From Magnetococcales bacterium (GTDB taxonomy: Bacteria; Pseudomonadota; Magnetococcia; Magnetococcales; JADGCH01), in the NCBI GenBank assembly GCA_015229115.1, contig JADGCH010000003.1:40189-104188 (forward strand): a stretch of 64,000 nt of DNA. Reading direction: 5' to 3'. The notes beneath the pieces are model-generated. The model was not told the origin of the DNA and searched no databases. It saw nothing but the letters and a program-made list of their open reading frames with translations. Numbering within the stretch: the first letter of the stretch is position 1; every line of letters begins with the position of its first letter. Positions 1 to 64,000 of this stretch are shown one piece after another. A program made the position numbers and the translations under genes.

Positions 1-510
1 CGCGCCAGACTTGGTATCAGCTGGGGATGGCAAGGAACCCGTACCATGCGCCAAGGCATGCTGGTGCTGGTACTGCTGCTGGCCGGTGCAACGGGCATGC
101 TGGTATGGGAATGGGTCAACCCGGTAGCGATCGCCCAGAGAAGTATCCTGTTCGGCATGACGTGGGGCTGGTTGGTCATGGCGGCGATTTTTCTGTTCGA
201 TCTGCTAATCAGCCGTCACGGCTGGTGCGGTCGGCTTTGCCCTACCGGTGCCCTCTATGCCCTACTCTCTCCGCTGGCGCTGTTGCGCGTAGGGGCCGCT
301 CACCGGGAGAACTGTAACGATTGCATGGATTGCTACCTGGTCTGTCCCGAACCCCAGGTGATTGATCCTGCCCTCAAGGGGGCCAAACGTGGGATAGGTC
401 CCACCATTACAGCAGTGCAATGCACCAACTGCGGACGTTGTATCGACGTCTGCCCGGAAAGTGTTTACAGGTTCGGCTTTCATTTACCCAACAAATCGAG
501 GGTGCCATGA
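1..510 (+). CDS. napH: NapH-type ferredoxin-type quinol dehydrogenase subunit, 5'-truncated by window edge
   Basis: Frame open from base 1; transmembrane segments, WCGRLCPTGAL motif and two CxxCxxCxxxCP clusters; followed by napB and napC. Confidence 0.85.
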   Translation, partial: RARLGISWGWQGTRTMRQGMLVLVLLLAGATGMLVWEWVNPVAIAQRSILFGMTWGWLVMAAIFLFDLLISRHGWCGRLCPTGALYALLSPLALLRVGAAHRENCNDCMDCYLVCPEPQVIDPALKGAKRGIGPTITAVQCTNCGRCIDVCPESVYRFGFHLPNKSRVP

Positions 511-947
511 AAAATTGGATGCGGGCGGTCATAGGGTTGATTTTAGCGGTTGCAAGCGGATTGGCGCAGGCCGAAGAGCTTCAGAGTCTGAGGGGACGGG
601 CCCCTCTGGATGGAGCAGAACAGCCTCCAGAAATTTCCAGGTGGATGCCGGAGAGTCACGCCCTGCCGCGTAACTACCTCCAACAGCCTCCTCTCATTCC
701 TCACCAGATTGAAGGCTATAAAGTCGATTTGCGGCAAAATAAGTGTCTTAGCTGTCACAGCTGGAGCAAGGCCAAGGAAACACGTGCCACCAAAATCAGC
801 CTGACCCATTTCCGTAACCGCTTTGGTACGGAGTTATCGGATGTATCCCCCCAGCGCTACTTCTGTACCCAGTGCCACGTGCCCCAAAAGGACACTCCTC
901 CTTTGGTCGACAATACCTTCAAACCAATGGATGCCATTGTAAGGTAG
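507..947 (+). CDS. napB: Periplasmic nitrate reductase diheme cytochrome c subunit NapB
   Basis: Signal peptide (MKNWMRAVIGLILAVASGLAQA), two CxxCH motifs (CLSCH, CTQCH), downstream of napH. Confidence 0.88.
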   Translation: MKNWMRAVIGLILAVASGLAQAEELQSLRGRAPLDGAEQPPEISRWMPESHALPRNYLQQPPLIPHQIEGYKVDLRQNKCLSCHSWSKAKETRATKISLTHFRNRFGTELSDVSPQRYFCTQCHVPQKDTPPLVDNTFKPMDAIVR

Positions 948-976
948 TACAACATTTTTGATGGAAGGAAACTACC

Positions 977-1558
977 ATGCGGCTCATTGTAGACTTGGCG
1001 CGGATATGCAACTGGAGGATCCTGCTGCTCTTTTTTGTCCTGGGCGTTCTGTTCTGGGGTGGCTTTCACTGGAGTTTGGCCGCCACCAACACCGAATCCT
1101 TCTGCATCTCCTGCCATGAGATGAAGGAAAACGTTTTCAAGGAATACCAGGGCACCATTCACTACACCAACCGCACTGGCGTGCGTGCCAGCTGTCCTGA
1201 CTGTCATGTCCCCAAGGAATGGCAACACATGATTGTGCGCAAAATCAAGGCCTCCAACGAATTGTGGCATAAGTTCTTGGGGACCATCGATACCGTGGAA
1301 AAATTCGAGTCCAAGCGGCTGGAACTGGCCAGAAGCGTATGGAAGACCATGAAAGACACCGATTCAAGAGAGTGTCGTAATTGCCATAATTACAACTCCA
1401 TGGACTTCACGCGGCAAGGGCTGCGAGCCTTCGATCTGCATGAGCGCGGATTCTCCCAGAACAAGACTTGCATCGACTGTCACAAGGGCATTGCCCACTC
1501 TATGCCCAAGGGGATGACCCTACAAGACGATACCAGTCACATCAACGATGATGGCTAG
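977..1558 (+). CDS. napC: NapC/NirT-family tetraheme cytochrome c
   Basis: N-terminal membrane anchor plus four CxxCH motifs (CISCH, CPDCH, CRNCH, CIDCH). Confidence 0.9.
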
Positions 1559-2874
1559 TTAGCCGTTCCCAACTGGTCGAGTTGCTGTTTCAAACCATCC
1601 AGCAGGCTGGTGGCCTGGGGGCCAACCAGAACGGTCACCAAGCGGCTGGGGCAGAGGATCTGACGTGCGATAGGAAGAAGTTGTTGGGGCTGCAGCTGTC
1701 GCACCTGTTCCCAACTCACCGAAAGGGGCTCCACAGCCTGAAACAGGTGATCGGAAACGTAGCGCTCGATCAGATCAAGGGGGTGATCCAGAGAAGTCCT
1801 CAGGGAGCTGTACCAACGAGTCAGCAACCGCTGCCACTCGTCAGCGTCGGGGGCGGTGTGACACAGCAGCTGACAGTGGTGCATGAGCTCAGCAAATAAT
1901 TGGGTGAGATTTTCTGGTGCTACCGAAGCGCCGATTTCAAAACTGCCGGCATCGGAAAAAGCGGTATAGGCCGACCAGATATGGTAAACCAGCCCTTGCT
2001 GCTCCCGTACCGTAGCTTGTAACCGGGATGAAAAACCATCGTCCAGCAGACGGCGCAGAGCCGATAAAGGCAGAAAGAGTGGCGACCGAAAGCCATCAGC
2101 ACGAAAAAAGAGGGTCAACGTCAACTGGGCGGTCGGATCATCGACAGCGATCCAGTGAGGTCCGTCGGCCATGGCTGGAGGCTCAGGGGACTGATTAAGC
2201 TCCCCGGTCGGCCAATGGCCCAAGGCCTGTTGGCTCAGGGCCACCACCGACTGGTGTTCCACCGGACCAAAAAAGGCCAGCGCCGTATTACAACCACAGT
2301 AACAACGCTCCAGAAAACGCCTGAGATCAGCCACCCTCATGCGCTGGATGGTCTCACGCTGCCCCAATACCGACCGGGCCAGCGGGTGTCCAGGCCACAG
2401 TTTGTGACCGGCCAGAAGGTTGGGAACGGTGATCTCGCCCCGTTCATTTTCGTCCTCACGCATCTCGGCGATCACAACTTGGCGCTCGACCTCGATATGA
2501 GCAAAAGCTGGCGCCGTAAACATGCTGCAGAAGGTCAGAAAGCCCTCGTCAAGATATTCCGGCGGCAAGGTAATCCAGTAAAGATTATATTCTGGTCCTG
2601 TGGAAGCGTTCATATTGGCCGCCATGGATTCCAGGTAGGCATGCAGCAACCCTGGATCAGCTATCTGATCGGTCCCCTTGAACAGCATATGCTCCAGGAA
2701 GTGGGCCATGCCAGCCTCCTGTTCCGCTTCATAGCGACTACCCGCCCTGACCAGCAGTACCGCACCCACTTCATGCAGCCACGGCATGGGAAAGCTCGAC
2801 ACCGTCAAACTGTTGGCCAGCATGGTGGTACGATAGTGGGGCTCGGCGATGACCGCCCTGGTGACATCAATCAC
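1555..2874 (-). CDS. M16 family (insulinase/processing peptidase-like) metallopeptidase
   Basis: Inverted zinc motif HFLEH in [15 protein letters not shown] and typical M16 architecture. Confidence 0.85.
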
Positions 2875-4574
2875 AGGAATTGCTTGATGACCGGCATGGG
2901 CCGGAGCCGGATCGGGGTGTGCCGAGCCACATAGCGTGCCACGATATCCCAGACAGGTTGACCCATACGCTCATCACCCAAAATGGCCCACTCAGCCACC
3001 GTGTAAACTTTTTTCGGATCAAGAGCCCTGCCATTCAGTTCAAGATCACGGATACGACGCCCCATGGCAGCAGATGGCTGAATAGCATAACGCAGACCGG
3101 TAGCGCGCAACATATCGTTGCCTTGATGCCGATAGGGATCCTTGTTGAACAGGGAATCGGCCGCCGCTTCGAGCAAATCCTTGATCTGCGCGCCATTGAG
3201 CTGACGCCGGTAGACATAAGGATAGCTGATGGCGGTCTGGTTATAGATGGCCTCGCGACTGATCATCTGCCCTGGCAGCAGGGCGGTCCCCCAACGAAAG
3301 CCCGGAAAGATGGCCAGTTCGCTCTCCAGTTCCTCGCACAGGGCCAAACCAATGAGGTCATCAAAAGAACTGTTGAAATTATCGCGCCGATACAGCTCCG
3401 TCTCACTCTGTCCCAGCTCCTGACCCAGCATGGCCTCGTGTGGTTCCCGTAGCGCATGGATCAAGTGGGCAATATCCGGTGCCGCCGGTACAAACCGGGG
3501 TAACACCGGCATGAGCTGGTAACGCCATTCGACAAGACGCCCCTTGCGCACATCCAGATCGATACGACCAAGAAACTTGCCATTGGAACCAGCGTTGCAG
3601 ACCAGCGTACGGCCTCCGGCATTGGCGACAACCATCGGTTGGGGTAGTACATCGTGGCTGTGCCCTCCCAGAATGATATCAATACCAACCAGATGGGCCG
3701 CCAGTTCGAGATCAACCTCCAGGCCATTGTGGGACAGCAGCACCACCAGATGAGCACCCTCACTGCGCGCCGATTCGACCGTTTGCTGCAGGTTGGCCTG
3801 GCGCAAACCGATCGACCATTTCGGAATCACCCGTCTGGGGTGGGCCACCGTGGTATGGGGGAAAGCCTGACCAATCACTGCAATGCGGTTACCACCCTTT
3901 TCGAACAGATGATAGTCATTGAAAATAGGCTCTTCCCGTTCGCTGTCACCGACATTATGAGCCAGCAGTTTACCGTGCAACTTGCCGACATTCTCCAGCA
4001 ACCGGCTGGCACCATAGGTGAATTCCCAATGAGCCGTCATCGCCTCGACGCCGAGCCGGTTGCAGATCTGGATCATGTCATCGCCGGCCATGAGCATGGA
4101 CGTATAGCTGCCCTGCCAAGTGTCGCCGCCATCGAGCAGCAACACATTGTCATGGCCCCGCTCAGCACGGGTGCGCCGAATCATGGTCGCCATATGGGCC
4201 ATACCACCCACCGGACCGATCTCCTGCGCCATGGCAACAAAGTTGACCGGCGTACAAAGATGCGCCGCCAGCGAACCGGAATCGATGGCAAAATGGTCCA
4301 GGAACGCCTGCCCTGTCAAATAGGGGGGCAAACGATGATGCGGATCGTGATGCAGGCGAGTCTGACTCTCGCGTGTATAAACCGGTAGCAGCTGTGCATG
4401 GCAATCGGTAAAATGGAGTAACGTCACCTGGCCGAGAGCCGGAAAGTGGTAAAAATCGCTGTTATCGGCGCGATCAAGCAGCTGCCAGGGGGTAGCCCAT
4501 GAGCGCCCAGCCCCCAACGCGGCCATGGTCAGAGTCGCCACCTCCAGCAGTTCACGTCGTGTCAGTGCCATCAA
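2871..4574 (-). CDS. soxB: Thiosulfohydrolase SoxB (5'-nucleotidase/metallophosphoesterase family)
   Basis: Tat-like N-terminus, LLHFTDCHAQL, LLDGGDTWQGS, GGHSHD motifs. Confidence 0.85.
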   Translation of the reverse strand: MMALTRRELLEVATLTMAALGAGRSWATPWQLLDRADNSDFYHFPALGQVTLLHFTDCHAQLLPVYTRESQTRLHHDPHHRLPPYLTGQAFLDHFAIDSGSLAAHLCTPVNFVAMAQEIGPVGGMAHMATMIRRTRAERGHDNVLLLDGGDTWQGSYTSMLMAGDDMIQICNRLGVEAMTAHWEFTYGASRLLENVGKLHGKLLAHNVGDSEREEPIFNDYHLFEKGGNRIAVIGQAFPHTTVAHPRRVIPKWSIGLRQANLQQTVESARSEGAHLVVLLSHNGLEVDLELAAHLVGIDIILGGHSHDVLPQPMVVANAGGRTLVCNAGSNGKFLGRIDLDVRKGRLVEWRYQLMPVLPRFVPAAPDIAHLIHALREPHEAMLGQELGQSETELYRRDNFNSSFDDLIGLALCEELESELAIFPGFRWGTALLPGQMISREAIYNQTAISYPYVYRRQLNGAQIKDLLEAAADSLFNKDPYRHQGNDMLRATGLRYAIQPSAAMGRRIRDLELNGRALDPKKVYTVAEWAILGDERMGQPVWDIVARYVARHTPIRLRPMPVIKQFL

Positions 4575-4577
4575 GCA

Positions 4578-5225
4578 TCACTCCTGCTGTTCCGGGTTTG
4601 GCTCAAGCCGGAGAAGGGTCCCCGTAAACTGTTGGGCACGTGTCCAATTGCTGGTAAAGATCACCACCGCTGTTTGCCACTGCCGGCTGATGTGCTGAAA
4701 CAACTGCCACCACTCCTGCTCAGCTTCAGGAGCCAGATGACAAACCGGCTCATCGGCCAGAAGTACGGCTGGGTGAGCGGCCAGAATCGCGGCCAACGCC
4801 ACCCTGCGTGACTGCGACAGCGAAAGTTGTTGCAATGGGTAATCCTTGGCCTGCGGCCGCAACCCGGCCAATCCAGCCAACATTAAAGCCTCCTCGACAC
4901 GATCATTGACCTCGGCCTGTGACAATCCCTGCGCACTGGGTGTCAAGGCCACCTCTTCCCATAATCGGGACGCCAGAAAACGCTGCCCGGCATCCTGGAA
5001 CAGCACGCCTAACCAACCTGCTGTAGCGGGTTGCGGCGGATTGAAGATCACCCCACCCGCATCGGGCAACAACAGACCGGCCATGATACGCAGCAGTGAA
5101 CTCTTACCACTCGCCTCACCACCTACAACGGCCCAACAGTCGCACGGATAAAGCGTCAAATTGACCGGATGGTGCAGCCGACGCTGTGGCAACAGGACAT
5201 CCTGCAGGGTGATTAAAGGCGGCAT
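4578..5225 (-). CDS. ABC transporter ATP-binding protein
   Basis: Walker A GGEASGKSS, LSLSQSRR signature-like motif, Walker B VLLADEP. Confidence 0.75.
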   Translation of the reverse strand: MPPLITLQDVLLPQRRLHHPVNLTLYPCDCWAVVGGEASGKSSLLRIMAGLLLPDAGGVIFNPPQPATAGWLGVLFQDAGQRFLASRLWEEVALTPSAQGLSQAEVNDRVEEALMLAGLAGLRPQAKDYPLQQLSLSQSRRVALAAILAAHPAVLLADEPVCHLAPEAEQEWWQLFQHISRQWQTAVVIFTSNWTRAQQFTGTLLRLEPNPEQQE

Positions 5226-5354
5226 TGAAACGAGTCCATGGCGACGCTGGACAGATGAGCAACCAATCGGTTAGTATAATGATCATGGATGGGGGGAGTC
5301 CCCCTCCACCCCCGACCATGAAACTCACGCTGTGACCTTCATGGTAGTCATGTC

Positions 5355-5428
5355 TGGAGCGGGTGAGGGGAATCGAACCCCCGTCTCAAGCTTGGGAAGC
5401 TTGGGCCCTACCATTGGACGACACCCGC
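5355..5428 (-). tRNA. tRNA-Gly (anticodon CCC)
   Basis: Cloverleaf on the minus strand: GCGGGTG acceptor, anticodon stem/loop CAAGC-TTCCCAA-GCTTG, GGTTCGATTCC T arm, encoded CCA. Confidence 0.92.
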
Positions 5429-5477
5429 ACGGTGGCGCCATCATCCCGTTATTTTACCCTGAAGTCAAGGCACGATC

Positions 5478-6017
5478 ATGAACATTGCTCTCATCGGTGC
5501 CCGTGGCGTCGGCAAGTCCAAGGTGGCGCGCCAGCTCTCTTGCCTGATCAAACGCCCGGTCCTGTCAACCGACCTGCTGATCTGTTACGAACAGGGAGGC
5601 CGTTCCATTGCCGAGATCATCGCCGCGTACCGGGGCAACTGGGCTGCGTTTCGTGACATGGAATATGAGGTCGTTGCCAAGGTATCGGCACTGGATGGCC
5701 TTATTATCGATTGTGGCGGTGGCGTGGTCGTCGATGTCGACGCCTATGGTGAAGAATATTTTAGCCAACGTAAAATCGACCTGCTACGCCGGCAAGGACG
5801 GGTGATCTGGCTGCGCTGTGATCCAGCCCTGCTGGCACAGCGCACCGCTAACGACCCACGCCGTCCAGCCCTTCATTCCTCCCTGACGGCCGAACAACTT
5901 ATTCGTCAGCGCGCACCGCTGTACGAGCAGGCCGCCGATCAGATCATCGACACCGACGGCCTTACCAGTCGCACTATTGCCAGTCAGTTACAAAGAAGCC
6001 TCAATCCATTCCTGTAA
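5478..6017 (+). CDS. Shikimate kinase-like protein
   Basis: MNIALIGARGVGKSKVAR P-loop, STDLLICYEQG, CGGGVV motif; about 179 aa. Confidence 0.75.
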   Translation: MNIALIGARGVGKSKVARQLSCLIKRPVLSTDLLICYEQGGRSIAEIIAAYRGNWAAFRDMEYEVVAKVSALDGLIIDCGGGVVVDVDAYGEEYFSQRKIDLLRRQGRVIWLRCDPALLAQRTANDPRRPALHSSLTAEQLIRQRAPLYEQAADQIIDTDGLTSRTIASQLQRSLNPFL

Positions 6018-6314
6018 TTTGGTCTTGGGCATGGCTCCCACCTTGGTGGCCTCAATCTGCCCATTCTTGAACAGGATCAGGGTCGGGATACCACGAATGC
6101 CATAACGTCCTGGGACAGACGGATTGTCATCGATGTTCAGTTTGACAATCCGCACACGTCCCTGCAGCTCAGCCGCCAACTCTGCCAGATGAGGCGCCAG
6201 CTGTCGGCATGGGGCACACCACTCGGCCCAGAAATCAACAACAACCGGCACGGGTGCCTGCAACACCTGTTGATCAAAATCACTGTCGCTGATATTGGTT
6301 ATATGTTCACTCAT
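5988..6314 (-). CDS. trxA: Thioredoxin
   Basis: FWAEWCAPCRQLAP active site, GIRGIPTLILFKNG; start chosen at MSEHITNIS. Confidence 0.93.
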   Translation of the reverse strand: MSEHITNISDSDFDQQVLQAPVPVVVDFWAEWCAPCRQLAPHLAELAAELQGRVRIVKLNIDDNPSVPGRYGIRGIPTLILFKNGQIEATKVGAMPKTKLQEWIEASL

Positions 6315-6492
6315 CTTAAACGATCGCTCCTCTGGGGGGAAAGAAAGCGGCTTACCGCACCACAAAACAGGACGCCATGGTACGGAGATTGACCGATTGC
6401 GTCAAGTATCCGGAAACGATTTCACTGAAATGGCTTTGACAACACACCCTCCACCAGCTTATGATGCCGCGGTCGACGGTGATAGTCTCAGC

Positions 6493-6570
<78 letters not shown>

Positions 6571-6627
6571 GTCATACCACCCTATGGGCCCCACCGTGCG
6601 GGCCACCATCCGGGGAATCCTGCCAGA

Positions 6628-7452
6628 ATGAATGGTCTCAAGACAACACTGTTGCTGGCCGGTCTGGTCATCCTGTTCACGCTGGTTGGTCATGCCGTTG
6701 CGGGGGTGGAAGGGATGGTGGCTGCCTTGCTGGCAGCCCTTGCCATCAACTTCTTTTCCTGGTGGTTTTCTGATCGACTGCTGCTTTCCCTCTACCAGGC
6801 TGAAGAGATCGGCCCCAACGAGGCGCCGGAATTTTACATGATCGTCGAAGATCTGGCTCACCAGGCTGGTATTCCGATCCCGCGTGTCTACATCATCAAC
6901 GACCCGGTACCCAATGCCTTTGCAACAGGACGCAATCCTGACCACGCTGCTGTTGCCGCTACCGTGGGCCTGCTCCACACGCTCGACCAACAGCAACTGA
7001 CAGCCGTCATGGCGCATGAAATCGGCCACATCCTTCATCGCGATACCCTGATCGCCACTTTGAGCGCTGTCATGGTGGGAGCACTGACCTCCATCACCCA
7101 TGTGGCCTCTTCCAGCAGCCATCGTCACCAAAGTTGGCTACTCATGATCATCGCTCCCGTTGCAGCGCTGATCATCCAGATGGCCATCTCCCGTCAGCGT
7201 GAATACGGCGCCGACGAAGCAGCTGCCCGGCTCAGTGGTGAACCGCTATGGCTGGCCAGCGCCCTGGAGCAGTTATCGATTGCCAACCAGCAGCAGCCGT
7301 TGCAAAAGGCCATCGATTACCCAGCGACGGCTTCCCTGTTTATTGTTAATCCACTGACAGGCCACGTGTCTCATTTTCTTGACCAGCTTTTTTCGACCCA
7401 TCCTCCCATGGAAAAACGGATCAGGCGCTTACAGATGATGGCGGATTTATGA
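6628..7452 (+). CDS. htpX: HtpX-like membrane M48 zinc metalloprotease
   Basis: HEIGH zinc motif, N-terminal TM segments, NAFATGRNPDHAAVA, SRQREYGADEAAA. Confidence 0.9.
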   Translation: MNGLKTTLLLAGLVILFTLVGHAVAGVEGMVAALLAALAINFFSWWFSDRLLLSLYQAEEIGPNEAPEFYMIVEDLAHQAGIPIPRVYIINDPVPNAFATGRNPDHAAVAATVGLLHTLDQQQLTAVMAHEIGHILHRDTLIATLSAVMVGALTSITHVASSSSHRHQSWLLMIIAPVAALIIQMAISRQREYGADEAAARLSGEPLWLASALEQLSIANQQQPLQKAIDYPATASLFIVNPLTGHVSHFLDQLFSTHPPMEKRIRRLQMMADL

Positions 7453-8189
7453 CCGATCATACCTTAAAAATAGCCCCTTCCATTCTGTCAGCCAATTTTG
7501 CCTGTCTGGGACAGGAGATCGCTGCCGTCATCAAGGGTGGTGCCGATTATCTCCATGTTGATGTCATGGACGGCCATTTTGTGCCCAATTTGACCATCGG
7601 CCCACCGGTGATGGCGTCCCTGAAAAAGTGGCTGAAGCAGCCACAGGCAGGAACGCTTCCCTTCGATGTGCACCTGATGATCGACCCGCCTGTGGATCCA
7701 CGTTGGATCGATGGTTATCTGGAGGCTGGTTTGGATGGTGCTGACTGCATCACCGTTCACGTTGAGGCTATCCGCCATCTGGACCGCGTTCTGAATTACA
7801 TCCGCGATCGTGGCGTCCGTGCCGGTGTCGCCCTCAATCCGGCCACACCGATCGACAGTCTGCAACAGGTGCTGCATTTGATCGATCAGGTACTGGTGAT
7901 GACCGTTAACCCAGGTTTTTCCGGACAGCCTTTCATCCCGACAGTGGTTGCCAAGATCGCCGCCCTGCGCCGTCAGATCGACCAGCAATCTCGTTCGATT
8001 GAAATTGCTGTTGATGGAGGCATTACGCTTGACAATATTGCGGCCGTCACCCAGGCTGGAGCGACGCTGATCGTCTCCGGATCGACCATTTTCTCCCCTG
8101 ATTTCTCCCCTGATTTCTCTCCTGAAAAGGCCGATTATGGCCCGATTATACGGGATTTACGTCGCAGGGCCATCTCAGATCGTCCGTGA
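7449..8189 (+). CDS. rpe: Ribulose-phosphate 3-epimerase
   Basis: KIAPSILSANFACLGQE, DVMDGHFVPNLTIGP, MTVNPGFSGQ, VDGGI motifs. Confidence 0.93.
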   Translation: MTDHTLKIAPSILSANFACLGQEIAAVIKGGADYLHVDVMDGHFVPNLTIGPPVMASLKKWLKQPQAGTLPFDVHLMIDPPVDPRWIDGYLEAGLDGADCITVHVEAIRHLDRVLNYIRDRGVRAGVALNPATPIDSLQQVLHLIDQVLVMTVNPGFSGQPFIPTVVAKIAALRRQIDQQSRSIEIAVDGGITLDNIAAVTQAGATLIVSGSTIFSPDFSPDFSPEKADYGPIIRDLRRRAISDRP

Positions 8190-9569
8190 AAAACTTTTCT
8201 GCTGCACAGCATGGTTGAGGTACCAGTCAAAGACCATGCAGATGTTGCGGATCAGTAACCGGCCAGCTGGCATAACCTGCCAGCTGTTGCCGCTGTCCAC
8301 CACCAATCCTTCGTCGACCATGGTCTGTAACGCCTGCTGTTCCGTCTGGAAATAATGGTTGAAATCAAGGTTGAACTGCTCAGAGATGGCAGCACGATCG
8401 AGCCTGAAATCACACATTAAGCGCGTAATCACCTCACGGCGAATCACATCATCCTGACTCAGTTGCAACCCACGAAAAGTAGCCGGCAAACCAGCATCAA
8501 TTCGATCATAATATTCGGGTAATGTCTTCAGATTCTGGGCATAACAACGGCCCACCTGGCTGATGGCCGTGGTCCCCAGAGCCAGCAAGTCGCATTCTCC
8601 ATGGGTGGTATAGCCCTGAAAGTTGCGGTGCAACTGACCCTGACGCTGTGCCGTGGCCAATTCATCGTCTGGTTTGGCAAAATGATCCATACCGACGTAG
8701 CAGTAACCCGATTCAGTCAGAACGCGGATGGTTGTTTCAAGAATGCGCAGTTTTTCCTCGGGTGACGGCAGATCCTCCTGGTTGATGCGCCGCTGCGGTG
8801 GAAAATATTGTGGCAAATGAGCATAGTTGAAGATCGCCAAGCGATCGGGATCGAGATGATGGATAACTTCCTGCAGGGTACGATGGAAAGTCTGTTCGGT
8901 CTGAAACGGCAAACCGTAAATCAGGTCAAGATTGATGGATTGAAAGCCCTGCTTTCTAGCTTCGTCAACCACCTTCTTGGTCAAAGCCATGGGCTGAATG
9001 CGATTGACCGCCTGCTGTACCCGTTCATCGACATCCTGCACACCAATCGAAATGCGGTTAAAACCGAGGGAGGCCAACACGGCGATGGATTCCAGCGGCA
9101 TTTCTCGTGGGTCGACCTCAATACCCCATTCCATTAAATCGGACGGTTGGAAATTAAAATGATCACGCAGGCCATGGATCAGTCTTGTTAGCTGTTGTGC
9201 ATCAAGATAGGTCGGTGTTCCCCCTCCCAGGTGCAGTTGGGTCACCGCCCTGCTGCTACTGCACAACGAGCCGATCAGCCTGATTTCACGCAACAGCGAT
9301 TCAAGATAGCGTTCGGCACGGGAGCGGTCGGTGGTGACGATGCGGTTACAGGCACAGTAATAACAAACTGTATCGCAAAACGGGATGTGCAGATAAAGCG
9401 ACAGAGGCTTATCGGGATGTTCCTGTTCTGACTGCCGAATCTGTTGCCGAAACAGATCGGCGGTGAACGATTCATGAAAATGGGGTGCGGTTGGATAGGA
9501 GGTATATCTTGGACCAGACTGGTTGTATTTGTTGATCAGCTCCCGGTTAAACAATACGGTCTGGTTCAT
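8175..9569 (-). CDS. hemN: Oxygen-independent coproporphyrinogen III oxidase
   Basis: Radical SAM motif CDTVCYYCACN, YGLPFQT, YVGMDHFA; adjacent to hemE. Confidence 0.92.
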   Translation of the reverse strand: MNQTVLFNRELINKYNQSGPRYTSYPTAPHFHESFTADLFRQQIRQSEQEHPDKPLSLYLHIPFCDTVCYYCACNRIVTTDRSRAERYLESLLREIRLIGSLCSSSRAVTQLHLGGGTPTYLDAQQLTRLIHGLRDHFNFQPSDLMEWGIEVDPREMPLESIAVLASLGFNRISIGVQDVDERVQQAVNRIQPMALTKKVVDEARKQGFQSINLDLIYGLPFQTEQTFHRTLQEVIHHLDPDRLAIFNYAHLPQYFPPQRRINQEDLPSPEEKLRILETTIRVLTESGYCYVGMDHFAKPDDELATAQRQGQLHRNFQGYTTHGECDLLALGTTAISQVGRCYAQNLKTLPEYYDRIDAGLPATFRGLQLSQDDVIRREVITRLMCDFRLDRAAISEQFNLDFNHYFQTEQQALQTMVDEGLVVDSGNSWQVMPAGRLLIRNICMVFDWYLNHAVQQKSFSRTI

Positions 9570-10636
9570 GAGGCCCTGCTTTCTTCCCGAACGACCTTAA
9601 CCAATGTGGCCACCTGTTCAGGCTCAACGTCAGGCGTAATGCCATGACCAAGGTTGAAGATATGGCCAGGATGGGGGCCAAAACGATGAAGAATTTTTTT
9701 TGTCTCAGCACGAATAACCGCCTGTGGAGCATACAGAACAGCTGGATCCATATTACCCTGCAAGGCCACCCGACCTTTGACCTGACGTCTCGCCTTGCCC
9801 AGGTCGACTCCCCAGTCAAGACCGATCACATCACAGTCGCTCTCCATTAATGGCTTCAGACGATGACCACACCCTTTAGAAAAAACGATAACGGGTATGG
9901 CCAAGCCGTTGCGATCAACACGATGCAACCCTGCAATGATTGTGCTAATAAAATTCAGTGAATAAGTCTGAAAAAGCTCAAAAGGCAAAACGCTACCCCA
10001 AGTATCGAAGATCTGTATCGCTTGAACACCATGACGAATCTGGGCATTCAGATAATCGGTCACAACCGTGGTCAGCTGTTCCAGCAGCAGCAACAAATCC
10101 GATGGGTTGTTGTACATCATTTTTCGGATGGTACCGAAATCCTTGCTGGAACCACCCTCCACCATGTAGGTAGCCAGCGTCCATGGGCTGCCGGAAAAAC
10201 CAATTAGCGGAATCTGATCCTGAAGCAGTGAGCGAATACGCTCAATAGCCTCCATGACATAATCAAGATCGTTGTCCGGGTTAACGGTTGCTTTAAGATG
10301 TTCAATATCTTTTCGACAACGAATGGGGGGATCGAGCATAGGCCCTTCGCCATCGCTGAAGGAAAGCTTTATACCCATTGCTTCTGGCACCACCAGAATA
10401 TCGGAAAAGAGGATGGCCGCATCGAAACCAAACCTCCTGATAGGTTGTAAGGTTACCTCAGCAGCCAATGATGGCGTTTTACACAGGGTGAGAAAATTAC
10501 CGGCTTGGCTGCGTACTTGGCGATATTCGGGTAAATAGCGCCCAGCCTGACGCATGATCCAGATTGGAGTCTGGTCAACAGGTCTGGAAAAACAGGCCTG
10601 TACAAAGCGGTGTTGGGGAAAAAGCCTGTTTTTCAC
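9566..10636 (-). CDS. hemE: Uroporphyrinogen decarboxylase
   Basis: TPIWIMRQAGRYLPEYR, FSDILVVPEAMG, NLGHGITPDV; GTG start. Confidence 0.93.
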   Translation of the reverse strand: MKNRLFPQHRFVQACFSRPVDQTPIWIMRQAGRYLPEYRQVRSQAGNFLTLCKTPSLAAEVTLQPIRRFGFDAAILFSDILVVPEAMGIKLSFSDGEGPMLDPPIRCRKDIEHLKATVNPDNDLDYVMEAIERIRSLLQDQIPLIGFSGSPWTLATYMVEGGSSKDFGTIRKMMYNNPSDLLLLLEQLTTVVTDYLNAQIRHGVQAIQIFDTWGSVLPFELFQTYSLNFISTIIAGLHRVDRNGLAIPVIVFSKGCGHRLKPLMESDCDVIGLDWGVDLGKARRQVKGRVALQGNMDPAVLYAPQAVIRAETKKILHRFGPHPGHIFNLGHGITPDVEPEQVATLVKVVREESRAS

Positions 10637-11096
10637 ACAATTCCTTTCTTCAGTTTTTTAGGAATGTATTGGTAATGAAATAAGAATAATGCCTTGTGAA
10701 TTTGTGAATGAAGCTAATAGCGTATTGAAAATTAAAATATTTTTATCGTCCGACCAGCTTGACAGCAACATGGATAGCCTGTTGATCAATGATGAAATAC
10801 CGCACTTGATCAGCTTGTCGATCAGACGAATAGAACCAATCTCTGTTGATCGATGTGGAATTCATGGCCGTATTACACAACCCCCTGTGAATGAGCAATA
10901 CCCGCTGGAAATGGGTTTCAGACAGCTCCTTCTACTTCATCATGAAAATTTGTATAAACCCTAAAATAAGAATAAAGTCCTGTGAGTTTGTGAGTAAACT
11001 GGATAACCTCATGAACAGGATCAATTTATATCAGAAACAAGACAAGCTATCCTGTGGGTTTGTGGTTCTGTTGCAACGATTTTTCAAGCTATGCCA
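10637..11096. promoter_or_regulatory. oriC: Candidate chromosomal replication origin: AT-rich non-coding region upstream of hemE with repeated DnaA-box-like motifs
   Basis: About 460 bp, no convincing ORF; two 33-bp direct repeats (10680-10712 and 10966-10998, 27/33 identical), a third TCCTGTGGGTTTGTGG at 11050; TTTTTCACA at 10629-10637 fits TTWTNCACA; several one-mismatch boxes. Confidence 0.4.
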
Positions 11097-12281
11097 TCAA
11101 CCAATGTCCGTTTCTGTGGAATTTGTCTGGACTATTCCACCATGGGCTGTGGGTGAAACGGCCGGTTCTTCCGGGTTACGATGATAAGCGACCGGAAAGG
11201 CAATGGACGATAGTTCGTCTTGGTGAATGGGCACAATCGCTTCCTGTAACAGCTTCACCCATTTTTCCCGAATGTTATAGCTCGTCTTCAGCGTCCCATC
11301 CGGTGATGGAAGAGCTGCCTTGGTATGTCCGTAACGCAGCCGCAGGATTACTACCGCACCATGGTTGTGTTGATGAACCAGAAAATGACGACGGATATCC
11401 AGGGCGGTACTTTTACCCCAACTCTTCAGGGCGGCTAATTCATCGGGGTTGAGCTGCAATAGTACATATTGCTCAATGGCTATATTTTGATCCTGACCGT
11501 TTGAAGAAAGCAGCGTCAAGCGCCGGTCCTGTTGTGAAGCCAGGAACACCGTGCCAGTCAGTTTATCCCGCGCCAACAACTGGGCTACCAAGGCAGCTGC
11601 AGAACGTCTACCGGCGGCGTTATGGTAAAAATTGAAATACTCAAAAAATTTGTGTTCAAAAAAATCAATGAACTCATCGCCATGCTCGTATAAGCTGCGC
11701 TGAAAATAATTCAGGTAAACACCCAGACTGCGTAAGGCGCTGTCGGTTAATCGTTCAATCTTGACATGAAAATGACTTAACTGAAAATCTTTCTGGTTGT
11801 TATGTTCGTCAATAGGCTGTTGAATTAATAATGAAAAATCAAGAGGCAGCAATAATTTCAGCAGATTGCCAAAATTTTCATGGTGCATGTAACGGCTATT
11901 GGTTTCATAATGTTCCAGCCCGGGCAGGTCGGGCGCTATGGTAGAAAGATTTTTTTTGGTGACGCGATTGTTTTCACGGCAGCGGCAATGCTTGCGCAGT
12001 TTCGGCGGTAAGTGACCATCAACCATGACGACCAGAGCGCTGTTGTGCAGCGCATGTTCCTTGGTTTCACCGATGGATCCCGGCCTTAACGACGCAGCAG
12101 AAACGAATGGATAGGGAACCCGTTCAGCCCTGAATTTATGATAAGAATCAATCAGCGTGTAATGAATCAATAGACGAGTTAATTTTTGTTTTTCGACCGC
12201 ATAGACCGAACTTTTTATCTTTGCCTGCTCCTCTGGTAACAAGGTAAAATCTTTGGTGGACATGGTCGAAACGCTCTTCAT
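11097..12281 (-). CDS. Hypothetical protein, no recognised family
   Basis: 394-codon ORF, divergent from the Nif3-like gene, no overlapping competing gene. Confidence 0.6.
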   Translation of the reverse strand: MKSVSTMSTKDFTLLPEEQAKIKSSVYAVEKQKLTRLLIHYTLIDSYHKFRAERVPYPFVSAASLRPGSIGETKEHALHNSALVVMVDGHLPPKLRKHCRCRENNRVTKKNLSTIAPDLPGLEHYETNSRYMHHENFGNLLKLLLPLDFSLLIQQPIDEHNNQKDFQLSHFHVKIERLTDSALRSLGVYLNYFQRSLYEHGDEFIDFFEHKFFEYFNFYHNAAGRRSAAALVAQLLARDKLTGTVFLASQQDRRLTLLSSNGQDQNIAIEQYVLLQLNPDELAALKSWGKSTALDIRRHFLVHQHNHGAVVILRLRYGHTKAALPSPDGTLKTSYNIREKWVKLLQEAIVPIHQDELSSIAFPVAYHRNPEEPAVSPTAHGGIVQTNSTETDIG

Positions 12282-12338
12282 ATTCTGGTCAAACTAAAGT
12301 AGCCCCAGCATACTACAAACAGACAAGGATTTCCAGCC

Positions 12339-13097
12339 ATGGCATCTCTGACGGAGATTGAAACGGTACTGAATCGTGAACTTGACCGGGATTCCTTTAC
12401 CGACTATGCGCCTAACGGTGTTCAGGTGCGTGGTCGGGAGCAGGTACAACGGATTGTCACAGGCGTTTCGGCCTGTGTGGCCCTTTTTGAGGCAGCCGTT
12501 GATCAAAAGGCCGACCTGATTCTGGTTCATCATGGCCTGTTCTGGGACAAGGAGTCACGTGTTGTGGCCGGTAGCATGAAACGTCGGTTACAGATCCTGC
12601 TGCAGCAGGACATCACATTGATGGCCTATCATTTGCCGCTGGATGCTCATCCTCAATATGGCAACAATATCCAGATCATCAAAAAACTGGCCCTGACACC
12701 GGTCGCCCCGTTCGGTTTCTACCGTGGACGTCCACTCTCCTTTATGGCAACAACCGCAGGGCAGCAGGAGTTTTCTGGTTTCGTCGAACGGCTTCAACAG
12801 CTTTTTGGTACCAGCATCACCCTGTTCCCTTTTGGCCCCTCCACCATTCAGCGCATTGCAGTCTGTAGTGGCGGTGCGCCAGAACTGGCCTCAGAGGCGG
12901 TTGCCCAACGGGCTGACCTGTTTCTGACCGGAGAAGTTTCCGAACCGCTGTTTCACTATGCCCAAGAGGAGGGATTGAATGTCATCGGTGCCGGACATCA
13001 TCAAACAGAACGATGGGGTGTCCAGGCCGTTGGGGCTTTTATAGCTGAACGGTTTGGTGTGACGCACCAGTTTATTGACATCAAGAATCCGGTTTGA
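12339..13097 (+). CDS. Nif3-like dinuclear metal centre protein
   Basis: DYAPNGVQVRG, LILVHHGLFWD, GAGHHQTERWGVQA motifs. Confidence 0.88.
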   Translation: MASLTEIETVLNRELDRDSFTDYAPNGVQVRGREQVQRIVTGVSACVALFEAAVDQKADLILVHHGLFWDKESRVVAGSMKRRLQILLQQDITLMAYHLPLDAHPQYGNNIQIIKKLALTPVAPFGFYRGRPLSFMATTAGQQEFSGFVERLQQLFGTSITLFPFGPSTIQRIAVCSGGAPELASEAVAQRADLFLTGEVSEPLFHYAQEEGLNVIGAGHHQTERWGVQAVGAFIAERFGVTHQFIDIKNPV

Positions 13098-13963
13098 TGC
13101 GGATGAACATCAACGGTTCAACACGACTGCTGGCTGTCCTGGGCGATCCTGTTGCCCATTCTTTATCACCGGCTATGCACAATTTTGCCCTGTCACAGCT
13201 GGGGTTGAACTACTGCTATCTGCCGTTTCCTGTTCAGGCAGCGCAGCTGCGGCAGGCTGTTGATGGTTTAGTGGCCCAGAAAGCGCGCGGATTCAACGCT
13301 ACCATTCCACATAAAGAAGCCCTTTTCCATCTGGTTGATCGGCTTGATGAAGGGGCACGCGCCATCGGTGCCGTCAATACGGTTGTCATAGACGACGAGG
13401 GCACCACGACCGGTTATAACAGCGATAGCTACGGGTTTGTCACAGCGCTGGAACAGCGTTTTCCTGGTACTGTAGCAGGTTGTTCTGCCGTCATCATCGG
13501 GGCTGGTGGTGCTACCAAGGCCGTAGTGATGGCCTTGTTGATGGGAGGGGCAGCGCAGATCACCATCGCCAACCGGACCTTGAGCCGATCAGAAGCCCTG
13601 CTGCAGCAACTGTCGCAGACAACAGCCGGCAGGGCGGCTACGCTCTGTCAGGTGGTAGCCCTTGCACCGGAACAGCTGCCCCTGGAACGATGCACCTTAT
13701 TGATCAACAGCTCCAGCGTCGGCATGCGTGGCGAACCCATCACAGCAGTCGATGTTAACCGGCTACCTGACCAGGCTGTGGTCTATGATCTCATCTATCG
13801 TCCGGCTGTTACGCCCCTGCTGGCCCAGGCCTCAGCTCGTGGCCTGCGTACTTTCAATGGCCTCGGCATGCTGATTCATCAGGGCGCGCGCGCTTTTCAG
13901 CTGTGGACCGGCGCCGAGATGCCTGTTGCCGCCGTAACCGATTATCTGATCCGCCATCAGTAG
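13094..13963 (+). CDS. aroE: Shikimate dehydrogenase
   Basis: LGDPVAHSLSPAMHN, GFNATIPHKEA, GAGGATKAV, NGLGMLIHQGA. Confidence 0.93.
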   Translation: MMRMNINGSTRLLAVLGDPVAHSLSPAMHNFALSQLGLNYCYLPFPVQAAQLRQAVDGLVAQKARGFNATIPHKEALFHLVDRLDEGARAIGAVNTVVIDDEGTTTGYNSDSYGFVTALEQRFPGTVAGCSAVIIGAGGATKAVVMALLMGGAAQITIANRTLSRSEALLQQLSQTTAGRAATLCQVVALAPEQLPLERCTLLINSSSVGMRGEPITAVDVNRLPDQAVVYDLIYRPAVTPLLAQASARGLRTFNGLGMLIHQGARAFQLWTGAEMPVAAVTDYLIRHQ

Positions 13964-14281
13964 TTATATCACCTGCTCGCCGACCACATCGCCACGCAGG
14001 GCATCACGGTGGGCCACGGGGAGCACCCCCTCCTCCCCATCTTCCGGGCTGTAGTAATAGCGTACGGAGCCAACGCGGCCGTAGTGATCGAACAGGCTGT
14101 TCCAGCCCTTGATGTACATGGAGCATTGATCGTTGAAGCAGACCAGCATTTCGGAGACACAGAAGCCAAGGCCATCCTCAAAATCGTGCTGAGCCGCTTC
14201 CCAGCGTAACAGCTGCTGCTGGCAATGGGGGCAGCAGTAGCGCCCTGTTTCATCACGCAAAACTTTTTTCGTACGGCCCAT
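13964..14281 (-). CDS. Conserved hypothetical zinc-ribbon protein (ogr/Delta-like appearance)
   Basis: CCPHC...CFNDQC cysteine pairs; start at MGRTKK. Confidence 0.55.
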   Translation of the reverse strand: MGRTKKVLRDETGRYCCPHCQQQLLRWEAAQHDFEDGLGFCVSEMLVCFNDQCSMYIKGWNSLFDHYGRVGSVRYYYSPEDGEEGVLPVAHRDALRGDVVGEQVI

Positions 14282-14297
14282 GATCTTCCAACTCCCT

Positions 14298-16952
14298 TTA
14301 GCCTTTATTTTGAATAACGTCGCGGATCCATTCTGGCACAGCAGCAAGGGCAGAGGGCAGATGCTGTGGATCGTTACCACCGCCCTGCGCCATATCGGCC
14401 CGTCCACCCCCCTTGCCGCCTACCCTTTCAGCAATAAAACGGATCAGATGGCCGGCATGGAGCCGTTCCGACCAATCGGCCGTTACGCCAGCGATCAAGA
14501 CCACCTTATCGCCATCGACCGTCGCCAGGACGATTACGGCTGATGTCAGGCGATCCTTGAGACGGTCAAGCAGCTCACGCAATCCCTTGATATCGACCTC
14601 ATCCACCGTTGCCACCAGCATCGGCACATCGGACACGATCATCAGCTGCTGTACCAGCCGATCCACTTGGCTGGCCAGCGAAAGCGTTTTAGCCTTTTCG
14701 ACCGTCGATTCCAGTTCCTTCTGACGTGCCAGCATCCGGTCGATGCCATCGATAATCTGGGTCGGCGCCAGCTTCAGCCGCTGTGCAGCCTGTTGTAACA
14801 GCTGGGTATCCCTTTGGAACGAGCGGCGCGCTGCCGGTCCGCAAACGGCCTCAATGCGTCGCACGCCGGCTGCTACGGAACTTTCGTTGATGATGCGGAA
14901 CAGGCCGATATCTCCCGTTCTTTTGACATGGGTACCCCCACATAGTTCCAGACTGGGGCCCAGTCGAACCACACGCACTTCGCTGCCATATTTCTCACCA
15001 AACAGGGCCATGGCCCCGATCGCCATGGCCTGTTCCGGTGCCATGAGCAGGGTTTCCTGAGCCTCGTTGGCAAAGATCAGAGCGTTGACACGGTCTTCGA
15101 TGTGCAGGATATCGGCTTCAGTCAGGGCGGTAAAATGGGAAAAATCAAGGCGCAGACGCTCAGAAGTGACCAGCGAACCAGCCTGTTTGACATGATCACC
15201 CAGCTGCTGCCGTAGGGCATATTGCAGCAAATGGGTGGCCGAATGGTGCAGACGAACGGCAGTACGATGTCCGGCATCCACCTCCAGTGCCAGGGAGTGA
15301 TGTAGCGTTAATTCTCCCTGCTGCAGCTCGCCACGATGGACGATCAGCTCCTGGATCGGTCGCTGACACTCCTGCACCGCAAACAGGCCTCCATCCCAGC
15401 GCAGGAGGCCACGGTCACCGATCTGCCCGCCAGACTCACCATAGAAGGGGGTCTGATTGACCACGACCGAACCGGATTGACCAGCGGAAAGACGGTCGAC
15501 CTGACGGCCTTGCTGATCAATCAGGGCCACCACCTGTCCGTGGCTCTGTTCCGTAACATAGCCGAGGAATTCGGTCACCGGGCAGCCTTGGTCGATGAGA
15601 TGGTGGTAAAGATCGGCTACCTTCTGATCACCCGATCCGGCCCATGCCGCCCGTGCTCGCGCGCGTTGCTCGGCCATACAGCGCTCGAATCCGGTGCGAT
15701 CCACAGCAATGCCCCGGTCACGAGCGATATCTTCGGTCAGGTCAACTGGAAAACCAAAGGTATCGTATAGGGAAAAGAGCGTCGTGCCATCCAGGCTATC
15801 TCCAGCCGACAGCGGCGCCATCCGTTCGTCCAGCAGTTTCAGTCCAGCGTCCAGGGTGTCAGCAAAACGCTTTTCCTCTGATTCGATGACCATGGCGATG
15901 GTACTACGATGGACGGTCAATTCAGGATAGGCCGTTCCCATCACCGACTCCAGCACGGGCAGCAGACGATGGAAAAAAGGTTCCTTAAGACCAAGCAGAC
16001 GACCATGGCGCATGGCACGGCGCATGATGCGCCGCAACACATAGCCTCGTCCTTCGTTGGCAGGTAAAACGCCATCGGCAATCAGAAAACTGGTAGCACG
16101 CAAATGATCGGCAATGACTTGTAAGGAGACCCGTTGCTGTCCATGCTGTTGGGCCTCTATCGGATCAAAAGAGGCCATGGTGGCGGTGGCACTGATGATG
16201 GGCTGAAACAGGTCGGTAGCAAAATTACTGGTTTTACCTTGGGTAATGGCGGCAATTCGTTCCAGGCCGGCACCGGTATCGATGCAGGGGTTGGGTAGCG
16301 GAGTCAGCCGACCTGTGGCATCGCGGTCATACTGCATGAAAACCAGATTCCAGATTTCGACAAAACGGTCCCCATCAGCCTGATCACTACCAGGTGGTCC
16401 TCCTGCTACCGATGGGCCAAAATCGTAGAAAATCTCAGAGCAGGGACCACAGGGACCCGTTTCTCCCATCGACCAGAAGTTGTCGTGACTGGCGATACGG
16501 ATGACCTTATCATCGGCCAGACCAATTTTATGACGCCATAGCTGCCAAGCCCGCTCGTCGTCAGCGTAGACCGTCACCAGCAGGCGGTCCAGGGGCAGTT
16601 CCAGCACGCCGGTTACAAATTGCCACGCCAAGGTAATAGCCTCTTCCTTGAAGTAGTCGCCAAAGGAAAAATTGCCCAGCATTTCAAAAAAAGTGTGATG
16701 CCGCGCGGTACGGCCGACATTTTCAAGGTCGTTGTGCTTGCCGCCGGCACGAACACATTTCTGCACCGTGACCATGCGCTTTTCCGGTCGCTGCTCTTCA
16801 CCCAGGAACAGATTTTTGAACTGCACCATCCCAGCGTTGGTAAACAGCAGGGTGGGGTCATTACGAGGGATCAGTGACGACGACCCGGCATGGTGATGCC
16901 CATGGCTCTGGAAAAACTGGATAAACTGCTGACGAATCTCACTGGCATTCAT
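14298..16952 (-). CDS. alaS: Alanyl-tRNA synthetase
   Basis: MNASEIRQQFIQFFQSHGHHHAGSSSLIPRNDPTLLFTNAGM; HHSATHLL; GGTHVKRTGDIG. Confidence 0.96.
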   Translation of the reverse strand: MNASEIRQQFIQFFQSHGHHHAGSSSLIPRNDPTLLFTNAGMVQFKNLFLGEEQRPEKRMVTVQKCVRAGGKHNDLENVGRTARHHTFFEMLGNFSFGDYFKEEAITLAWQFVTGVLELPLDRLLVTVYADDERAWQLWRHKIGLADDKVIRIASHDNFWSMGETGPCGPCSEIFYDFGPSVAGGPPGSDQADGDRFVEIWNLVFMQYDRDATGRLTPLPNPCIDTGAGLERIAAITQGKTSNFATDLFQPIISATATMASFDPIEAQQHGQQRVSLQVIADHLRATSFLIADGVLPANEGRGYVLRRIMRRAMRHGRLLGLKEPFFHRLLPVLESVMGTAYPELTVHRSTIAMVIESEEKRFADTLDAGLKLLDERMAPLSAGDSLDGTTLFSLYDTFGFPVDLTEDIARDRGIAVDRTGFERCMAEQRARARAAWAGSGDQKVADLYHHLIDQGCPVTEFLGYVTEQSHGQVVALIDQQGRQVDRLSAGQSGSVVVNQTPFYGESGGQIGDRGLLRWDGGLFAVQECQRPIQELIVHRGELQQGELTLHHSLALEVDAGHRTAVRLHHSATHLLQYALRQQLGDHVKQAGSLVTSERLRLDFSHFTALTEADILHIEDRVNALIFANEAQETLLMAPEQAMAIGAMALFGEKYGSEVRVVRLGPSLELCGGTHVKRTGDIGLFRIINESSVAAGVRRIEAVCGPAARRSFQRDTQLLQQAAQRLKLAPTQIIDGIDRMLARQKELESTVEKAKTLSLASQVDRLVQQLMIVSDVPMLVATVDEVDIKGLRELLDRLKDRLTSAVIVLATVDGDKVVLIAGVTADWSERLHAGHLIRFIAERVGGKGGGRADMAQGGGNDPQHLPSALAAVPEWIRDVIQNKG

Positions 16953-16955
16953 GGT

Positions 16956-17417
16956 TTAACGATCCTCAAACTCTTCTGTATCTGCACGATCTGCCAGAAC
17001 GTGGCAAACCGTTTCGTGGTCAAACCCGCGTCGACGCAGGAAGGCGTACTGTTTTTTGACATCGTCACGATAGGACGATCCTCTCAACCGGCGCTGCCAG
17101 AGCGCACGCGCCACCATCACGACCGGGAACTGCAGCAGCAGCTCCTGCATGACCTCCGTGATCAAGAGGTCGGCTATACCACACTGGCGCAGTTCAGCCC
17201 GAATCGGGTCAGGTCCATAGCCCTGATCAAAACGATGACGGATACGCTGGTCGACAAAGCGCCGATCATCCAGATAACCCACGGCGCGGCAACGATCGAT
17301 CGCACTATCGACTTCATCGCGACTGAGTAGATCCGATCGCAACAGCCGCTGACGCAGCTCCTGCTCGCCATAAGAGCGCCGTGCCAACAGGCGGACGGCC
17401 TGTTGATAAGCGCTCAT
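16956..17417 (-). CDS. recX: Regulatory protein RecX
   Basis: RRSYGEQELRQRLLR helical repeats, overlaps flhB, follows alaS. Confidence 0.8.
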   Translation of the reverse strand: MSAYQQAVRLLARRSYGEQELRQRLLRSDLLSRDEVDSAIDRCRAVGYLDDRRFVDQRIRHRFDQGYGPDPIRAELRQCGIADLLITEVMQELLLQFPVVMVARALWQRRLRGSSYRDDVKKQYAFLRRRGFDHETVCHVLADRADTEEFEDR

Positions 17418-18505
17418 CGTCTGCTGTCTGCCAGGGGTCGGTATCCCCTGAGGCTGAAGACATAGGCTAACACTTCAGCCACAGCCTTGAACAGTTCTGG
17501 CGGTACCATGCGATCGAGGTCGACGTCGCGGTAGAGTGTGCGAGCCAGTGGTGGATTGGAGACCAGGGGCACGGCATGTTCACGGGCCGTTGCGCGAATC
17601 CGTTCGGCCACAAAACCGGCTCCCTTGGCTACCAGGGTTGGCGCACTCATTTCCCCAGGTACATAACGCAGGGCCACGGCCACATGGGTGGGATTGGTGA
17701 TGACGACATCGGCTTTGGGAACCTCCTGCATCATGCGACGCTGCGCCATTTCGCGCTGGATCTGGCGAATACGGCTTTTCAGCAGTGGATCACCTTCCAT
17801 CTGCTTCAGCTCGTCCTTGATCTCCTGCTTGGTCATGCGCAATCCTTTTTGGTACTCGTAGCGCTGATAGAGGAAATCACCCAGTGCCAATGCCAGAAAG
17901 GCCAGTACCACATGCCACAACATGCTCATCACATCATCGACCAGCAGGGCCATGATCTCCTGAAGACTGGTGTCGGCCAGTCCGACCACACGCAGCTGGC
18001 TGTCCTCAATGGCCCAGTAGACGGCCAGGCCAATGACGATGATCTTGATGACAGACTTGAGCAGCTCGATCAGCGAACGCCAGGAAAAAAGTCGTTTAAA
18101 CCCCTGGATAGGGCTGATTTTCGACATGTTTGGGACAATGGTATCGAAGGTAAACAGCCATCCGTGCTGAACCAGGGAGCCGAGTACGGCGATGATGAGG
18201 AAGACCAGAAAAAACGGCATCATGTCGAGCATGAAGCCGTTAATCAGTTCACGCAACAGCACGATGATGCCACCATGGGTCAACTCGCCGTGGATCTGTC
18301 CGCCAATCAGAAAGCGCATCTGGTGCTGCATGTTTTGCCATAGCGAGGGGCCCTGAAAGTGGAACAGGCCAATGGAGGCAGCAAACATCACCGCAGTCAG
18401 GACTTCGCGAGAGCTGGGGACCTGTCCTTTATTGCGGGCGTCCTGTAGCCGCTTGGCCGTTGGTTCCTCGGTTTTCGCCTCTTCATCGGTATCTTCTGCC
18501 ATCAC
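17414..18505 (-). CDS. flhB: Flagellar export switch protein FlhB
   Basis: KTEEPTAKRLQDARNKGQVPSSREV and conserved autocleavage site NPTHVAVALRY. Confidence 0.95.
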   Translation of the reverse strand: MMAEDTDEEAKTEEPTAKRLQDARNKGQVPSSREVLTAVMFAASIGLFHFQGPSLWQNMQHQMRFLIGGQIHGELTHGGIIVLLRELINGFMLDMMPFFLVFLIIAVLGSLVQHGWLFTFDTIVPNMSKISPIQGFKRLFSWRSLIELLKSVIKIIVIGLAVYWAIEDSQLRVVGLADTSLQEIMALLVDDVMSMLWHVVLAFLALALGDFLYQRYEYQKGLRMTKQEIKDELKQMEGDPLLKSRIRQIQREMAQRRMMQEVPKADVVITNPTHVAVALRYVPGEMSAPTLVAKGAGFVAERIRATAREHAVPLVSNPPLARTLYRDVDLDRMVPPELFKAVAEVLAYVFSLRGYRPLADSRR

Positions 18506-18516
18506 TTCTCCCTACG

Positions 18517-19317
18517 TCATACGCCAATCATTCTGAAGGTCAGTATGACAAAAGCATTGATTTCACGCACCAAAACCTGACCAAACAGTGCCATGCTGGT
18601 ACCGAGCACAGCAAAACCAACCATCTGGGTCAGTGGCATGGCCAGAAAAAAGACCTGAATCTGTGGTGCGGCACGATTGACCAGGCCCATACCGATGTAA
18701 AGCAGTTTGGAAGCGACAATAACGGGTGCCGCAATCAACAGTGACAACAGGAACATGCGCATCAGAGCCGTAACAGCGTTTTCCAGCAGCAGTTCACGAT
18801 GGAGACCGGCTCCTCCAGGTGGTAGAATCTGAAACGAGCGGGCCATGCCTTCCAGCAGCATATGATGACCGTCGATCGTTAGAAAGATCAGCATGGCGGC
18901 CATATAGAGCATATTGCTCAGCACGTTCTCCTGCATGCCAGAGGTGGGGTCCATCACCTGAGCCATCGACAGCCCCATCTCGAAGCCGATGATGTTACCG
19001 GCGATCTGTACGGCTGCCAACCCCCAATGGATCAGCATGCCCAGTACAGCACCGATGGACAACTCGATCAGGGCAGCCCAGGCCATTTGTGGAGCGTTGC
19101 TGTGACCTTCATGACTCCAGGGTGGTACCAAGGGAAACAGCACCACCGCCAGGGCCAGAATCAACACCACCCGAATACGCAGGGGGCCGGCACCACCCGC
19201 ACGGGAAAAGAACGGGGCCGCCAGAAACAGCCCGCTTAAACGGACAACGACCAGAAACAGCCGCTCAGCCTCGCCGGTCGACAATCCGAAAAAATCGAGC
19301 AGCGCTGCCGGATCCAC
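18517..19317 (-). CDS. fliR: Flagellar export protein FliR
   Basis: Hydrophobic, between flhB and fliQ; typical FliR pattern. Confidence 0.92.
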   Translation of the reverse strand: MDPAALLDFFGLSTGEAERLFLVVVRLSGLFLAAPFFSRAGGAGPLRIRVVLILALAVVLFPLVPPWSHEGHSNAPQMAWAALIELSIGAVLGMLIHWGLAAVQIAGNIIGFEMGLSMAQVMDPTSGMQENVLSNMLYMAAMLIFLTIDGHHMLLEGMARSFQILPPGGAGLHRELLLENAVTALMRMFLLSLLIAAPVIVASKLLYIGMGLVNRAAPQIQVFFLAMPLTQMVGFAVLGTSMALFGQVLVREINAFVILTFRMIGV

Positions 19318-19329
19318 GCTATTCTCCCG

Positions 19330-19614
19330 CTATTCGATCAGGGTTGGGATGGAGCGGAGCAGGTTTTCGAAATAATCAACCAACGTTTGGATCATCCAGG
19401 GCAAGGTCAACATCAACGCCAGAAAAGTGGCCAGAATTTTTGGAATGAAGGTGAGGGTCATTTCCTGAATTTGTGTGACGGCCTGAAACAGCGAGATAAT
19501 AATACCCACCACCAGCGCTGTCAGGAGCATGGGCGCCGAAATGAGCAGGGCAATCTTGAGTGCTTCAATGACCAGGTTTTGTACGATTTCTATCGACATG
19601 CCAAGGGAGTCCAT
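19330..19614 (-). CDS. fliQ: Flagellar export protein FliQ
   Basis: Small two-TM protein, SLFQAVTQIQEMTLTFIPKI. Confidence 0.93.
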   Translation of the reverse strand: MDSLGMSIEIVQNLVIEALKIALLISAPMLLTALVVGIIISLFQAVTQIQEMTLTFIPKILATFLALMLTLPWMIQTLVDYFENLLRSIPTLIE

Positions 19615-19684
19615 CCTTAATAGCAGGGCCAGACGCCCTTACAATACAGTCAGATGGCCCATGGAGCAAGGATTTATCCGGAGG

Positions 19685-21055
19685 CTATTTGCCGATACAG
19701 AACCGACTGAAGACAGACTGCAACAGTTCCTGGTTGGTCACATGGCCAACCAGCTCTCCCAATGCTGCTAAAGCCTGACGCAGTGGAGGAGCAGCCAGTT
19801 CCAGGCTGTTGCTGTGATGGGATAACAGCCCCTGGCACTCCTTGACGGCTTGCAATAACCGCTGTAGTACCTGCTGCTGCCGTATGGCCATGATGACGGT
19901 CCCCTCTCCTTCATCACCATCCTGACTCATCAGACGGGCCATGGCCTCCAGCAACGGCTCCATACCCAGTCCAGTCTGGCAGGAACAGAGGATGCGTTCG
20001 GCCACCGGCAGGGCCATGAAGGGCTGCAGGGCCGGTTCATCGGTGGCCAGCAGATCGCATTTGTTGATAACCAGAATGATCTGCCGAGATTCGATCTGGT
20101 CAAGAATGGCCTGGTCTTCGGCCAGCCAGCCCTGCTGAGCCTCCACCATCAGCAAAATCCCATCGGCCTGTGCCACGCACGCACGAGTGCGTTCCATGCC
20201 GGCCTGTTCGATCCGATCGTGGCTCGGGCGCAGGCCAGCCGTATCGATCAGACGCACCGCGATGCCATCCAGCAGCAGGTCGTGCTCGTTGGTGTCGCGG
20301 GTGGTACCCGGAATATCGGTGACAATGGCCTTGTCGCGGCCAGCCAAGCGATTGAACAGGCTCGATTTCCCAACATTCGGTCGTCCGGCAATCACCCACT
20401 CGACACCTTGACGCAATTGCTGGCCAAGACGGGCACTATCCAGCAGTCGAATCGCCCTGTCAGCGACTTGCTGCAACGGCTGCTGCATCTGCTCAAGGCC
20501 ATCCGGATCAATTTCCTCCTCTGAAAAATCGAGGCTGGCTTCCATATGCACCAAAACATGCAGCAGTTGCTGGCGCATTTGTTGTAGCTGTAGCGATAGG
20601 GTACCGGTCAGTTGTCGTGCCGATTGGCGTGCCGATCGTAGCGAGGCTGATTCGATCAGGGCGATGACCGCTTCGGCCTGAAGCAGGTCCATTTTGCCGT
20701 TGAGGTAGGCCCGTTGGGAAAACTCTCCCGGATGGGAGGGCCGTAATCCCTGGCCAACCAGCAACGACAGGATGCGTGTCACCACCACGGGTGCACCGTG
20801 ACAGTGGATCTCCACCACATCTTCCCCGGTAAAGGAGTGGGGTTGTGGAAAGAACAGCAGCAGCACCTGGTCCAGCGGGGAGTGGCTATCGGGATCATGA
20901 AACTGGGCCAGTTGAGCTTGACGTGGAGATAGGGTCTCGATAGCGATGAACGGGGCCAATGCCTCAAGGACATGGGCCCCGCTGGTCCGGATGACGGCTA
21001 CACCAGAACGACCAGGTGGCGTAGCAAGGGCAACGATGCCATCGACGTCAGTCAC
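19685..21055 (-). CDS. mnmE: tRNA modification GTPase MnmE
   Basis: GRPNVGKSSLFN, DIPGTTRD, NKCD, C-terminal FCIGK. Confidence 0.95.
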   Translation of the reverse strand: MTDVDGIVALATPPGRSGVAVIRTSGAHVLEALAPFIAIETLSPRQAQLAQFHDPDSHSPLDQVLLLFFPQPHSFTGEDVVEIHCHGAPVVVTRILSLLVGQGLRPSHPGEFSQRAYLNGKMDLLQAEAVIALIESASLRSARQSARQLTGTLSLQLQQMRQQLLHVLVHMEASLDFSEEEIDPDGLEQMQQPLQQVADRAIRLLDSARLGQQLRQGVEWVIAGRPNVGKSSLFNRLAGRDKAIVTDIPGTTRDTNEHDLLLDGIAVRLIDTAGLRPSHDRIEQAGMERTRACVAQADGILLMVEAQQGWLAEDQAILDQIESRQIILVINKCDLLATDEPALQPFMALPVAERILCSCQTGLGMEPLLEAMARLMSQDGDEGEGTVIMAIRQQQVLQRLLQAVKECQGLLSHHSNSLELAAPPLRQALAALGELVGHVTNQELLQSVFSRFCIGK

Positions 21056-22788
21056 GTCGCTCCCTGAGACGTAGGGCTGATCTGCTTCATCAGGTACATC
21101 TGCTGGGCAATGCCGATGATGTTGCTGACCAGCCAGTAAAGCATCAATCCCGATGGCATGCTCAGGAACATGACCGTAAAAATCAGTGGTAGAAACAGGA
21201 ACACCTTGGCTTGAACCGGATCCGCTGGCGTCGGGTTGAGTTTGGTCTGGATCAGCATCGACAGTCCCATCAGGATCGGCAGGACATAATAGGGATCCAT
21301 GGCGGACAGATCTTCAATCCAGAGGAAAAAAGGTGCATGACGCATCTCAACGGAGAGGTAGAGCACGTTGTATAAGGCAACAAAGACAGGCAATTGCAGC
21401 AGGATCGGCAAACAACCCGCCAGCGGGTTGGCGCCGTTCTTCTGGTAAAGCTGCATCATGGCTTGGTTGAGCTGTGCCTTGTCATCGGCATAACGTTTCT
21501 TCAGCGCCTCCATTTCCGGTTGTAGCTGCTTCATAACGTTCATGGCTTGGGAGCTTTTTTTGGTCAATGGGTAAACAACCAAGCGCACCAGAATGGTTAA
21601 CAGGATGGTGGCAATACCATAGTTATGGACGAAACGGTTGAAAAAGTTGAGCAGTTGCTCCAGCGGTTCGGCGAGAAAATGGAACCAACCGTAGTCAATC
21701 GAACGCTCCAGGTCCATGCCTTGCTGTTTGAGCAGATCAAGCCGTTTCGGCCCTATGAACAGGGTGTGGCTGATAATCTGGTTGGAACCGGGCGTAACCA
21801 GCTGCTGCGGTGATACCACGCCGGTGCGGAATACCGGAGCATCGTAGTCGAAGTAGAACTTCCGGGTCATTTTTTCCGGGGCTGACACCACAGCAGCCAT
21901 GAAATATTTATCGCTGAAGCCGATCCAGCCTTTTTGCGCTTCTTCGTGGGCGTCACTCTTGCGTAGCGAGTCGTAGTCCTGCTGGATGCGGCTATCACCG
22001 CTTTTTTGCTGCGACCGGATGTCGCGGAAGAAGCCCATGGGGCCTTCAAATCCCCAGCTGGACTGATCACCGCTATCATGTTTGGCAGGCTGGGTGCGCA
22101 GCAGGTGGATGTAGTGGTGAGCACTAACCGGTAACGTTCCCTGGTTGGTAATGCGGTCTTCGACCTTCAGGATGTAGGAATCAGCCTCAATTTCGTAAAT
22201 TTTTTCAAACAACAGTCCGCTGTTGTTGCTCCACACCAGCCGCAACCGTCCCTGGCCATCGATATGCTGGTTACCCTCAACACGCCATTCTGTCTGTCGG
22301 GTTGGCATAGACAGGTTGTTGTTGCTCAGAAAACCACCTTCTTCAATGAGGAACTGGGACATATCGGTGCTGAGGAAGTGGACAGGCTGTGCGTCGCTGC
22401 CAAGACGCTGCTTGTATTGCAGCAGTTGCACATCAATCAGTTGGGCACCCGTCAAGGCGATACGGCCACTCATGACCCGATTGCTGAACGAGGCATAGGC
22501 ACTATCGCTCTGCCCTTCACGATCCCGGCGTGTTGAGGGCACCAGCTGAGTCAGCTGGGTCGGCGCAGTCAGTGCCTGACTCATCGTATTGCCTGTCACA
22601 TTTCCAGCGGATGGCAACGGTTTCCCGTTGCTTGGAGCAGTGCCCTCCGCAGGAGCCGTTCCCGTCGCTTGCGACAGGGATTGCGTGACGGGTTGCGGTG
22701 CAGGGGGAACATAGAGTGAGAGATAAACCTGATAAAGCAGCAGCAAAATGAATGATAACGTGAGCGCTAAAAGGGTACGCTGATCCAT
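21052..22788 (-). CDS. yidC: Membrane protein insertase YidC
   Basis: MDQRTLLALTLSFILLLLYQ, C-terminal 60KD_IMP-like region (NPLAGCLPILLQLPVFVALYNVL). Confidence 0.95.
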   Translation of the reverse strand: MDQRTLLALTLSFILLLLYQVYLSLYVPPAPQPVTQSLSQATGTAPAEGTAPSNGKPLPSAGNVTGNTMSQALTAPTQLTQLVPSTRRDREGQSDSAYASFSNRVMSGRIALTGAQLIDVQLLQYKQRLGSDAQPVHFLSTDMSQFLIEEGGFLSNNNLSMPTRQTEWRVEGNQHIDGQGRLRLVWSNNSGLLFEKIYEIEADSYILKVEDRITNQGTLPVSAHHYIHLLRTQPAKHDSGDQSSWGFEGPMGFFRDIRSQQKSGDSRIQQDYDSLRKSDAHEEAQKGWIGFSDKYFMAAVVSAPEKMTRKFYFDYDAPVFRTGVVSPQQLVTPGSNQIISHTLFIGPKRLDLLKQQGMDLERSIDYGWFHFLAEPLEQLLNFFNRFVHNYGIATILLTILVRLVVYPLTKKSSQAMNVMKQLQPEMEALKKRYADDKAQLNQAMMQLYQKNGANPLAGCLPILLQLPVFVALYNVLYLSVEMRHAPFFLWIEDLSAMDPYYVLPILMGLSMLIQTKLNPTPADPVQAKVFLFLPLIFTVMFLSMPSGLMLYWLVSNIIGIAQQMYLMKQISPTSQGAT

Positions 22789-22812
22789 GGTATATTCCTG
22801 ACAATGATCACA

Positions 22813-23022
22813 CTAAGGGACCGGATCGACTCCACCCGGGTGAAATGGATGACACTTTAACAGTCTGCCAACGGTCAACCACCCGCCTTTCCAGGCGCCA
22901 TGGCGGCTAATGGCTTCGGCTGCATAAACCGAACAGCTAGGCCAGAAGCGGCAGGATGGAGGCAGCCACGGCGAGATAACATACTGGTAGAACCAGACGA
23001 GCGCCAACAGCGGATATTTCAC
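22813..23022 (-). CDS. yidD: Membrane protein insertion efficiency factor YidD
   Basis: [27 protein letters not shown]...[13 protein letters not shown]. Confidence 0.94.
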
Positions 23023-23381
23023 GAGCCAACCCGGTGGCTGAACAACCGCTCAAGCTCATGCCGCAACAGACTGTTGGCTGTTTGAGAAGCTTGTGGGCGG
23101 GCGATCAGTACATGGTCGGCCGTTGCCGACCAGCGATGGCACTGCAACCGGAAAAACTCGCGCACCACCCGCTTGATACGGTTGCGCTGCACGGCCTTGC
23201 CAACCTTTCGGCTGACGGTGATCCCCAGTCGGTTAACCGGACGCTCATTCTCCATGACATGCAGGGCAAACAGAACGCCGCGCCTGCAGCGTCCATGCCT
23301 GAGAACCAACCGATAATCAGCGGACGACAGCAGCCGTGACGACTTCGGAAACGACGGATCGACCGTTACGCAAGGCTCCAT
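23019..23381 (-). CDS. rnpA: Ribonuclease P protein component
   Basis: [27 protein letters not shown]. Confidence 0.94.
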
Positions 23382-23401
23382 GAAGTCTCGAATAAGTCCG
23401 G

Positions 23402-23536
23402 TCAGACCGCCAGACGCCGACGCCCACGACGGCGACGACGGGATAGTACTGCCCGTCCGTTACTGGTTTCCATGCGGGTACGAAAGCCATGGGTACGCTT
23501 GCGACAAACGTTGCTGGGTTGAAATGTCTGTTTCAT
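23402..23536 (-). CDS. rpmH: 50S ribosomal protein L34
   Basis: Manual translation [44 protein letters not shown]; not in the supplied ORF track. Confidence 0.95.
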
Positions 23537-23681
23537 AGTGATTGATTCTCTTTCCAGGTCATCGATTTTCCCTTAAGATAGCGGACTGCGCTATCCTGAT
23601 TCATTCCGTTAGTCCGGAATCGTGCATGATAGTAAATTTTGCTCTCCGTACGCAAGGGTTCTGAATATTTAGAGAAAACGC

Positions 23682-25037
23682 ATGGAAACGATGTGGCAGA
23701 AAACGCTGGAGCTGATGCAGGAACAGGTATCGCGCCAGGTCTTTGATGTCTGGATCAAGCCGCTGCAGCCGGTCGGACAGGTCGAAAATAATGTCCTCGA
23801 ACTTCTGGTTGACAACGAATTTGCCGCCGATCGCATCCGCACGCGCTATGGCGCCCTGTTGGAATCCTGTCTTGCCAGTGAGACAGGCCAGGAAATCCGC
23901 ATCCTGTTCCGTATCAAGCCGCCGTTACCCCCGGAACCGGCCAAGGCCATCGAACCGGCTAAGCCCGTTGTACAGGAGACGGTGGTTCAGTCGGTATCGC
24001 CTGGTCCGGTCGCAGAACGTCCCAACCTCGACCCACGCTATACCTTCGCCTCTTTTGTGATTGGCAGTTGTAACCAATTTGCCCATGCCGTTGCAGAACG
24101 TGTTGCCGAGGCCCCAACCATCGTTTATAATCCGCTCTTTATCTACGGAGGGGTCGGGCTGGGCAAGACCCATATTATGCAGGCCATTGGCCACCGTATT
24201 CTGGAAAAGAAACCGCAGTTGCGAGTGGTCTACCTGTCGTCGGAAAAATTTATGACACAGCTGATCAACTCCCTGCGCGATAACAGGGTACTCAGCTTCA
24301 GGGAGATGTTTCGATCGGTTGATATTCTGCTGGTCGATGACATCCAGTTTATTGCCGGCAAAAAAGCAACCCAGGAAGAATTCTTTCACACATTTAATGC
24401 ACTTTACGAATCGAACAAACAGATCATACTCACCTGCGATACCCTTCCGAAAGATATCGGACATCTTGAGGAGCGGTTGCGTTCTCGTTTTTCCATGGGA
24501 CTGACAGCCGATATGCAACCACCAGAACTGGAAACCAGGGTAGCCATCCTCAAAAAGAAAGCCGCCATGGAGGGGCTTGAACTTATGGATGATGTCGCCT
24601 GTTTTCTGGCTGAGGCCGTTCAGACCAATGTGCGCGAACTGGAAGGGGCCCTGATCCGTGTATCGGCCTATGCCTCGCTGACCAATCGGCCCATTACACT
24701 GGCGTTGGTGCGGGAGACGCTGCGCGATCTGGTCCGCAGCCAGAGTAAGAGTCTTACCATTGCCGATATCCAGAAAACGGTGGCCAATTTCTACAACATC
24801 CGCCAGGAAGAACTGCTATCGGGCAACAAATCGCGTCTTTTCAGTCATCCACGCCAAATGGCCATGTATCTCTGCAAACAGTTGACCAAGCACTCCTACC
24901 CGGAGATTGCCCATCATTTCCAGGGACGTGACCATACCACGATCCTGTATGCCGTTAAAAGCATAGAAAACAAGAAGAGTTCCAATCCCTCTGTCGTGGA
25001 TGATCTGGAGCAGCTGACCGCGCTGCTGAACCAGTAA
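23682..25037 (+). CDS. dnaA: Chromosomal replication initiator DnaA
   Basis: GGVGLGKTH, LLVDDIQF, C-terminal GRDHTTILYAVKSIE. Confidence 0.97.
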   Translation: METMWQKTLELMQEQVSRQVFDVWIKPLQPVGQVENNVLELLVDNEFAADRIRTRYGALLESCLASETGQEIRILFRIKPPLPPEPAKAIEPAKPVVQETVVQSVSPGPVAERPNLDPRYTFASFVIGSCNQFAHAVAERVAEAPTIVYNPLFIYGGVGLGKTHIMQAIGHRILEKKPQLRVVYLSSEKFMTQLINSLRDNRVLSFREMFRSVDILLVDDIQFIAGKKATQEEFFHTFNALYESNKQIILTCDTLPKDIGHLEERLRSRFSMGLTADMQPPELETRVAILKKKAAMEGLELMDDVACFLAEAVQTNVRELEGALIRVSAYASLTNRPITLALVRETLRDLVRSQSKSLTIADIQKTVANFYNIRQEELLSGNKSRLFSHPRQMAMYLCKQLTKHSYPEIAHHFQGRDHTTILYAVKSIENKKSSNPSVVDDLEQLTALLNQ

Positions 25038-25051
25038 GGAGTAGAGTTTCT

Positions 25052-26191
25052 ATGGAATTTCATATCGATCGTGAGCAATTTTTGAAAGCCTTGCAACGGA
25101 CCCAGGGTGTGGCGGAGTTGCGCAACACCATGCCTATTCTCGGTTATGTGCTGCTGGAGGCCAGTGAGGATCAAACCGTGACCCTGCTGGCCACCGATAC
25201 GGAAATTTCCCTGAAAAGCCTGCTATCGGCTGAAGTCATGGAGCCTGGATCCATCGCCATCCTGGCCAGTCGTTTGTTTGAGATCGTGCGCGAATTGCCC
25301 CGAGGGGTTCCAATCCGCCTGCGTCAGGAAGAAGATTCCTACCGCTGCTATCTGACTTGCGGGCGGTCGCGTTTTGTACTGCAAGGGTTGCCAGGAGATG
25401 AGTTTCCCGAATATCAGGATATCTCCAGCCTGGTCCGGTTTGATATCGAGAGCAATACGCTGGCCGCCATGATCAACCGGACCCATTTTTCCATGTCACA
25501 GGATGAGAGCCGTTTTGCCTTGAACGGTGTCTGTCTGCAGCTGGAGCCACCGTCCGAGGACCATGCAGAAACGATCTTGCGACTGGTGGCAACGGATAGC
25601 CATCGCCTTTCCCTGGTGGAAGAAGCCCTGCTTGTTGTGCCGGAAGGTCTGGATGCTCTTCGCGAGGTTATCCTGCCACGCAAGGGGGTACAGGAGGTCC
25701 GCCGTCTGCTTGAGGTGGGTGAGGGTCTGGTCTCCGTTGAGCTGAGCCATCAGCATATACGCTGTATCAGGGATCATACCGTCCTGACATCGAAGCTGGT
25801 CAGCGGCCGTTTCCCCAATTATCGCAAGGTTATTCCAGCGAACAACGATCTGCTGCTGACCGTTGACAAGGAAGAACTGCAATTGGTTGTCAAGCGGATT
25901 GCTGCTATTTCCAACGAAAAATCACGTAGCCTGCAACTCATTATCGAGTCTGGACGGCTGATCGTCACCACCAACAATCCCGATCAGGAAACAGCGGAGG
26001 AGGAGATGGTGATTCAGTACGATGGCCCTGCCATGGTCATCGGCTTTAACGCCCGTTACATCCAGGATATCCTGGCTGTCATTGCTGGCCATTCGGTACG
26101 GTTTCACCTCAAGGACAGTGAAGGCCCGGCACTGGTGACCGATCCGGACCAGGATCATTACCGCTTTGTGCTGATGCCGATGCGTGTATGA
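25052..26191 (+). CDS. dnaN: DNA polymerase III beta subunit (sliding clamp)
   Basis: Follows dnaA; typical length and fold motifs; C-terminus HYRFVLMPMRV. Confidence 0.96.
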   Translation: MEFHIDREQFLKALQRTQGVAELRNTMPILGYVLLEASEDQTVTLLATDTEISLKSLLSAEVMEPGSIAILASRLFEIVRELPRGVPIRLRQEEDSYRCYLTCGRSRFVLQGLPGDEFPEYQDISSLVRFDIESNTLAAMINRTHFSMSQDESRFALNGVCLQLEPPSEDHAETILRLVATDSHRLSLVEEALLVVPEGLDALREVILPRKGVQEVRRLLEVGEGLVSVELSHQHIRCIRDHTVLTSKLVSGRFPNYRKVIPANNDLLLTVDKEELQLVVKRIAAISNEKSRSLQLIIESGRLIVTTNNPDQETAEEEMVIQYDGPAMVIGFNARYIQDILAVIAGHSVRFHLKDSEGPALVTDPDQDHYRFVLMPMRV

Positions 26192-26194
26192 TTC

Positions 26195-26485
26195 ATGGAC
26201 CTGAAACAGCTTCACATACGCGATTTCCGCAATATCGTTCATGCTGAGCTGACGTTTGATCCCACCCTCAATCTGATCACCGGCAGTAACGGCCAGGGTA
26301 AGAGCAATCTGCTCGAAGCCATTGGCCTGCTGAGCACCGGACGCTCGTTCCGCCATGCGACAGCTGGTCATATGCGACGTCACAATCAACCCTGGTTTTG
26401 TCTCAATGGCCAGGATCCCAGGGAGTTTTCACCATCGCATTCGTGCGAAGTATGTGGTGTTACAGACTGGAAGGAGCGCGACTGA
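26195..26485 (+). pseudogene. recF: Truncated recF 5' copy (about 73 RecF-like codons, then unrelated sequence)
   Basis: MDLKQLHIRDFRNIVHAELTFDPTLNLITGSNGQGKSNLLEAIGLLSTGRSFRH matches the full recF at 35430, then diverges at 26415. Confidence 0.92.
26222..26414 (+). repeat. 193-bp direct repeat, left copy (recF 5' region)
   Basis: Aligned by eye with 35457-35649; single mismatch seen (26360 A versus 35595 G); offset 9235. Confidence 0.95.
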
Positions 26486-26666
26486 GAAGGTGAATCGGGT
26501 AAAGGGTTCTTGACGCCGATTCTGGTCAGGCTGAAGAGCGGGCGTTCACCCAAGCTCCATACGAAAAAGCCGACCTGGTGAAATCGGTGCAGGTCAACGA
26601 TCTGGTAGGCGTCGTTTGCTGGACGAGCTGTTTAGCCGTTAACTGTTACCTCAAGGAATAGCCCGA

Positions 26667-27695
26667 ATGCAACTGGCACCTCAAGACCATGATGGCTTCT
26701 TCAAGGTATGGATTGATGACAACGGCACCCTTCGTATCCTGTTGCAACACTGGTTGCCTGCACCTTTGTACCAGGCAGTTGACCTAACTGTCGATCCGGA
26801 AGTGCTCAAGGTCAACTACGCCGGTCTTTACCACGGGCCATCCTGTGCCGATTTCCTCATCCGGCTCAAGAGCACCGATGGCATGCCGTTGCATGTTTAC
26901 GTGTTGTTTGAACACAAAAGCCATTTTGACCGTAACACACCGATGCAGTTTCTCATCTACCAGGGTGAGGAGCTGCGCGCCATCTTTACCCAGCAGGGTG
27001 AAAAGGGGCCTTTGCCCGCCATCTTTTGCATGGTTGTCTACCATGGTCCAGAACAATGGTCCATGCCATCATTCTTCCACACTATGTATGGCAACATATC
27101 GGCTGAGTTGCGTTCCTATGTGCTTGACTTTCCCTATCAACTTCTGAACCTGCAACAGATCCCTGATCAGGAGATCCTGCAACTTCCGGTACGCACCAGC
27201 AGTGGTCTCATGGCACTCAAATATGCTTTTTCTCCAGAAAGCCAGCAACGGGAGATAATCCTGTTGACCCTTGACCAGATTGCAGCAGACAGAGTGATCA
27301 GCTCTAGCTACCTGTTGCAGCTGGTACGTTACTGGATGGAAAAATACACCGGCTTCGATCCACAGCTGGCTGATCGTGTCGCCACCAAACTACACCATTC
27401 TGCGGAGGTTGAAACCATGTTGTCCAATTTTGCCCAAACTTATCTGGATAAGGGACGCCAGGAAGGCGAACAAAAAGGTCGCCAGGAAGGCGAACAAAAA
27501 GGTCGCCAGGAAGGCGAACAAAAAGGTCGCCAGGAAGGCCGCATCTCTCTACTGCTACATCTGACACAGCGCCGCTTTGGAACTCTGCCTACATGGACCT
27601 TGGAAAAAGTGATTGGTGCTGATTCTGCTCAAATTGACCTCTGGAGCGACCGCATCCTCGATGCCCGCTCACTGGAAGAATTGTTTAACCATTGA
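26667..27695 (+). CDS. Rpn-family (YhgA-like/PF04754) recombination-promoting PD-(D/E)XK nuclease with DUF4351-like C-terminus
   Basis: DHDGFFKVW N-terminus, CADFLIRL...VYVLFEHKSHFD (D...ExK), GRQEGEQK repeats, LLLHLTQRRFGTLP...LEELF tail. Confidence 0.85.
   Translation: MQLAPQDHDGFFKVWIDDNGTLRILLQHWLPAPLYQAVDLTVDPEVLKVNYAGLYHGPSCADFLIRLKSTDGMPLHVYVLFEHKSHFDRNTPMQFLIYQGEELRAIFTQQGEKGPLPAIFCMVVYHGPEQWSMPSFFHTMYGNISAELRSYVLDFPYQLLNLQQIPDQEILQLPVRTSSGLMALKYAFSPESQQREIILLTLDQIAADRVISSSYLLQLVRYWMEKYTGFDPQLADRVATKLHHSAEVETMLSNFAQTYLDKGRQEGEQKGRQEGEQKGRQEGEQKGRQEGRISLLLHLTQRRFGTLPTWTLEKVIGADSAQIDLWSDRILDARSLEELFNH
27417..27695 (+). CDS. Predicted in-frame intragenic RpnS-type C-terminal protein (92 aa)
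   Basis: In-frame ATG (codon 251 of the Rpn gene) preceded by GGAGG (27404-27408) with an 8-nt spacer. Confidence 0.5.
   Translation: MLSNFAQTYLDKGRQEGEQKGRQEGEQKGRQEGEQKGRQEGRISLLLHLTQRRFGTLPTWTLEKVIGADSAQIDLWSDRILDARSLEELFNH
27453..27539 (+). repeat. 24-bp in-frame tandem repeat (3 full units plus partial) encoding GRQEGEQK
   Basis: ggtcgccaggaaggcgaacaaaaa repeated at 27453, 27477, 27501, partial from 27525. Confidence 0.97.
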
Positions 27696-27703
27696 TCATC
27701 AGG

Positions 27704-27752
27704 ACCCCACCTCCTTCCCCCCTCGCCCGAAGGGAGAGGGGCCGGGGGTGAG
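27704..27752. repeat. REP-like GC-rich palindrome (CCCTCnCCC/GGGAGAGGG core, GGGGTGAG arm)
   Basis: accccacctccttccccccctcgcccgaagggagaggggccgggggtgag; resembles elements at 61341 and 61795. Confidence 0.75.
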
Positions 27753-27772
27753 AGCTTCATTAAGGAGTTCCC

Positions 27773-30700
27773 ATGGCCACCTATTCCATCTCCTTCGCCC
27801 CCGCCGTCAACCATGCTGTTGGTGGTCCCCCTGTTGCTATCGCCAGTACCGATGTCAACGGTGATGGCAACATTGATCTGGTCGCCGGTTTGAGCGGTGG
27901 AACCGCTTCGCTGCTGCCCGGTGATGGCAGGGGTGGTTTTGCCCCGGCCAGCGATTATACCGGTCATTGGCCCCAATCGATCAACAGGGCTGATTTCGAT
28001 GGCGACGGCAGCATCGATCTCGTTAACGTCAGCTTTAGCGACGATCGTGTCTTGTTGCTATTTGGTGACGGCACAGGCCATTTCGCTCCTGCTATCCACT
28101 ATACCGTTGGGGACGGCCCCATCGCAGTCACCACGGCTGACTTCAACGGCGATGGTAAAATTGATATCGCCTGCGCCAATTTTTTAAACAATAACATCTC
28201 ATTGCTGCTGAACAACACCCCTCCAGCGGCCCCGACCGGTCTTGATCTCGATGCTGCCGATGACCTGGGTGGTTCCAACAGTGACAACATCACCCGACAG
28301 ACCAGCTCCTTGACCATCATGGGCAGCAGCGGTGTGGTCGGTGCCAACATCGTGCTGTTTGACGATCAGGATAACGATGGGCTGATAGATAGCGGTGAGG
28401 CGTTGGTAACCACCGATGTCACGGCGGCAGACTGGAGCGTTGATATCAACTTGACGGCTGGTACCCATGCGATCAGGGCTATTCAGGTCGATGCGATGGG
28501 CAGCAGCAGCCGTGCCTCGCAGCCCATGACTATCATGATTCCCACCACCAACCGTGCCCCTACCGTTAGTGGGTTGAGCCGGAGTATGGATGAAGATAAC
28601 TACTCTCCGCTTGATTTGACCTTTGCTGACTTTAAGGCCCAGTTTAACGATTCAGACGGCGATGAGTTGAGCAGCATTAAAATCACTAGATTACCGAGTT
28701 ATGGCGCACTGCGGTGGTACAACGGCGATGCGATCACAGCGATCACACTCAACCAGGAGATCGCAATTTCCGGTATCGAATATGTTCCTCATGCCAATTG
28801 GCATGGCCACGACAACTTTAGCTGGAGTGGTAGCGACGGCCAACTTGATGCCACCCATTCAGCTACGGTAGACATTACCGTCAAACCGGTCGGTGATACG
28901 CCAGCCCTGACTAACTTCAGCAAAACTGGTCCGCGCAATCGCGCCATCCCCTTTACAGGGCATGATTTTATCGGCCAATTTAGCGACGTCGATGGCGATA
29001 GCCTAGCCAGGATCAGGATCACCCAATTGCCTGATAGTGGCAGCCTTACATTGGCTGGTGTTGCTGTCACCATCAATCAAGAGGTCGCTGGCAGCCATAT
29101 TGGCGACTTGGTATTTACACCCGTGGCTGAGTGGGAAGGCTTGGTCAGTTGGCGGTGGCAAGGCTTCGATGGTGTGAATTGGAGCCACGACGCTACGATC
29201 TATTTGGCCGTCGGTACTTACACAAAGCCAGTTCTGTTCGAACCTTTCTTCATTACCAGCTACGTTACTGGTAGCCCTCAAGCAGTTGTCGGTGCCGACT
29301 TCAATAACGATGGTAAAGCCGATATCGCTTGCGCTAATACAGGGAGTGATGGCGTCTCGCTACTATTCGGAGATGGCTTGGGAGGCCTAACTATCGTCCG
29401 TCACTACGCTGTTGGCATCAGACCTCGATCAATAATCAGTGCTGACTTCAACAACGATGGCAAAGCTGATATCGCCTGCGCTAATGCAGGGAGTGATGAC
29501 GTCTCTGTGTTGCTTGGAGATGGTCAAGGAGGTTTGACCAATGCCCACAATTACGCCACCGGTAGTCTACCTTACTCAGTTGGCAGCAGTGACTTCAACG
29601 GCGATGGTAAAGCCGATCTCATTTGCGCTAATGGGGACGACAGCAACATTTCCGTACTACTCGGGGATGGACAAGGTGGCTTCTCTGATGCCAGCAACTA
29701 TGCTGTCGGTGTATCCCCTCGCTCAGTCACCGTTGCTGATTTCAATGGTGACAACAAGGCCGATATCGTATGCGCCAATGCGACAAGTGATGATATCTCG
29801 ATACTACTTGGGAATGGTCAAGGCGGCTTCGCTAACGCCAGTAGCTACGCCATTGGTGGTACTCCTTTTTCGGTCACTAGTGCCGATTTTAATAGTGATG
29901 GTAAAGCCGATATTGTTTGTACCAGTTCTTATAAGGATGAGGTCTTACTGCTCCTTGGGGATGGTCAGGGTGGCTTTGCTGTTCCCCGTGGTTATGCTGT
30001 CGGCGACTTTCCTGGGTCGGTCATCAGCGCTGACTTCAACAGCGATGGTAGAGCTGATGTCTTCTGTGTGAATGAAGGGAGTGATGATGGCGCACTGCTT
30101 CTTGGGGATGGTCAGGGTGGCTTTGCTGTCATCCATCGTTATGTTGTTGGTGATTGGCCTCAATCAGCCAGCAGTGCCGATTTTAACAGTGATGGCTTAA
30201 CCGATATCGTTGTCGCCACCAACCAGAGGAGTGAGGAAATCTCACTGTTACTCAGTGGTGCTTTGGATTTGGATACTGACAGTGATAGTGGTCCCTCCGA
30301 TCACGATAATATCACCCATCGTACTAGTGGGCTAACTCTTAGAGGGGTTGGTACATCCGGAACAACATTGGTGTTGTTTGATGACAGAAATCATAGTAAT
30401 CGAGTCGATATTGGGGAAGTTTTGGCAACCAATCACGTGACCGGAACGGTGTGGCAGAGTGATGTATCCTTGGCCCCAGGAACCCATGCTATTCGGTTTA
30501 TCGAAACTGATGGATCGAGTAATCATGTGCCGTCATCCATGTTGATGGTCACGGTTGATACCACGATCACAACGCCAACAGATCTTGACTTAGCGGACGA
30601 AAGTGACGACGGCTTTGCCAATAGCGACAATATCACTAGCCACAGGGTTGTTACCATCAGCGGTAGTGGGGGTGAAGTGGGTGCTACGTTACTGTTATTT

Positions 30701-33700
30701 GATAACAGAAATAGCAATAACATTCCTGATTTCAGAGAATATTTAACAACCATCCAGTTGGCTACTACCAGCTGGACCACCTCCATTGACCTGACACCCA
30801 ACACCAACCATGAGATCAGGGCCATACAGACTGATACAGCCGGCAACCGCAGTGAAGTTTCATTGCCGTTGATGATTGTATCGGTCAGTTCGATCCCGGC
30901 TAATTTTGCTGCTACCCGCGATTATGCAGTCGGCAGCTATCCTGTGTCAGTCACGAGTGCTGACTTCAACAGTGATGGAAAAATTGACATTGCCTGCGTT
31001 AACGCTGGCGAAGATGAAGTTTCATTGCTGCTCGGTGATGGTCAAGGCGGATTTTCTGATGCACGGAGCTATTCCGTTGATGAGTGGCCAATTTCAATAA
31101 CTAGTGCTGACTTGAACGGCGATGGCAAAACCGATATTGTCTGCGCTAATGAGGATGATGGTAACGTCTCGCTGTTGCTTGGCGACGGCCAAGGTGGGTT
31201 CGCTGACGTTGTCAGCTATGACGTCGGTTCCTTGCCTCAATCGGTCATCAGTGCTGATTTCAATGGCGATGGTAAAATGGATATCGCTTGTGCTGATTCG
31301 GGTGACTATGGTGTCTCGGTACTGCTCGGTGATGGCCAAGGGGGACTAGCGGATGCTATCGACTTTGTCGTTGGCCATAAGCCTCTGTCCATCACCAGTG
31401 CCGATTTTAACGGCGATGGTAAAATCGACATCGCTTGTGCTAACGCAAACAGTGACAATGTTTCGCTGCTGTTCGGTGATGGCCAAGGAGGCTTCTCTGC
31501 TATTCGCAACTACGCCGTTGGTGACGCCCCCGTCTCAATCACCGTTGCTGACTTCAATATCGATGGTAAAACTGACATTGTTTGTGCTAATGCGAGCAGT
31601 AATAGTGTGTCGTTACTGCTCGGTGATGGTCAGGGGGGCTTCATTCCCGCCCGTAACTACGCCGTCGGTAGATCCCCACAGTCAGTCATCAGTGTCGACT
31701 TTAACGGAGACGGTAGCAGTGATATTGTTTGCTCTAACCTAGATGATGATAACGTGTCTCTGTTGCTTGGGGATGGCCAGGGAGGATTTGCTGATGCCCA
31801 CAACTACATCACTGGTAGTGGTGCTTACTCAGTTGCCAGTGCTGATTTCAACGGCGATGGTACCAATGACATTGTCTGTGCGAACGGGTACGATGATAAC
31901 GTCTCGGTATTGCTAGGGGTGCCTTTACATTTGGTCGCTGACGATGATGGTGGCTCTTTCAATGACGACAACATTACCCGTCAGACCAGAGGCTTAACCT
32001 TTCGTGGCCGTATCAACCACAGTGACAAGAGTGTGACCCTCTTTGACGACATCAACGGCAACGATAGCGTTGATGAAGGCGAAGTATGGGCAACCACTGC
32101 TGTGGTTAATGGGGAGTGGGCGGTGGATGTGTCGCTATCGGCTGGACCACATGCCGTCAAGAGTGTCTCCGCTGGTGCTGTGTCACCGCCCTTGGCGCTT
32201 TTGGTGGATACGGTGGCACCAGAGGTTACCATTCCATTAGCCGACACCACCGTCAGTCAACTATCTCCCACCCTCACTGGTTCGATAGCCGATGACAGCG
32301 CCTGTACTCTTGCATTGCGGGTGTTTGACCAGACCAGCCAATGTTACCTGGTACGTCAAAACGGTCAATGGCGTGTTAGCACGGCCGATCATGCCTGGAC
32401 CTCCGTGGTGGCCACCGATACAGCCGATTGGCAAAATTGGAGTATCAAAGCTGATGAAGCATGGGCCTACAATCACGTCTATCAGCTGACCACCCGGGCG
32501 GTTGACCGGGCTGGTAATGAGCGTGTGCAGCAGTTCAATTTGGGCTATGGTGAAAAGATCGCCACCAGGATTGAGCTGGCCCAATCGCTTTATGCCATCA
32601 ATCCAGAGCAGAGCATCACCCTGCAAGGTCAGTTGTTGCGCCAGGATGGCAAGGTGTGGGGCCGAGATCTTTCCGGCCAGAGCGTGCGGATGCAAGTCAC
32701 TGCTCCCGATGGTGAGGTCACCACTGTCGCCACCACTGCTGATATCGATGGTCGGTTTCGTTTTGCCGATCTGACTGGATTGAGCCAGAAAGGCAACTAC
32801 AAGTTACAAGTCTCTACAGAAGATGACCTGATCGTCGGCGGAGCTTCCAGCTTTGCCGATGTGCGGGTTGGGCCACCGGTCGGTTATGTCATTTTGGTAC
32901 AGGGGCTGTTGCAGACTGGATCTGGTGCACCTGAGGGGTTATTAGCTCATAAGCGTAGCACCAATCGCATCTATCAGACGCTGCTGCGGCGTGGCTTTAC
33001 GGCGGATAACATTCGCTACCTCAACGCCGATACCGCTGCTTTGGGACCCAATCCCGATGCCGGCAAGATCGCTGATTACCGCAACCTGCTGGGTGTTCCG
33101 GCTGGTTCGATGTTTAACACCGACTTCTTGCCAACTCGCGACAACATACGGGCGGCCATTGAGACCTGGGCCTATGACAAAATGACCGGAGCGGCGGCAC
33201 CGCTTTATCTGGTCATGGTCGATCATGGCAGCCCGGAGACGCTCTATATTGGTAAGGATAACAGCGATGGTCGGGTGACGTCGACGGACCTGGCCAACTG
33301 GCTCAATCGGCTTGATAGCAAACTGGCCTCGACAGCTGTGGGCAATGCTGGCAAGCTGGCCTTGAAAGAGGATCAGACGGTCATTCTTGGTTCGTGCTAC
33401 TCGGGCAGTTTTATGGATGATCTCTCCCGGGACGAGGTCAACAACAAGAATCGCATGGTCATCACCAGTGCTACTGCCAAGGAGAAGTCCTATCGCGGAG
33501 CGACCGAGTCGGACGGCATCCAGGATGGTGAGCTGTTTTTGCAGCATCTGTTTCAAGCCTTGGGACGGGGCAAGACCTTTTACGAGGCCTTTACCGATGC
33601 TACACGCCTGACGGAGAACACGCCGGGTATTGCCAACAACGTGAGCAATGCCAAGGATAACACCAAGCAGGAGCGCATGATCAGCAAGATCAACGACAAC

Positions 33701-35419
33701 TCTGGCCAGCATCCTCTGTTGGAGGATAACGGTGATAAGATCGGTAGCAATGCCTTGTCAACACAAAGCAGCCAGGATGGAGCCGTGGCTAAAGACAGGG
33801 TATTGGGCATGACGCTGGCTAGTCTGAGCAACTCGCTGGAACATCAGGCACAGGTGGCCGCCGTGGCACCGACGGTCTATGACATCGGCACGGCCACCAC
33901 AACGCTGCTGTGGGCCAGGGATAACAGCTTGACGGCAACACCCAACGCTGGGGCGGCCTGGGTGACGATGATGGGGCCCGGAACACAGCAGGCGTCGAGC
34001 AGTGGCAACTTCCAGATCAGTCTTGACTTGCCTACCGGTAGCCTGAATTATAACGCCGAACAGCGGCGATGGGAGATCGACAGCAAGGCTATCAGCGGTT
34101 TTACTGGCTTCACCCTGCCGGGACGTTACCAGCTGCAATATACCGTGCGTGATACCGAGACTGGCGAGGTGTCAACACCGGTGATGGGCAATGTCTATAA
34201 GGGCAAGAGCGGCAACCGCGCCCCGGGCACGATAACGCTGCAGGCCCCGTCAGCCACTGGTCAGGTCAGCCGCATTGGTCTGTTCAACTGGAGCGATGCT
34301 ATTGACCCCGATGGGGATGCTGTTAGTTATAACCTGGTTGTCACCTCAGACCAGGCCAGTAGCACGGTGGTCTATCGACAAGAGAATCTGGAACTGTCGC
34401 AGGCCCTGGTTGATTTTAAGGGTCTGTTGGAGCAGGGTAACTACTGGTGGCAGGTCGAGGCGGTCGATTTTTATGGAAAACTGACGACCAGTGCCAACAG
34501 GGCGTTCAGTCTGACCTTCCAGAACGATATTCCGGCGGTGTTGCAGGGGGTGGTCTATAGCAATCAGGATTACAGCGCTATTACCGGAGCGACCATCAAG
34601 CTCAATGGCCAAGTGATCAGCAGCAGCGAGAGCAACGGTAGCTTGGCGGCGTTGATCGCCGCTAGCAGTGGCACTTTGACCATCGAGAAAGCGGGTTATC
34701 AGACCAAAACAGTGCCATTGGACAAGGTTGATAAGGGTTCTGTCAACCAGATGGTGTTTGGTCTGGACGGTGGCACGGCATCGGTGGGGGTGCGTTACAA
34801 GCTCAATGGTGGTAAGGAGACCACGGCTGCCTCGGTGGTGGGCACCAGCAAGACCGATACTGTGACGTTGCTGAGCGATGGTAAAGTGACGATCAAGGCT
34901 GTTGAAAGCGTGGTCGGTAGCGGCGGCACCGATACCATCACCCTGGCCACGGCTGGTACGGTCGTGGTCGTTGACGTTGAAACGGTGATCGGTTCCGGTG
35001 GGGCCGATACCATCATCCTCAGCAGTAGCAACACCACGCCGGTGATCCTGATCGGCGGTGGTGGGGCGGATAAACTCACCGGTAGCGGCGGTGCCAGAAC
35101 GACGTTTCGTTATACCAGCGCTGCCGAGACATCGCCGACGGTGAAGGACACCGTCACCAATTTCGCCGCCAACCTCGATGTCATCGAGATTCTGGCCAGT
35201 CTGCGCAAGGGTAGCTGGAGCGACAGCAGCGCATTCATTGGCTCAACCACTTTTAACGGCAAGGGGGCCTGCCAGATCCGCTTCGATGACAAGAGCAAGC
35301 TGTTGCAGATTGATCTTGATGGTAAAGGCGACAAGAAGGCCGAGATGGCCTTGACCCTGACGGGGGTCAAGCTGGCCGATCTGCAGGCCAATCGTGGTTG
35401 GCTGAGCTGGAGTGGGTGA
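27773..35419 (+). CDS. Giant (2548 aa) FG-GAP/VCBS-repeat protein with cadherin-like region, clan CD (C13/caspase-like) peptidase-like domain and RTX/T1SS-like C-terminus
   Basis: About 17 DxNxDGxxDI repeats; VMVDHGS (H1818) and VILGSCYSGSF (C1875); C-terminal GGGGADKLTG...VTNFAANLDVIEI. Confidence 0.88.
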   Translation: MATYSISFAPAVNHAVGGPPVAIASTDVNGDGNIDLVAGLSGGTASLLPGDGRGGFAPASDYTGHWPQSINRADFDGDGSIDLVNVSFSDDRVLLLFGDGTGHFAPAIHYTVGDGPIAVTTADFNGDGKIDIACANFLNNNISLLLNNTPPAAPTGLDLDAADDLGGSNSDNITRQTSSLTIMGSSGVVGANIVLFDDQDNDGLIDSGEALVTTDVTAADWSVDINLTAGTHAIRAIQVDAMGSSSRASQPMTIMIPTTNRAPTVSGLSRSMDEDNYSPLDLTFADFKAQFNDSDGDELSSIKITRLPSYGALRWYNGDAITAITLNQEIAISGIEYVPHANWHGHDNFSWSGSDGQLDATHSATVDITVKPVGDTPALTNFSKTGPRNRAIPFTGHDFIGQFSDVDGDSLARIRITQLPDSGSLTLAGVAVTINQEVAGSHIGDLVFTPVAEWEGLVSWRWQGFDGVNWSHDATIYLAVGTYTKPVLFEPFFITSYVTGSPQAVVGADFNNDGKADIACANTGSDGVSLLFGDGLGGLTIVRHYAVGIRPRSIISADFNNDGKADIACANAGSDDVSVLLGDGQGGLTNAHNYATGSLPYSVGSSDFNGDGKADLICANGDDSNISVLLGDGQGGFSDASNYAVGVSPRSVTVADFNGDNKADIVCANATSDDISILLGNGQGGFANASSYAIGGTPFSVTSADFNSDGKADIVCTSSYKDEVLLLLGDGQGGFAVPRGYAVGDFPGSVISADFNSDGRADVFCVNEGSDDGALLLGDGQGGFAVIHRYVVGDWPQSASSADFNSDGLTDIVVATNQRSEEISLLLSGALDLDTDSDSGPSDHDNITHRTSGLTLRGVGTSGTTLVLFDDRNHSNRVDIGEVLATNHVTGTVWQSDVSLAPGTHAIRFIETDGSSNHVPSSMLMVTVDTTITTPTDLDLADESDDGFANSDNITSHRVVTISGSGGEVGATLLLFDNRNSNNIPDFREYLTTIQLATTSWTTSIDLTPNTNHEIRAIQTDTAGNRSEVSLPLMIVSVSSIPANFAATRDYAVGSYPVSVTSADFNSDGKIDIACVNAGEDEVSLLLGDGQGGFSDARSYSVDEWPISITSADLNGDGKTDIVCANEDDGNVSLLLGDGQGGFADVVSYDVGSLPQSVISADFNGDGKMDIACADSGDYGVSVLLGDGQGGLADAIDFVVGHKPLSITSADFNGDGKIDIACANANSDNVSLLFGDGQGGFSAIRNYAVGDAPVSITVADFNIDGKTDIVCANASSNSVSLLLGDGQGGFIPARNYAVGRSPQSVISVDFNGDGSSDIVCSNLDDDNVSLLLGDGQGGFADAHNYITGSGAYSVASADFNGDGTNDIVCANGYDDNVSVLLGVPLHLVADDDGGSFNDDNITRQTRGLTFRGRINHSDKSVTLFDDINGNDSVDEGEVWATTAVVNGEWAVDVSLSAGPHAVKSVSAGAVSPPLALLVDTVAPEVTIPLADTTVSQLSPTLTGSIADDSACTLALRVFDQTSQCYLVRQNGQWRVSTADHAWTSVVATDTADWQNWSIKADEAWAYNHVYQLTTRAVDRAGNERVQQFNLGYGEKIATRIELAQSLYAINPEQSITLQGQLLRQDGKVWGRDLSGQSVRMQVTAPDGEVTTVATTADIDGRFRFADLTGLSQKGNYKLQVSTEDDLIVGGASSFADVRVGPPVGYVILVQGLLQTGSGAPEGLLAHKRSTNRIYQTLLRRGFTADNIRYLNADTAALGPNPDAGKIADYRNLLGVPAGSMFNTDFLPTRDNIRAAIETWAYDKMTGAAAPLYLVMVDHGSPETLYIGKDNSDGRVTSTDLANWLNRLDSKLASTAVGNAGKLALKEDQTVILGSCYSGSFMDDLSRDEVNNKNRMVITSATAKEKSYRGATESDGIQDGELFLQHLFQALGRGKTFYEAFTDATRLTENTPGIANNVSNAKDNTKQERMISKINDNSGQHPLLEDNGDKIGSNALSTQSSQDGAVAKDRVLGMTLASLSNSLEHQAQVAAVAPTVYDIGTATTTLLWARDNSLTATPNAGAAWVTMMGPGTQQASSSGNFQISLDLPTGSLNYNAEQRRWEIDSKAISGFTGFTLPGRYQLQYTVRDTETGEVSTPVMGNVYKGKSGNRAPGTITLQAPSATGQVSRIGLFNWSDAIDPDGDAVSYNLVVTSDQASSTVVYRQENLELSQALVDFKGLLEQGNYWWQVEAVDFYGKLTTSANRAFSLTFQNDIPAVLQGVVYSNQDYSAITGATIKLNGQVISSSESNGSLAALIAASSGTLTIEKAGYQTKTVPLDKVDKGSVNQMVFGLDGGTASVGVRYKLNGGKETTAASVVGTSKTDTVTLLSDGKVTIKAVESVVGSGGTDTITLATAGTVVVVDVETVIGSGGADTIILSSSNTTPVILIGGGGADKLTGSGGARTTFRYTSAAETSPTVKDTVTNFAANLDVIEILASLRKGSWSDSSAFIGSTTFNGKGACQIRFDDKSKLLQIDLDGKGDKKAEMALTLTGVKLADLQANRGWLSWSG
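29270..31920 (+). repeat. Two blocks of about seven FG-GAP repeats each (about 180-bp period), at about 29270-30250 and 30900-31920
   Basis: Recurring ADFNGDGKADIVCAN...VSLLLGDGQGGF units in translation. Confidence 0.88.
32880..33640 (+). other. Clan CD cysteine peptidase-like domain within the giant protein (approximate bounds)
   Basis: GYVILVQGLL...PLYLVMVDHGSPETLYI...KEDQTVILGSCYSGSFMDDLS...FLQHLFQALGRGKTFYEAF. Confidence 0.75.
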
Positions 35420-35429
35420 TGGAGACCCC

Positions 35430-39482
<4,053 letters not shown>

Positions 39483-39492
39483 GTTTTCGTGG

Positions 39493-39744
39493 TTACTTGG
39501 TTTTTCTGGCAGCGCTGTTGCGTGTGGTGGTGCCAGACTCGTTGATGCCATATTTGCGCATGAACCGCTCAACACGTCCGGCGGTGTCCACCAGTTTGTG
39601 CTTGCCGGTGAAGAAAGGATGGCAGGACGAGCAGACGCCCAGCGTCAGGTTACCTGCTGCCGTAGAACGAGTGGTAAAGCTGTTCTGACATCCCACGCAG
39701 GTAAAAACACTCTCGGTGTAGGCAGGGTGAATGTCTTTTTTCAT
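39493..39744 (-). CDS. rpmE: 50S ribosomal protein L31
   Basis: MKKDIHPAY...CVGCQNSF...[24 protein letters not shown]. Confidence 0.95.
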
Positions 39745-39755
39745 GGTTGAATCCC

Positions 39756-41015
39756 CTAGGTGTTCATGCTGGCGAAAAATTCTTTGTTGTCTTTGGTCGT
39801 TTTCAGCTTATCCAGCAGGAACGTCATGGAGTCGAGCGATCCCATCGGTAATAGAATACGACGTAAAATCCACAGTTTACTAAGTTCATCCCGCTCCGTC
39901 AACAGCTCTTCCTTGCGGGTACCTGATTTGGCGATATCGATGGCCGGGAAGATGCGTTTTTCCACCAGCTTGCGGTCAAGGTGGACTTCCATGTTGCCGG
40001 TGCCCTTGAACTCTTCAAAGATGACCTCATCCATGCGCGAGCCAGTATCGACCAGGGCCGTGGCGATGATGGTCAGCGAACCGCCCTCCTCAATGTTGCG
40101 GGCCGCACCAAAAAAACGCTTCGGTCGTTGCAGGGCGTTGGCATCGATACCACCGGAAAGAACCTTACCCGAAGAAGGGGCGACGGTATTATAGGCACGC
40201 GCCAGGCGGGTGATGGAGTCGAGCAGGATGACCACATCGTGCTTATGTTCCACCAGACGTTTGGCCTTCTCGATCACCATTTCCGCTACCTGGATATGAC
40301 GGGTCGCTGGTTCATCAAAGGTTGAGGAAACCACCTCACCCTTGACCGAGCGTTTCATGTCGGTCACTTCCTCAGGTCGTTCATCAATCAGCAACACCAG
40401 CAGAATCACTTCCGGGTGGTTTTTCGCGATCGAGTGGGCGATGCTCTGCATCAGCATGGTCTTGCCGGTGCGTGGTTGGGCAACGATCAGACCTCGTTGT
40501 CCCTTGCCAATGGGACAAATGAGATCGAGTACACGTGGGCCGAGATCGTCACTATACTCCCCGTCCACTTCCATGGCCAAGCGTTGCTGTGGGTAAAGGG
40601 GCGTCAGATTGTCAAACAGAATCTTATTGCGCGCCTTGAGGGGATCTTCATAGTTGATCTTTTCAACACGCAACAGGGCGAAGTAGCGTTCTCCCTCTTT
40701 GGGAGCGCGGATCTGTCCTTCGACGACGTCGCCGGTGCGCAACCCGAAACGGCGAATTTGCGATGGTGAGACATAGATATCATCGGGGCCAGGCAGGTAG
40801 TTGGTTTCAGGCGACCTGAGAAAACCAAAGCCATCCTGCAGGATTTCCAGCACACCATCAGCATAGATCTGCCCGTTCTTTTCGGTTTCTTCCTTGAGAA
40901 GAATGGCATAGATGAGCTCCTGACGTCTCATGCTGCTCATGCCTTCGATCTTCATATCGGTGGCGATCTGGGACAATTCGGACACGGTTTTGTTTTTTAG
41001 TTCTTTGAGATTCAT
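39756..41015 (-). CDS. rho: Transcription termination factor Rho
   Basis: [14 protein letters not shown] start; [36 protein letters not shown]. Confidence 0.97.
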
Positions 41016-41132
41016 GACAGCTTCGGAAGATGGATTGTTGACGAGCAAGGGTACAACGTGGACGACAGAAGTATTTTTCAAGAGTCGCACGGGAGAGGAT
41101 GGCCGCAAGGTTAGAGACAAGCTCAGCAAAAG

Positions 41133-41825
41133 TCAACCAAAAAAATGATGGGTTGGCAGATTGGCAGGCAGAAAAGGAGACCACAACAGCGGCCAGACCC
41201 GATCGGTGGCTGTCGCATACTCTTCCGTCAGCTGCTGCCACAGGGTTGCGACCTGTTGCTGGGTGTCAGCCCATGGACCGCTATTATCGATCACCCGATC
41301 CGCCCGCTGCCGCTTTTGCTGTTCCGATAATTGTCGTGCCATCATGGCCTGTTGCACGGCCTGTTGAGAGGGATTCATCATACCGCCGCGTTGCTGCAAG
41401 CGCTGCTGCTGGCTGCTGCCACAGAGCACGGCGACGGTGCTATCGCAAAGCTGCTCAGCTCCTGTTTCAAACAGCAGCGGTATATCCAGCAACGCCACAG
41501 CCTGTTGATCCTGCTGGGCCAGATGGAACAGCGCGATGGCCTGCAACTGACGCACCCTGGGATGGATGATCTGCTCCAGTTGCTGCCACCGTTCCTGATC
41601 GTGGCCAAGGCGGGTTGCCAACAAGGCACGGTTGATCTGGCCTCCTGGCTGGAGCAGATCGTGACCAAACCGGTCGATCACCAGCTGCCACCCCTCTGTG
41701 TTGGGTTCGATGGCCTGCCGTGCCATCTGATCAGCATTGAGCCAATGTCCCCCCAGATCCACCAGGGCACGGGCCACGCTGCTTTTGCCAGCACCTATAA
41801 CGCCTGTGATGCCGACAATCCACAT
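41133..41825 (-). CDS. coaE: Dephospho-CoA kinase
   Basis: GITGVIGAGKSSVARAL, LLDIPLLFETG. Confidence 0.9.
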   Translation of the reverse strand: MWIVGITGVIGAGKSSVARALVDLGGHWLNADQMARQAIEPNTEGWQLVIDRFGHDLLQPGGQINRALLATRLGHDQERWQQLEQIIHPRVRQLQAIALFHLAQQDQQAVALLDIPLLFETGAEQLCDSTVAVLCGSSQQQRLQQRGGMMNPSQQAVQQAMMARQLSEQQKRQRADRVIDNSGPWADTQQQVATLWQQLTEEYATATDRVWPLLWSPFLPANLPTHHFFG

Positions 41826-41828
41826 GGC

Positions 41829-42626
41829 TCAGTACATCCTGCCCAGATACCACAGGTAGAATGCTGGGCCGTAAAACAGGTAAATCCAGGCTGACAGGGC
41901 TAGGTAGGGTCCAAAAGGGATCGGTAGATGCCGATTACGGCCACTGACCAGGATCCATGCGATGCCGGCTACGCTGCCCAGCACGGCGGCGCAGAAGAGG
42001 GTAAAGGGCAAGGCTTGCCATCCGAGCCAGGCACCGATCATGGCAAACAGCTTGATATCACCCAGTCCCATGCCCTGTTTGCCGGCCAGGGTAGCAAAGA
42101 TCCAGGCAAAGGCGCGCAAGCCGATATAGCCGGTCAGGGCGCCAATGCCGGCATATTCCAGCGTTGGCAGGGGAGCGTGCCAGCCAGGGAGTCCTAACGA
42201 TGGAATCCCGGCAATTAGCAATCCAGTGGCAATCCCTGGCTTCGTGATGACGTCTGGCAGGATATAGTGGTCAAAGTCAATGAACGACAACACGATCAAG
42301 GCGCATCCAAAGCTGAATAACAACAGGGTCTCGACCATCGGTCCATGCAGGGTCGTCACACTCCAGGCCATCAGGGCCGTCAGCAGTTCAACCAGAGGAT
42401 AACGCCCTGAAATAGCGCTCTGACAGTGGCGACAACGGCCGCGCAACAGCAGCCAGCCAATCACCGGGATATTGTCGCTCCAGCGGATGGCATGCTGGCA
42501 ATGGGGGCAGTGGGAAGCTGGATGAACGATGCTTTCGCTACGGGGTACGCGATAGATGCAGACGTTGAGAAAACTGCCGCACACCAGCCCGAGCAGAATC
42601 ATGAGCGCATCTGGTTGATCCATCAT
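41829..42626 (-). CDS. pilD: Prepilin peptidase (A24 family)
   Basis: GSFLNVCIYRVPR, CPHC...CRHC, FIDFDHYILPD, GLGDIKLFAMIGAWLG. Confidence 0.93.
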   Translation of the reverse strand: MMDQPDALMILLGLVCGSFLNVCIYRVPRSESIVHPASHCPHCQHAIRWSDNIPVIGWLLLRGRCRHCQSAISGRYPLVELLTALMAWSVTTLHGPMVETLLLFSFGCALIVLSFIDFDHYILPDVITKPGIATGLLIAGIPSLGLPGWHAPLPTLEYAGIGALTGYIGLRAFAWIFATLAGKQGMGLGDIKLFAMIGAWLGWQALPFTLFCAAVLGSVAGIAWILVSGRNRHLPIPFGPYLALSAWIYLFYGPAFYLWYLGRMY

Positions 42627-42645
42627 GGTGATTGCATCCTATTCA

Positions 42646-44031
42646 TTATCGTTGAGGCCTTTCATGACGCAATTTCTGCACGTGTGCCAGCTCTGACTGG
42701 AGGTGATGGCGTTCCGGGGCATCGACTGGCAGGGTCCGTGCAGCCTCGCGGTAGTGCCAAAACGAGGCATCCAGATCCATCACCAGATGGGCATGACGGG
42801 CTAGGGCCAGATGACTGTAACCGGTGCGGCCCAGCTGTTCTTCGACCTGTCCCAGCAAATAGAAGGTGCTGGCCTCTTCCTGATCGTCCAGGGTCAACTG
42901 GCGCAGGATGTGGCTGGCAGCTCGTGGATCCTTGCGTTCACTGAGAACAAGGGCCAAGTGGTAACGTAGATCGGTATGGTTGATCTGGTGGCGCAACGCC
43001 AGACGTAAATCGGCTTCCGCCTGTGACAGATGACCCTGTTCCCTGTAGGTGAGAGCCCGTTCCCGCAGTAGCCAGGGATCGTCCGGTTGTTCCCGCAGCA
43101 ACTGGTTGAACATGGACAGGGCATCGTTCAGTTCTCCGGCGTAACGGTGCGCCAGTGCCAAGCCATAGCGTTGGGCCAGAGGATGGCGGGTGTCGGGTTG
43201 TTGAGCCATCTGCTGCTGCAGCTCGCGGGCAAACTGTTTCGGATCGGTAGCCTGAATGGCCGTTAGCTTGGCTTGTACTCGGGCGAACAGTTGTTGTTCG
43301 GCATCCATGACGGACTGGACCGGCTGGCGCTGCTGTTGGGCCTGTGCCAGATCACGCAGTTCGATCACCCTCTGCGAGTTGAGCGGATGGGTCAGCAGAT
43401 AGGGAGCCGGTAACACGGTCAGGCGTTGTTCACGGTTGATGCGCTCCATGAAACTGACCATGCCCTCGCTACTCAGATGGGCACGGCTGAGATAGTGGAT
43501 CGCCAGTTGATCGGCCTGATGTTCTTTTTGGCGCATGGTGTCCAGCAGGGTGCTTTGGCCTGATGCCGCCCCTCCCATCAAAGTGGCACCGACGATCTGG
43601 CCATCCTTGGCGGCAAGCCCGGCAACGAGACCGGCTGCCATGGTGATCAGGGTACGTACCGAGACATTCCTGGCCGTCTCCTGCAGCTGTATTGCGTGTC
43701 CGGCAGCTAGATGTCCCAGCTCGTGGGCCAGCACGCCCACAATTTCTCCAGGATTTTGCGCCGTTTGTAATAAACCACTGTTCACGACAATATGGTGATT
43801 GGGCAGGGCAAAAGCATTCACGCTAGGGGCTAGGATGATGTGAAATTGCACCGGTCGCTGTGCCGCCAGTCCGGCGGCTTCGATCAGGGGCTGTCCCAGG
43901 TGCTGCAGCAGCTCAAGGGACTCCGGGTCACGCAGCAGCTGAACGGTGGCCGCATGGCCCTGTTGGACGTGGCTGGCTACGGATAGTAGCGTCATCACCA
44001 GTAATCGGACAATCAGGCTGGATTTTTGCAT
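42646..44031 (-). CDS. M48-family metalloprotease with C-terminal TPR-like region (BepA-like)
   Basis: GVLAHELGHLAAGH zinc motif; signal peptide; helical repeats. Confidence 0.88.
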   Translation of the reverse strand: MQKSSLIVRLLVMTLLSVASHVQQGHAATVQLLRDPESLELLQHLGQPLIEAAGLAAQRPVQFHIILAPSVNAFALPNHHIVVNSGLLQTAQNPGEIVGVLAHELGHLAAGHAIQLQETARNVSVRTLITMAAGLVAGLAAKDGQIVGATLMGGAASGQSTLLDTMRQKEHQADQLAIHYLSRAHLSSEGMVSFMERINREQRLTVLPAPYLLTHPLNSQRVIELRDLAQAQQQRQPVQSVMDAEQQLFARVQAKLTAIQATDPKQFARELQQQMAQQPDTRHPLAQRYGLALAHRYAGELNDALSMFNQLLREQPDDPWLLRERALTYREQGHLSQAEADLRLALRHQINHTDLRYHLALVLSERKDPRAASHILRQLTLDDQEEASTFYLLGQVEEQLGRTGYSHLALARHAHLVMDLDASFWHYREAARTLPVDAPERHHLQSELAHVQKLRHERPQR

Positions 44032-44102
44032 AACATTTCCCGTTTACAGCATGGTATCATCGGAGCTGCTGTATTCTGTTATAACACGAAAAGGCGGTTG
44101 AT

Positions 44103-44543
44103 ATGAACAGCCCTCATCGTTTTTCCCGTCTGGTTTCCATTCGTCAAATTCGCGAGGAGACCCATGCCCTGTCGCTGGCACGATCGATGAAGCGACTGGA
44201 AGAGTTGCAACAGCAGCAGCAGCGCTTGCAACAGGAAACGCTGGAGGCACAACAACAGGCGCGGCGCTCCTTTGAAGAAGGAGAACGGTTGTCGCCGTTG
44301 CTGTACGAAAATTATTATAAAGGGCAGCAGTGGCGTCAGGAGAAGCTGTGTCGTTTTATTGACGCGGCACAGCAGAATGTGGAACAGCAACGCCAACTAT
44401 GGTTTGAAGCCCGCAAGCTGTTGCAGCAGGTGGAACGTCTTGACGAGAAGGCGCAGCAACAGCAGTATCAGCAACTACGGTCAAAACAGTCCAAAGAGAT
44501 GGATCAGGTTGGCATTACCCGTTATTACCAGAAGGATCGTTAA
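44103..44543 (+). CDS. fliJ: Flagellar export protein FliJ
   Basis: Coiled-coil about 146 aa, followed by MotE-like gene. Confidence 0.7.
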   Translation: MNSPHRFSRLVSIRQIREETHALSLARSMKRLEELQQQQQRLQQETLEAQQQARRSFEEGERLSPLLYENYYKGQQWRQEKLCRFIDAAQQNVEQQRQLWFEARKLLQQVERLDEKAQQQQYQQLRSKQSKEMDQVGITRYYQKDR

Positions 44544-44545
44544 CG

Positions 44546-45067
44546 ATGAATAGCCGTCGATTGTGGCTTGGGGCCTTGTTTCTGATAGGGGTGTTGTGGG
44601 GTGGCTGTCTGGAGGTCATGGCTGCCGACAGTGCTGCCAAGGACCCCATGCAGTTGCTCGAGTCCCTGGAGAGACGTCGTGTCGAGCTGGACGAACGTAA
44701 CAAGGTACTGGATCGACGCGAACAGGAATTGCAGCAGCTTGAGGGACGGCTTAACAAAAGGGTTGAGGCGTTACAGTCGCTGCGTGAACTGATCCAGAAG
44801 GATATGAGCGATGAGAAGAATGTTGATGATGGCAACATCAAGCGGCTGGCAAAGATTTTTTCCAGCATGAAGCCACAGGAAGCCGCCCAGAGGTTGATGG
44901 CCCTTGAGCATAAAATGGCGGTAAGGGTTTTGAAGGCCATGCGTGAAAAGTCGGCCGCCAAGGTATTGGGAAAAATGGATGCCCAGCAGGCCACGACACT
45001 CTCCGAGGATGTCGGGCTCTCCTTGGCCGAACGACGCCGGCGGCAGGAGTCCGATGGCAAGATGTAG
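44546..45067 (+). CDS. MotE-like flagellar protein (MgtE N-terminal-like helical domain)
   Basis: Signal peptide, coiled coil, KIFSSMKPQEAAQRLMALEHKMAVRVLKAMREKSAAKVLGKMD. Confidence 0.75.
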   Translation: MNSRRLWLGALFLIGVLWGGCLEVMAADSAAKDPMQLLESLERRRVELDERNKVLDRREQELQQLEGRLNKRVEALQSLRELIQKDMSDEKNVDDGNIKRLAKIFSSMKPQEAAQRLMALEHKMAVRVLKAMREKSAAKVLGKMDAQQATTLSEDVGLSLAERRRRQESDGKM

Positions 45068-45263
45068 CACGGCCTCGGCTCGCTGTGTCGGATCATTACG
45101 GCGCTTCTTGACTCATTTTTGCTGGTGTGAACGCTAATTTTTTGGCAAAGTCGCGCTCCAGTTTGGACGATCTATAGATCAAAGGAGAGGATCTTCATCA
45201 GATCGATCCAGACAAAAAAGAACACGATCAGATTATGATCAATATTGGAAAGGGGGGCGCAAA

Positions 45264-45548
45264 ATGGTGGACTCTGTCTATGCAATGGCAGCTTCCATTC
45301 GCTACAATGCAATGACGGCTGTTGGTCACTCAACCAAAACGAGAAAAAGCGGTACACCGGTGTCAGATCAGGACGAACCGGCCAATCCGTGGGAAAACGC
45401 TTTCACCCTTGATTTGCCGGAGGCTGTCGGACAGGCCATCCGACAGCTGGTCGATCATACGTTGGCCAGTTTACCACCCAACACCAACCAGAATCAGTCA
45501 GCGTCTATGGCAGGGTTAGGGCAGCGCAAACTGGAACTATATGCATGA
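45264..45548 (+). CDS. Hypothetical protein
   Basis: 94-codon ORF between the MotE-like gene and ihfA; no family recognised. Confidence 0.45.
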   Translation: MVDSVYAMAASIRYNAMTAVGHSTKTRKSGTPVSDQDEPANPWENAFTLDLPEAVGQAIRQLVDHTLASLPPNTNQNQSASMAGLGQRKLELYA

Positions 45549-45606
45549 AGCAGTGGAACGGTTTGAGTGAAGTGACGGTTGTGGGGGAGTAGAGCCTCCA
45601 TGCTAT

Positions 45607-45660
45607 CACTTCACAAAACCGGCACTTCACAAAACCGGCACTTCACAAAACCGGCACTTC
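45607..45660. repeat. 16-bp tandem repeat (cacttcacaaaaccgg x3 plus partial)
   Basis: Units at 45607, 45623, 45639, then partial cacttc. Confidence 0.97.
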
Positions 45661-45973
45661 ATGAGGCAGACTGCTGCTCCGCTGTTGTTCCCTGGTGGTG
45701 GGGATCGATTCTGGTCCGCAGGATATGGCTGGGGTGGAAAGAGATTACTTCGCGCTGGGAGATGGTCACCTCTTCCATGGTCCTTGGGTTACGTCCAACC
45801 CGTGAGGACTTCTGCCGTGTGGTGAAGTTGCCGAATCCGGCCAGTTTGACCTCTTCTCCCCGTTCCAGTTGCTCACGAATAATCTCGAAAAAAGTCTCGA
45901 CGATCTGCATGGCGTTCTTTTTCGGCAAGCCACTTTTTCTATGCAACACTTCGACGATGTCCAACTTGGTCAT
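45659..45973 (-). CDS. ihfA: Integration host factor alpha subunit
   Basis: MTKLDIVEVLHRKSGLPKKNA...KLAGFGNFTTRQKSSRVGRNPRT; start corrected from ORF track. Confidence 0.93.
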   Translation of the reverse strand: MTKLDIVEVLHRKSGLPKKNAMQIVETFFEIIREQLERGEEVKLAGFGNFTTRQKSSRVGRNPRTMEEVTISQREVISFHPSHILRTRIDPHHQGTTAEQQSAS

Positions 45974-45992
45974 GACAAGCTCCTTGCCAAAG

Positions 45993-46448
45993 TTAAAAAT
46001 AGTTGATCGTATTGATATAGAGGATAATCTGCCAGATCTGTTTGCTGTCCAGCACCTCCTTGAAAGGCGGCATGGGCGAACCAATCGGCTCTCCTCCTTC
46101 GGCAATGGTCCAGTACAGGTAGCCATTCCGGTCTGATGGGAAAACATGCTGCGCCGCCCTGATCAGCTCGGCTGGCTCCATGGTGAGCTGATCTCCGTCC
46201 AATCCCTTACCCACACCACCGAAGCCGTGACATCGGGTACAGTGTTGATCAAACAGACGCTGCCCGATGGTCTGTTGTTCCTGATCTGCTGTCAGGGGAT
46301 TGTACCTACCTAGGTAATCGGCTGGTGGCTGTTTCTGAAAATGACGCAAACGTGGCGAACCAGACTGTTCTGCCGCCGTAACTGTTGCTATACTGGCCAG
46401 GAGCAGCAGCAGGACGATGGGGATGGCTGAGAGATATTTGATCGTCAT
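45993..46448 (-). CDS. Monoheme c-type cytochrome
   Basis: Signal peptide and CTRCH motif, distal Met candidate GSPMPPF. Confidence 0.85.
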   Translation of the reverse strand: MTIKYLSAIPIVLLLLLASIATVTAAEQSGSPRLRHFQKQPPADYLGRYNPLTADQEQQTIGQRLFDQHCTRCHGFGGVGKGLDGDQLTMEPAELIRAAQHVFPSDRNGYLYWTIAEGGEPIGSPMPPFKEVLDSKQIWQIILYINTINYF

Positions 46449-46543
46449 AGGGATTCTTTATAAAAAATGGTTCAGATGTTATTGATATATTAAACGTACA
46501 AGCGGGTCATGTCAATCCGTCTCTGTTACTTGTTGGAGAAAAA

Positions 46544-47842
46544 TTGTTGAAAGAAAGTTATGGTAGTCGTTCTGAGGTGTTATTTGATCGGGCGCAACAA
46601 ATCATTCCTGGTGGGGTCAACAGTCCGGTAAGGGCTTTCAAAGCCGTTGGTGGGATACCGCCGTTTATAGCCGAGGCTTCGGGAGCTTGGCTGGTGGATG
46701 CGGATGGTCGGCGCTACATCGATTATGTCGCCTCATGGGGGCCGATGATTGCTGGTCATGCCCACCCACAGGTGGTGGCAGCGATTGCACGGGCGGCAGA
46801 ACGAGGAACTTCGTTTGGGGCTCCAACAGAGGCGGAAGTGGTTCTGGCTGAACGGATTGTCGAGCTGTTGCCTTCCATCGAAATGGTGCGATTGGTCAAT
46901 TCCGGCACCGAAGCCACCATGAGTGCCTTGCGTTTGGCCCGTGCCGCTACCAGAAGGGCACTGATTGTCAAGTTCAGGGGCTGTTATCATGGTCATGGCG
47001 ATAGTTTGCTGGTGGAGGCCGGATCGGGTGCAGCCACTCTGGGTGTCCCTTCTTCGCCAGGGGTAACAGCGGCAACGGCCCAGGATACGCTGACGTTGCC
47101 CTATAATGATCTGGCAGCGGTCCAGCAACTATTCGACCAGAGGCCAGGCCAGGTTGCGGCCATTATCGTTGAACCGGTGGCGGGCAATATGGGTTGTGTC
47201 TTGCCACAGCCAGGCTTTTTGTCCGGCCTAAGACAGCTCTGTAGCCAGGATGGCGCCCTGCTGATTTTTGATGAGGTCATGACCGGCTTCCGTGTTGCCC
47301 TGACAGGGGCGCAAGGGCTGTACGGTATTACCCCCGATCTGACCACACTGGGCAAGGTGATTGGTGGTGGGTTACCCATGGCAGCCTATGGGGGTCGACG
47401 TGACCTGATGCAGCAGATGGCACCGGTTGGGCCGGTTTATCAGGCTGGGACCCTGTCCGGTAATCCTCTGGCGACCGCTGCTGGTTTGGCCATGCTGGAT
47501 ATTATTACGGCAACGGGCTTTTTCGACCGGTTGACAGCCACCACACGCCAGTTGGTCGATGGTATCGGCGCGGTACTGCGGCAACACGGTATTGCCCACG
47601 TCGCCTACAGCGAGGGCTCCATGTTCGGATTGTTTTTCACCGATCGTGCAGCGGTGACCAACATGGACGAGGCGGCCGCCTGTGATGGCGAGCGGTTCAA
47701 TCGCTGGTTTCACGCTATGCTGGAACAGGGGATCTACTTGGCACCGAGCCGTTTCGAGGCCGGCTTTGTCTCATCCTGTCACGACGCTGCCATCATCGAG
47801 ACGACGATCGCAGCAGCGGGACAGGCGGCAAAGCGGTTATAG
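46544..47842 (+). CDS. hemL: Glutamate-1-semialdehyde 2,1-aminomutase
   Basis: [33 protein letters not shown]. Confidence 0.95.
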
Positions 47843-47888
47843 GGCGGCAAAGCGGTTATAACAAGGGCAAACTTCTAACGGAGACGGC

Positions 47889-48479
47889 CTAGTGAATACT
47901 GGGTCGTTGCTGTTCAATCTGGTGAATGGCCTCATCCACCATCTGGCTGGCATCTGCTGCCGTTACGCTCCTGGCTAGCAGCTTCTCGGTGGCCAATAGG
48001 GCAATATCGACAGCATGCCGGGAAATCTCCTGCATGGCAGCGCGCTTGCCCTGCTCGATTTCTTCCATGACAGCGGCCTTTTTCTGGCTGCCCTCTTCCT
48101 CAATAGCCTTGATGGCGCTGTCACGGTAGAGGATGGCCTCTCGCCTGGCTTCATCCATGATCTGGGCAGCCGACTCCCTGGCCGAACTGATGAGCTGACG
48201 ATACTCCGCCAAAGCCTTATCAGCATCGGTGCGACTCTTTTTAGCGCTGTCGATCTCCTCCTGAATGGCTTTGCCGCGTGCGTCGAGAATGGTGCGAATA
48301 GCCGGAATGACGTACTTGTTCAGCAGCGCGACCAGGATCAGAAAAGAGACGATACTCCAGAACGTCTGTGAACTGAAGGTACTGGTGTCAAACTGTGGCA
48401 GACCGGATGAGGCTGGATGATCGGCTCCACCACCGGCAGCTGCCGCCTGGGCAATCGGAATGAGTAAAGCCTCAAGCAT
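47889..48479 (-). CDS. atpF: ATP synthase Fo subunit b
   Basis: Single N-terminal TM and long charged helix; start at MLEALLIPIAQAA; adjacent to atpE. Confidence 0.88.
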   Translation of the reverse strand: MLEALLIPIAQAAAAGGGADHPASSGLPQFDTSTFSSQTFWSIVSFLILVALLNKYVIPAIRTILDARGKAIQEEIDSAKKSRTDADKALAEYRQLISSARESAAQIMDEARREAILYRDSAIKAIEEEGSQKKAAVMEEIEQGKRAAMQEISRHAVDIALLATEKLLARSVTAADASQMVDEAIHQIEQQRPSIH

Positions 48480-48486
48480 GGCGTGG

Positions 48487-48714
48487 TCAGCCTTTTCCCA
48501 TGATGATGAACGCGATGACAAGGCCATACAAGGCAATGGCTTCAACGAAGGCAGCACCGATCCAGAGATATTTTGACACCTGCGATTCAGCACCGGGCTG
48601 CCGGGCGATGGCTTCGATGGTTTTACCAAACACGACACCGAGGCCAACACCGGAACCGGCAAAACCGGCTGCCGCCAGTCCCATACCAATCAGGGATGCA
48701 GAAAGACTTTCCAT
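48487..48714 (-). CDS. atpE: ATP synthase Fo subunit c
   Basis: Glycine-rich TM hairpin, ARQPGAES loop, FVEAIALYGLVIAF. Confidence 0.96.
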   Translation of the reverse strand: MESLSASLIGMGLAAAGFAGSGVGLGVVFGKTIEAIARQPGAESQVSKYLWIGAAFVEAIALYGLVIAFIIMGKG

Positions 48715-48750
48715 AACAATTCCTCCAGTTACTTGAGAAGTGAGAAACGA

Positions 48751-49542
48751 TCAGTGCATGTGCAGCGCGTCGTTGAGGTATACACAGGTCAAAATAGTGA
48801 AAATATAGGCCTGAATCAGCCCGATAAAAATCTCGACACCGGTAAAAATAACGGTAAAACCAAAGGGCAACCAAGCGCCAAACCACGGTAAGGTTGCCGT
48901 GAAGAAAAACAGCACCGCCAGCAGCGTGTGTCCGGCGGTCATATTGGCAAACAGACGCACCGACAGCGAAACCGGACGCGCCAGGTAGGAGATCAGCTCA
49001 ATAGGCACCATCAGGGGCAACAGGGCTACCGGCAGGCCAGACGGTACGAAGAAATGGAGAAAATGGGCCCCGTGGCGATAAAAACCCAGCAACGTTGAAA
49101 AAATGAAAACACCCATGGCAAAGGTGCCCGTCACAATGATCTGCGAAGTGGCCGTAAACGAACCGGGAATCAGGCCCGTCAGATTGCAGGACAGTATGGT
49201 GAAAAAGAGAGTAAAAATATAGGGGAAGAACTTCTTGCCCTCACTGCCGATGGTTTCGGAGACGATATCATCGATAAACTGGAAGGCCGTTTCTGCCAGG
49301 CTTTGGGCTCGTCCTGGTATGAGGGTTGGCTGGCGCATGGCGAAACGGAAACCAAAAAAAGCAATGGCCATGGCGATCCACATCCACAGTACCGAATTGG
49401 AGATGGAAAGATCGATGCCAAACAGGGAGATTGGTATGATCTTGACGACCTGGAAATGGTGTAACGGGTCCATCTTAGGAGCTGCAGAGGCCGCTGCATG
49501 GAGGGCTGTCGTGGTGGTTGCCGTGGCAGTTAGGGCAAACAT
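48751..49542 (-). CDS. atpB: ATP synthase Fo subunit a
   Basis: ARPVSLSVRLFANMTAGH, GLIQAYIFTILTCVYLNDA. Confidence 0.96.
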   Translation of the reverse strand: MFALTATATTTTALHAAASAAPKMDPLHHFQVVKIIPISLFGIDLSISNSVLWMWIAMAIAFFGFRFAMRQPTLIPGRAQSLAETAFQFIDDIVSETIGSEGKKFFPYIFTLFFTILSCNLTGLIPGSFTATSQIIVTGTFAMGVFIFSTLLGFYRHGAHFLHFFVPSGLPVALLPLMVPIELISYLARPVSLSVRLFANMTAGHTLLAVLFFFTATLPWFGAWLPFGFTVIFTGVEIFIGLIQAYIFTILTCVYLNDALHMH

Positions 49543-49593
49543 GATGGCTCTATTCTCCCGCTGGTAATCGGTTCATGATTGGCTTGGTTGTGG

Positions 49594-49794
49594 TCAACCG
49601 GACAATGCGGACGCGGTACGGTACATATTGCGAAAACCAGCCGCAATACCAAACAGGGAAAACAGGGCCATCATCCATGGTTGGGTACCGAAGAAGTGAT
49701 CCAGCGCGTAACCCATGGCCGCACCAATGAGCAGGGCAGCCACCATTTCGGTTCCCAAACGCAGCGCCAGACTCATGCCGGTGTGAGGCTTCAT
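49594..49794 (-). CDS. AtpI/AtpZ-like ATP synthase accessory protein
   Basis: Two-TM protein upstream of atpB: GMSLALRLGTEMVAALLIGAAMGYALDHFFGTQPW. Confidence 0.8.
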   Translation of the reverse strand: MKPHTGMSLALRLGTEMVAALLIGAAMGYALDHFFGTQPWMMALFSLFGIAAGFRNMYRTASALSG

Positions 49795-49877
49795 GGTCAA
49801 AATGTTGTATTCCCGTTGATCCGTGACCCTGTGCACTATTTAGCCGAAACGGGGAGTCTCTGTCAACACCCAACCCA

Positions 49878-51365
49878 CTATTTTTTGATTTGTAAATTGA
49901 GCATATGGATTTTCTTGCGCAATGTGTTGCGATTGATACCCAGCAGATTGGCGGCACGGAACTGGTTGCCACCCGTTTCACGCAACACCCGGGTCAGGAT
50001 GGCACGGTCCACTTGTTGCAGAATCTGGTCATAAAGCCCCTGTCCAGCATCCAGATAGAGGTCGACCAGCTGTTGAATGGCCTGCTCAATGGCTCGCTGT
50101 GGTGCTGTGGGGGGACTGGCATAGTTGGCCTGTTCCGCACCGTTGGGCGTTGTCGGAACCGGTTGAGCTACCACCGGTTCCGTATGGCTGGCGCTGCAAC
50201 CCGATTCTGCCAGTGGGATAGCCTCTTCTTCGATCAGTTCATCCGGAACCAGTACGGTCAGTCGGTGGATGAGATTCTCAAGTTCACGGACGTTACCGGG
50301 CCAATCGTAGCGCATCAGACGATCGAGACCGGCCTGGGTCAGCCGTTTGGTTGGCAACGATAAGGCTTGGGCCGATTTGTCAAGAAAATAGTCAGCCAAT
50401 AAGGGGATATCCTCGCGTCGGTAACGCAACGATGGCACGGTTACCGGGATGACATTGAGACGGTAGAACAGATCCTCGCGAAACCGGCCTTCCACGATCG
50501 CCTTGCGCAGATCCTGATGGGTCGCGGTGATGATGCGCACATCGCTGTGAAGGGTCTGGGTCCCGCCAACACGCGTGTAGGTACCATCCTGCAGCACACG
50601 CAGCAGCCTCGTTTGTGCCTCAATGGGCATGTCCCCGATTTCGTCCAGGAACAGGGTGCCGTTGCGGGCCTGTTCGAAATGGCCCGGACGTCGGGCGATG
50701 GCTCCGGTAAAGGCGCCTTTTTCATGGCCAAACAGCTCACTTTCGATCAGGTTGCGCGGCAGGGCAGCCATATTGAGGGCAATGAAAGGCCCCTGCTTTC
50801 TGGGACTGTTGGCATGGATGGCATGGGCTACCAGTTCTTTGCCGGTACCCGACTCACCATGGATCAGGACCGTCACTTCCGAGTTGGAGAGGCGCCCGAT
50901 GGTACGGAACAGCTCCTGCATGGCACGCGAGCAGCCAATGATGCCACCGAAGCGCTCCATAGCTGCCGTGGCTGACGGTCTGTGGCTGACCGTGCTGACA
51001 GACTCCAGGGCACGATGGACCAGATCGACCAGATCGTTGATGTCAAACGGTTTGGGCAGGTATTCGAAGGCGCCGCGTTCAAAGCTCTGCACCGCATGAC
51101 GCAGGGTGCTCTGAGCGGTCATGACAATGACCGGCAGGAGCGGATGGCGTGCCTTAATGGTCTGCAGCAGATCGAGACCAGAACCGGACGGCATGACAAT
51201 ATCGGTAATCACCAGATCGGCTGGCTGCTGATCGAGATGGAGCAGCAACTGATGGCTGGAAGCAAAGCAGAAGGCGCGGAAACCAGCGCGGGCCAGGGCA
51301 CGTTCGAGCACCAGTCGCATGGTCTGGTCGTCATCAGCGACCAGGATTGTTCGGGTATGGGCCAT
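49878..51365 (-). CDS. ntrC: NtrC-family sigma-54-dependent response regulator
   Basis: Receiver domain, GESGTGKE, GAFTGA, Fis-type HTH; downstream of ntrB and dusB. Confidence 0.93.
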   Translation of the reverse strand: MAHTRTILVADDDQTMRLVLERALARAGFRAFCFASSHQLLLHLDQQPADLVITDIVMPSGSGLDLLQTIKARHPLLPVIVMTAQSTLRHAVQSFERGAFEYLPKPFDINDLVDLVHRALESVSTVSHRPSATAAMERFGGIIGCSRAMQELFRTIGRLSNSEVTVLIHGESGTGKELVAHAIHANSPRKQGPFIALNMAALPRNLIESELFGHEKGAFTGAIARRPGHFEQARNGTLFLDEIGDMPIEAQTRLLRVLQDGTYTRVGGTQTLHSDVRIITATHQDLRKAIVEGRFREDLFYRLNVIPVTVPSLRYRREDIPLLADYFLDKSAQALSLPTKRLTQAGLDRLMRYDWPGNVRELENLIHRLTVLVPDELIEEEAIPLAESGCSASHTEPVVAQPVPTTPNGAEQANYASPPTAPQRAIEQAIQQLVDLYLDAGQGLYDQILQQVDRAILTRVLRETGGNQFRAANLLGINRNTLRKKIHMLNLQIKK

Positions 51366-51391
51366 GATCTCTTACCTTGAGCTGTGACAGA

Positions 51392-52441
51392 CTAGCCGTT
51401 CGAGATAGGCAGCAGAACGCGGAAAACCGTCGCTCCTGGACAACTATCCAATTCGATCCAGCCATTGTGCTGCTGGACAATCTTTTGCGCAATGGCCAGA
51501 CCAAGGCCGGTGCCCTTTTCCTTGCTGGTCACAAAGGGTAAAAAAATCTGCTGCTGCATGGTATCGCTGATGCCGGGGCCGTTATCGCTGATGGCCACCA
51601 GCAGGTGCTGGTAGCGGCGGCCCTGGCCACTGAGACAGCTGTTGTGGTGGGCAATGCGGGTCTGGATAGTCACGCTGCCCTCTTCTCCGGCTGCCTCCAG
51701 GCCATTGTGCAGCAGATTGAGAAACAGCTGGATCAGCTGATCCCGGTCGCCACGGATCGATGGCAGGGAGGGATCATAATCACGTCGCGGTTCTGGTCTG
51801 GCCACAGCGCGGATGCGCAGTACGTGGTCGAGGATTTCATGGATGTTCAGTTCACCGGTAACCATCGGTTTCTGATCGGCCAGTCCCAACAGACGGTCGA
51901 GCAGGCCAGCAATGCGATCCACTTCGGTGCGGATCAGGGTGGTATAATCGGATACCCCGTCACCCGCTTCCAGTTCCAGCAACTGGGCTATACCACGGAT
52001 GCCTGCCAGCGGATTTTTCACCTCGTGGGCCACCGCCAGCGCCATGTTGCCAAAGCAGTCGAGGGTTTCGTTGAGCTGCGAGCCCTGTGCCAGTCGTTCG
52101 GTATGACCCAGCTCGTCGATCTCGAGCAAGATGCCCATCAGTTGTCCCAGCTCGTCGCGCAGGGGCGAGGCCGTCAGGGAAACCGGCATGCTGCGATTCG
52201 GAGCTGGATTGATACGGGTGGAGCGGGCCCGGAACGGCATGGCATGTCGTTGGGCCTGTTCAACCAGCTCAATGGCAACCGGATAGCCGGGTAGGATACG
52301 ATGCAGAGGCAATCCAGCCAAGTGCCTCCCGGGCTTACCCAACAGCCGCTCCGCAGCGCTATTTATCTGGTGAACGCAGCCATGCTGGTTCAGGACGATG
52401 ATGCCGGTTGCCATCTGGTCCAGAATCTGGTCGGCCGTCAT
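51392..52441 (-). CDS. ntrB: NtrB-like PAS histidine kinase
   Basis: VAHEVKNPLAGIRGIAQLLE H-box, DNGPGI, GTGLGLAI. Confidence 0.9.
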   Translation of the reverse strand: MTADQILDQMATGIIVLNQHGCVHQINSAAERLLGKPGRHLAGLPLHRILPGYPVAIELVEQAQRHAMPFRARSTRINPAPNRSMPVSLTASPLRDELGQLMGILLEIDELGHTERLAQGSQLNETLDCFGNMALAVAHEVKNPLAGIRGIAQLLELEAGDGVSDYTTLIRTEVDRIAGLLDRLLGLADQKPMVTGELNIHEILDHVLRIRAVARPEPRRDYDPSLPSIRGDRDQLIQLFLNLLHNGLEAAGEEGSVTIQTRIAHHNSCLSGQGRRYQHLLVAISDNGPGISDTMQQQIFLPFVTSKEKGTGLGLAIAQKIVQQHNGWIELDSCPGATVFRVLLPISNG

Positions 52442-53430
52442 GGCTGCTGTTCTAGCAGAGGTTGAAAAAAGCGTTCGATCAGGGCGCGGAGATGGGCCAT
52501 GTCCTGGCTCTGGTTCACCTGTTCGCGCAACAAGGCACTGTCCGGCAATCCACGGGTATACCAGCAGAGCTGCTTACGCGCCAGCAAATGCGCTGTTCGG
52601 GCCGGGTGAAATGTTTCCATATCTTGCAAATGGTTGCTAATGACCTGGTAGCGGTCAGCCACCGAGGGCGGATCGGCGCTACGACCATGAAACAGCGCCT
52701 GGCTCATCTGGTGGAACAGCCACGGGTTGCCCAGTGTCGCCCGTCCGATCATGACACCATCGACACCACTGGTTGCCAAGGCTATTGCGGCGTCGGTTGC
52801 CGTGCGGATGTCGCCATTACCGATCACCGGAATGGATAACTGCTGTTTGACCCGGGCAATATAGTCCCAGTCGGCGCGTCCCTGATAGAGCTGGGCACGG
52901 GTGCGACCATGAATGGCCACCCAGCGGATACCACTCTCCTGGGCGATACGGGCGATCTGGCAGCCATTGCGATTCTGATCGTCCCATCCGGTGCGTATTT
53001 TGACCGTCACGGGTACCGGAACAGCCTTGACCACGGCCGACATGATAGCGGCCGCCAGCGATTCGTTGCGCATCAGTACCGCACCCGAACCACTCCTGAC
53101 CGCTTTTTTGACCGGACATCCCATGTTGATATCGATGATATCAGCGCCCCTATCAACGTTGATGCGGGCCGCTTCTGCCATCACCTGCGGGTCATCACCG
53201 GCAATCTGTACCATCAGTGGATATTCGTCACTGCAGCGTCGGGCAATCTGTCGACTGCGGAAGGTATGGCGTATCATCGACTGTGAGGCAATCATTTCCG
53301 ATACCGCAACGTCGGCACCCAGCAGGCGTGCTTGGTGGCGGCAGGGCGCATCGGTGATGCCAGCCATCGGTGCCAGGATCAGCAGCGGTCGATTCAGGGC
53401 TAGCAGGGATTCAATCGGATCCTGTGCCAT
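52438..53430 (-). CDS. dusB: tRNA-dihydrouridine synthase
   Basis: APMAGITDAPCR, DINMGCPVKKAVRSGSGA, IGRATLGNPWLF; start at MAQDPIESL. Confidence 0.93.
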   Translation of the reverse strand: MAQDPIESLLALNRPLLILAPMAGITDAPCRHQARLLGADVAVSEMIASQSMIRHTFRSRQIARRCSDEYPLMVQIAGDDPQVMAEAARINVDRGADIIDINMGCPVKKAVRSGSGAVLMRNESLAAAIMSAVVKAVPVPVTVKIRTGWDDQNRNGCQIARIAQESGIRWVAIHGRTRAQLYQGRADWDYIARVKQQLSIPVIGNGDIRTATDAAIALATSGVDGVMIGRATLGNPWLFHQMSQALFHGRSADPPSVADRYQVISNHLQDMETFHPARTAHLLARKQLCWYTRGLPDSALLREQVNQSQDMAHLRALIERFFQPLLEQQP

Positions 53431-54046
53431 CCCCCTCCCCTGCCAGTATTCGGTGCAGCATCTGACGCAGTTCGGGCATACCGGTCCCATTCAGGGATGA
53501 AACCGCCAACGGCGCTGCGATAGCCAGATAGCCTGGCTGCTGCAGCTGCCCTGTCAGCCTGGTCAAAGCCTGACGTCTGTCGTTGGAGCCAAGTTGGTCG
53601 GACTTGGTGGCTACCGGTAAAAACGGGATGCCATGCTGACCCAGGTAGTTCAGCATTTGCTGATCAATGTCGGTTACGCCTCGGCGCAGGTCAAACAGCA
53701 GGATCACAGCCCGCAACTGCCGCCTCTGGCTCAGGTAGTGGCCAATCCCCCTTTCCCAGACGGCCCGCTGGCGCTGGTCGATACGGGCAAAACCATAGCC
53801 CGGCAGATCGACAAAATACCAACGTTGCCAGACGTGGAAGAACAGCACATCACGGGTACAGCCCGGTCTCTTGCTCACGCGTGCCAAATGACGCTGGTTG
53901 ACCAGCCGGTTCAGCAGCGACGACTTACCGCAGTTGGAACGTCCAACGAAGGCAATCTCCGGTAGCTGGTCAACCGGAAATTGTGCCGCTGTTGCTCCAA
54001 CCGCAGCCAGTCGAGCTGGCCAGCCTTCGATTAGGGTTGGACTCAT
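53411..54046 (-). CDS. engB: Ribosome biogenesis GTPase EngB/YsxC
   Basis: EIAFVGRSNCGKSSLLN, DLPGYGFA, TKSDQL. Confidence 0.93.
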   Translation of the reverse strand: MSPTLIEGWPARLAAVGATAAQFPVDQLPEIAFVGRSNCGKSSLLNRLVNQRHLARVSKRPGCTRDVLFFHVWQRWYFVDLPGYGFARIDQRQRAVWERGIGHYLSQRRQLRAVILLFDLRRGVTDIDQQMLNYLGQHGIPFLPVATKSDQLGSNDRRQALTRLTGQLQQPGYLAIAAPLAVSSLNGTGMPELRQMLHRILAGEGDGTGSD

Positions 54047-56376
54047 GTTGGGGCTGGCCCTGTTTTTTCGCGAAAGTTGCACCCTGACGCAACACAGATG
54101 TGCTCGGTTCCGTACCGTTTGGTTACCTTTTCAGTCACTATCGGGGCGTTGCATAGGGGGCAGGAGCGGGTAATGGGACGATCCCACAGCGCATTTTTGC
54201 AGTCTGGATAGCTGGAACAAGAGTAAAACAGCTTACCACGACGTGATTTCTTCTCCAGAAAGGTGCCCTTGCCACAGGATGAACAGCGAATGCCAGTATC
54301 TTTCGGTGGGTGGATAGGCTGGATGTTGCGGCAGGCAGGGTAGCCGCTACAGGCCAGATAAGGCCCAAATCGACCACTTTTGATCTGCATCGGTTTCTGG
54401 CATTTGTCACACAGCTGGTCGGAGAGTTGTGGTGGTGGGGCCGGTTCCGCCGCCTTGCCTTCCTTCATATCGTCGGTGTAGCGGCACTCCGGGTAGCCAG
54501 AGCAGGCCTTGAAACGGCCAAACCGCCCCAAACGGATCAACAACGGTTTCTGGCATTGCGGACAGGGTTCATCGGTCGCGGTCGCGGTCAACTCCGAACG
54601 CTTGGTTGACTGTTCCTTGTCGCGAATCTGGCTGATGAAGGGGTGCCAGAAGTTGGTCAGTACCGGCTGCCACTCCTTTTCGCCACGGGCAATGGCATCC
54701 AGTTCATCCTCCAGATTGGCGGTGAAATGGTAATCGACGTATTGCTGGAAATGTTCGGTCAGAAACTTGTTGACCACTTCGCCGACATCTTCCGGGTAAA
54801 ATCGGCGCTGTTCCAGCCGCACGTAGCCACGGTCCTGCAGGGTCGACATGGTCGGTGCGTAGGTGGATGGGCGTCCAATGCCATAGCTTTCCAGTGACTT
54901 GACCAGCGTGGCTTCGGTGTAACGCGGTGGTGGTTCGGTAAAGTGCTGATCAGGACGGACGGCCTTGCTGCGCAGTGCTTCCCCGACACTGAGCGCAGGC
55001 AGAGTGCCGTTGTCATCGTCGTCACGATCCTGTAGCGATACCTCATCGTGACCCTCGCTGTAGACCAGACGAAAACCGGGAAAGACGACTGTCGCTCCGG
55101 TGGCCCGCAGTACAAAGTCGGCTGTGGTGCTTTGGCTGGTTACCGACAGGGTCGCTACCACCTGATCAATCAGGGTGGCGGCCATCTGTGAAGCCACGGC
55201 CCGTTTCCAGATCAATTCGTAGAGGTGGAACAAATCGGGTTCCAGCACCTGCTTCAGCCTTTCCGGCGTCAGTTCGACATTGGTCGGGCGGATGGCCTCA
55301 TGGGCTTCCTGGGCATTTTTAGCCGATGACTTGTAGTGGTGCGGTTTGCTGGGCAGGTTATTACTGCCAAACCGTTGGCTGACCAGTTGCCGGATGGCTT
55401 GCACCGCTTCATCGGCCAGATTGACCGAATCGGTACGCATGTAGGTGATCAGACCAATCTGCTCACTGCCTCCTTCTGCCGTGGGTACCACCATGCCCTC
55501 GTAGAGCTTTTGCGCCAGCGTCATGGTTTTCTTGGCGGAAAAATGCAGTTTGCGCGAGGCTTCCTGCTGCAAGGTTGAGGTAATGAAGGGTGGCGCTGGC
55601 ATACGCCGCATCTGCTTCTTTTCCAGTGCTGCGACAAACAGTGGCTGTTGCTCGATGGCTTGCACCAGCTGTTGCGCCGTTTCCTGATTGGCAATGGAGA
55701 ACTTTTCCAGCTTTTGGCCATGGGCCACCACCAGACGAGCCTGAAAGGGTGCCGTGTTGGCCGGTGTCAGTTTGGCCACATCGGCATGGATACTCCAGTA
55801 CTCGCGTACTTCGAAGGCACGGATTTCCGCCTCCCGTTCGCAGACCAGTCGCAAGGCCACCGATTGCACCCGACCGGCTGAGAGGCCACGCCGCACCTTT
55901 TTCCACAGCAGCGGGCTCAGGTTGAAACCAACCAGATAGTCGAGGGCTCGCCGCGCCTGCTGGGCGTTAACCATGTGCATGTCCACATCACGGGCATGGG
56001 CCAGAGCTTCCTCAATGGCGCGTCGGGTAATCTCGTGGAACACCACCCGCTGGCAGGGAATGTCTTGCAGCGTTTGGTGCTGATACAGCAGCTCGCGCAC
56101 ATGCCAGGAAATAGCCTCCCCCTCGCGGTCAGGGTCAGTCGCCAGCAGCAGCAGGCTAGCCGATTGAGCCGCCTTGACCAGTGCTTCAACATGTTTGGAA
56201 GAGGTTTTTGGTACCTCATATTCCATACGGAAGTTATCGTCCGGCTGGACCGAGCCACTCTTGGCAGGCAGATCACGAATATGTCCGTAAGTGGCTGTTA
56301 CCCGATAATTCTTGCCAAGAAATTTGGCAATCGTTTTAGCTTTGGAAGGGGATTCAACAATGACAAGTGCTGACAT
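54043..56376 (-). CDS. topA: DNA topoisomerase I
   Basis: ALVIVESPSKAKTIAKFLG, YMRTDSVNL, C-terminal zinc-ribbon repeats. Confidence 0.97.
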   Translation of the reverse strand: MSALVIVESPSKAKTIAKFLGKNYRVTATYGHIRDLPAKSGSVQPDDNFRMEYEVPKTSSKHVEALVKAAQSASLLLLATDPDREGEAISWHVRELLYQHQTLQDIPCQRVVFHEITRRAIEEALAHARDVDMHMVNAQQARRALDYLVGFNLSPLLWKKVRRGLSAGRVQSVALRLVCEREAEIRAFEVREYWSIHADVAKLTPANTAPFQARLVVAHGQKLEKFSIANQETAQQLVQAIEQQPLFVAALEKKQMRRMPAPPFITSTLQQEASRKLHFSAKKTMTLAQKLYEGMVVPTAEGGSEQIGLITYMRTDSVNLADEAVQAIRQLVSQRFGSNNLPSKPHHYKSSAKNAQEAHEAIRPTNVELTPERLKQVLEPDLFHLYELIWKRAVASQMAATLIDQVVATLSVTSQSTTADFVLRATGATVVFPGFRLVYSEGHDEVSLQDRDDDDNGTLPALSVGEALRSKAVRPDQHFTEPPPRYTEATLVKSLESYGIGRPSTYAPTMSTLQDRGYVRLEQRRFYPEDVGEVVNKFLTEHFQQYVDYHFTANLEDELDAIARGEKEWQPVLTNFWHPFISQIRDKEQSTKRSELTATATDEPCPQCQKPLLIRLGRFGRFKACSGYPECRYTDDMKEGKAAEPAPPPQLSDQLCDKCQKPMQIKSGRFGPYLACSGYPACRNIQPIHPPKDTGIRCSSCGKGTFLEKKSRRGKLFYSCSSYPDCKNALWDRPITRSCPLCNAPIVTEKVTKRYGTEHICVASGCNFREKTGPAPT

Positions 56377-56417
56377 AATTGGCCTTGGCTGGGTTGTGTG
56401 TTAAAGGGTTATCCTTG

Positions 56418-57581
56418 TCAGGTTGCCGCAAGGGCAAACAAGTTGCCTGGAAGTCGCTCGATGGTTCCCGATAACTCCAGATAAAGTAAAATGCGTGAAA
56501 GTGTCGCTCCTGTCAATTGACAATGGCGCAACAGCTCATCCTGATGGCAGGATCCCTGCTGCAGCCGCTGGTAGACTGGCAAGGCCTCGTCCGGCATGTC
56601 ATCCGGCAGGCCAGGGTGTGACGGAGATGACGGAGCATGCGGTGGCAGAGCCAGGGTCGGTGCGCTACCAGGGTTGGTCATCACCATGGGGCCGTTGGGC
56701 CAGCCCAATTCCGCAACGATATCCTCGACGCCCTCAACCAGACGGGCTCCATCACGCAGCAGCTGATGAACGCCACGGGAACGAGGATCCTGTACCGGAC
56801 CTGGAACGGCAAAAACTGAACGGCCCTGGTCAAGTGCCAGACGGGCGGTGATTAGGGCGCCGGACCGCAGCGGCGCTTCCACCACCACCACACCCAGACT
56901 CATGCCACTGATGATGCGGTTGCGCAACGGGAACAGAGTTGCCAGGGCCGGTGTATCGAGACAGGCTTCGGTGATGAGACATCCACCCTGTTGCCGGATC
57001 CGTTCTTTCAGGGCTCGGTTCGGTTTAGGGTAGTCGAGATTAAGTCCGGAGGCCATGACAGCGATGGTACGCCCTCCCCCATCCAGAGCACCCTGGTGGA
57101 CAGCACTGTCGATGCCGATGGCCAGTCCGCTCACCGGAACCCATCCCTGACGTGCCAGATCGAAGGCCAGTCGGTAGGCGACTTGACAGCCATCGACACT
57201 AGCAGCGCGTGTACCGACGATGGCAAGGATAGCCTGCTGTTGCAATACTTCGGTCGATCCCAGCGCAAACAACAGTGGCGGAGGGTTGGTAATTCGGCTG
57301 AGCAGAGAGGGATAACAGGCCTGATGGCGCAACACGATCTGACCACCCAAGGCCGTCAGTCGATCGATTTCCCGTTGCAACCGTGCTATGGCCTCATCCT
57401 GGCGTGCCTGCCTGATAGCGGTCGCCAGAGAGGGGGTAATACCGGTAACAGCGGTCAGCTGGCTTTCGCTAGCCTTGATAATAGCCTCACCAGGGCCAAA
57501 TTTTTGTGCCAGCCGGTTCAGCAGAGTTGGTCCAAGACCAGGGATTGCGGCCAGCAACAGCCAGTCGATGGCCTCCATCAC
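56418..57581 (-). CDS. dprA: DNA processing protein DprA
   Basis: AIVGTRAASVDG, SGLAIGIDSAVHQGAL, FAVPGPVQDPRSRGVHQLLRDGA. Confidence 0.94.
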   Translation of the reverse strand: MMEAIDWLLLAAIPGLGPTLLNRLAQKFGPGEAIIKASESQLTAVTGITPSLATAIRQARQDEAIARLQREIDRLTALGGQIVLRHQACYPSLLSRITNPPPLLFALGSTEVLQQQAILAIVGTRAASVDGCQVAYRLAFDLARQGWVPVSGLAIGIDSAVHQGALDGGGRTIAVMASGLNLDYPKPNRALKERIRQQGGCLITEACLDTPALATLFPLRNRIISGMSLGVVVVEAPLRSGALITARLALDQGRSVFAVPGPVQDPRSRGVHQLLRDGARLVEGVEDIVAELGWPNGPMVMTNPGSAPTLALPPHAPSSPSHPGLPDDMPDEALPVYQRLQQGSCHQDELLRHCQLTGATLSRILLYLELSGTIERLPGNLFALAAT

Positions 57582-57598
57582 CCGTCAGCGCTCATTGG

Positions 57599-58201
57599 TC
57601 AATTCTGGCCCAGACGAGGTTCGCTGCCATCCATCATCCGGCGTAGATTACCACGGTGACGCTGTATCACCAGCAAGGTGATGAACAGGGCTGTCATCCA
57701 GCTCCAGGGCTGGTCAGCTTTCTGCCAGTAAAGCAGCAGGGGCAGGGCTGCGAAGCTCACCACAGCGCCTATGGACGAAATCTTCGTCAATCGGGTGGTG
57801 ATGAGCCAGAGAGCGACGGCTTCAAGGCCGACCCACGGCGTCCAGGCCAGAAAAATACCCAGTCCGGTCGCCACCCCCTTGCCACCACGGAATTTCAGGT
57901 AAACCGGAAAGATATGACCAACAAGAACAGCCAGGGCAACGCCGGCCGTGGCGGGATCGTTATCCCCGAAATAGCGACAGGCCAGCCCAACCGGCAAGGC
58001 CCCTTTGGCCATATCGAGCAGGAGTGTTAGGGCAGCAGCCGTGCGTCCAGCCGTGCGCAGCACGTTGGTCGCGCCAATGTTGCCGCTGCCCTGTTGCCGG
58101 ATATCTCCGACTCCGTTCAGACGGGCCAGGATCAGGCCAAACGGAACGGCTCCCAGCAGGTAGGAAAGCAGCAGGGCAGTGATGAGGACGGTTTCAGACA
58201 T
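57599..58201 (-). CDS. plsY: Glycerol-3-phosphate acyltransferase PlsY
   Basis: LGAVPFGLILA, GSGNIGATNVLR, KFRGGKGVATGLG. Confidence 0.95.
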   Translation of the reverse strand: MSETVLITALLLSYLLGAVPFGLILARLNGVGDIRQQGSGNIGATNVLRTAGRTAAALTLLLDMAKGALPVGLACRYFGDNDPATAGVALAVLVGHIFPVYLKFRGGKGVATGLGIFLAWTPWVGLEAVALWLITTRLTKISSIGAVVSFAALPLLLYWQKADQPWSWMTALFITLLVIQRHRGNLRRMMDGSEPRLGQN

Positions 58202-58317
58202 GGCGTTCGTTCTTCTTAAAACCCGTTTTGAGTGGCAAGCCTTTCTTTTTACTATCGATTCATATAATATAAAAGATCAGTTGGCAAGGGGTGAATTCTT
58301 CTCATGAGGAGGTAGCT

Positions 58318-58827
58318 ATGTCCTATTCATTGAACAAGGTGCAATTAATTGGCAATCTGGGTGCTGAACCAGAGATTCGTTATACCCAGGCCGGTAAGCC
58401 AATGGCCACATTGAGCATCGCTACTTCAGAGCGGTGGCGTGATCAACAGGGCAACCAGCAGGAGCGCACCGAGTGGCATCGCGTCGTCGTTTTTGATAAA
58501 CAGGCTGAGATCGCACAGCAATACATGCACAAAGGCAGCAAGGTTTATGTCGAAGGGCAGCTGCGCACCAGAAAGTGGCAGGACCAGTCCGGACAGGATC
58601 GTTACACCACCGAGGTTGTGCTGGCCGGTTTCGGCAGCCAGATTATTCTGCTGGATACACGAGGACAGGGAGAAGGGGTATCACGCCCAGCCGCCACCAC
58701 GGCAGCCACGACATCAGCCGCTGCTGCGGGTGGTAGCAGCGGCTACCCACCCTACTCTCCTCCACCTTCCTATCCTGGTGAGGAATTTGGTCAGGCAACA
58801 GCTTTTCATGATGATATCCCGTTTTAG
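58318..58827 (+). CDS. ssb: Single-stranded DNA-binding protein
   Basis: LNKVQLIGNLGAEPEIRYTQAGKPMATLSIATSERW; acidic C-terminus FHDDIPF. Confidence 0.96.
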   Translation: MSYSLNKVQLIGNLGAEPEIRYTQAGKPMATLSIATSERWRDQQGNQQERTEWHRVVVFDKQAEIAQQYMHKGSKVYVEGQLRTRKWQDQSGQDRYTTEVVLAGFGSQIILLDTRGQGEGVSRPAATTAATTSAAAAGGSSGYPPYSPPPSYPGEEFGQATAFHDDIPF

Positions 58828-58856
58828 TCCAATTTAACCCCATTCTGAATTAAGGC

Positions 58857-58872
58857 TGTTTCACGTGGAACA
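58857..58872. promoter_or_regulatory. parS: parS centromere-like ParB-binding site TGTTTCACGTGGAACA
   Basis: 15/16 to TGTTTCACGTGAAACA; overlaps the mnmG GTG start (58865); parAB 3 kb downstream. Confidence 0.92.
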
Positions 58873-60712
58873 GTACCAGCGTTGTTTCGACGTTATCGTG
58901 GTCGGTGCTGGTCATGCCGGATGCGAGGCGGCCCATGCCTCTGCGCGTTGCGGTGCCCAGACGCTTCTGTTGACCCAGAATCTGGACCAGATTGGCCAGA
59001 TGTCCTGTAATCCGGCTATTGGTGGTATCGGTAAGGGACAACTGGTCCGGGAAGTGGATGCTTTGGGCGGTCTGATGGCCGTGCTGGCCGATCGTGCCGG
59101 TATCCACTTTCGTCTGCTCAACCGTGGCAAGGGAGCGGCCGTGCACGGGCCACGGGCCCAGATGGATAAGATGGCTTACCGTCGTGAAATGCGCGCCATG
59201 CTGGACCACACCCCTAATTTGCTGCTACGTCAGGCTGAGGTGGTGTCGCTGGTCTGGCAGGGTGATGGCTCACATCGTCGCATCACCGCTGTCACCACCG
59301 ACTGGGGAGAGTGTTACGGTTGTCAGTCCCTGGTCCTGACCACAGGTACCTTTCTGCGTGGTCAGGCCCATATGGGCGAGCGGATCTTTGCTGCTGGCCG
59401 TCTGGGCGATCGTCCCAGCGAACCCTTGGCACAGTCACTCCAGCAGCTGGGAGTGGCCATGGGACGGATGAAGACCGGTACACCACCGCGGCTGGATGGA
59501 CGTACCATCCAGTGGCATCGTCTGACACCGCAACCGGGCGATGAGACGCCCCTGCCCTTCTCTTTTTTGCACGATCGCATCGATCAACCGCAACTGGACT
59601 GCTTTATCGCCCATACTAATACCACCACACATCAACTGATCCGTGACAACCTTCATCGTGCACCACTCTACACTGGACAGATCCAGAGTATCGGTCCGCG
59701 TTACTGTCCCTCCATCGAAGACAAGGTGGTCCGTTTTGCCGAGCGCTCATCGCACCAGATTTTTCTTGAGCCGGAAGGACGTTCCACCTGTGAGGTTTAT
59801 GCCAATGGCATTTCGACCAGTCTGCCTCTCGATGTGCAGTGGCAGCTGGTTCGCTCCATCACCGGTTTGGAACAGGCCGAAATCATCCGTCCTGGCTATG
59901 CCATCGAGTATGACATGGTCGATCCACGCCAACTGGATGCCGCGCTAGCCTTCCAAGGTATCACCGGTCTTTATTGTGCTGGACAGATCAACGGCACCAC
60001 CGGTTATGAAGAGGCGGCAGCGCAAGGACTGTTGGCCGGGCTCAATGCTGCCCGTTTATCGCAGCAGCTCGATCCGGTCCAGATCTATCGCGATCAGGGC
60101 TATTTGGGTGTCATGGTGGATGATCTGGTCACCCAAGGTGTCGATGAACCTTATCGCATGTTTACTTCCAGGGCTGAGTTCCGGTTGTTGTTGCGTTCGG
60201 ACAATGCCGACAGTCGTCTAACGCCATTGGGACGACAGGTCGGCCTGGTGGACGATCATCGCTGGCAGCGTTTCGAGCACAAGCAGCAGCAACTGACCTG
60301 GGCCAGGGAGCAGTTGCAACAGCGCAAGATGTTGACCGATGCACAATGGAAAAATGGTTGGGATCTATTACGGCAGGATAGGGAGGCCGAACAGGTTTTT
60401 GCCATGCTCGATCTGTCCCATCCTCTGACCGACGAGATTAAACAATTATTAGCTGTTGAGGCTCACTATCAGGGTTACATTGACAAGCAGCAACAGGAAA
60501 TCGATCGTTGCCGCCGTGCCGAGTCGATGACCCTGCCAGCCTGGTTGCAGTGGCATCGGGTTCCCGGGCTTTCTACCGAAATCCGGCAGAAGTTGCAGCG
60601 CGTCAATCCAACCACCATGGCGCAGGTTGAACGCATTCCCGGCGTGACACCGGCAGCCTTGTCAGCCTTGCTGGTCTATCTGCGCAAGGCAGAAAAGCAT
60701 GAAGTGGGATGA
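58865..60712 (+). CDS. mnmG: tRNA uridine-5-carboxymethylaminomethyl modification enzyme MnmG (GidA)
   Basis: FDVIVVGAGHAGCEAAHASARCG, CNPAIGGIGKGQLVREVDALGG, GTFLRG, GTTGYEEAAAQG. Confidence 0.96.
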   Translation: MEQYQRCFDVIVVGAGHAGCEAAHASARCGAQTLLLTQNLDQIGQMSCNPAIGGIGKGQLVREVDALGGLMAVLADRAGIHFRLLNRGKGAAVHGPRAQMDKMAYRREMRAMLDHTPNLLLRQAEVVSLVWQGDGSHRRITAVTTDWGECYGCQSLVLTTGTFLRGQAHMGERIFAAGRLGDRPSEPLAQSLQQLGVAMGRMKTGTPPRLDGRTIQWHRLTPQPGDETPLPFSFLHDRIDQPQLDCFIAHTNTTTHQLIRDNLHRAPLYTGQIQSIGPRYCPSIEDKVVRFAERSSHQIFLEPEGRSTCEVYANGISTSLPLDVQWQLVRSITGLEQAEIIRPGYAIEYDMVDPRQLDAALAFQGITGLYCAGQINGTTGYEEAAAQGLLAGLNAARLSQQLDPVQIYRDQGYLGVMVDDLVTQGVDEPYRMFTSRAEFRLLLRSDNADSRLTPLGRQVGLVDDHRWQRFEHKQQQLTWAREQLQQRKMLTDAQWKNGWDLLRQDREAEQVFAMLDLSHPLTDEIKQLLAVEAHYQGYIDKQQQEIDRCRRAESMTLPAWLQWHRVPGLSTEIRQKLQRVNPTTMAQVERIPGVTPAALSALLVYLRKAEKHEVG

Positions 60713-61391
60713 TCTGCTGCCGCAGTGGCCATTGTTTATCGAGCAGGCCGCTGTCATACTGGAACGTCCCTTGTTTCAGACAGAGATTGATCGCTATCAG
60801 CAGTTCTTCAGCTCGTTGTTGCAATGGAACCAGATTCATAACCTGATCGGTCCGGCGGCTGAAAGAGAGTTACTCATCCGTCACGGTCTCGATTCGTTGT
60901 CCTTTTATCCCTATCTTGTATCAGGGCGACCGATGGCTGATTTGGGGTCCGGAGCCGGTTTCCCTGGTTTGATACTGGGTATGATTGAACAGCCTGCCTT
61001 TCAGATCGATCTACTGGAGCGGATTGGCAAGAAAAGAGACTTTTTGGCCTACCAGATCGACCAGCTGCAGTTGACAGCACGCCTGAGAAGTCTGGCAGCT
61101 GGTGACAGTCAGGAGGGCTATGCCGTGGTCTGTTCCCGGGCGGTTGGCGATTTGGCCCATGTCGCCAGACAGGCTTGGCCCCTGTTGCAGCCGGGTGGCG
61201 TTTATCTGGCGCTCAAGGGAGCCCGTCATCAGCAGGAATTGCAGCAGTGGCAGCGTCTCAAGCAGATCAGGGATCGGTTTGAAGCACCTCAGCCACTAGC
61301 AGGAGTCGGAGAGAGCATCGTGATCCGGTTGCGCAGGCGGACCCCTCACCCCCCAGCCCCCTCTCCCACAGGTGGAGAGGGGGAGGCATGA
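60699..61391 (+). CDS. rsmG: 16S rRNA m7G527 methyltransferase RsmG (GidB), with C-terminal extension encoded by a palindromic repeat
   Basis: ADLGSGAGFPGLILGM; follows mnmG; tail RTPHPPAPSPTGGEGEA falls in repeat 61341-61419. Confidence 0.93.
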   Translation: MKWDDLLPQWPLFIEQAAVILERPLFQTEIDRYQQFFSSLLQWNQIHNLIGPAAERELLIRHGLDSLSFYPYLVSGRPMADLGSGAGFPGLILGMIEQPAFQIDLLERIGKKRDFLAYQIDQLQLTARLRSLAAGDSQEGYAVVCSRAVGDLAHVARQAWPLLQPGGVYLALKGARHQQELQQWQRLKQIRDRFEAPQPLAGVGESIVIRLRRRTPHPPAPSPTGGEGEA

Positions 61392-61419
61392 GTGACTTGT
61401 CTTACCCAGGGTGAGGGGT
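61341..61419. repeat. REP-like GC-rich palindrome, upstream flank of DUF559 gene
   Basis: acccctcacc...gccccctctcccacaggtggagagggggaggc...gggtgaggggt nested inverted repeats. Confidence 0.85.
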
Positions 61420-61822
61420 GCAGATGGAAGGCCAACAGAGAGCTTTTATGACCACAACGGTTGAGGTTGCCCGATCATTAAGGCGTGAGCTAACGCCAAC
61501 GGAGGAAGTTTTATGGAGGGCACTGCGAGCTAGCAAGCGCGGTTACAAAGTAAGACGTCAACAACCGATGGGACCGTTTATCGTGGATTTCTTTGTACCT
61601 CAGGCACGACTTGTGATCGAAATTGACGGATCTGTGCATGAATTACAGCAGCAACAGGAATACGATCGGGAAAGGCAGGAATTTCTCGAACAGTCTGGAG
61701 TAAGTTTTTTAAGGTTTAAGGATCAACATATTGAAAATTATCTAGAATATGTTGTTGAAAAAATAGATCAGGTTGTGCGTCAGAAGGCTTCATGCCCCTC
61801 TCCCCTTGTGGGAGAGGGGTAG
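61418..61822 (+). CDS. DUF559-family (Vsr/restriction endonuclease-like) protein
   Basis: LRRELTPTEEVLWRALRASKRGYKVRRQQPMGPFIVDFFVPQARLVIEIDGSVHE...YDRERQEFLEQSGVSFLRF. Confidence 0.88.
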   Translation: MQMEGQQRAFMTTTVEVARSLRRELTPTEEVLWRALRASKRGYKVRRQQPMGPFIVDFFVPQARLVIEIDGSVHELQQQQEYDRERQEFLEQSGVSFLRFKDQHIENYLEYVVEKIDQVVRQKASCPSPLVGEG

Positions 61823-61830
61823 GGGTGAGG
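61795..61830. repeat. REP-like GC-rich palindrome, downstream flank of DUF559 gene
   Basis: cccctctccccttgtgggagaggggtaggggtgagg; encodes the SCPSPLVGEG* end of the DUF559 ORF. Confidence 0.85.
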
Positions 61831-61844
61831 GGGGGACTTAAAGG

Positions 61845-62603
61845 GTGAATCATCGTATCATCGCCATCGTCAATCAGAAGGGTGGCGTTGGCAAAAGCAC
61901 CAGCGCCGTTAATCTGGCAGCAGCCCTGGCAGCGGCGGAACGCCGGGTCCTGCTGGTCGATCTCGATCCGCAGAGCAACAGCTCGGTCGCCTTTGGCATC
62001 GATGATGACGGGCGCTTGCCCACCATCTACGATCTGCTGATTGACGGGGTAACCTTGGCCGATGTTATAAGACCAATTTTAACACCGTGGCTACATATGA
62101 TACCAGCAGCTTCTGATCTGAGCGGTGCAGAGGTGGAGCTGGTGGCCATCGATAAGCGTGAAACGCTCCTGAAAACAAAGCTATCCGAGATTAGCCGCAA
62201 CTACGATCATATCCTGCTCGACTGCCCCCCGTCGCTGGGTCTGTTGACGGTCAATGCCCTGGTGGCAGCCGATGCTGTTCTGGTGCCGCTGCAATGTGAG
62301 TTCTATGCCATGCAGGGGCTGAGTCAATTGCTCAGGACCATCGATATTGTGCGCGAGCAGCTCAATCCGCAACTGGCCCTGCTGTCCATCGTACTGACCC
62401 TGTTTGAATCCGGCGTGGCCCTTTATGAGCAGGTGGGCAACGAGGTGCGCAGTCATTTCGGTCCGCTGGTGGCTCGCACCGTCATCCCTCGTGATGTACG
62501 CGCAGCCGAAGCGCCCAGTTTTGGCCGTCCTGCGGTCTGGTATGACGTCCGTTCGCGGGTGGCACGGGCCTATCTGTCACTGGCACAGGAACTGTTTTTG
62601 TGA
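61845..62603 (+). CDS. parA: Chromosome partitioning ATPase ParA/Soj
   Basis: IIAIVNQKGGVGKSTSAVNLAAALA; LLDCPPSLGLLTVNAL. Confidence 0.96.
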   Translation: MNHRIIAIVNQKGGVGKSTSAVNLAAALAAAERRVLLVDLDPQSNSSVAFGIDDDGRLPTIYDLLIDGVTLADVIRPILTPWLHMIPAASDLSGAEVELVAIDKRETLLKTKLSEISRNYDHILLDCPPSLGLLTVNALVAADAVLVPLQCEFYAMQGLSQLLRTIDIVREQLNPQLALLSIVLTLFESGVALYEQVGNEVRSHFGPLVARTVIPRDVRAAEAPSFGRPAVWYDVRSRVARAYLSLAQELFL

Positions 62604-62617
62604 CTGGGTATTTTATC

Positions 62618-62636
62618 CCTGGGGCATCGCCCCAGG
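62618..62636. terminator. Perfect hairpin cctggggc-atc-gccccagg between parA and the RpnS-like gene
   Basis: 8-bp stem; no clear U-tract, so terminator status is uncertain. Confidence 0.35.
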
Positions 62637-62660
62637 AGACTGTTAGAGGAGAATAAAAAA

Positions 62661-62942
62661 ATGCCTTATGTCAGCAGTGTCGAGCGTATCGGTATAGAAA
62701 AGGGGATTTTTATCGGAGAACAGAGGGGAGAGCAAAGAGGAGAGCAAAGAGGAGAGCAAAGAGGTCTCCACAGAGGGCAGGCCAGTATGTTGCTGCGTCT
62801 GATACAACGTCGCTTTGGCCCCATACCGGACCAGATCCATGACCTGGTTATGCAGGCCAGCTCTGACCAGATGGAGCAATGGGGCGATCGTCTGCTGGAA
62901 GCATCCTCCCTTGAGGCTTTATTCGACAACGCAATGGGGTAG
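62661..62942 (+). CDS. Stand-alone RpnS-like protein (C-terminal DUF4351-like part of an Rpn protein, no nuclease domain)
   Basis: MPYVSSVERIGIEKG(GEQR repeats)...MLLRLIQRRFGPIP...DRLLEASSLEALFD aligns with the C-terminus of the Rpn gene at 27417-27695; strong SD AGAGGAG at 62646. Confidence 0.85.
   Translation: MPYVSSVERIGIEKGIFIGEQRGEQRGEQRGEQRGLHRGQASMLLRLIQRRFGPIPDQIHDLVMQASSDQMEQWGDRLLEASSLEALFDNAMG
62715..62762 (+). repeat. 12-bp in-frame tandem repeat (4 units) encoding GEQR
   Basis: ggagaacagagg then ggagagcaaaga x3. Confidence 0.96.
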
Positions 62943-62951
62943 AGAACACCT

Positions 62952-63950
62952 ATGAGCAATCGTGTACTAGGGCAGGGTCTGGGTGCCCTGCTGGGTGCCC
63001 GGTCGGTGGATGCCGTCGAGCGGCAGCGCATTCGCCAGGTTGGGCTGGATGCCATTCAACCCAACCCGTGGCAGCCACGTCAACAGGGACTGGATGAGAC
63101 TGACCTGGTCGAGCTGGCCGATTCCATCCGGGTTCAGGGCGTGCTGCAACCCATTCTGGTACGCCCCCTGCCCAGCGATGGGACAACAGTCCTCCATGGC
63201 GAAGAAAGCTACCAACTGATTGCCGGTGAGCGGCGCTGGCGTGCGGCCCGTCTGGCTGGTCTGACGCGCATTCCGGTTATCGTCCAGGAGATGGATGATC
63301 GCACCGTGCTGGAAGTGGCCCTGCTGGAGAATCTGCAGCGGCAGGATCTCAACCCGGTCGATACCGCGCGCGGTTACGCTCGGCTGGTGCAGGAATTTGG
63401 CTACAGCCATGGTCAGATTGCCCAGCGGGTTGGCAAAAGCCGCATGTCGGTCACCAACCTGCTGCGTCTGTTGCACCTGCCCGAGGCGGTGTTGCGGCAG
63501 GTCACCACCGGGCTGTTGTCAGCCGGTCATGCCCGAGCGTTGCTGAGTGTGGCAGAAAATCCACAGAGCGTCACGGAACTGGCGCAGCAGGTGGCCGATT
63601 CGGCCCTGACCGTGCGTGAAACCGAGCGCTTGGTGCAGCAACTGTTGCAGGGTGATGCGTCCCCAACTCAGCAAAACCGGCTAGACCGGCAAAATTTGCT
63701 GTTGCAACCAGAGCACAGTGACCCCAACCACAGTGACTCCAGCCCGCCCGCCCGCCCACCATCCAAGGGGCAGCGGCGTCGTGACGCCTCCATCGTCGAA
63801 CTGGAAAAACGGCTGGCATCCGAGTTGCAAACCAGCGTTACTGTAACCCATACACAGGGACGCGGACGCATCATCCTGGAATATCGTTCTCTCGAAGCAC
63901 TGGAACGGCTGGTTAATCACATGCTGAAAGAGTCACAAAATGACCAATAA
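62952..63950 (+). CDS. parB: Chromosome partitioning protein ParB
   Basis: LGQGLGALLGAR, IQPNPWQPR, GERRWRAARLAGL, ALLENLQRQDLNPVDTARGY, HTH VGKSRMSVTNLLRLL. Confidence 0.96.
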   Translation: MSNRVLGQGLGALLGARSVDAVERQRIRQVGLDAIQPNPWQPRQQGLDETDLVELADSIRVQGVLQPILVRPLPSDGTTVLHGEESYQLIAGERRWRAARLAGLTRIPVIVQEMDDRTVLEVALLENLQRQDLNPVDTARGYARLVQEFGYSHGQIAQRVGKSRMSVTNLLRLLHLPEAVLRQVTTGLLSAGHARALLSVAENPQSVTELAQQVADSALTVRETERLVQQLLQGDASPTQQNRLDRQNLLLQPEHSDPNHSDSSPPARPPSKGQRRRDASIVELEKRLASELQTSVTVTHTQGRGRIILEYRSLEALERLVNHMLKESQNDQ

Positions 63951-64000
63951 AATCAACATAATGACGATGTGTTGCTGATTAGCAACAACCAGAGATGCAA

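Follow-up and report, generated by a model that had tools for sequence, protein, structure and literature searches.

The rpn gene at 26667–27695 raises the question whether a single reading frame can supply both a nuclease and the protein that restrains it. We consider, with a probability of about 0.87, that this gene is an Rpn toxin–antitoxin gene-within-gene, specifying a putative nuclease and, from an internal start, its candidate antitoxin; this reading draws on comparison of sequences and on analogy with Escherichia coli, in which five rpn genes all make the small product RpnS, which blocks the full-length RpnL where tested (Zhong et al., 2023; PMC10327210). In the mechanism that we propose, the ATG at 27417, served by GGAGG, would start a second product of 92 aa consisting of a repeat-bearing helix and DUF4351. 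Through this helix the RpnS-like protein would bind its counterpart in the full-length protein and thereby keep the nuclease switched off; the number of repeats would set which partners match, and on separation of the two, as might happen when a phage infects the cell, the nuclease would become active. The production of two proteins, toxicity, inhibition, dimerization through the helix and phage defence are all properties that we infer from E. coli.

The rpn gene and its predicted products

The features of the gene itself, within the window (the whole 64 kb stretch of DNA that was analysed), are as follows.

26667–27695, + strand: rpn gene, full-length RpnL-like product of 342 aa (PF04754, PF14261, dN/dS)
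26850–26918, + strand: nuclease active-site region, D62 (CADFLI) to E82-H83-K84 (FEHKS) (conservation across 118 relatives)
27404–27408, + strand: internal Shine–Dalgarno sequence (SD), GGAGG (codon-level selection in relatives)
27417–27419, + strand: internal translation start, ATG (Met in 97/118 relatives, SD in 95/97)
27417–27695, + strand: predicted RpnS-like protein of 92 aa, long helix plus DUF4351 (PF14261, E 4e-7; AlphaFold)
27456–27539, + strand: tandem repeat, 24 bp × 3.5, encoding GRQEGEQK, i.e. two four-residue units (TRF)

The ORF runs for 342 codons from an ATG start to a TGA stop. The preliminary description had proposed a search with PF04754 and PF14261, and both domains were matched in the product: PF04754 (Transposase_31, YhgA-like) on residues 6–174 (E 7e-23; 81.7 bits against a cut-off of 21) and PF14261 (DUF4351) on residues 285–341 (E 6e-6). 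The nuclease motif (D...ExK), which had been described as intact, is so, with D62, E82 and K84 present and near-invariant among 118 relatives (D62 in 117/118, E or D at the position of E82 in 117/118, and K84 in 108/118). These data support the view that the Rpn protein is whole and its nuclease motif preserved, and the full-length RpnL-like protein is a predicted PD-(D/E)XK DNA endonuclease, as judged from its sequence and its studied relatives. None of the PADLOC models matched the rpn product, and a structure of the full-length protein predicted from the single sequence was poor (pLDDT 51) and was not used.

For the 92-aa product, an AlphaFold model built from an alignment of two window sequences only had a mean pLDDT of 90, with a helix at residues 4–54 that holds all the repeats, followed by three short helices. 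The 24 bp tandem copies are exact, begin about 13 residues past the internal Met and lie inside this first helix, which agrees with the reported lengthening of the first helix of RpnS by repeats. The spacing between the internal Met and the RRF motif follows two series with steps of 4 aa (35, 39, 43, ... 67 and 32, 36, ... 64) in 75 of the 80 sequences in which they were measurable, and six closely similar paralogues of one relative genome (L063, L081, L097, L112, L122 and L128), which differ mainly in RQEG count, carry from about 1 to 5 RQEG units each. The variable four-residue repeats that the preliminary description cited for the helix of E. coli RpnS thus have a counterpart here, the repeats being in the first helix and the lengths stepping by 4 across relatives.

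The closest known counterpart is the E. coli pair RpnA-L/RpnA-S. As in that pair, the large product has a PD-(D/E)XK nuclease domain at its N-terminus (25 % identity to RpnA, E 9e-11), an SD and ATG lie inside the gene at the corresponding site, and the first helix of the small product carries four-residue repeats. The internal start of RpnA, M244 with AAGGAG upstream, has been proven experimentally (PMC10327210); when RpnA was added to our alignment, M244 fell about one codon from the column of the 27417 start, an offset that is approximate since the alignment is short and gapped near M244. RpnA differs in having E-x-Q where E-x-K is found here, in the size of its small product (49 aa as against 92 aa), and in that its tail after the helix has no DUF4351 match, whereas the tail here is DUF4351. 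Moreover, a Foldseek fold search with the 92-aa model gave no match, not even to the RpnA-S structure 7TH0. Considering both the missing fold match and the RpnA tail that lacks DUF4351, the domains that follow the helix probably belong to different types. The proposal of an RpnL/RpnS pair is supported as regards the intact Rpn protein, the conserved internal start homologous to RpnA M244 and the repeats in the first helix of the C-terminal part.

An internal start need not produce an antitoxin. In Cas10d/Cas11d of type I-D CRISPR (cited in PMC10327210), one gene likewise gives two products through an internal start, but Cas11d helps the large product, whereas the RpnS-like protein here is expected to inhibit it. 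By this token the small product might be a structural partner or assembly subunit, and the sequence evidence, while it supports a second start, is silent on the effect of the product; the DUF4351 tail, moreover, has no detectable fold likeness to the RpnA-S crystal structure. We nevertheless regard such a role as improbable, since RpnS is produced by each of the nearest studied relatives, the five genes of E. coli, and blocks RpnL where tested, and since separate genes annotated DUF4351 are named as free-standing rpnS (PMC10327210).

The window copy and its surroundings

The dN/dS of the window copy against three same-genome paralogues is 0.08–0.16, values that are averages over both lineages, so that a very recent loss of constraint is possible; by this comparison we show that the gene is under purifying selection. 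Paralogue L002 was unusable for dN/dS, its synonymous sites being too divergent, and paralogues L003 and L005 run off at contig ends. In a further paralogue, L004 (1351–2187), residues 52–86 with the active site have been lost in frame and the C-terminus is disrupted; the internal SD and ATG are still intact despite the loss of the active site. Homology among the rpn paralogues begins just 5' of the start codon, a point that touches the question of terminal inverted repeats.

An insertion of roughly 9 kb, which parts dnaN from recF, contains the gene and is flanked by a duplicated part of recF.

26222–26414, + strand: duplicated recF 5' fragment (192/193 identical to 35457–35649 in intact recF)

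The window thus holds recF twice, as a 5' fragment (26195–26485) adjoining dnaN and as an intact gene 9 kb further on (35430–36557). The two copies are 99.5 % identical over 193 bp, and the first 27 bp of their coding sequences differ, so that a simple target-site duplication does not account for them; the duplication suggests recombination or an assembly join, and an assembly error is a possible source of the insertion. Inserted along with rpn, at 27773–35419, is the gene for a 2548-residue protein with many FG-GAP repeats and with bacterial Ig, cadherin-like and Peptidase_C13 (legumain-like) domains. Among the 23 relatives in which both dnaN and recF were found, the gap between them is 6 to 73 bp in 21 and 286 and 394 bp in the other two, and none has rpn there. 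Since dnaN and recF adjoin in relatives and are parted by an insertion here, the 'replication gene cluster' in which the gene had been placed is an insertion site and the placement is incidental; any meaning of the position between dnaN and recF was rejected on the same ground, rpn being absent there in relatives.

The position of rpn in an insertion with a recF fragment at its edge, and the loss of the active site from paralogue L004, would fit a window copy that is a decaying remnant, insertion debris beside a broken recF, within a family that otherwise works as described. We hold this to be very unlikely: the frame is open, the motifs are intact, and dN/dS against close paralogues is in the range given above.

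Copies are numerous in the source genome: the 26667–27695 protein has 36 matches there, and the domains PF04754 and PF14261 have 14 and 24. Matches were obtained in 43 of the 61 genomes searched, all in the order of the source genome and often at least 30 per genome. The genome contig set that was searched for related loci gave one distant relative, and the viral contig set gave none.

The internal start among relatives

As the preliminary description had it, GGAGG (27404–27408) is followed, after 8 nt, by the in-frame ATG at 27417, and the 92-aa C-terminal product predicted from that ATG carries the GRQEGEQK repeats. Pairing with the standard anti-SD (assumed for this genome) is predicted at −10.2 kcal/mol for the 27417 start against −4.9 kcal/mol for the gene's own start at 26667; good SD sites are present at several genes neighbouring rpn. 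GGAGG-N4–9-ATG occurs 13 times in the 64 kb window against 17.8 expected by chance, and the 27417 site taken alone is therefore at chance level within the window. The site had been called unusually good for an internal codon; this fails for the window, where there is no excess, and is upheld among relatives, where the arrangement is far above chance. A consensus scan of the + strand from 26400 to 27780, which includes the region upstream of 27417, found no sigma-70-like promoter; in the E. coli rpn genes, internal transcription starts are present.

Relatives were collected by whole-genome searches, and the alignment comprises 118 distinct ORFs covering the family, all of them from the order of the source genome except L031 (Candidatus Desulfobacula). 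At the column of 27417 the residue is Met in 97, Tyr in 13 and another in 8. An SD core, counted as GGAGG, AGGAG or GAGGA at the correct spacing, precedes 95 of the 97 Met codons and is found in 0/13 Tyr sequences; of the 585 further ATGs that lie in frame inside these genes, 12 have one (Fisher p ~1e-99 for 95/97 against 12/585, a value that ignores kinship among the sequences). With one sequence from each 70 %-identity cluster, the SD is present in 39/41 Met and 1/11 non-Met sequences (p 4e-8), and in 50 %-identity clusters in 7/9 Met sequences and 1/4 others. The two Met sequences that lack the exact core (L012 and L016) have GAAGGAG or GAGGGAG instead, about 8 nt upstream of the ATG.

The choice of codons bears on this arrangement more directly. 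The Glu at codon −4, which lies within the SD, is encoded by GAG in 93/93 Met-containing relatives (background 45 %), and the third base of codon −5 is G in 98 % of them (background 35 %), independently of whether that codon specifies Glu, Gln, Lys, Gly, Arg, Ala or Met. The Glu at codon −3, one codon past the SD core, is encoded by GAG in only 14/76. Such a pattern points to selection on the DNA and not on a protein motif. From these comparisons we show that the internal ribosome site and the start at 27417 are under selection, and that the internal start in rpn has been kept across the whole bacterial order.

In divergent sequences SD and ATG move jointly. Of the eight sequences with neither Met nor Tyr at the 27417 column, seven have an ATG three codons downstream of it, preceded by GGAGG in six (−9.3 to −11.8 kcal/mol) and by AAGG in the seventh, L142 (−3.9 kcal/mol); the eighth, the Desulfobacula relative, has an ATG two codons downstream with AAAGGAGG (−11.4 kcal/mol). 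A second subfamily of the source genome, of the MPYVTS or MPSYVTS type, has an SD of −7.5 to −11.4 kcal/mol at the corresponding Met.

The 13 Tyr sequences (L048, L063, L064, L075, L078, L081, L097, L112, L116, L122, L123, L128 and L140) form a subfamily that serves as a natural control, since their D..EHK catalytic residues are intact and the usual internal start is missing, Met and SD both being absent there. Each of the 13 carries a Met at the position 18 codons upstream of the 27417 column, where 0/97 Met sequences have one; the purine-rich stretch before this upstream Met is weak (−5.6 to −7.8 kcal/mol). In this subfamily the start may perhaps have moved 18 codons upstream, or antitoxins from elsewhere may be relied on.

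A further type of evidence comes from a C-terminal part that stands alone.

62661–62942, + strand: free-standing RpnS-like gene, DUF4351 only, 93 aa (PF14261, E 4e-10; own SD and ATG)

This small gene lies between parA (end 62603) and parB (start 62952). Its start region, TTA GAG GAG AAT AAA AAA ATG, has the LEE-SD-ATG arrangement of the full-length genes of its subfamily, and the codons upstream of it (LEENKK) correspond to those around the SD in full-length paralogues; it is of the MPYVSSVERIG type, a subfamily different from that of the 26667 gene. Like the free-standing DUF4351 rpnS genes (cf. ypaA/RpnE-S), it consists of the C-terminal part only and has an SD and ATG to itself; unlike them, it sits between the two par genes with no rpn gene nearby. 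A small gene between parA and parB was absent in 27/27 relatives in which both genes were found. It is therefore a recent arrival, and the notion that it belongs to the par operon as a conserved member was rejected. The retention of SD and ATG in this fragment supports the idea that the internal start can be used alone. Near a contig end in L027 (1500–1650) there is also a fragment that begins at the internal SD, continues through the ATG and repeats, and then passes into unrelated sequence.

That GGAGG and ATG might be a by-product of a protein motif, P-x-E-E-x-x-M, with no second product, draws on the conservation of the residues E and M themselves and on a site that is by itself within chance for the window, but is rendered extremely improbable by GAG usage at the SD as against the adjacent codon, by a codon −5 that ends in G whatever it encodes, by the joint absence of Met and SD from the Tyr subfamily (0/13), by their joint shift in divergent subfamilies and by their retention in the free-standing copy.

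Implications

The general principle of an internal antitoxin start in rpn has already been published (PMC10327210), and the occurrence of such a pair outside the enterobacteria, which had been pointed out for this gene, is not new: COG5464 is found in 34 bacterial phyla and RpnS has been described from Clostridium difficile, while 26 copies in one Bacillus genome, and generally the four-residue repeats and large copy numbers of the family, have been reported (Zhong et al., 2023; PMC10327210). The novelty of the locus is low on these grounds. What the present analysis contributes is a clean sequence test, in which codon choice at the internal ribosome site is set against that at adjacent codons, and by which the rpn internal start is seen to be under selection far from E. 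coli.

Finally, considering the dozens of Rpn copies per genome, the near-universal internal start and the free-standing antitoxin-like genes that come from other subfamilies, we tentatively suggest, as a possibility that is more doubtful than probable, that the many nuclease/antitoxin pairs of a cell may regulate one another in a network. The number of repeats would then decide which protein inhibits which, and the Tyr subfamily would be one that has lost the start at its usual place. How repeat number sets specificity was left open by Zhong et al. (2023; PMC10327210), and genomes that each contain dozens of paralogues differing in repeat number offer a natural experiment on toxin–antitoxin specificity.

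Follow-up and report, generated by a model that had tools for sequence, protein, structure and literature searches.

The window analysed here, a 64,000-nucleotide stretch of a Magnetococcales draft genome (3.15 Mb in 184 contigs, 96.5% complete), carries a 93-codon open reading frame (ORF) between parA and parB and, elsewhere, a full-length gene for Rpn, a defence protein that cuts DNA. The features concerned are the following:

26667–27695, + strand: full-length Rpn of another linker subclass (nuclease plus DUF4351); a candidate internal start for a 92-aa product lies at 27417
61845–62603, + strand: parA
62618–62636, + strand: dispersed palindrome CCTGGGGCATCGCCCCAGG, a solitary copy at the junction (about 18 copies in the genome)
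62643–62660, + strand: inherited Rpn codons LEENKK, now Shine-Dalgarno sequence (SD) and spacer; rpn DNA homology begins at 62643
62661–62942, + strand: stand-alone rpnS-like gene encoding 93 aa with a DUF4351 domain and a tetrad linker of 31 residues
62952–63950, + strand: parB

The ORF is laid out as the first-pass annotation of this DNA described it, with an SD, AGAGGAG, at 62645–62651 (core GAGGAG; duplex energy −9.1 kcal/mol) ahead of the ATG at 62661, a gap of 57 bp after the parA stop (62603) and one of 9 bp before the parB ATG (62952). The GEQR four-residue repeats noted in it are also present, within a linker reading IEKG IFIG EQRG x4 LHRG QAS (31 residues), and the tetrads begin at residue 12, within the 8–20 residues past the start that characterize an RpnS. 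Homology to Rpn C-terminal domains, whose absence in an HMM search the annotation had named as a refutation, is borne out by a Pfam match to DUF4351 (E 4.3e-10, 40 bits against a cut-off of 25). A scan of 61300–63100 for promoters and terminators detected none, phage records gave no match to the ORF, and PADLOC returned only a weak match.

The ORF's closest relatives indicate where it came from. Among the 61 genomes searched, the best matches are Rpn proteins of the same order (G028, G037, G006, and G044), whose C-termini align with residues 1–90 at about 51–59% identity, the lowest E value against Rpns of the subclass bearing MPYVSSVERIG being 2e-30. These full-length proteins align not only with the ORF but also with the 5–6 codons upstream of it, SD included, such that the in-frame reading ahead of the ATG (...RRLLEENKK-MPYVSS) resembles the same junction in relatives (IVAFEENKK-MPYISS in L023, LSNFEENKK-MPYITS in L024, and IVAFEENQK-MPYVSS in L088). 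The SD of the ORF is thus the "EE" codon pair of its parent rpn gene. In a base-by-base comparison with 29 full-length genes, anchored at their Met codon, high identity (0.7–0.9) spans positions −18 to +5, with values of 0.71–0.80 at −18 to −1 that reach 0.87 at the start; upstream of −18 identity to the ORF falls to 0.06–0.34, while the homologues among themselves still share 0.44–0.65. An rpn gene on another contig of the same genome (C23) is 80% identical over 62643–62693 and has the same first base of homology. Because homology to all of these genes starts at 62643, we conclude from the alignments that an rpn gene was severed near 62643, immediately before its internal SD, that the ORF is what remains of its 3′ end, and that this parent belonged to the "EEN-MPYVSSVERIG" subclass, a subclass other than that of the Rpn gene at 26.7 kb. 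That the ORF has RpnS ancestry we regard as close to certain. The homology ends abruptly, 6 bp past the palindrome; many other copies of CCTGGGGCATCGCCCCAGG occur in pairs that bound a REP/MITE-like element of roughly 120 bp, which contains additional palindromes, and the repeat may have played a part in the deletion. Beside a copy of this element on contig C99 (G000), an rpn of the 26.7-kb type (L203/L180) loses homology inside its DUF4351 domain.

The sequence upstream of the conserved Met appears to have been maintained as a start site in the full-length genes. An internal SD is kept in all 29 full-length members of the subclass, each at −6.2 kcal/mol or better (mean −9.2), as compared to −4.8 kcal/mol after synonymous reshuffling and −3.2 kcal/mol at 177 other internal Met codons. 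The Glu pair at −5/−4 is written GAG in 57 of 58 codons versus 350 of 815 (43%) elsewhere in the same genes (Fisher P 5e-19, a value that overstates independence because the 29 genes are related by descent), and the codon bias is plain on inspection. This evidence suggests that the full-length genes of the subclass make RpnS from a conserved internal start; such a product has been demonstrated by experiment for rpn genes of E. coli and C. difficile (PMC10327210), and the GAG-GAG bias would extend conservation of an intragenic RpnS start to this order, beyond those genes. Judged by sequence, the ORF begins at the same Met, behind the same SD, as the internal product of rpn genes would, the SD being unchanged in strength (−9.1 versus a mean of −9.2 kcal/mol). 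It shares start codon, SD, and domain with the putative intragenic RpnS of the 29 relatives, and its linker length with eight of them; unlike the ORF, the 29 genes keep the nuclease part upstream in frame. The locus therefore offers a base-level picture of a gene within a gene turned independent, in which the SD of the small ORF can still be read as two parental glutamate codons.

The encoded protein, known from one genome, shows no sign of sequence decay, although a young relic would look alike. Its leave-one-out HMM score (119) falls within the range of full-length homologues (88–143), it deviates at only two of 22 strongly conserved columns, both changes being conservative, and the 93-codon frame is intact. 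One of the cases that the first-pass annotation had named as its own refutation, in which only a decayed Rpn 3′ end would be left, is therefore half realized: the ORF is such a 3′ end, but its frame is undecayed. In the AlphaFold model, residues 6–52 form one helix, which short C-terminal helices follow; pLDDT is about 90 over residues 41–70 and 56–62 over the first 30. As modelled, the protein resembles the published description of RpnA-S, which has a long first helix and a three-helix bundle and dimerizes via the first helix. Searches of the PDB by sequence, profile, and fold returned no relevant match and no solved RpnS. Linker lengths in the subclass rise by four (7, 15, 19, 23, 27, 31, 35, and 39), and none of the comparable Rpns of the ORF's own genome has its length of 31 (they have 7, 15, 19, 23, or 35, in a draft whose contig ends truncate some rpn genes). 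No cognate RpnL with a matching tetrad number, such as a working toxin-antitoxin pair would have in the cell, is visible in the draft assembly.

Stand-alone rpnS genes are not new. In E. coli, ypaA is a second copy of RpnE-S, and RpnC-S also has a copy (Zhong et al., PMC10327210); stand-alone RpnS genes are annotated as DUF4351 in some species, and antitoxin activity of RpnS has been published (PMC10327210). Like the E. coli genes, the ORF descends from a full-length rpn and encodes the C-terminal domain of Rpn as a separate gene, but the E. coli copies lie directly downstream of their parents, whereas the ORF has no parent beside it and sits between parA and parB. Other small separate DUF4351 genes follow a full-length rpn in G039 (L138) and G016 (L137) and a contig-truncated one in G010 (L028), and on a Synechococcus elongatus plasmid (NZ_CP143860, L205) a stand-alone DUF4351 gene of 49 aa comes after the one for a full-length DUF4351 protein. 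These resemble the ORF in kind, but L138, L137, and the plasmid copy, which adjoins DISARM drmA, lie directly behind a full-length rpn. The present case is distinguished by the loss of the parent, by an origin at the internal SD that can be placed to the base, and by the location.

We lean, with modest confidence, towards the ORF being an expressed stand-alone RpnS that could act as antitoxin to a matching Rpn. On this reading, an rpn of the "EEN-MPYVSSVERIG" subclass lost its 5′ nuclease part, and its C-terminal DUF4351 part was left between parA and parB; because the break lay immediately ahead of the conserved internal SD and start, the small protein could still be made. Expression would now most likely depend on transcription of the gidB-DUF559-parA-X-parB cluster, whose genes are co-oriented. 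The protein, predicted to form a long tetrad helix with a small helical bundle, would dimerize through the long helix, pairing either with another copy of itself or with the C-terminal part of an Rpn of equal linker length, and such pairing would block the nuclease of the matching Rpn, as E. coli RpnS does. The sequence establishes the ancestry, the breakpoint, the inherited SD, and the intact domain; expression, dimerization, antitoxin activity, and any current benefit to the cell we infer. With no partner in the assembly, the present action, if any, would be to protect against a matching Rpn that has been lost or that newly arrives, and the ORF may in this way guard against incoming Rpn nucleases, as the annotation also proposed.

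Alternatively, the ORF may be a recent nonfunctional remnant, an rpn between parA and parB whose front was deleted, perhaps at the palindrome, and whose tail has not yet had time to decay. We give this reading considerable weight, if less than an even chance. The abrupt end of homology beside a dispersed repeat speaks for a relic, as does the absence of a partner Rpn from the assembly and the restriction of the ORF to one genome. DUF4351 is plentiful in the order (up to 69 matches per genome; 24, with 14 Transposase_31 matches, in the host genome), and some of the matches are short fragments lacking a nuclease domain that lie scattered in related genomes, several of which look like plain rpn debris. 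Two lie near parB, outside the parA-parB pair: one about 25 bp behind it in G036 (L055 2431–2757), the other about 740 bp behind it in G044 (L053 214–747). However, a remnant does not readily account for a 93-codon frame that is intact and retains its strongly conserved positions save for two conservative changes, nor for a cut placed exactly in front of the SD, which is no random place.

A broader variant of the functional reading, which we consider unlikely, holds that loss of the nuclease part at the internal SD has recurred among rpn genes and that the freed RpnS is kept as immunity against the Rpn toxins of neighbours or mobile elements; were this so, the ORF would be an "anti-addiction" antitoxin tied to expression of the parAB cluster. 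Breakpoints in other orphan fragments are suggestive only in this regard: the non-tandem fragments L053 and L029 begin at most about 6 codons from the internal SD, and L109 and L150 retain 20–30 more codons. The second of these, L029 (1113–1788, in G031), is an rpn with an internal deletion, in which the front of the nuclease domain is fused to EENQEMPYITS, the breakpoint lying again at the internal SD.

The first-pass annotation had proposed a stand-alone antitoxin that neutralizes the chromosomal Rpn, on the strength of a C-terminal alignment with the gene at 26.7 kb. The RpnS-like part of that proposal stands, since domain, start, and SD are shared with the internal start of full-length Rpn genes; the target finds no support. 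The alignment itself is real and well above chance (BLASTP, 72 C-terminal aa aligned at 50% identity, E 4e-21), but the closest pairing lies elsewhere, in the MPYVSSVERIG subclass. The 26.7-kb protein has a Transposase_31 nuclease domain followed by DUF4351 (26.6 bits, Pfam), and its gene contains, as had been predicted, a candidate internal start 92 codons before its end, preceded by GGAGG, whose product would be close to the ORF in length. That similarity in length and sequence speaks for the ORF acting in trans as its antitoxin. However, the 26.7-kb Rpn belongs to another linker subclass, with no counterpart of the N-terminal MPYVSSVERIG segment and with RQEG/EQKG rather than EQRG tetrads, and its gene has a candidate internal RpnS start of its own. 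Published specificity also depends on tetrad number: E. coli RpnA-S and RpnB-S inhibit only their own full-length proteins, RpnA-S leaving RpnB unblocked, and in RpnC one added tetrad abolishes inhibition (PMC10327210). Because no comparable Rpn in the assembly has a 31-residue linker, neutralization of this resident Rpn is very improbable. Near the 26.7-kb gene, recF (26195–26485, in a dnaA-dnaN-recF cluster) is cut to 96 codons, matching positions 1–71 of 339 in TIGR00611, and with the full-length rpn beginning about 180 bp later, rpn occupies the place of the missing part of recF.

The parA-parB junction was readable in 35 other members of the order (27 + 8, leaving aside two loci at which no parA lay within range), and the ORF is missing from every one of these junctions, so the survey that the annotation had suggested for the same insertion in relatives found none. 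Spacing between the genes in relatives is mostly 0–30 bp and, among gaps measured to the base, never exceeds 202 bp; in G001 (same genus, 69% complete) there was no parB match, and its parA relatives are distant only. The ORF is accordingly, by this comparison, a lineage-specific insertion outside the segregation system, and as an insertion in one genome it gives no sign of a par-related role. That it is nevertheless a component or regulator of ParAB segregation, as the tight same-strand packing of parA, ORF, and parB might suggest, is a very improbable reading, given its absence from all 35 junctions and homology that is wholly to Rpn. On the other side of parA, a DUF559 (endonuclease-like) gene at 61418–61822 separates parA from gidB, two genes that stand close together in relatives, and an inverted repeat, CCCCTCTCCC-CTTGT-GGGAGAGGGG, at 61795–61819 overlaps the end of the DUF559 gene.
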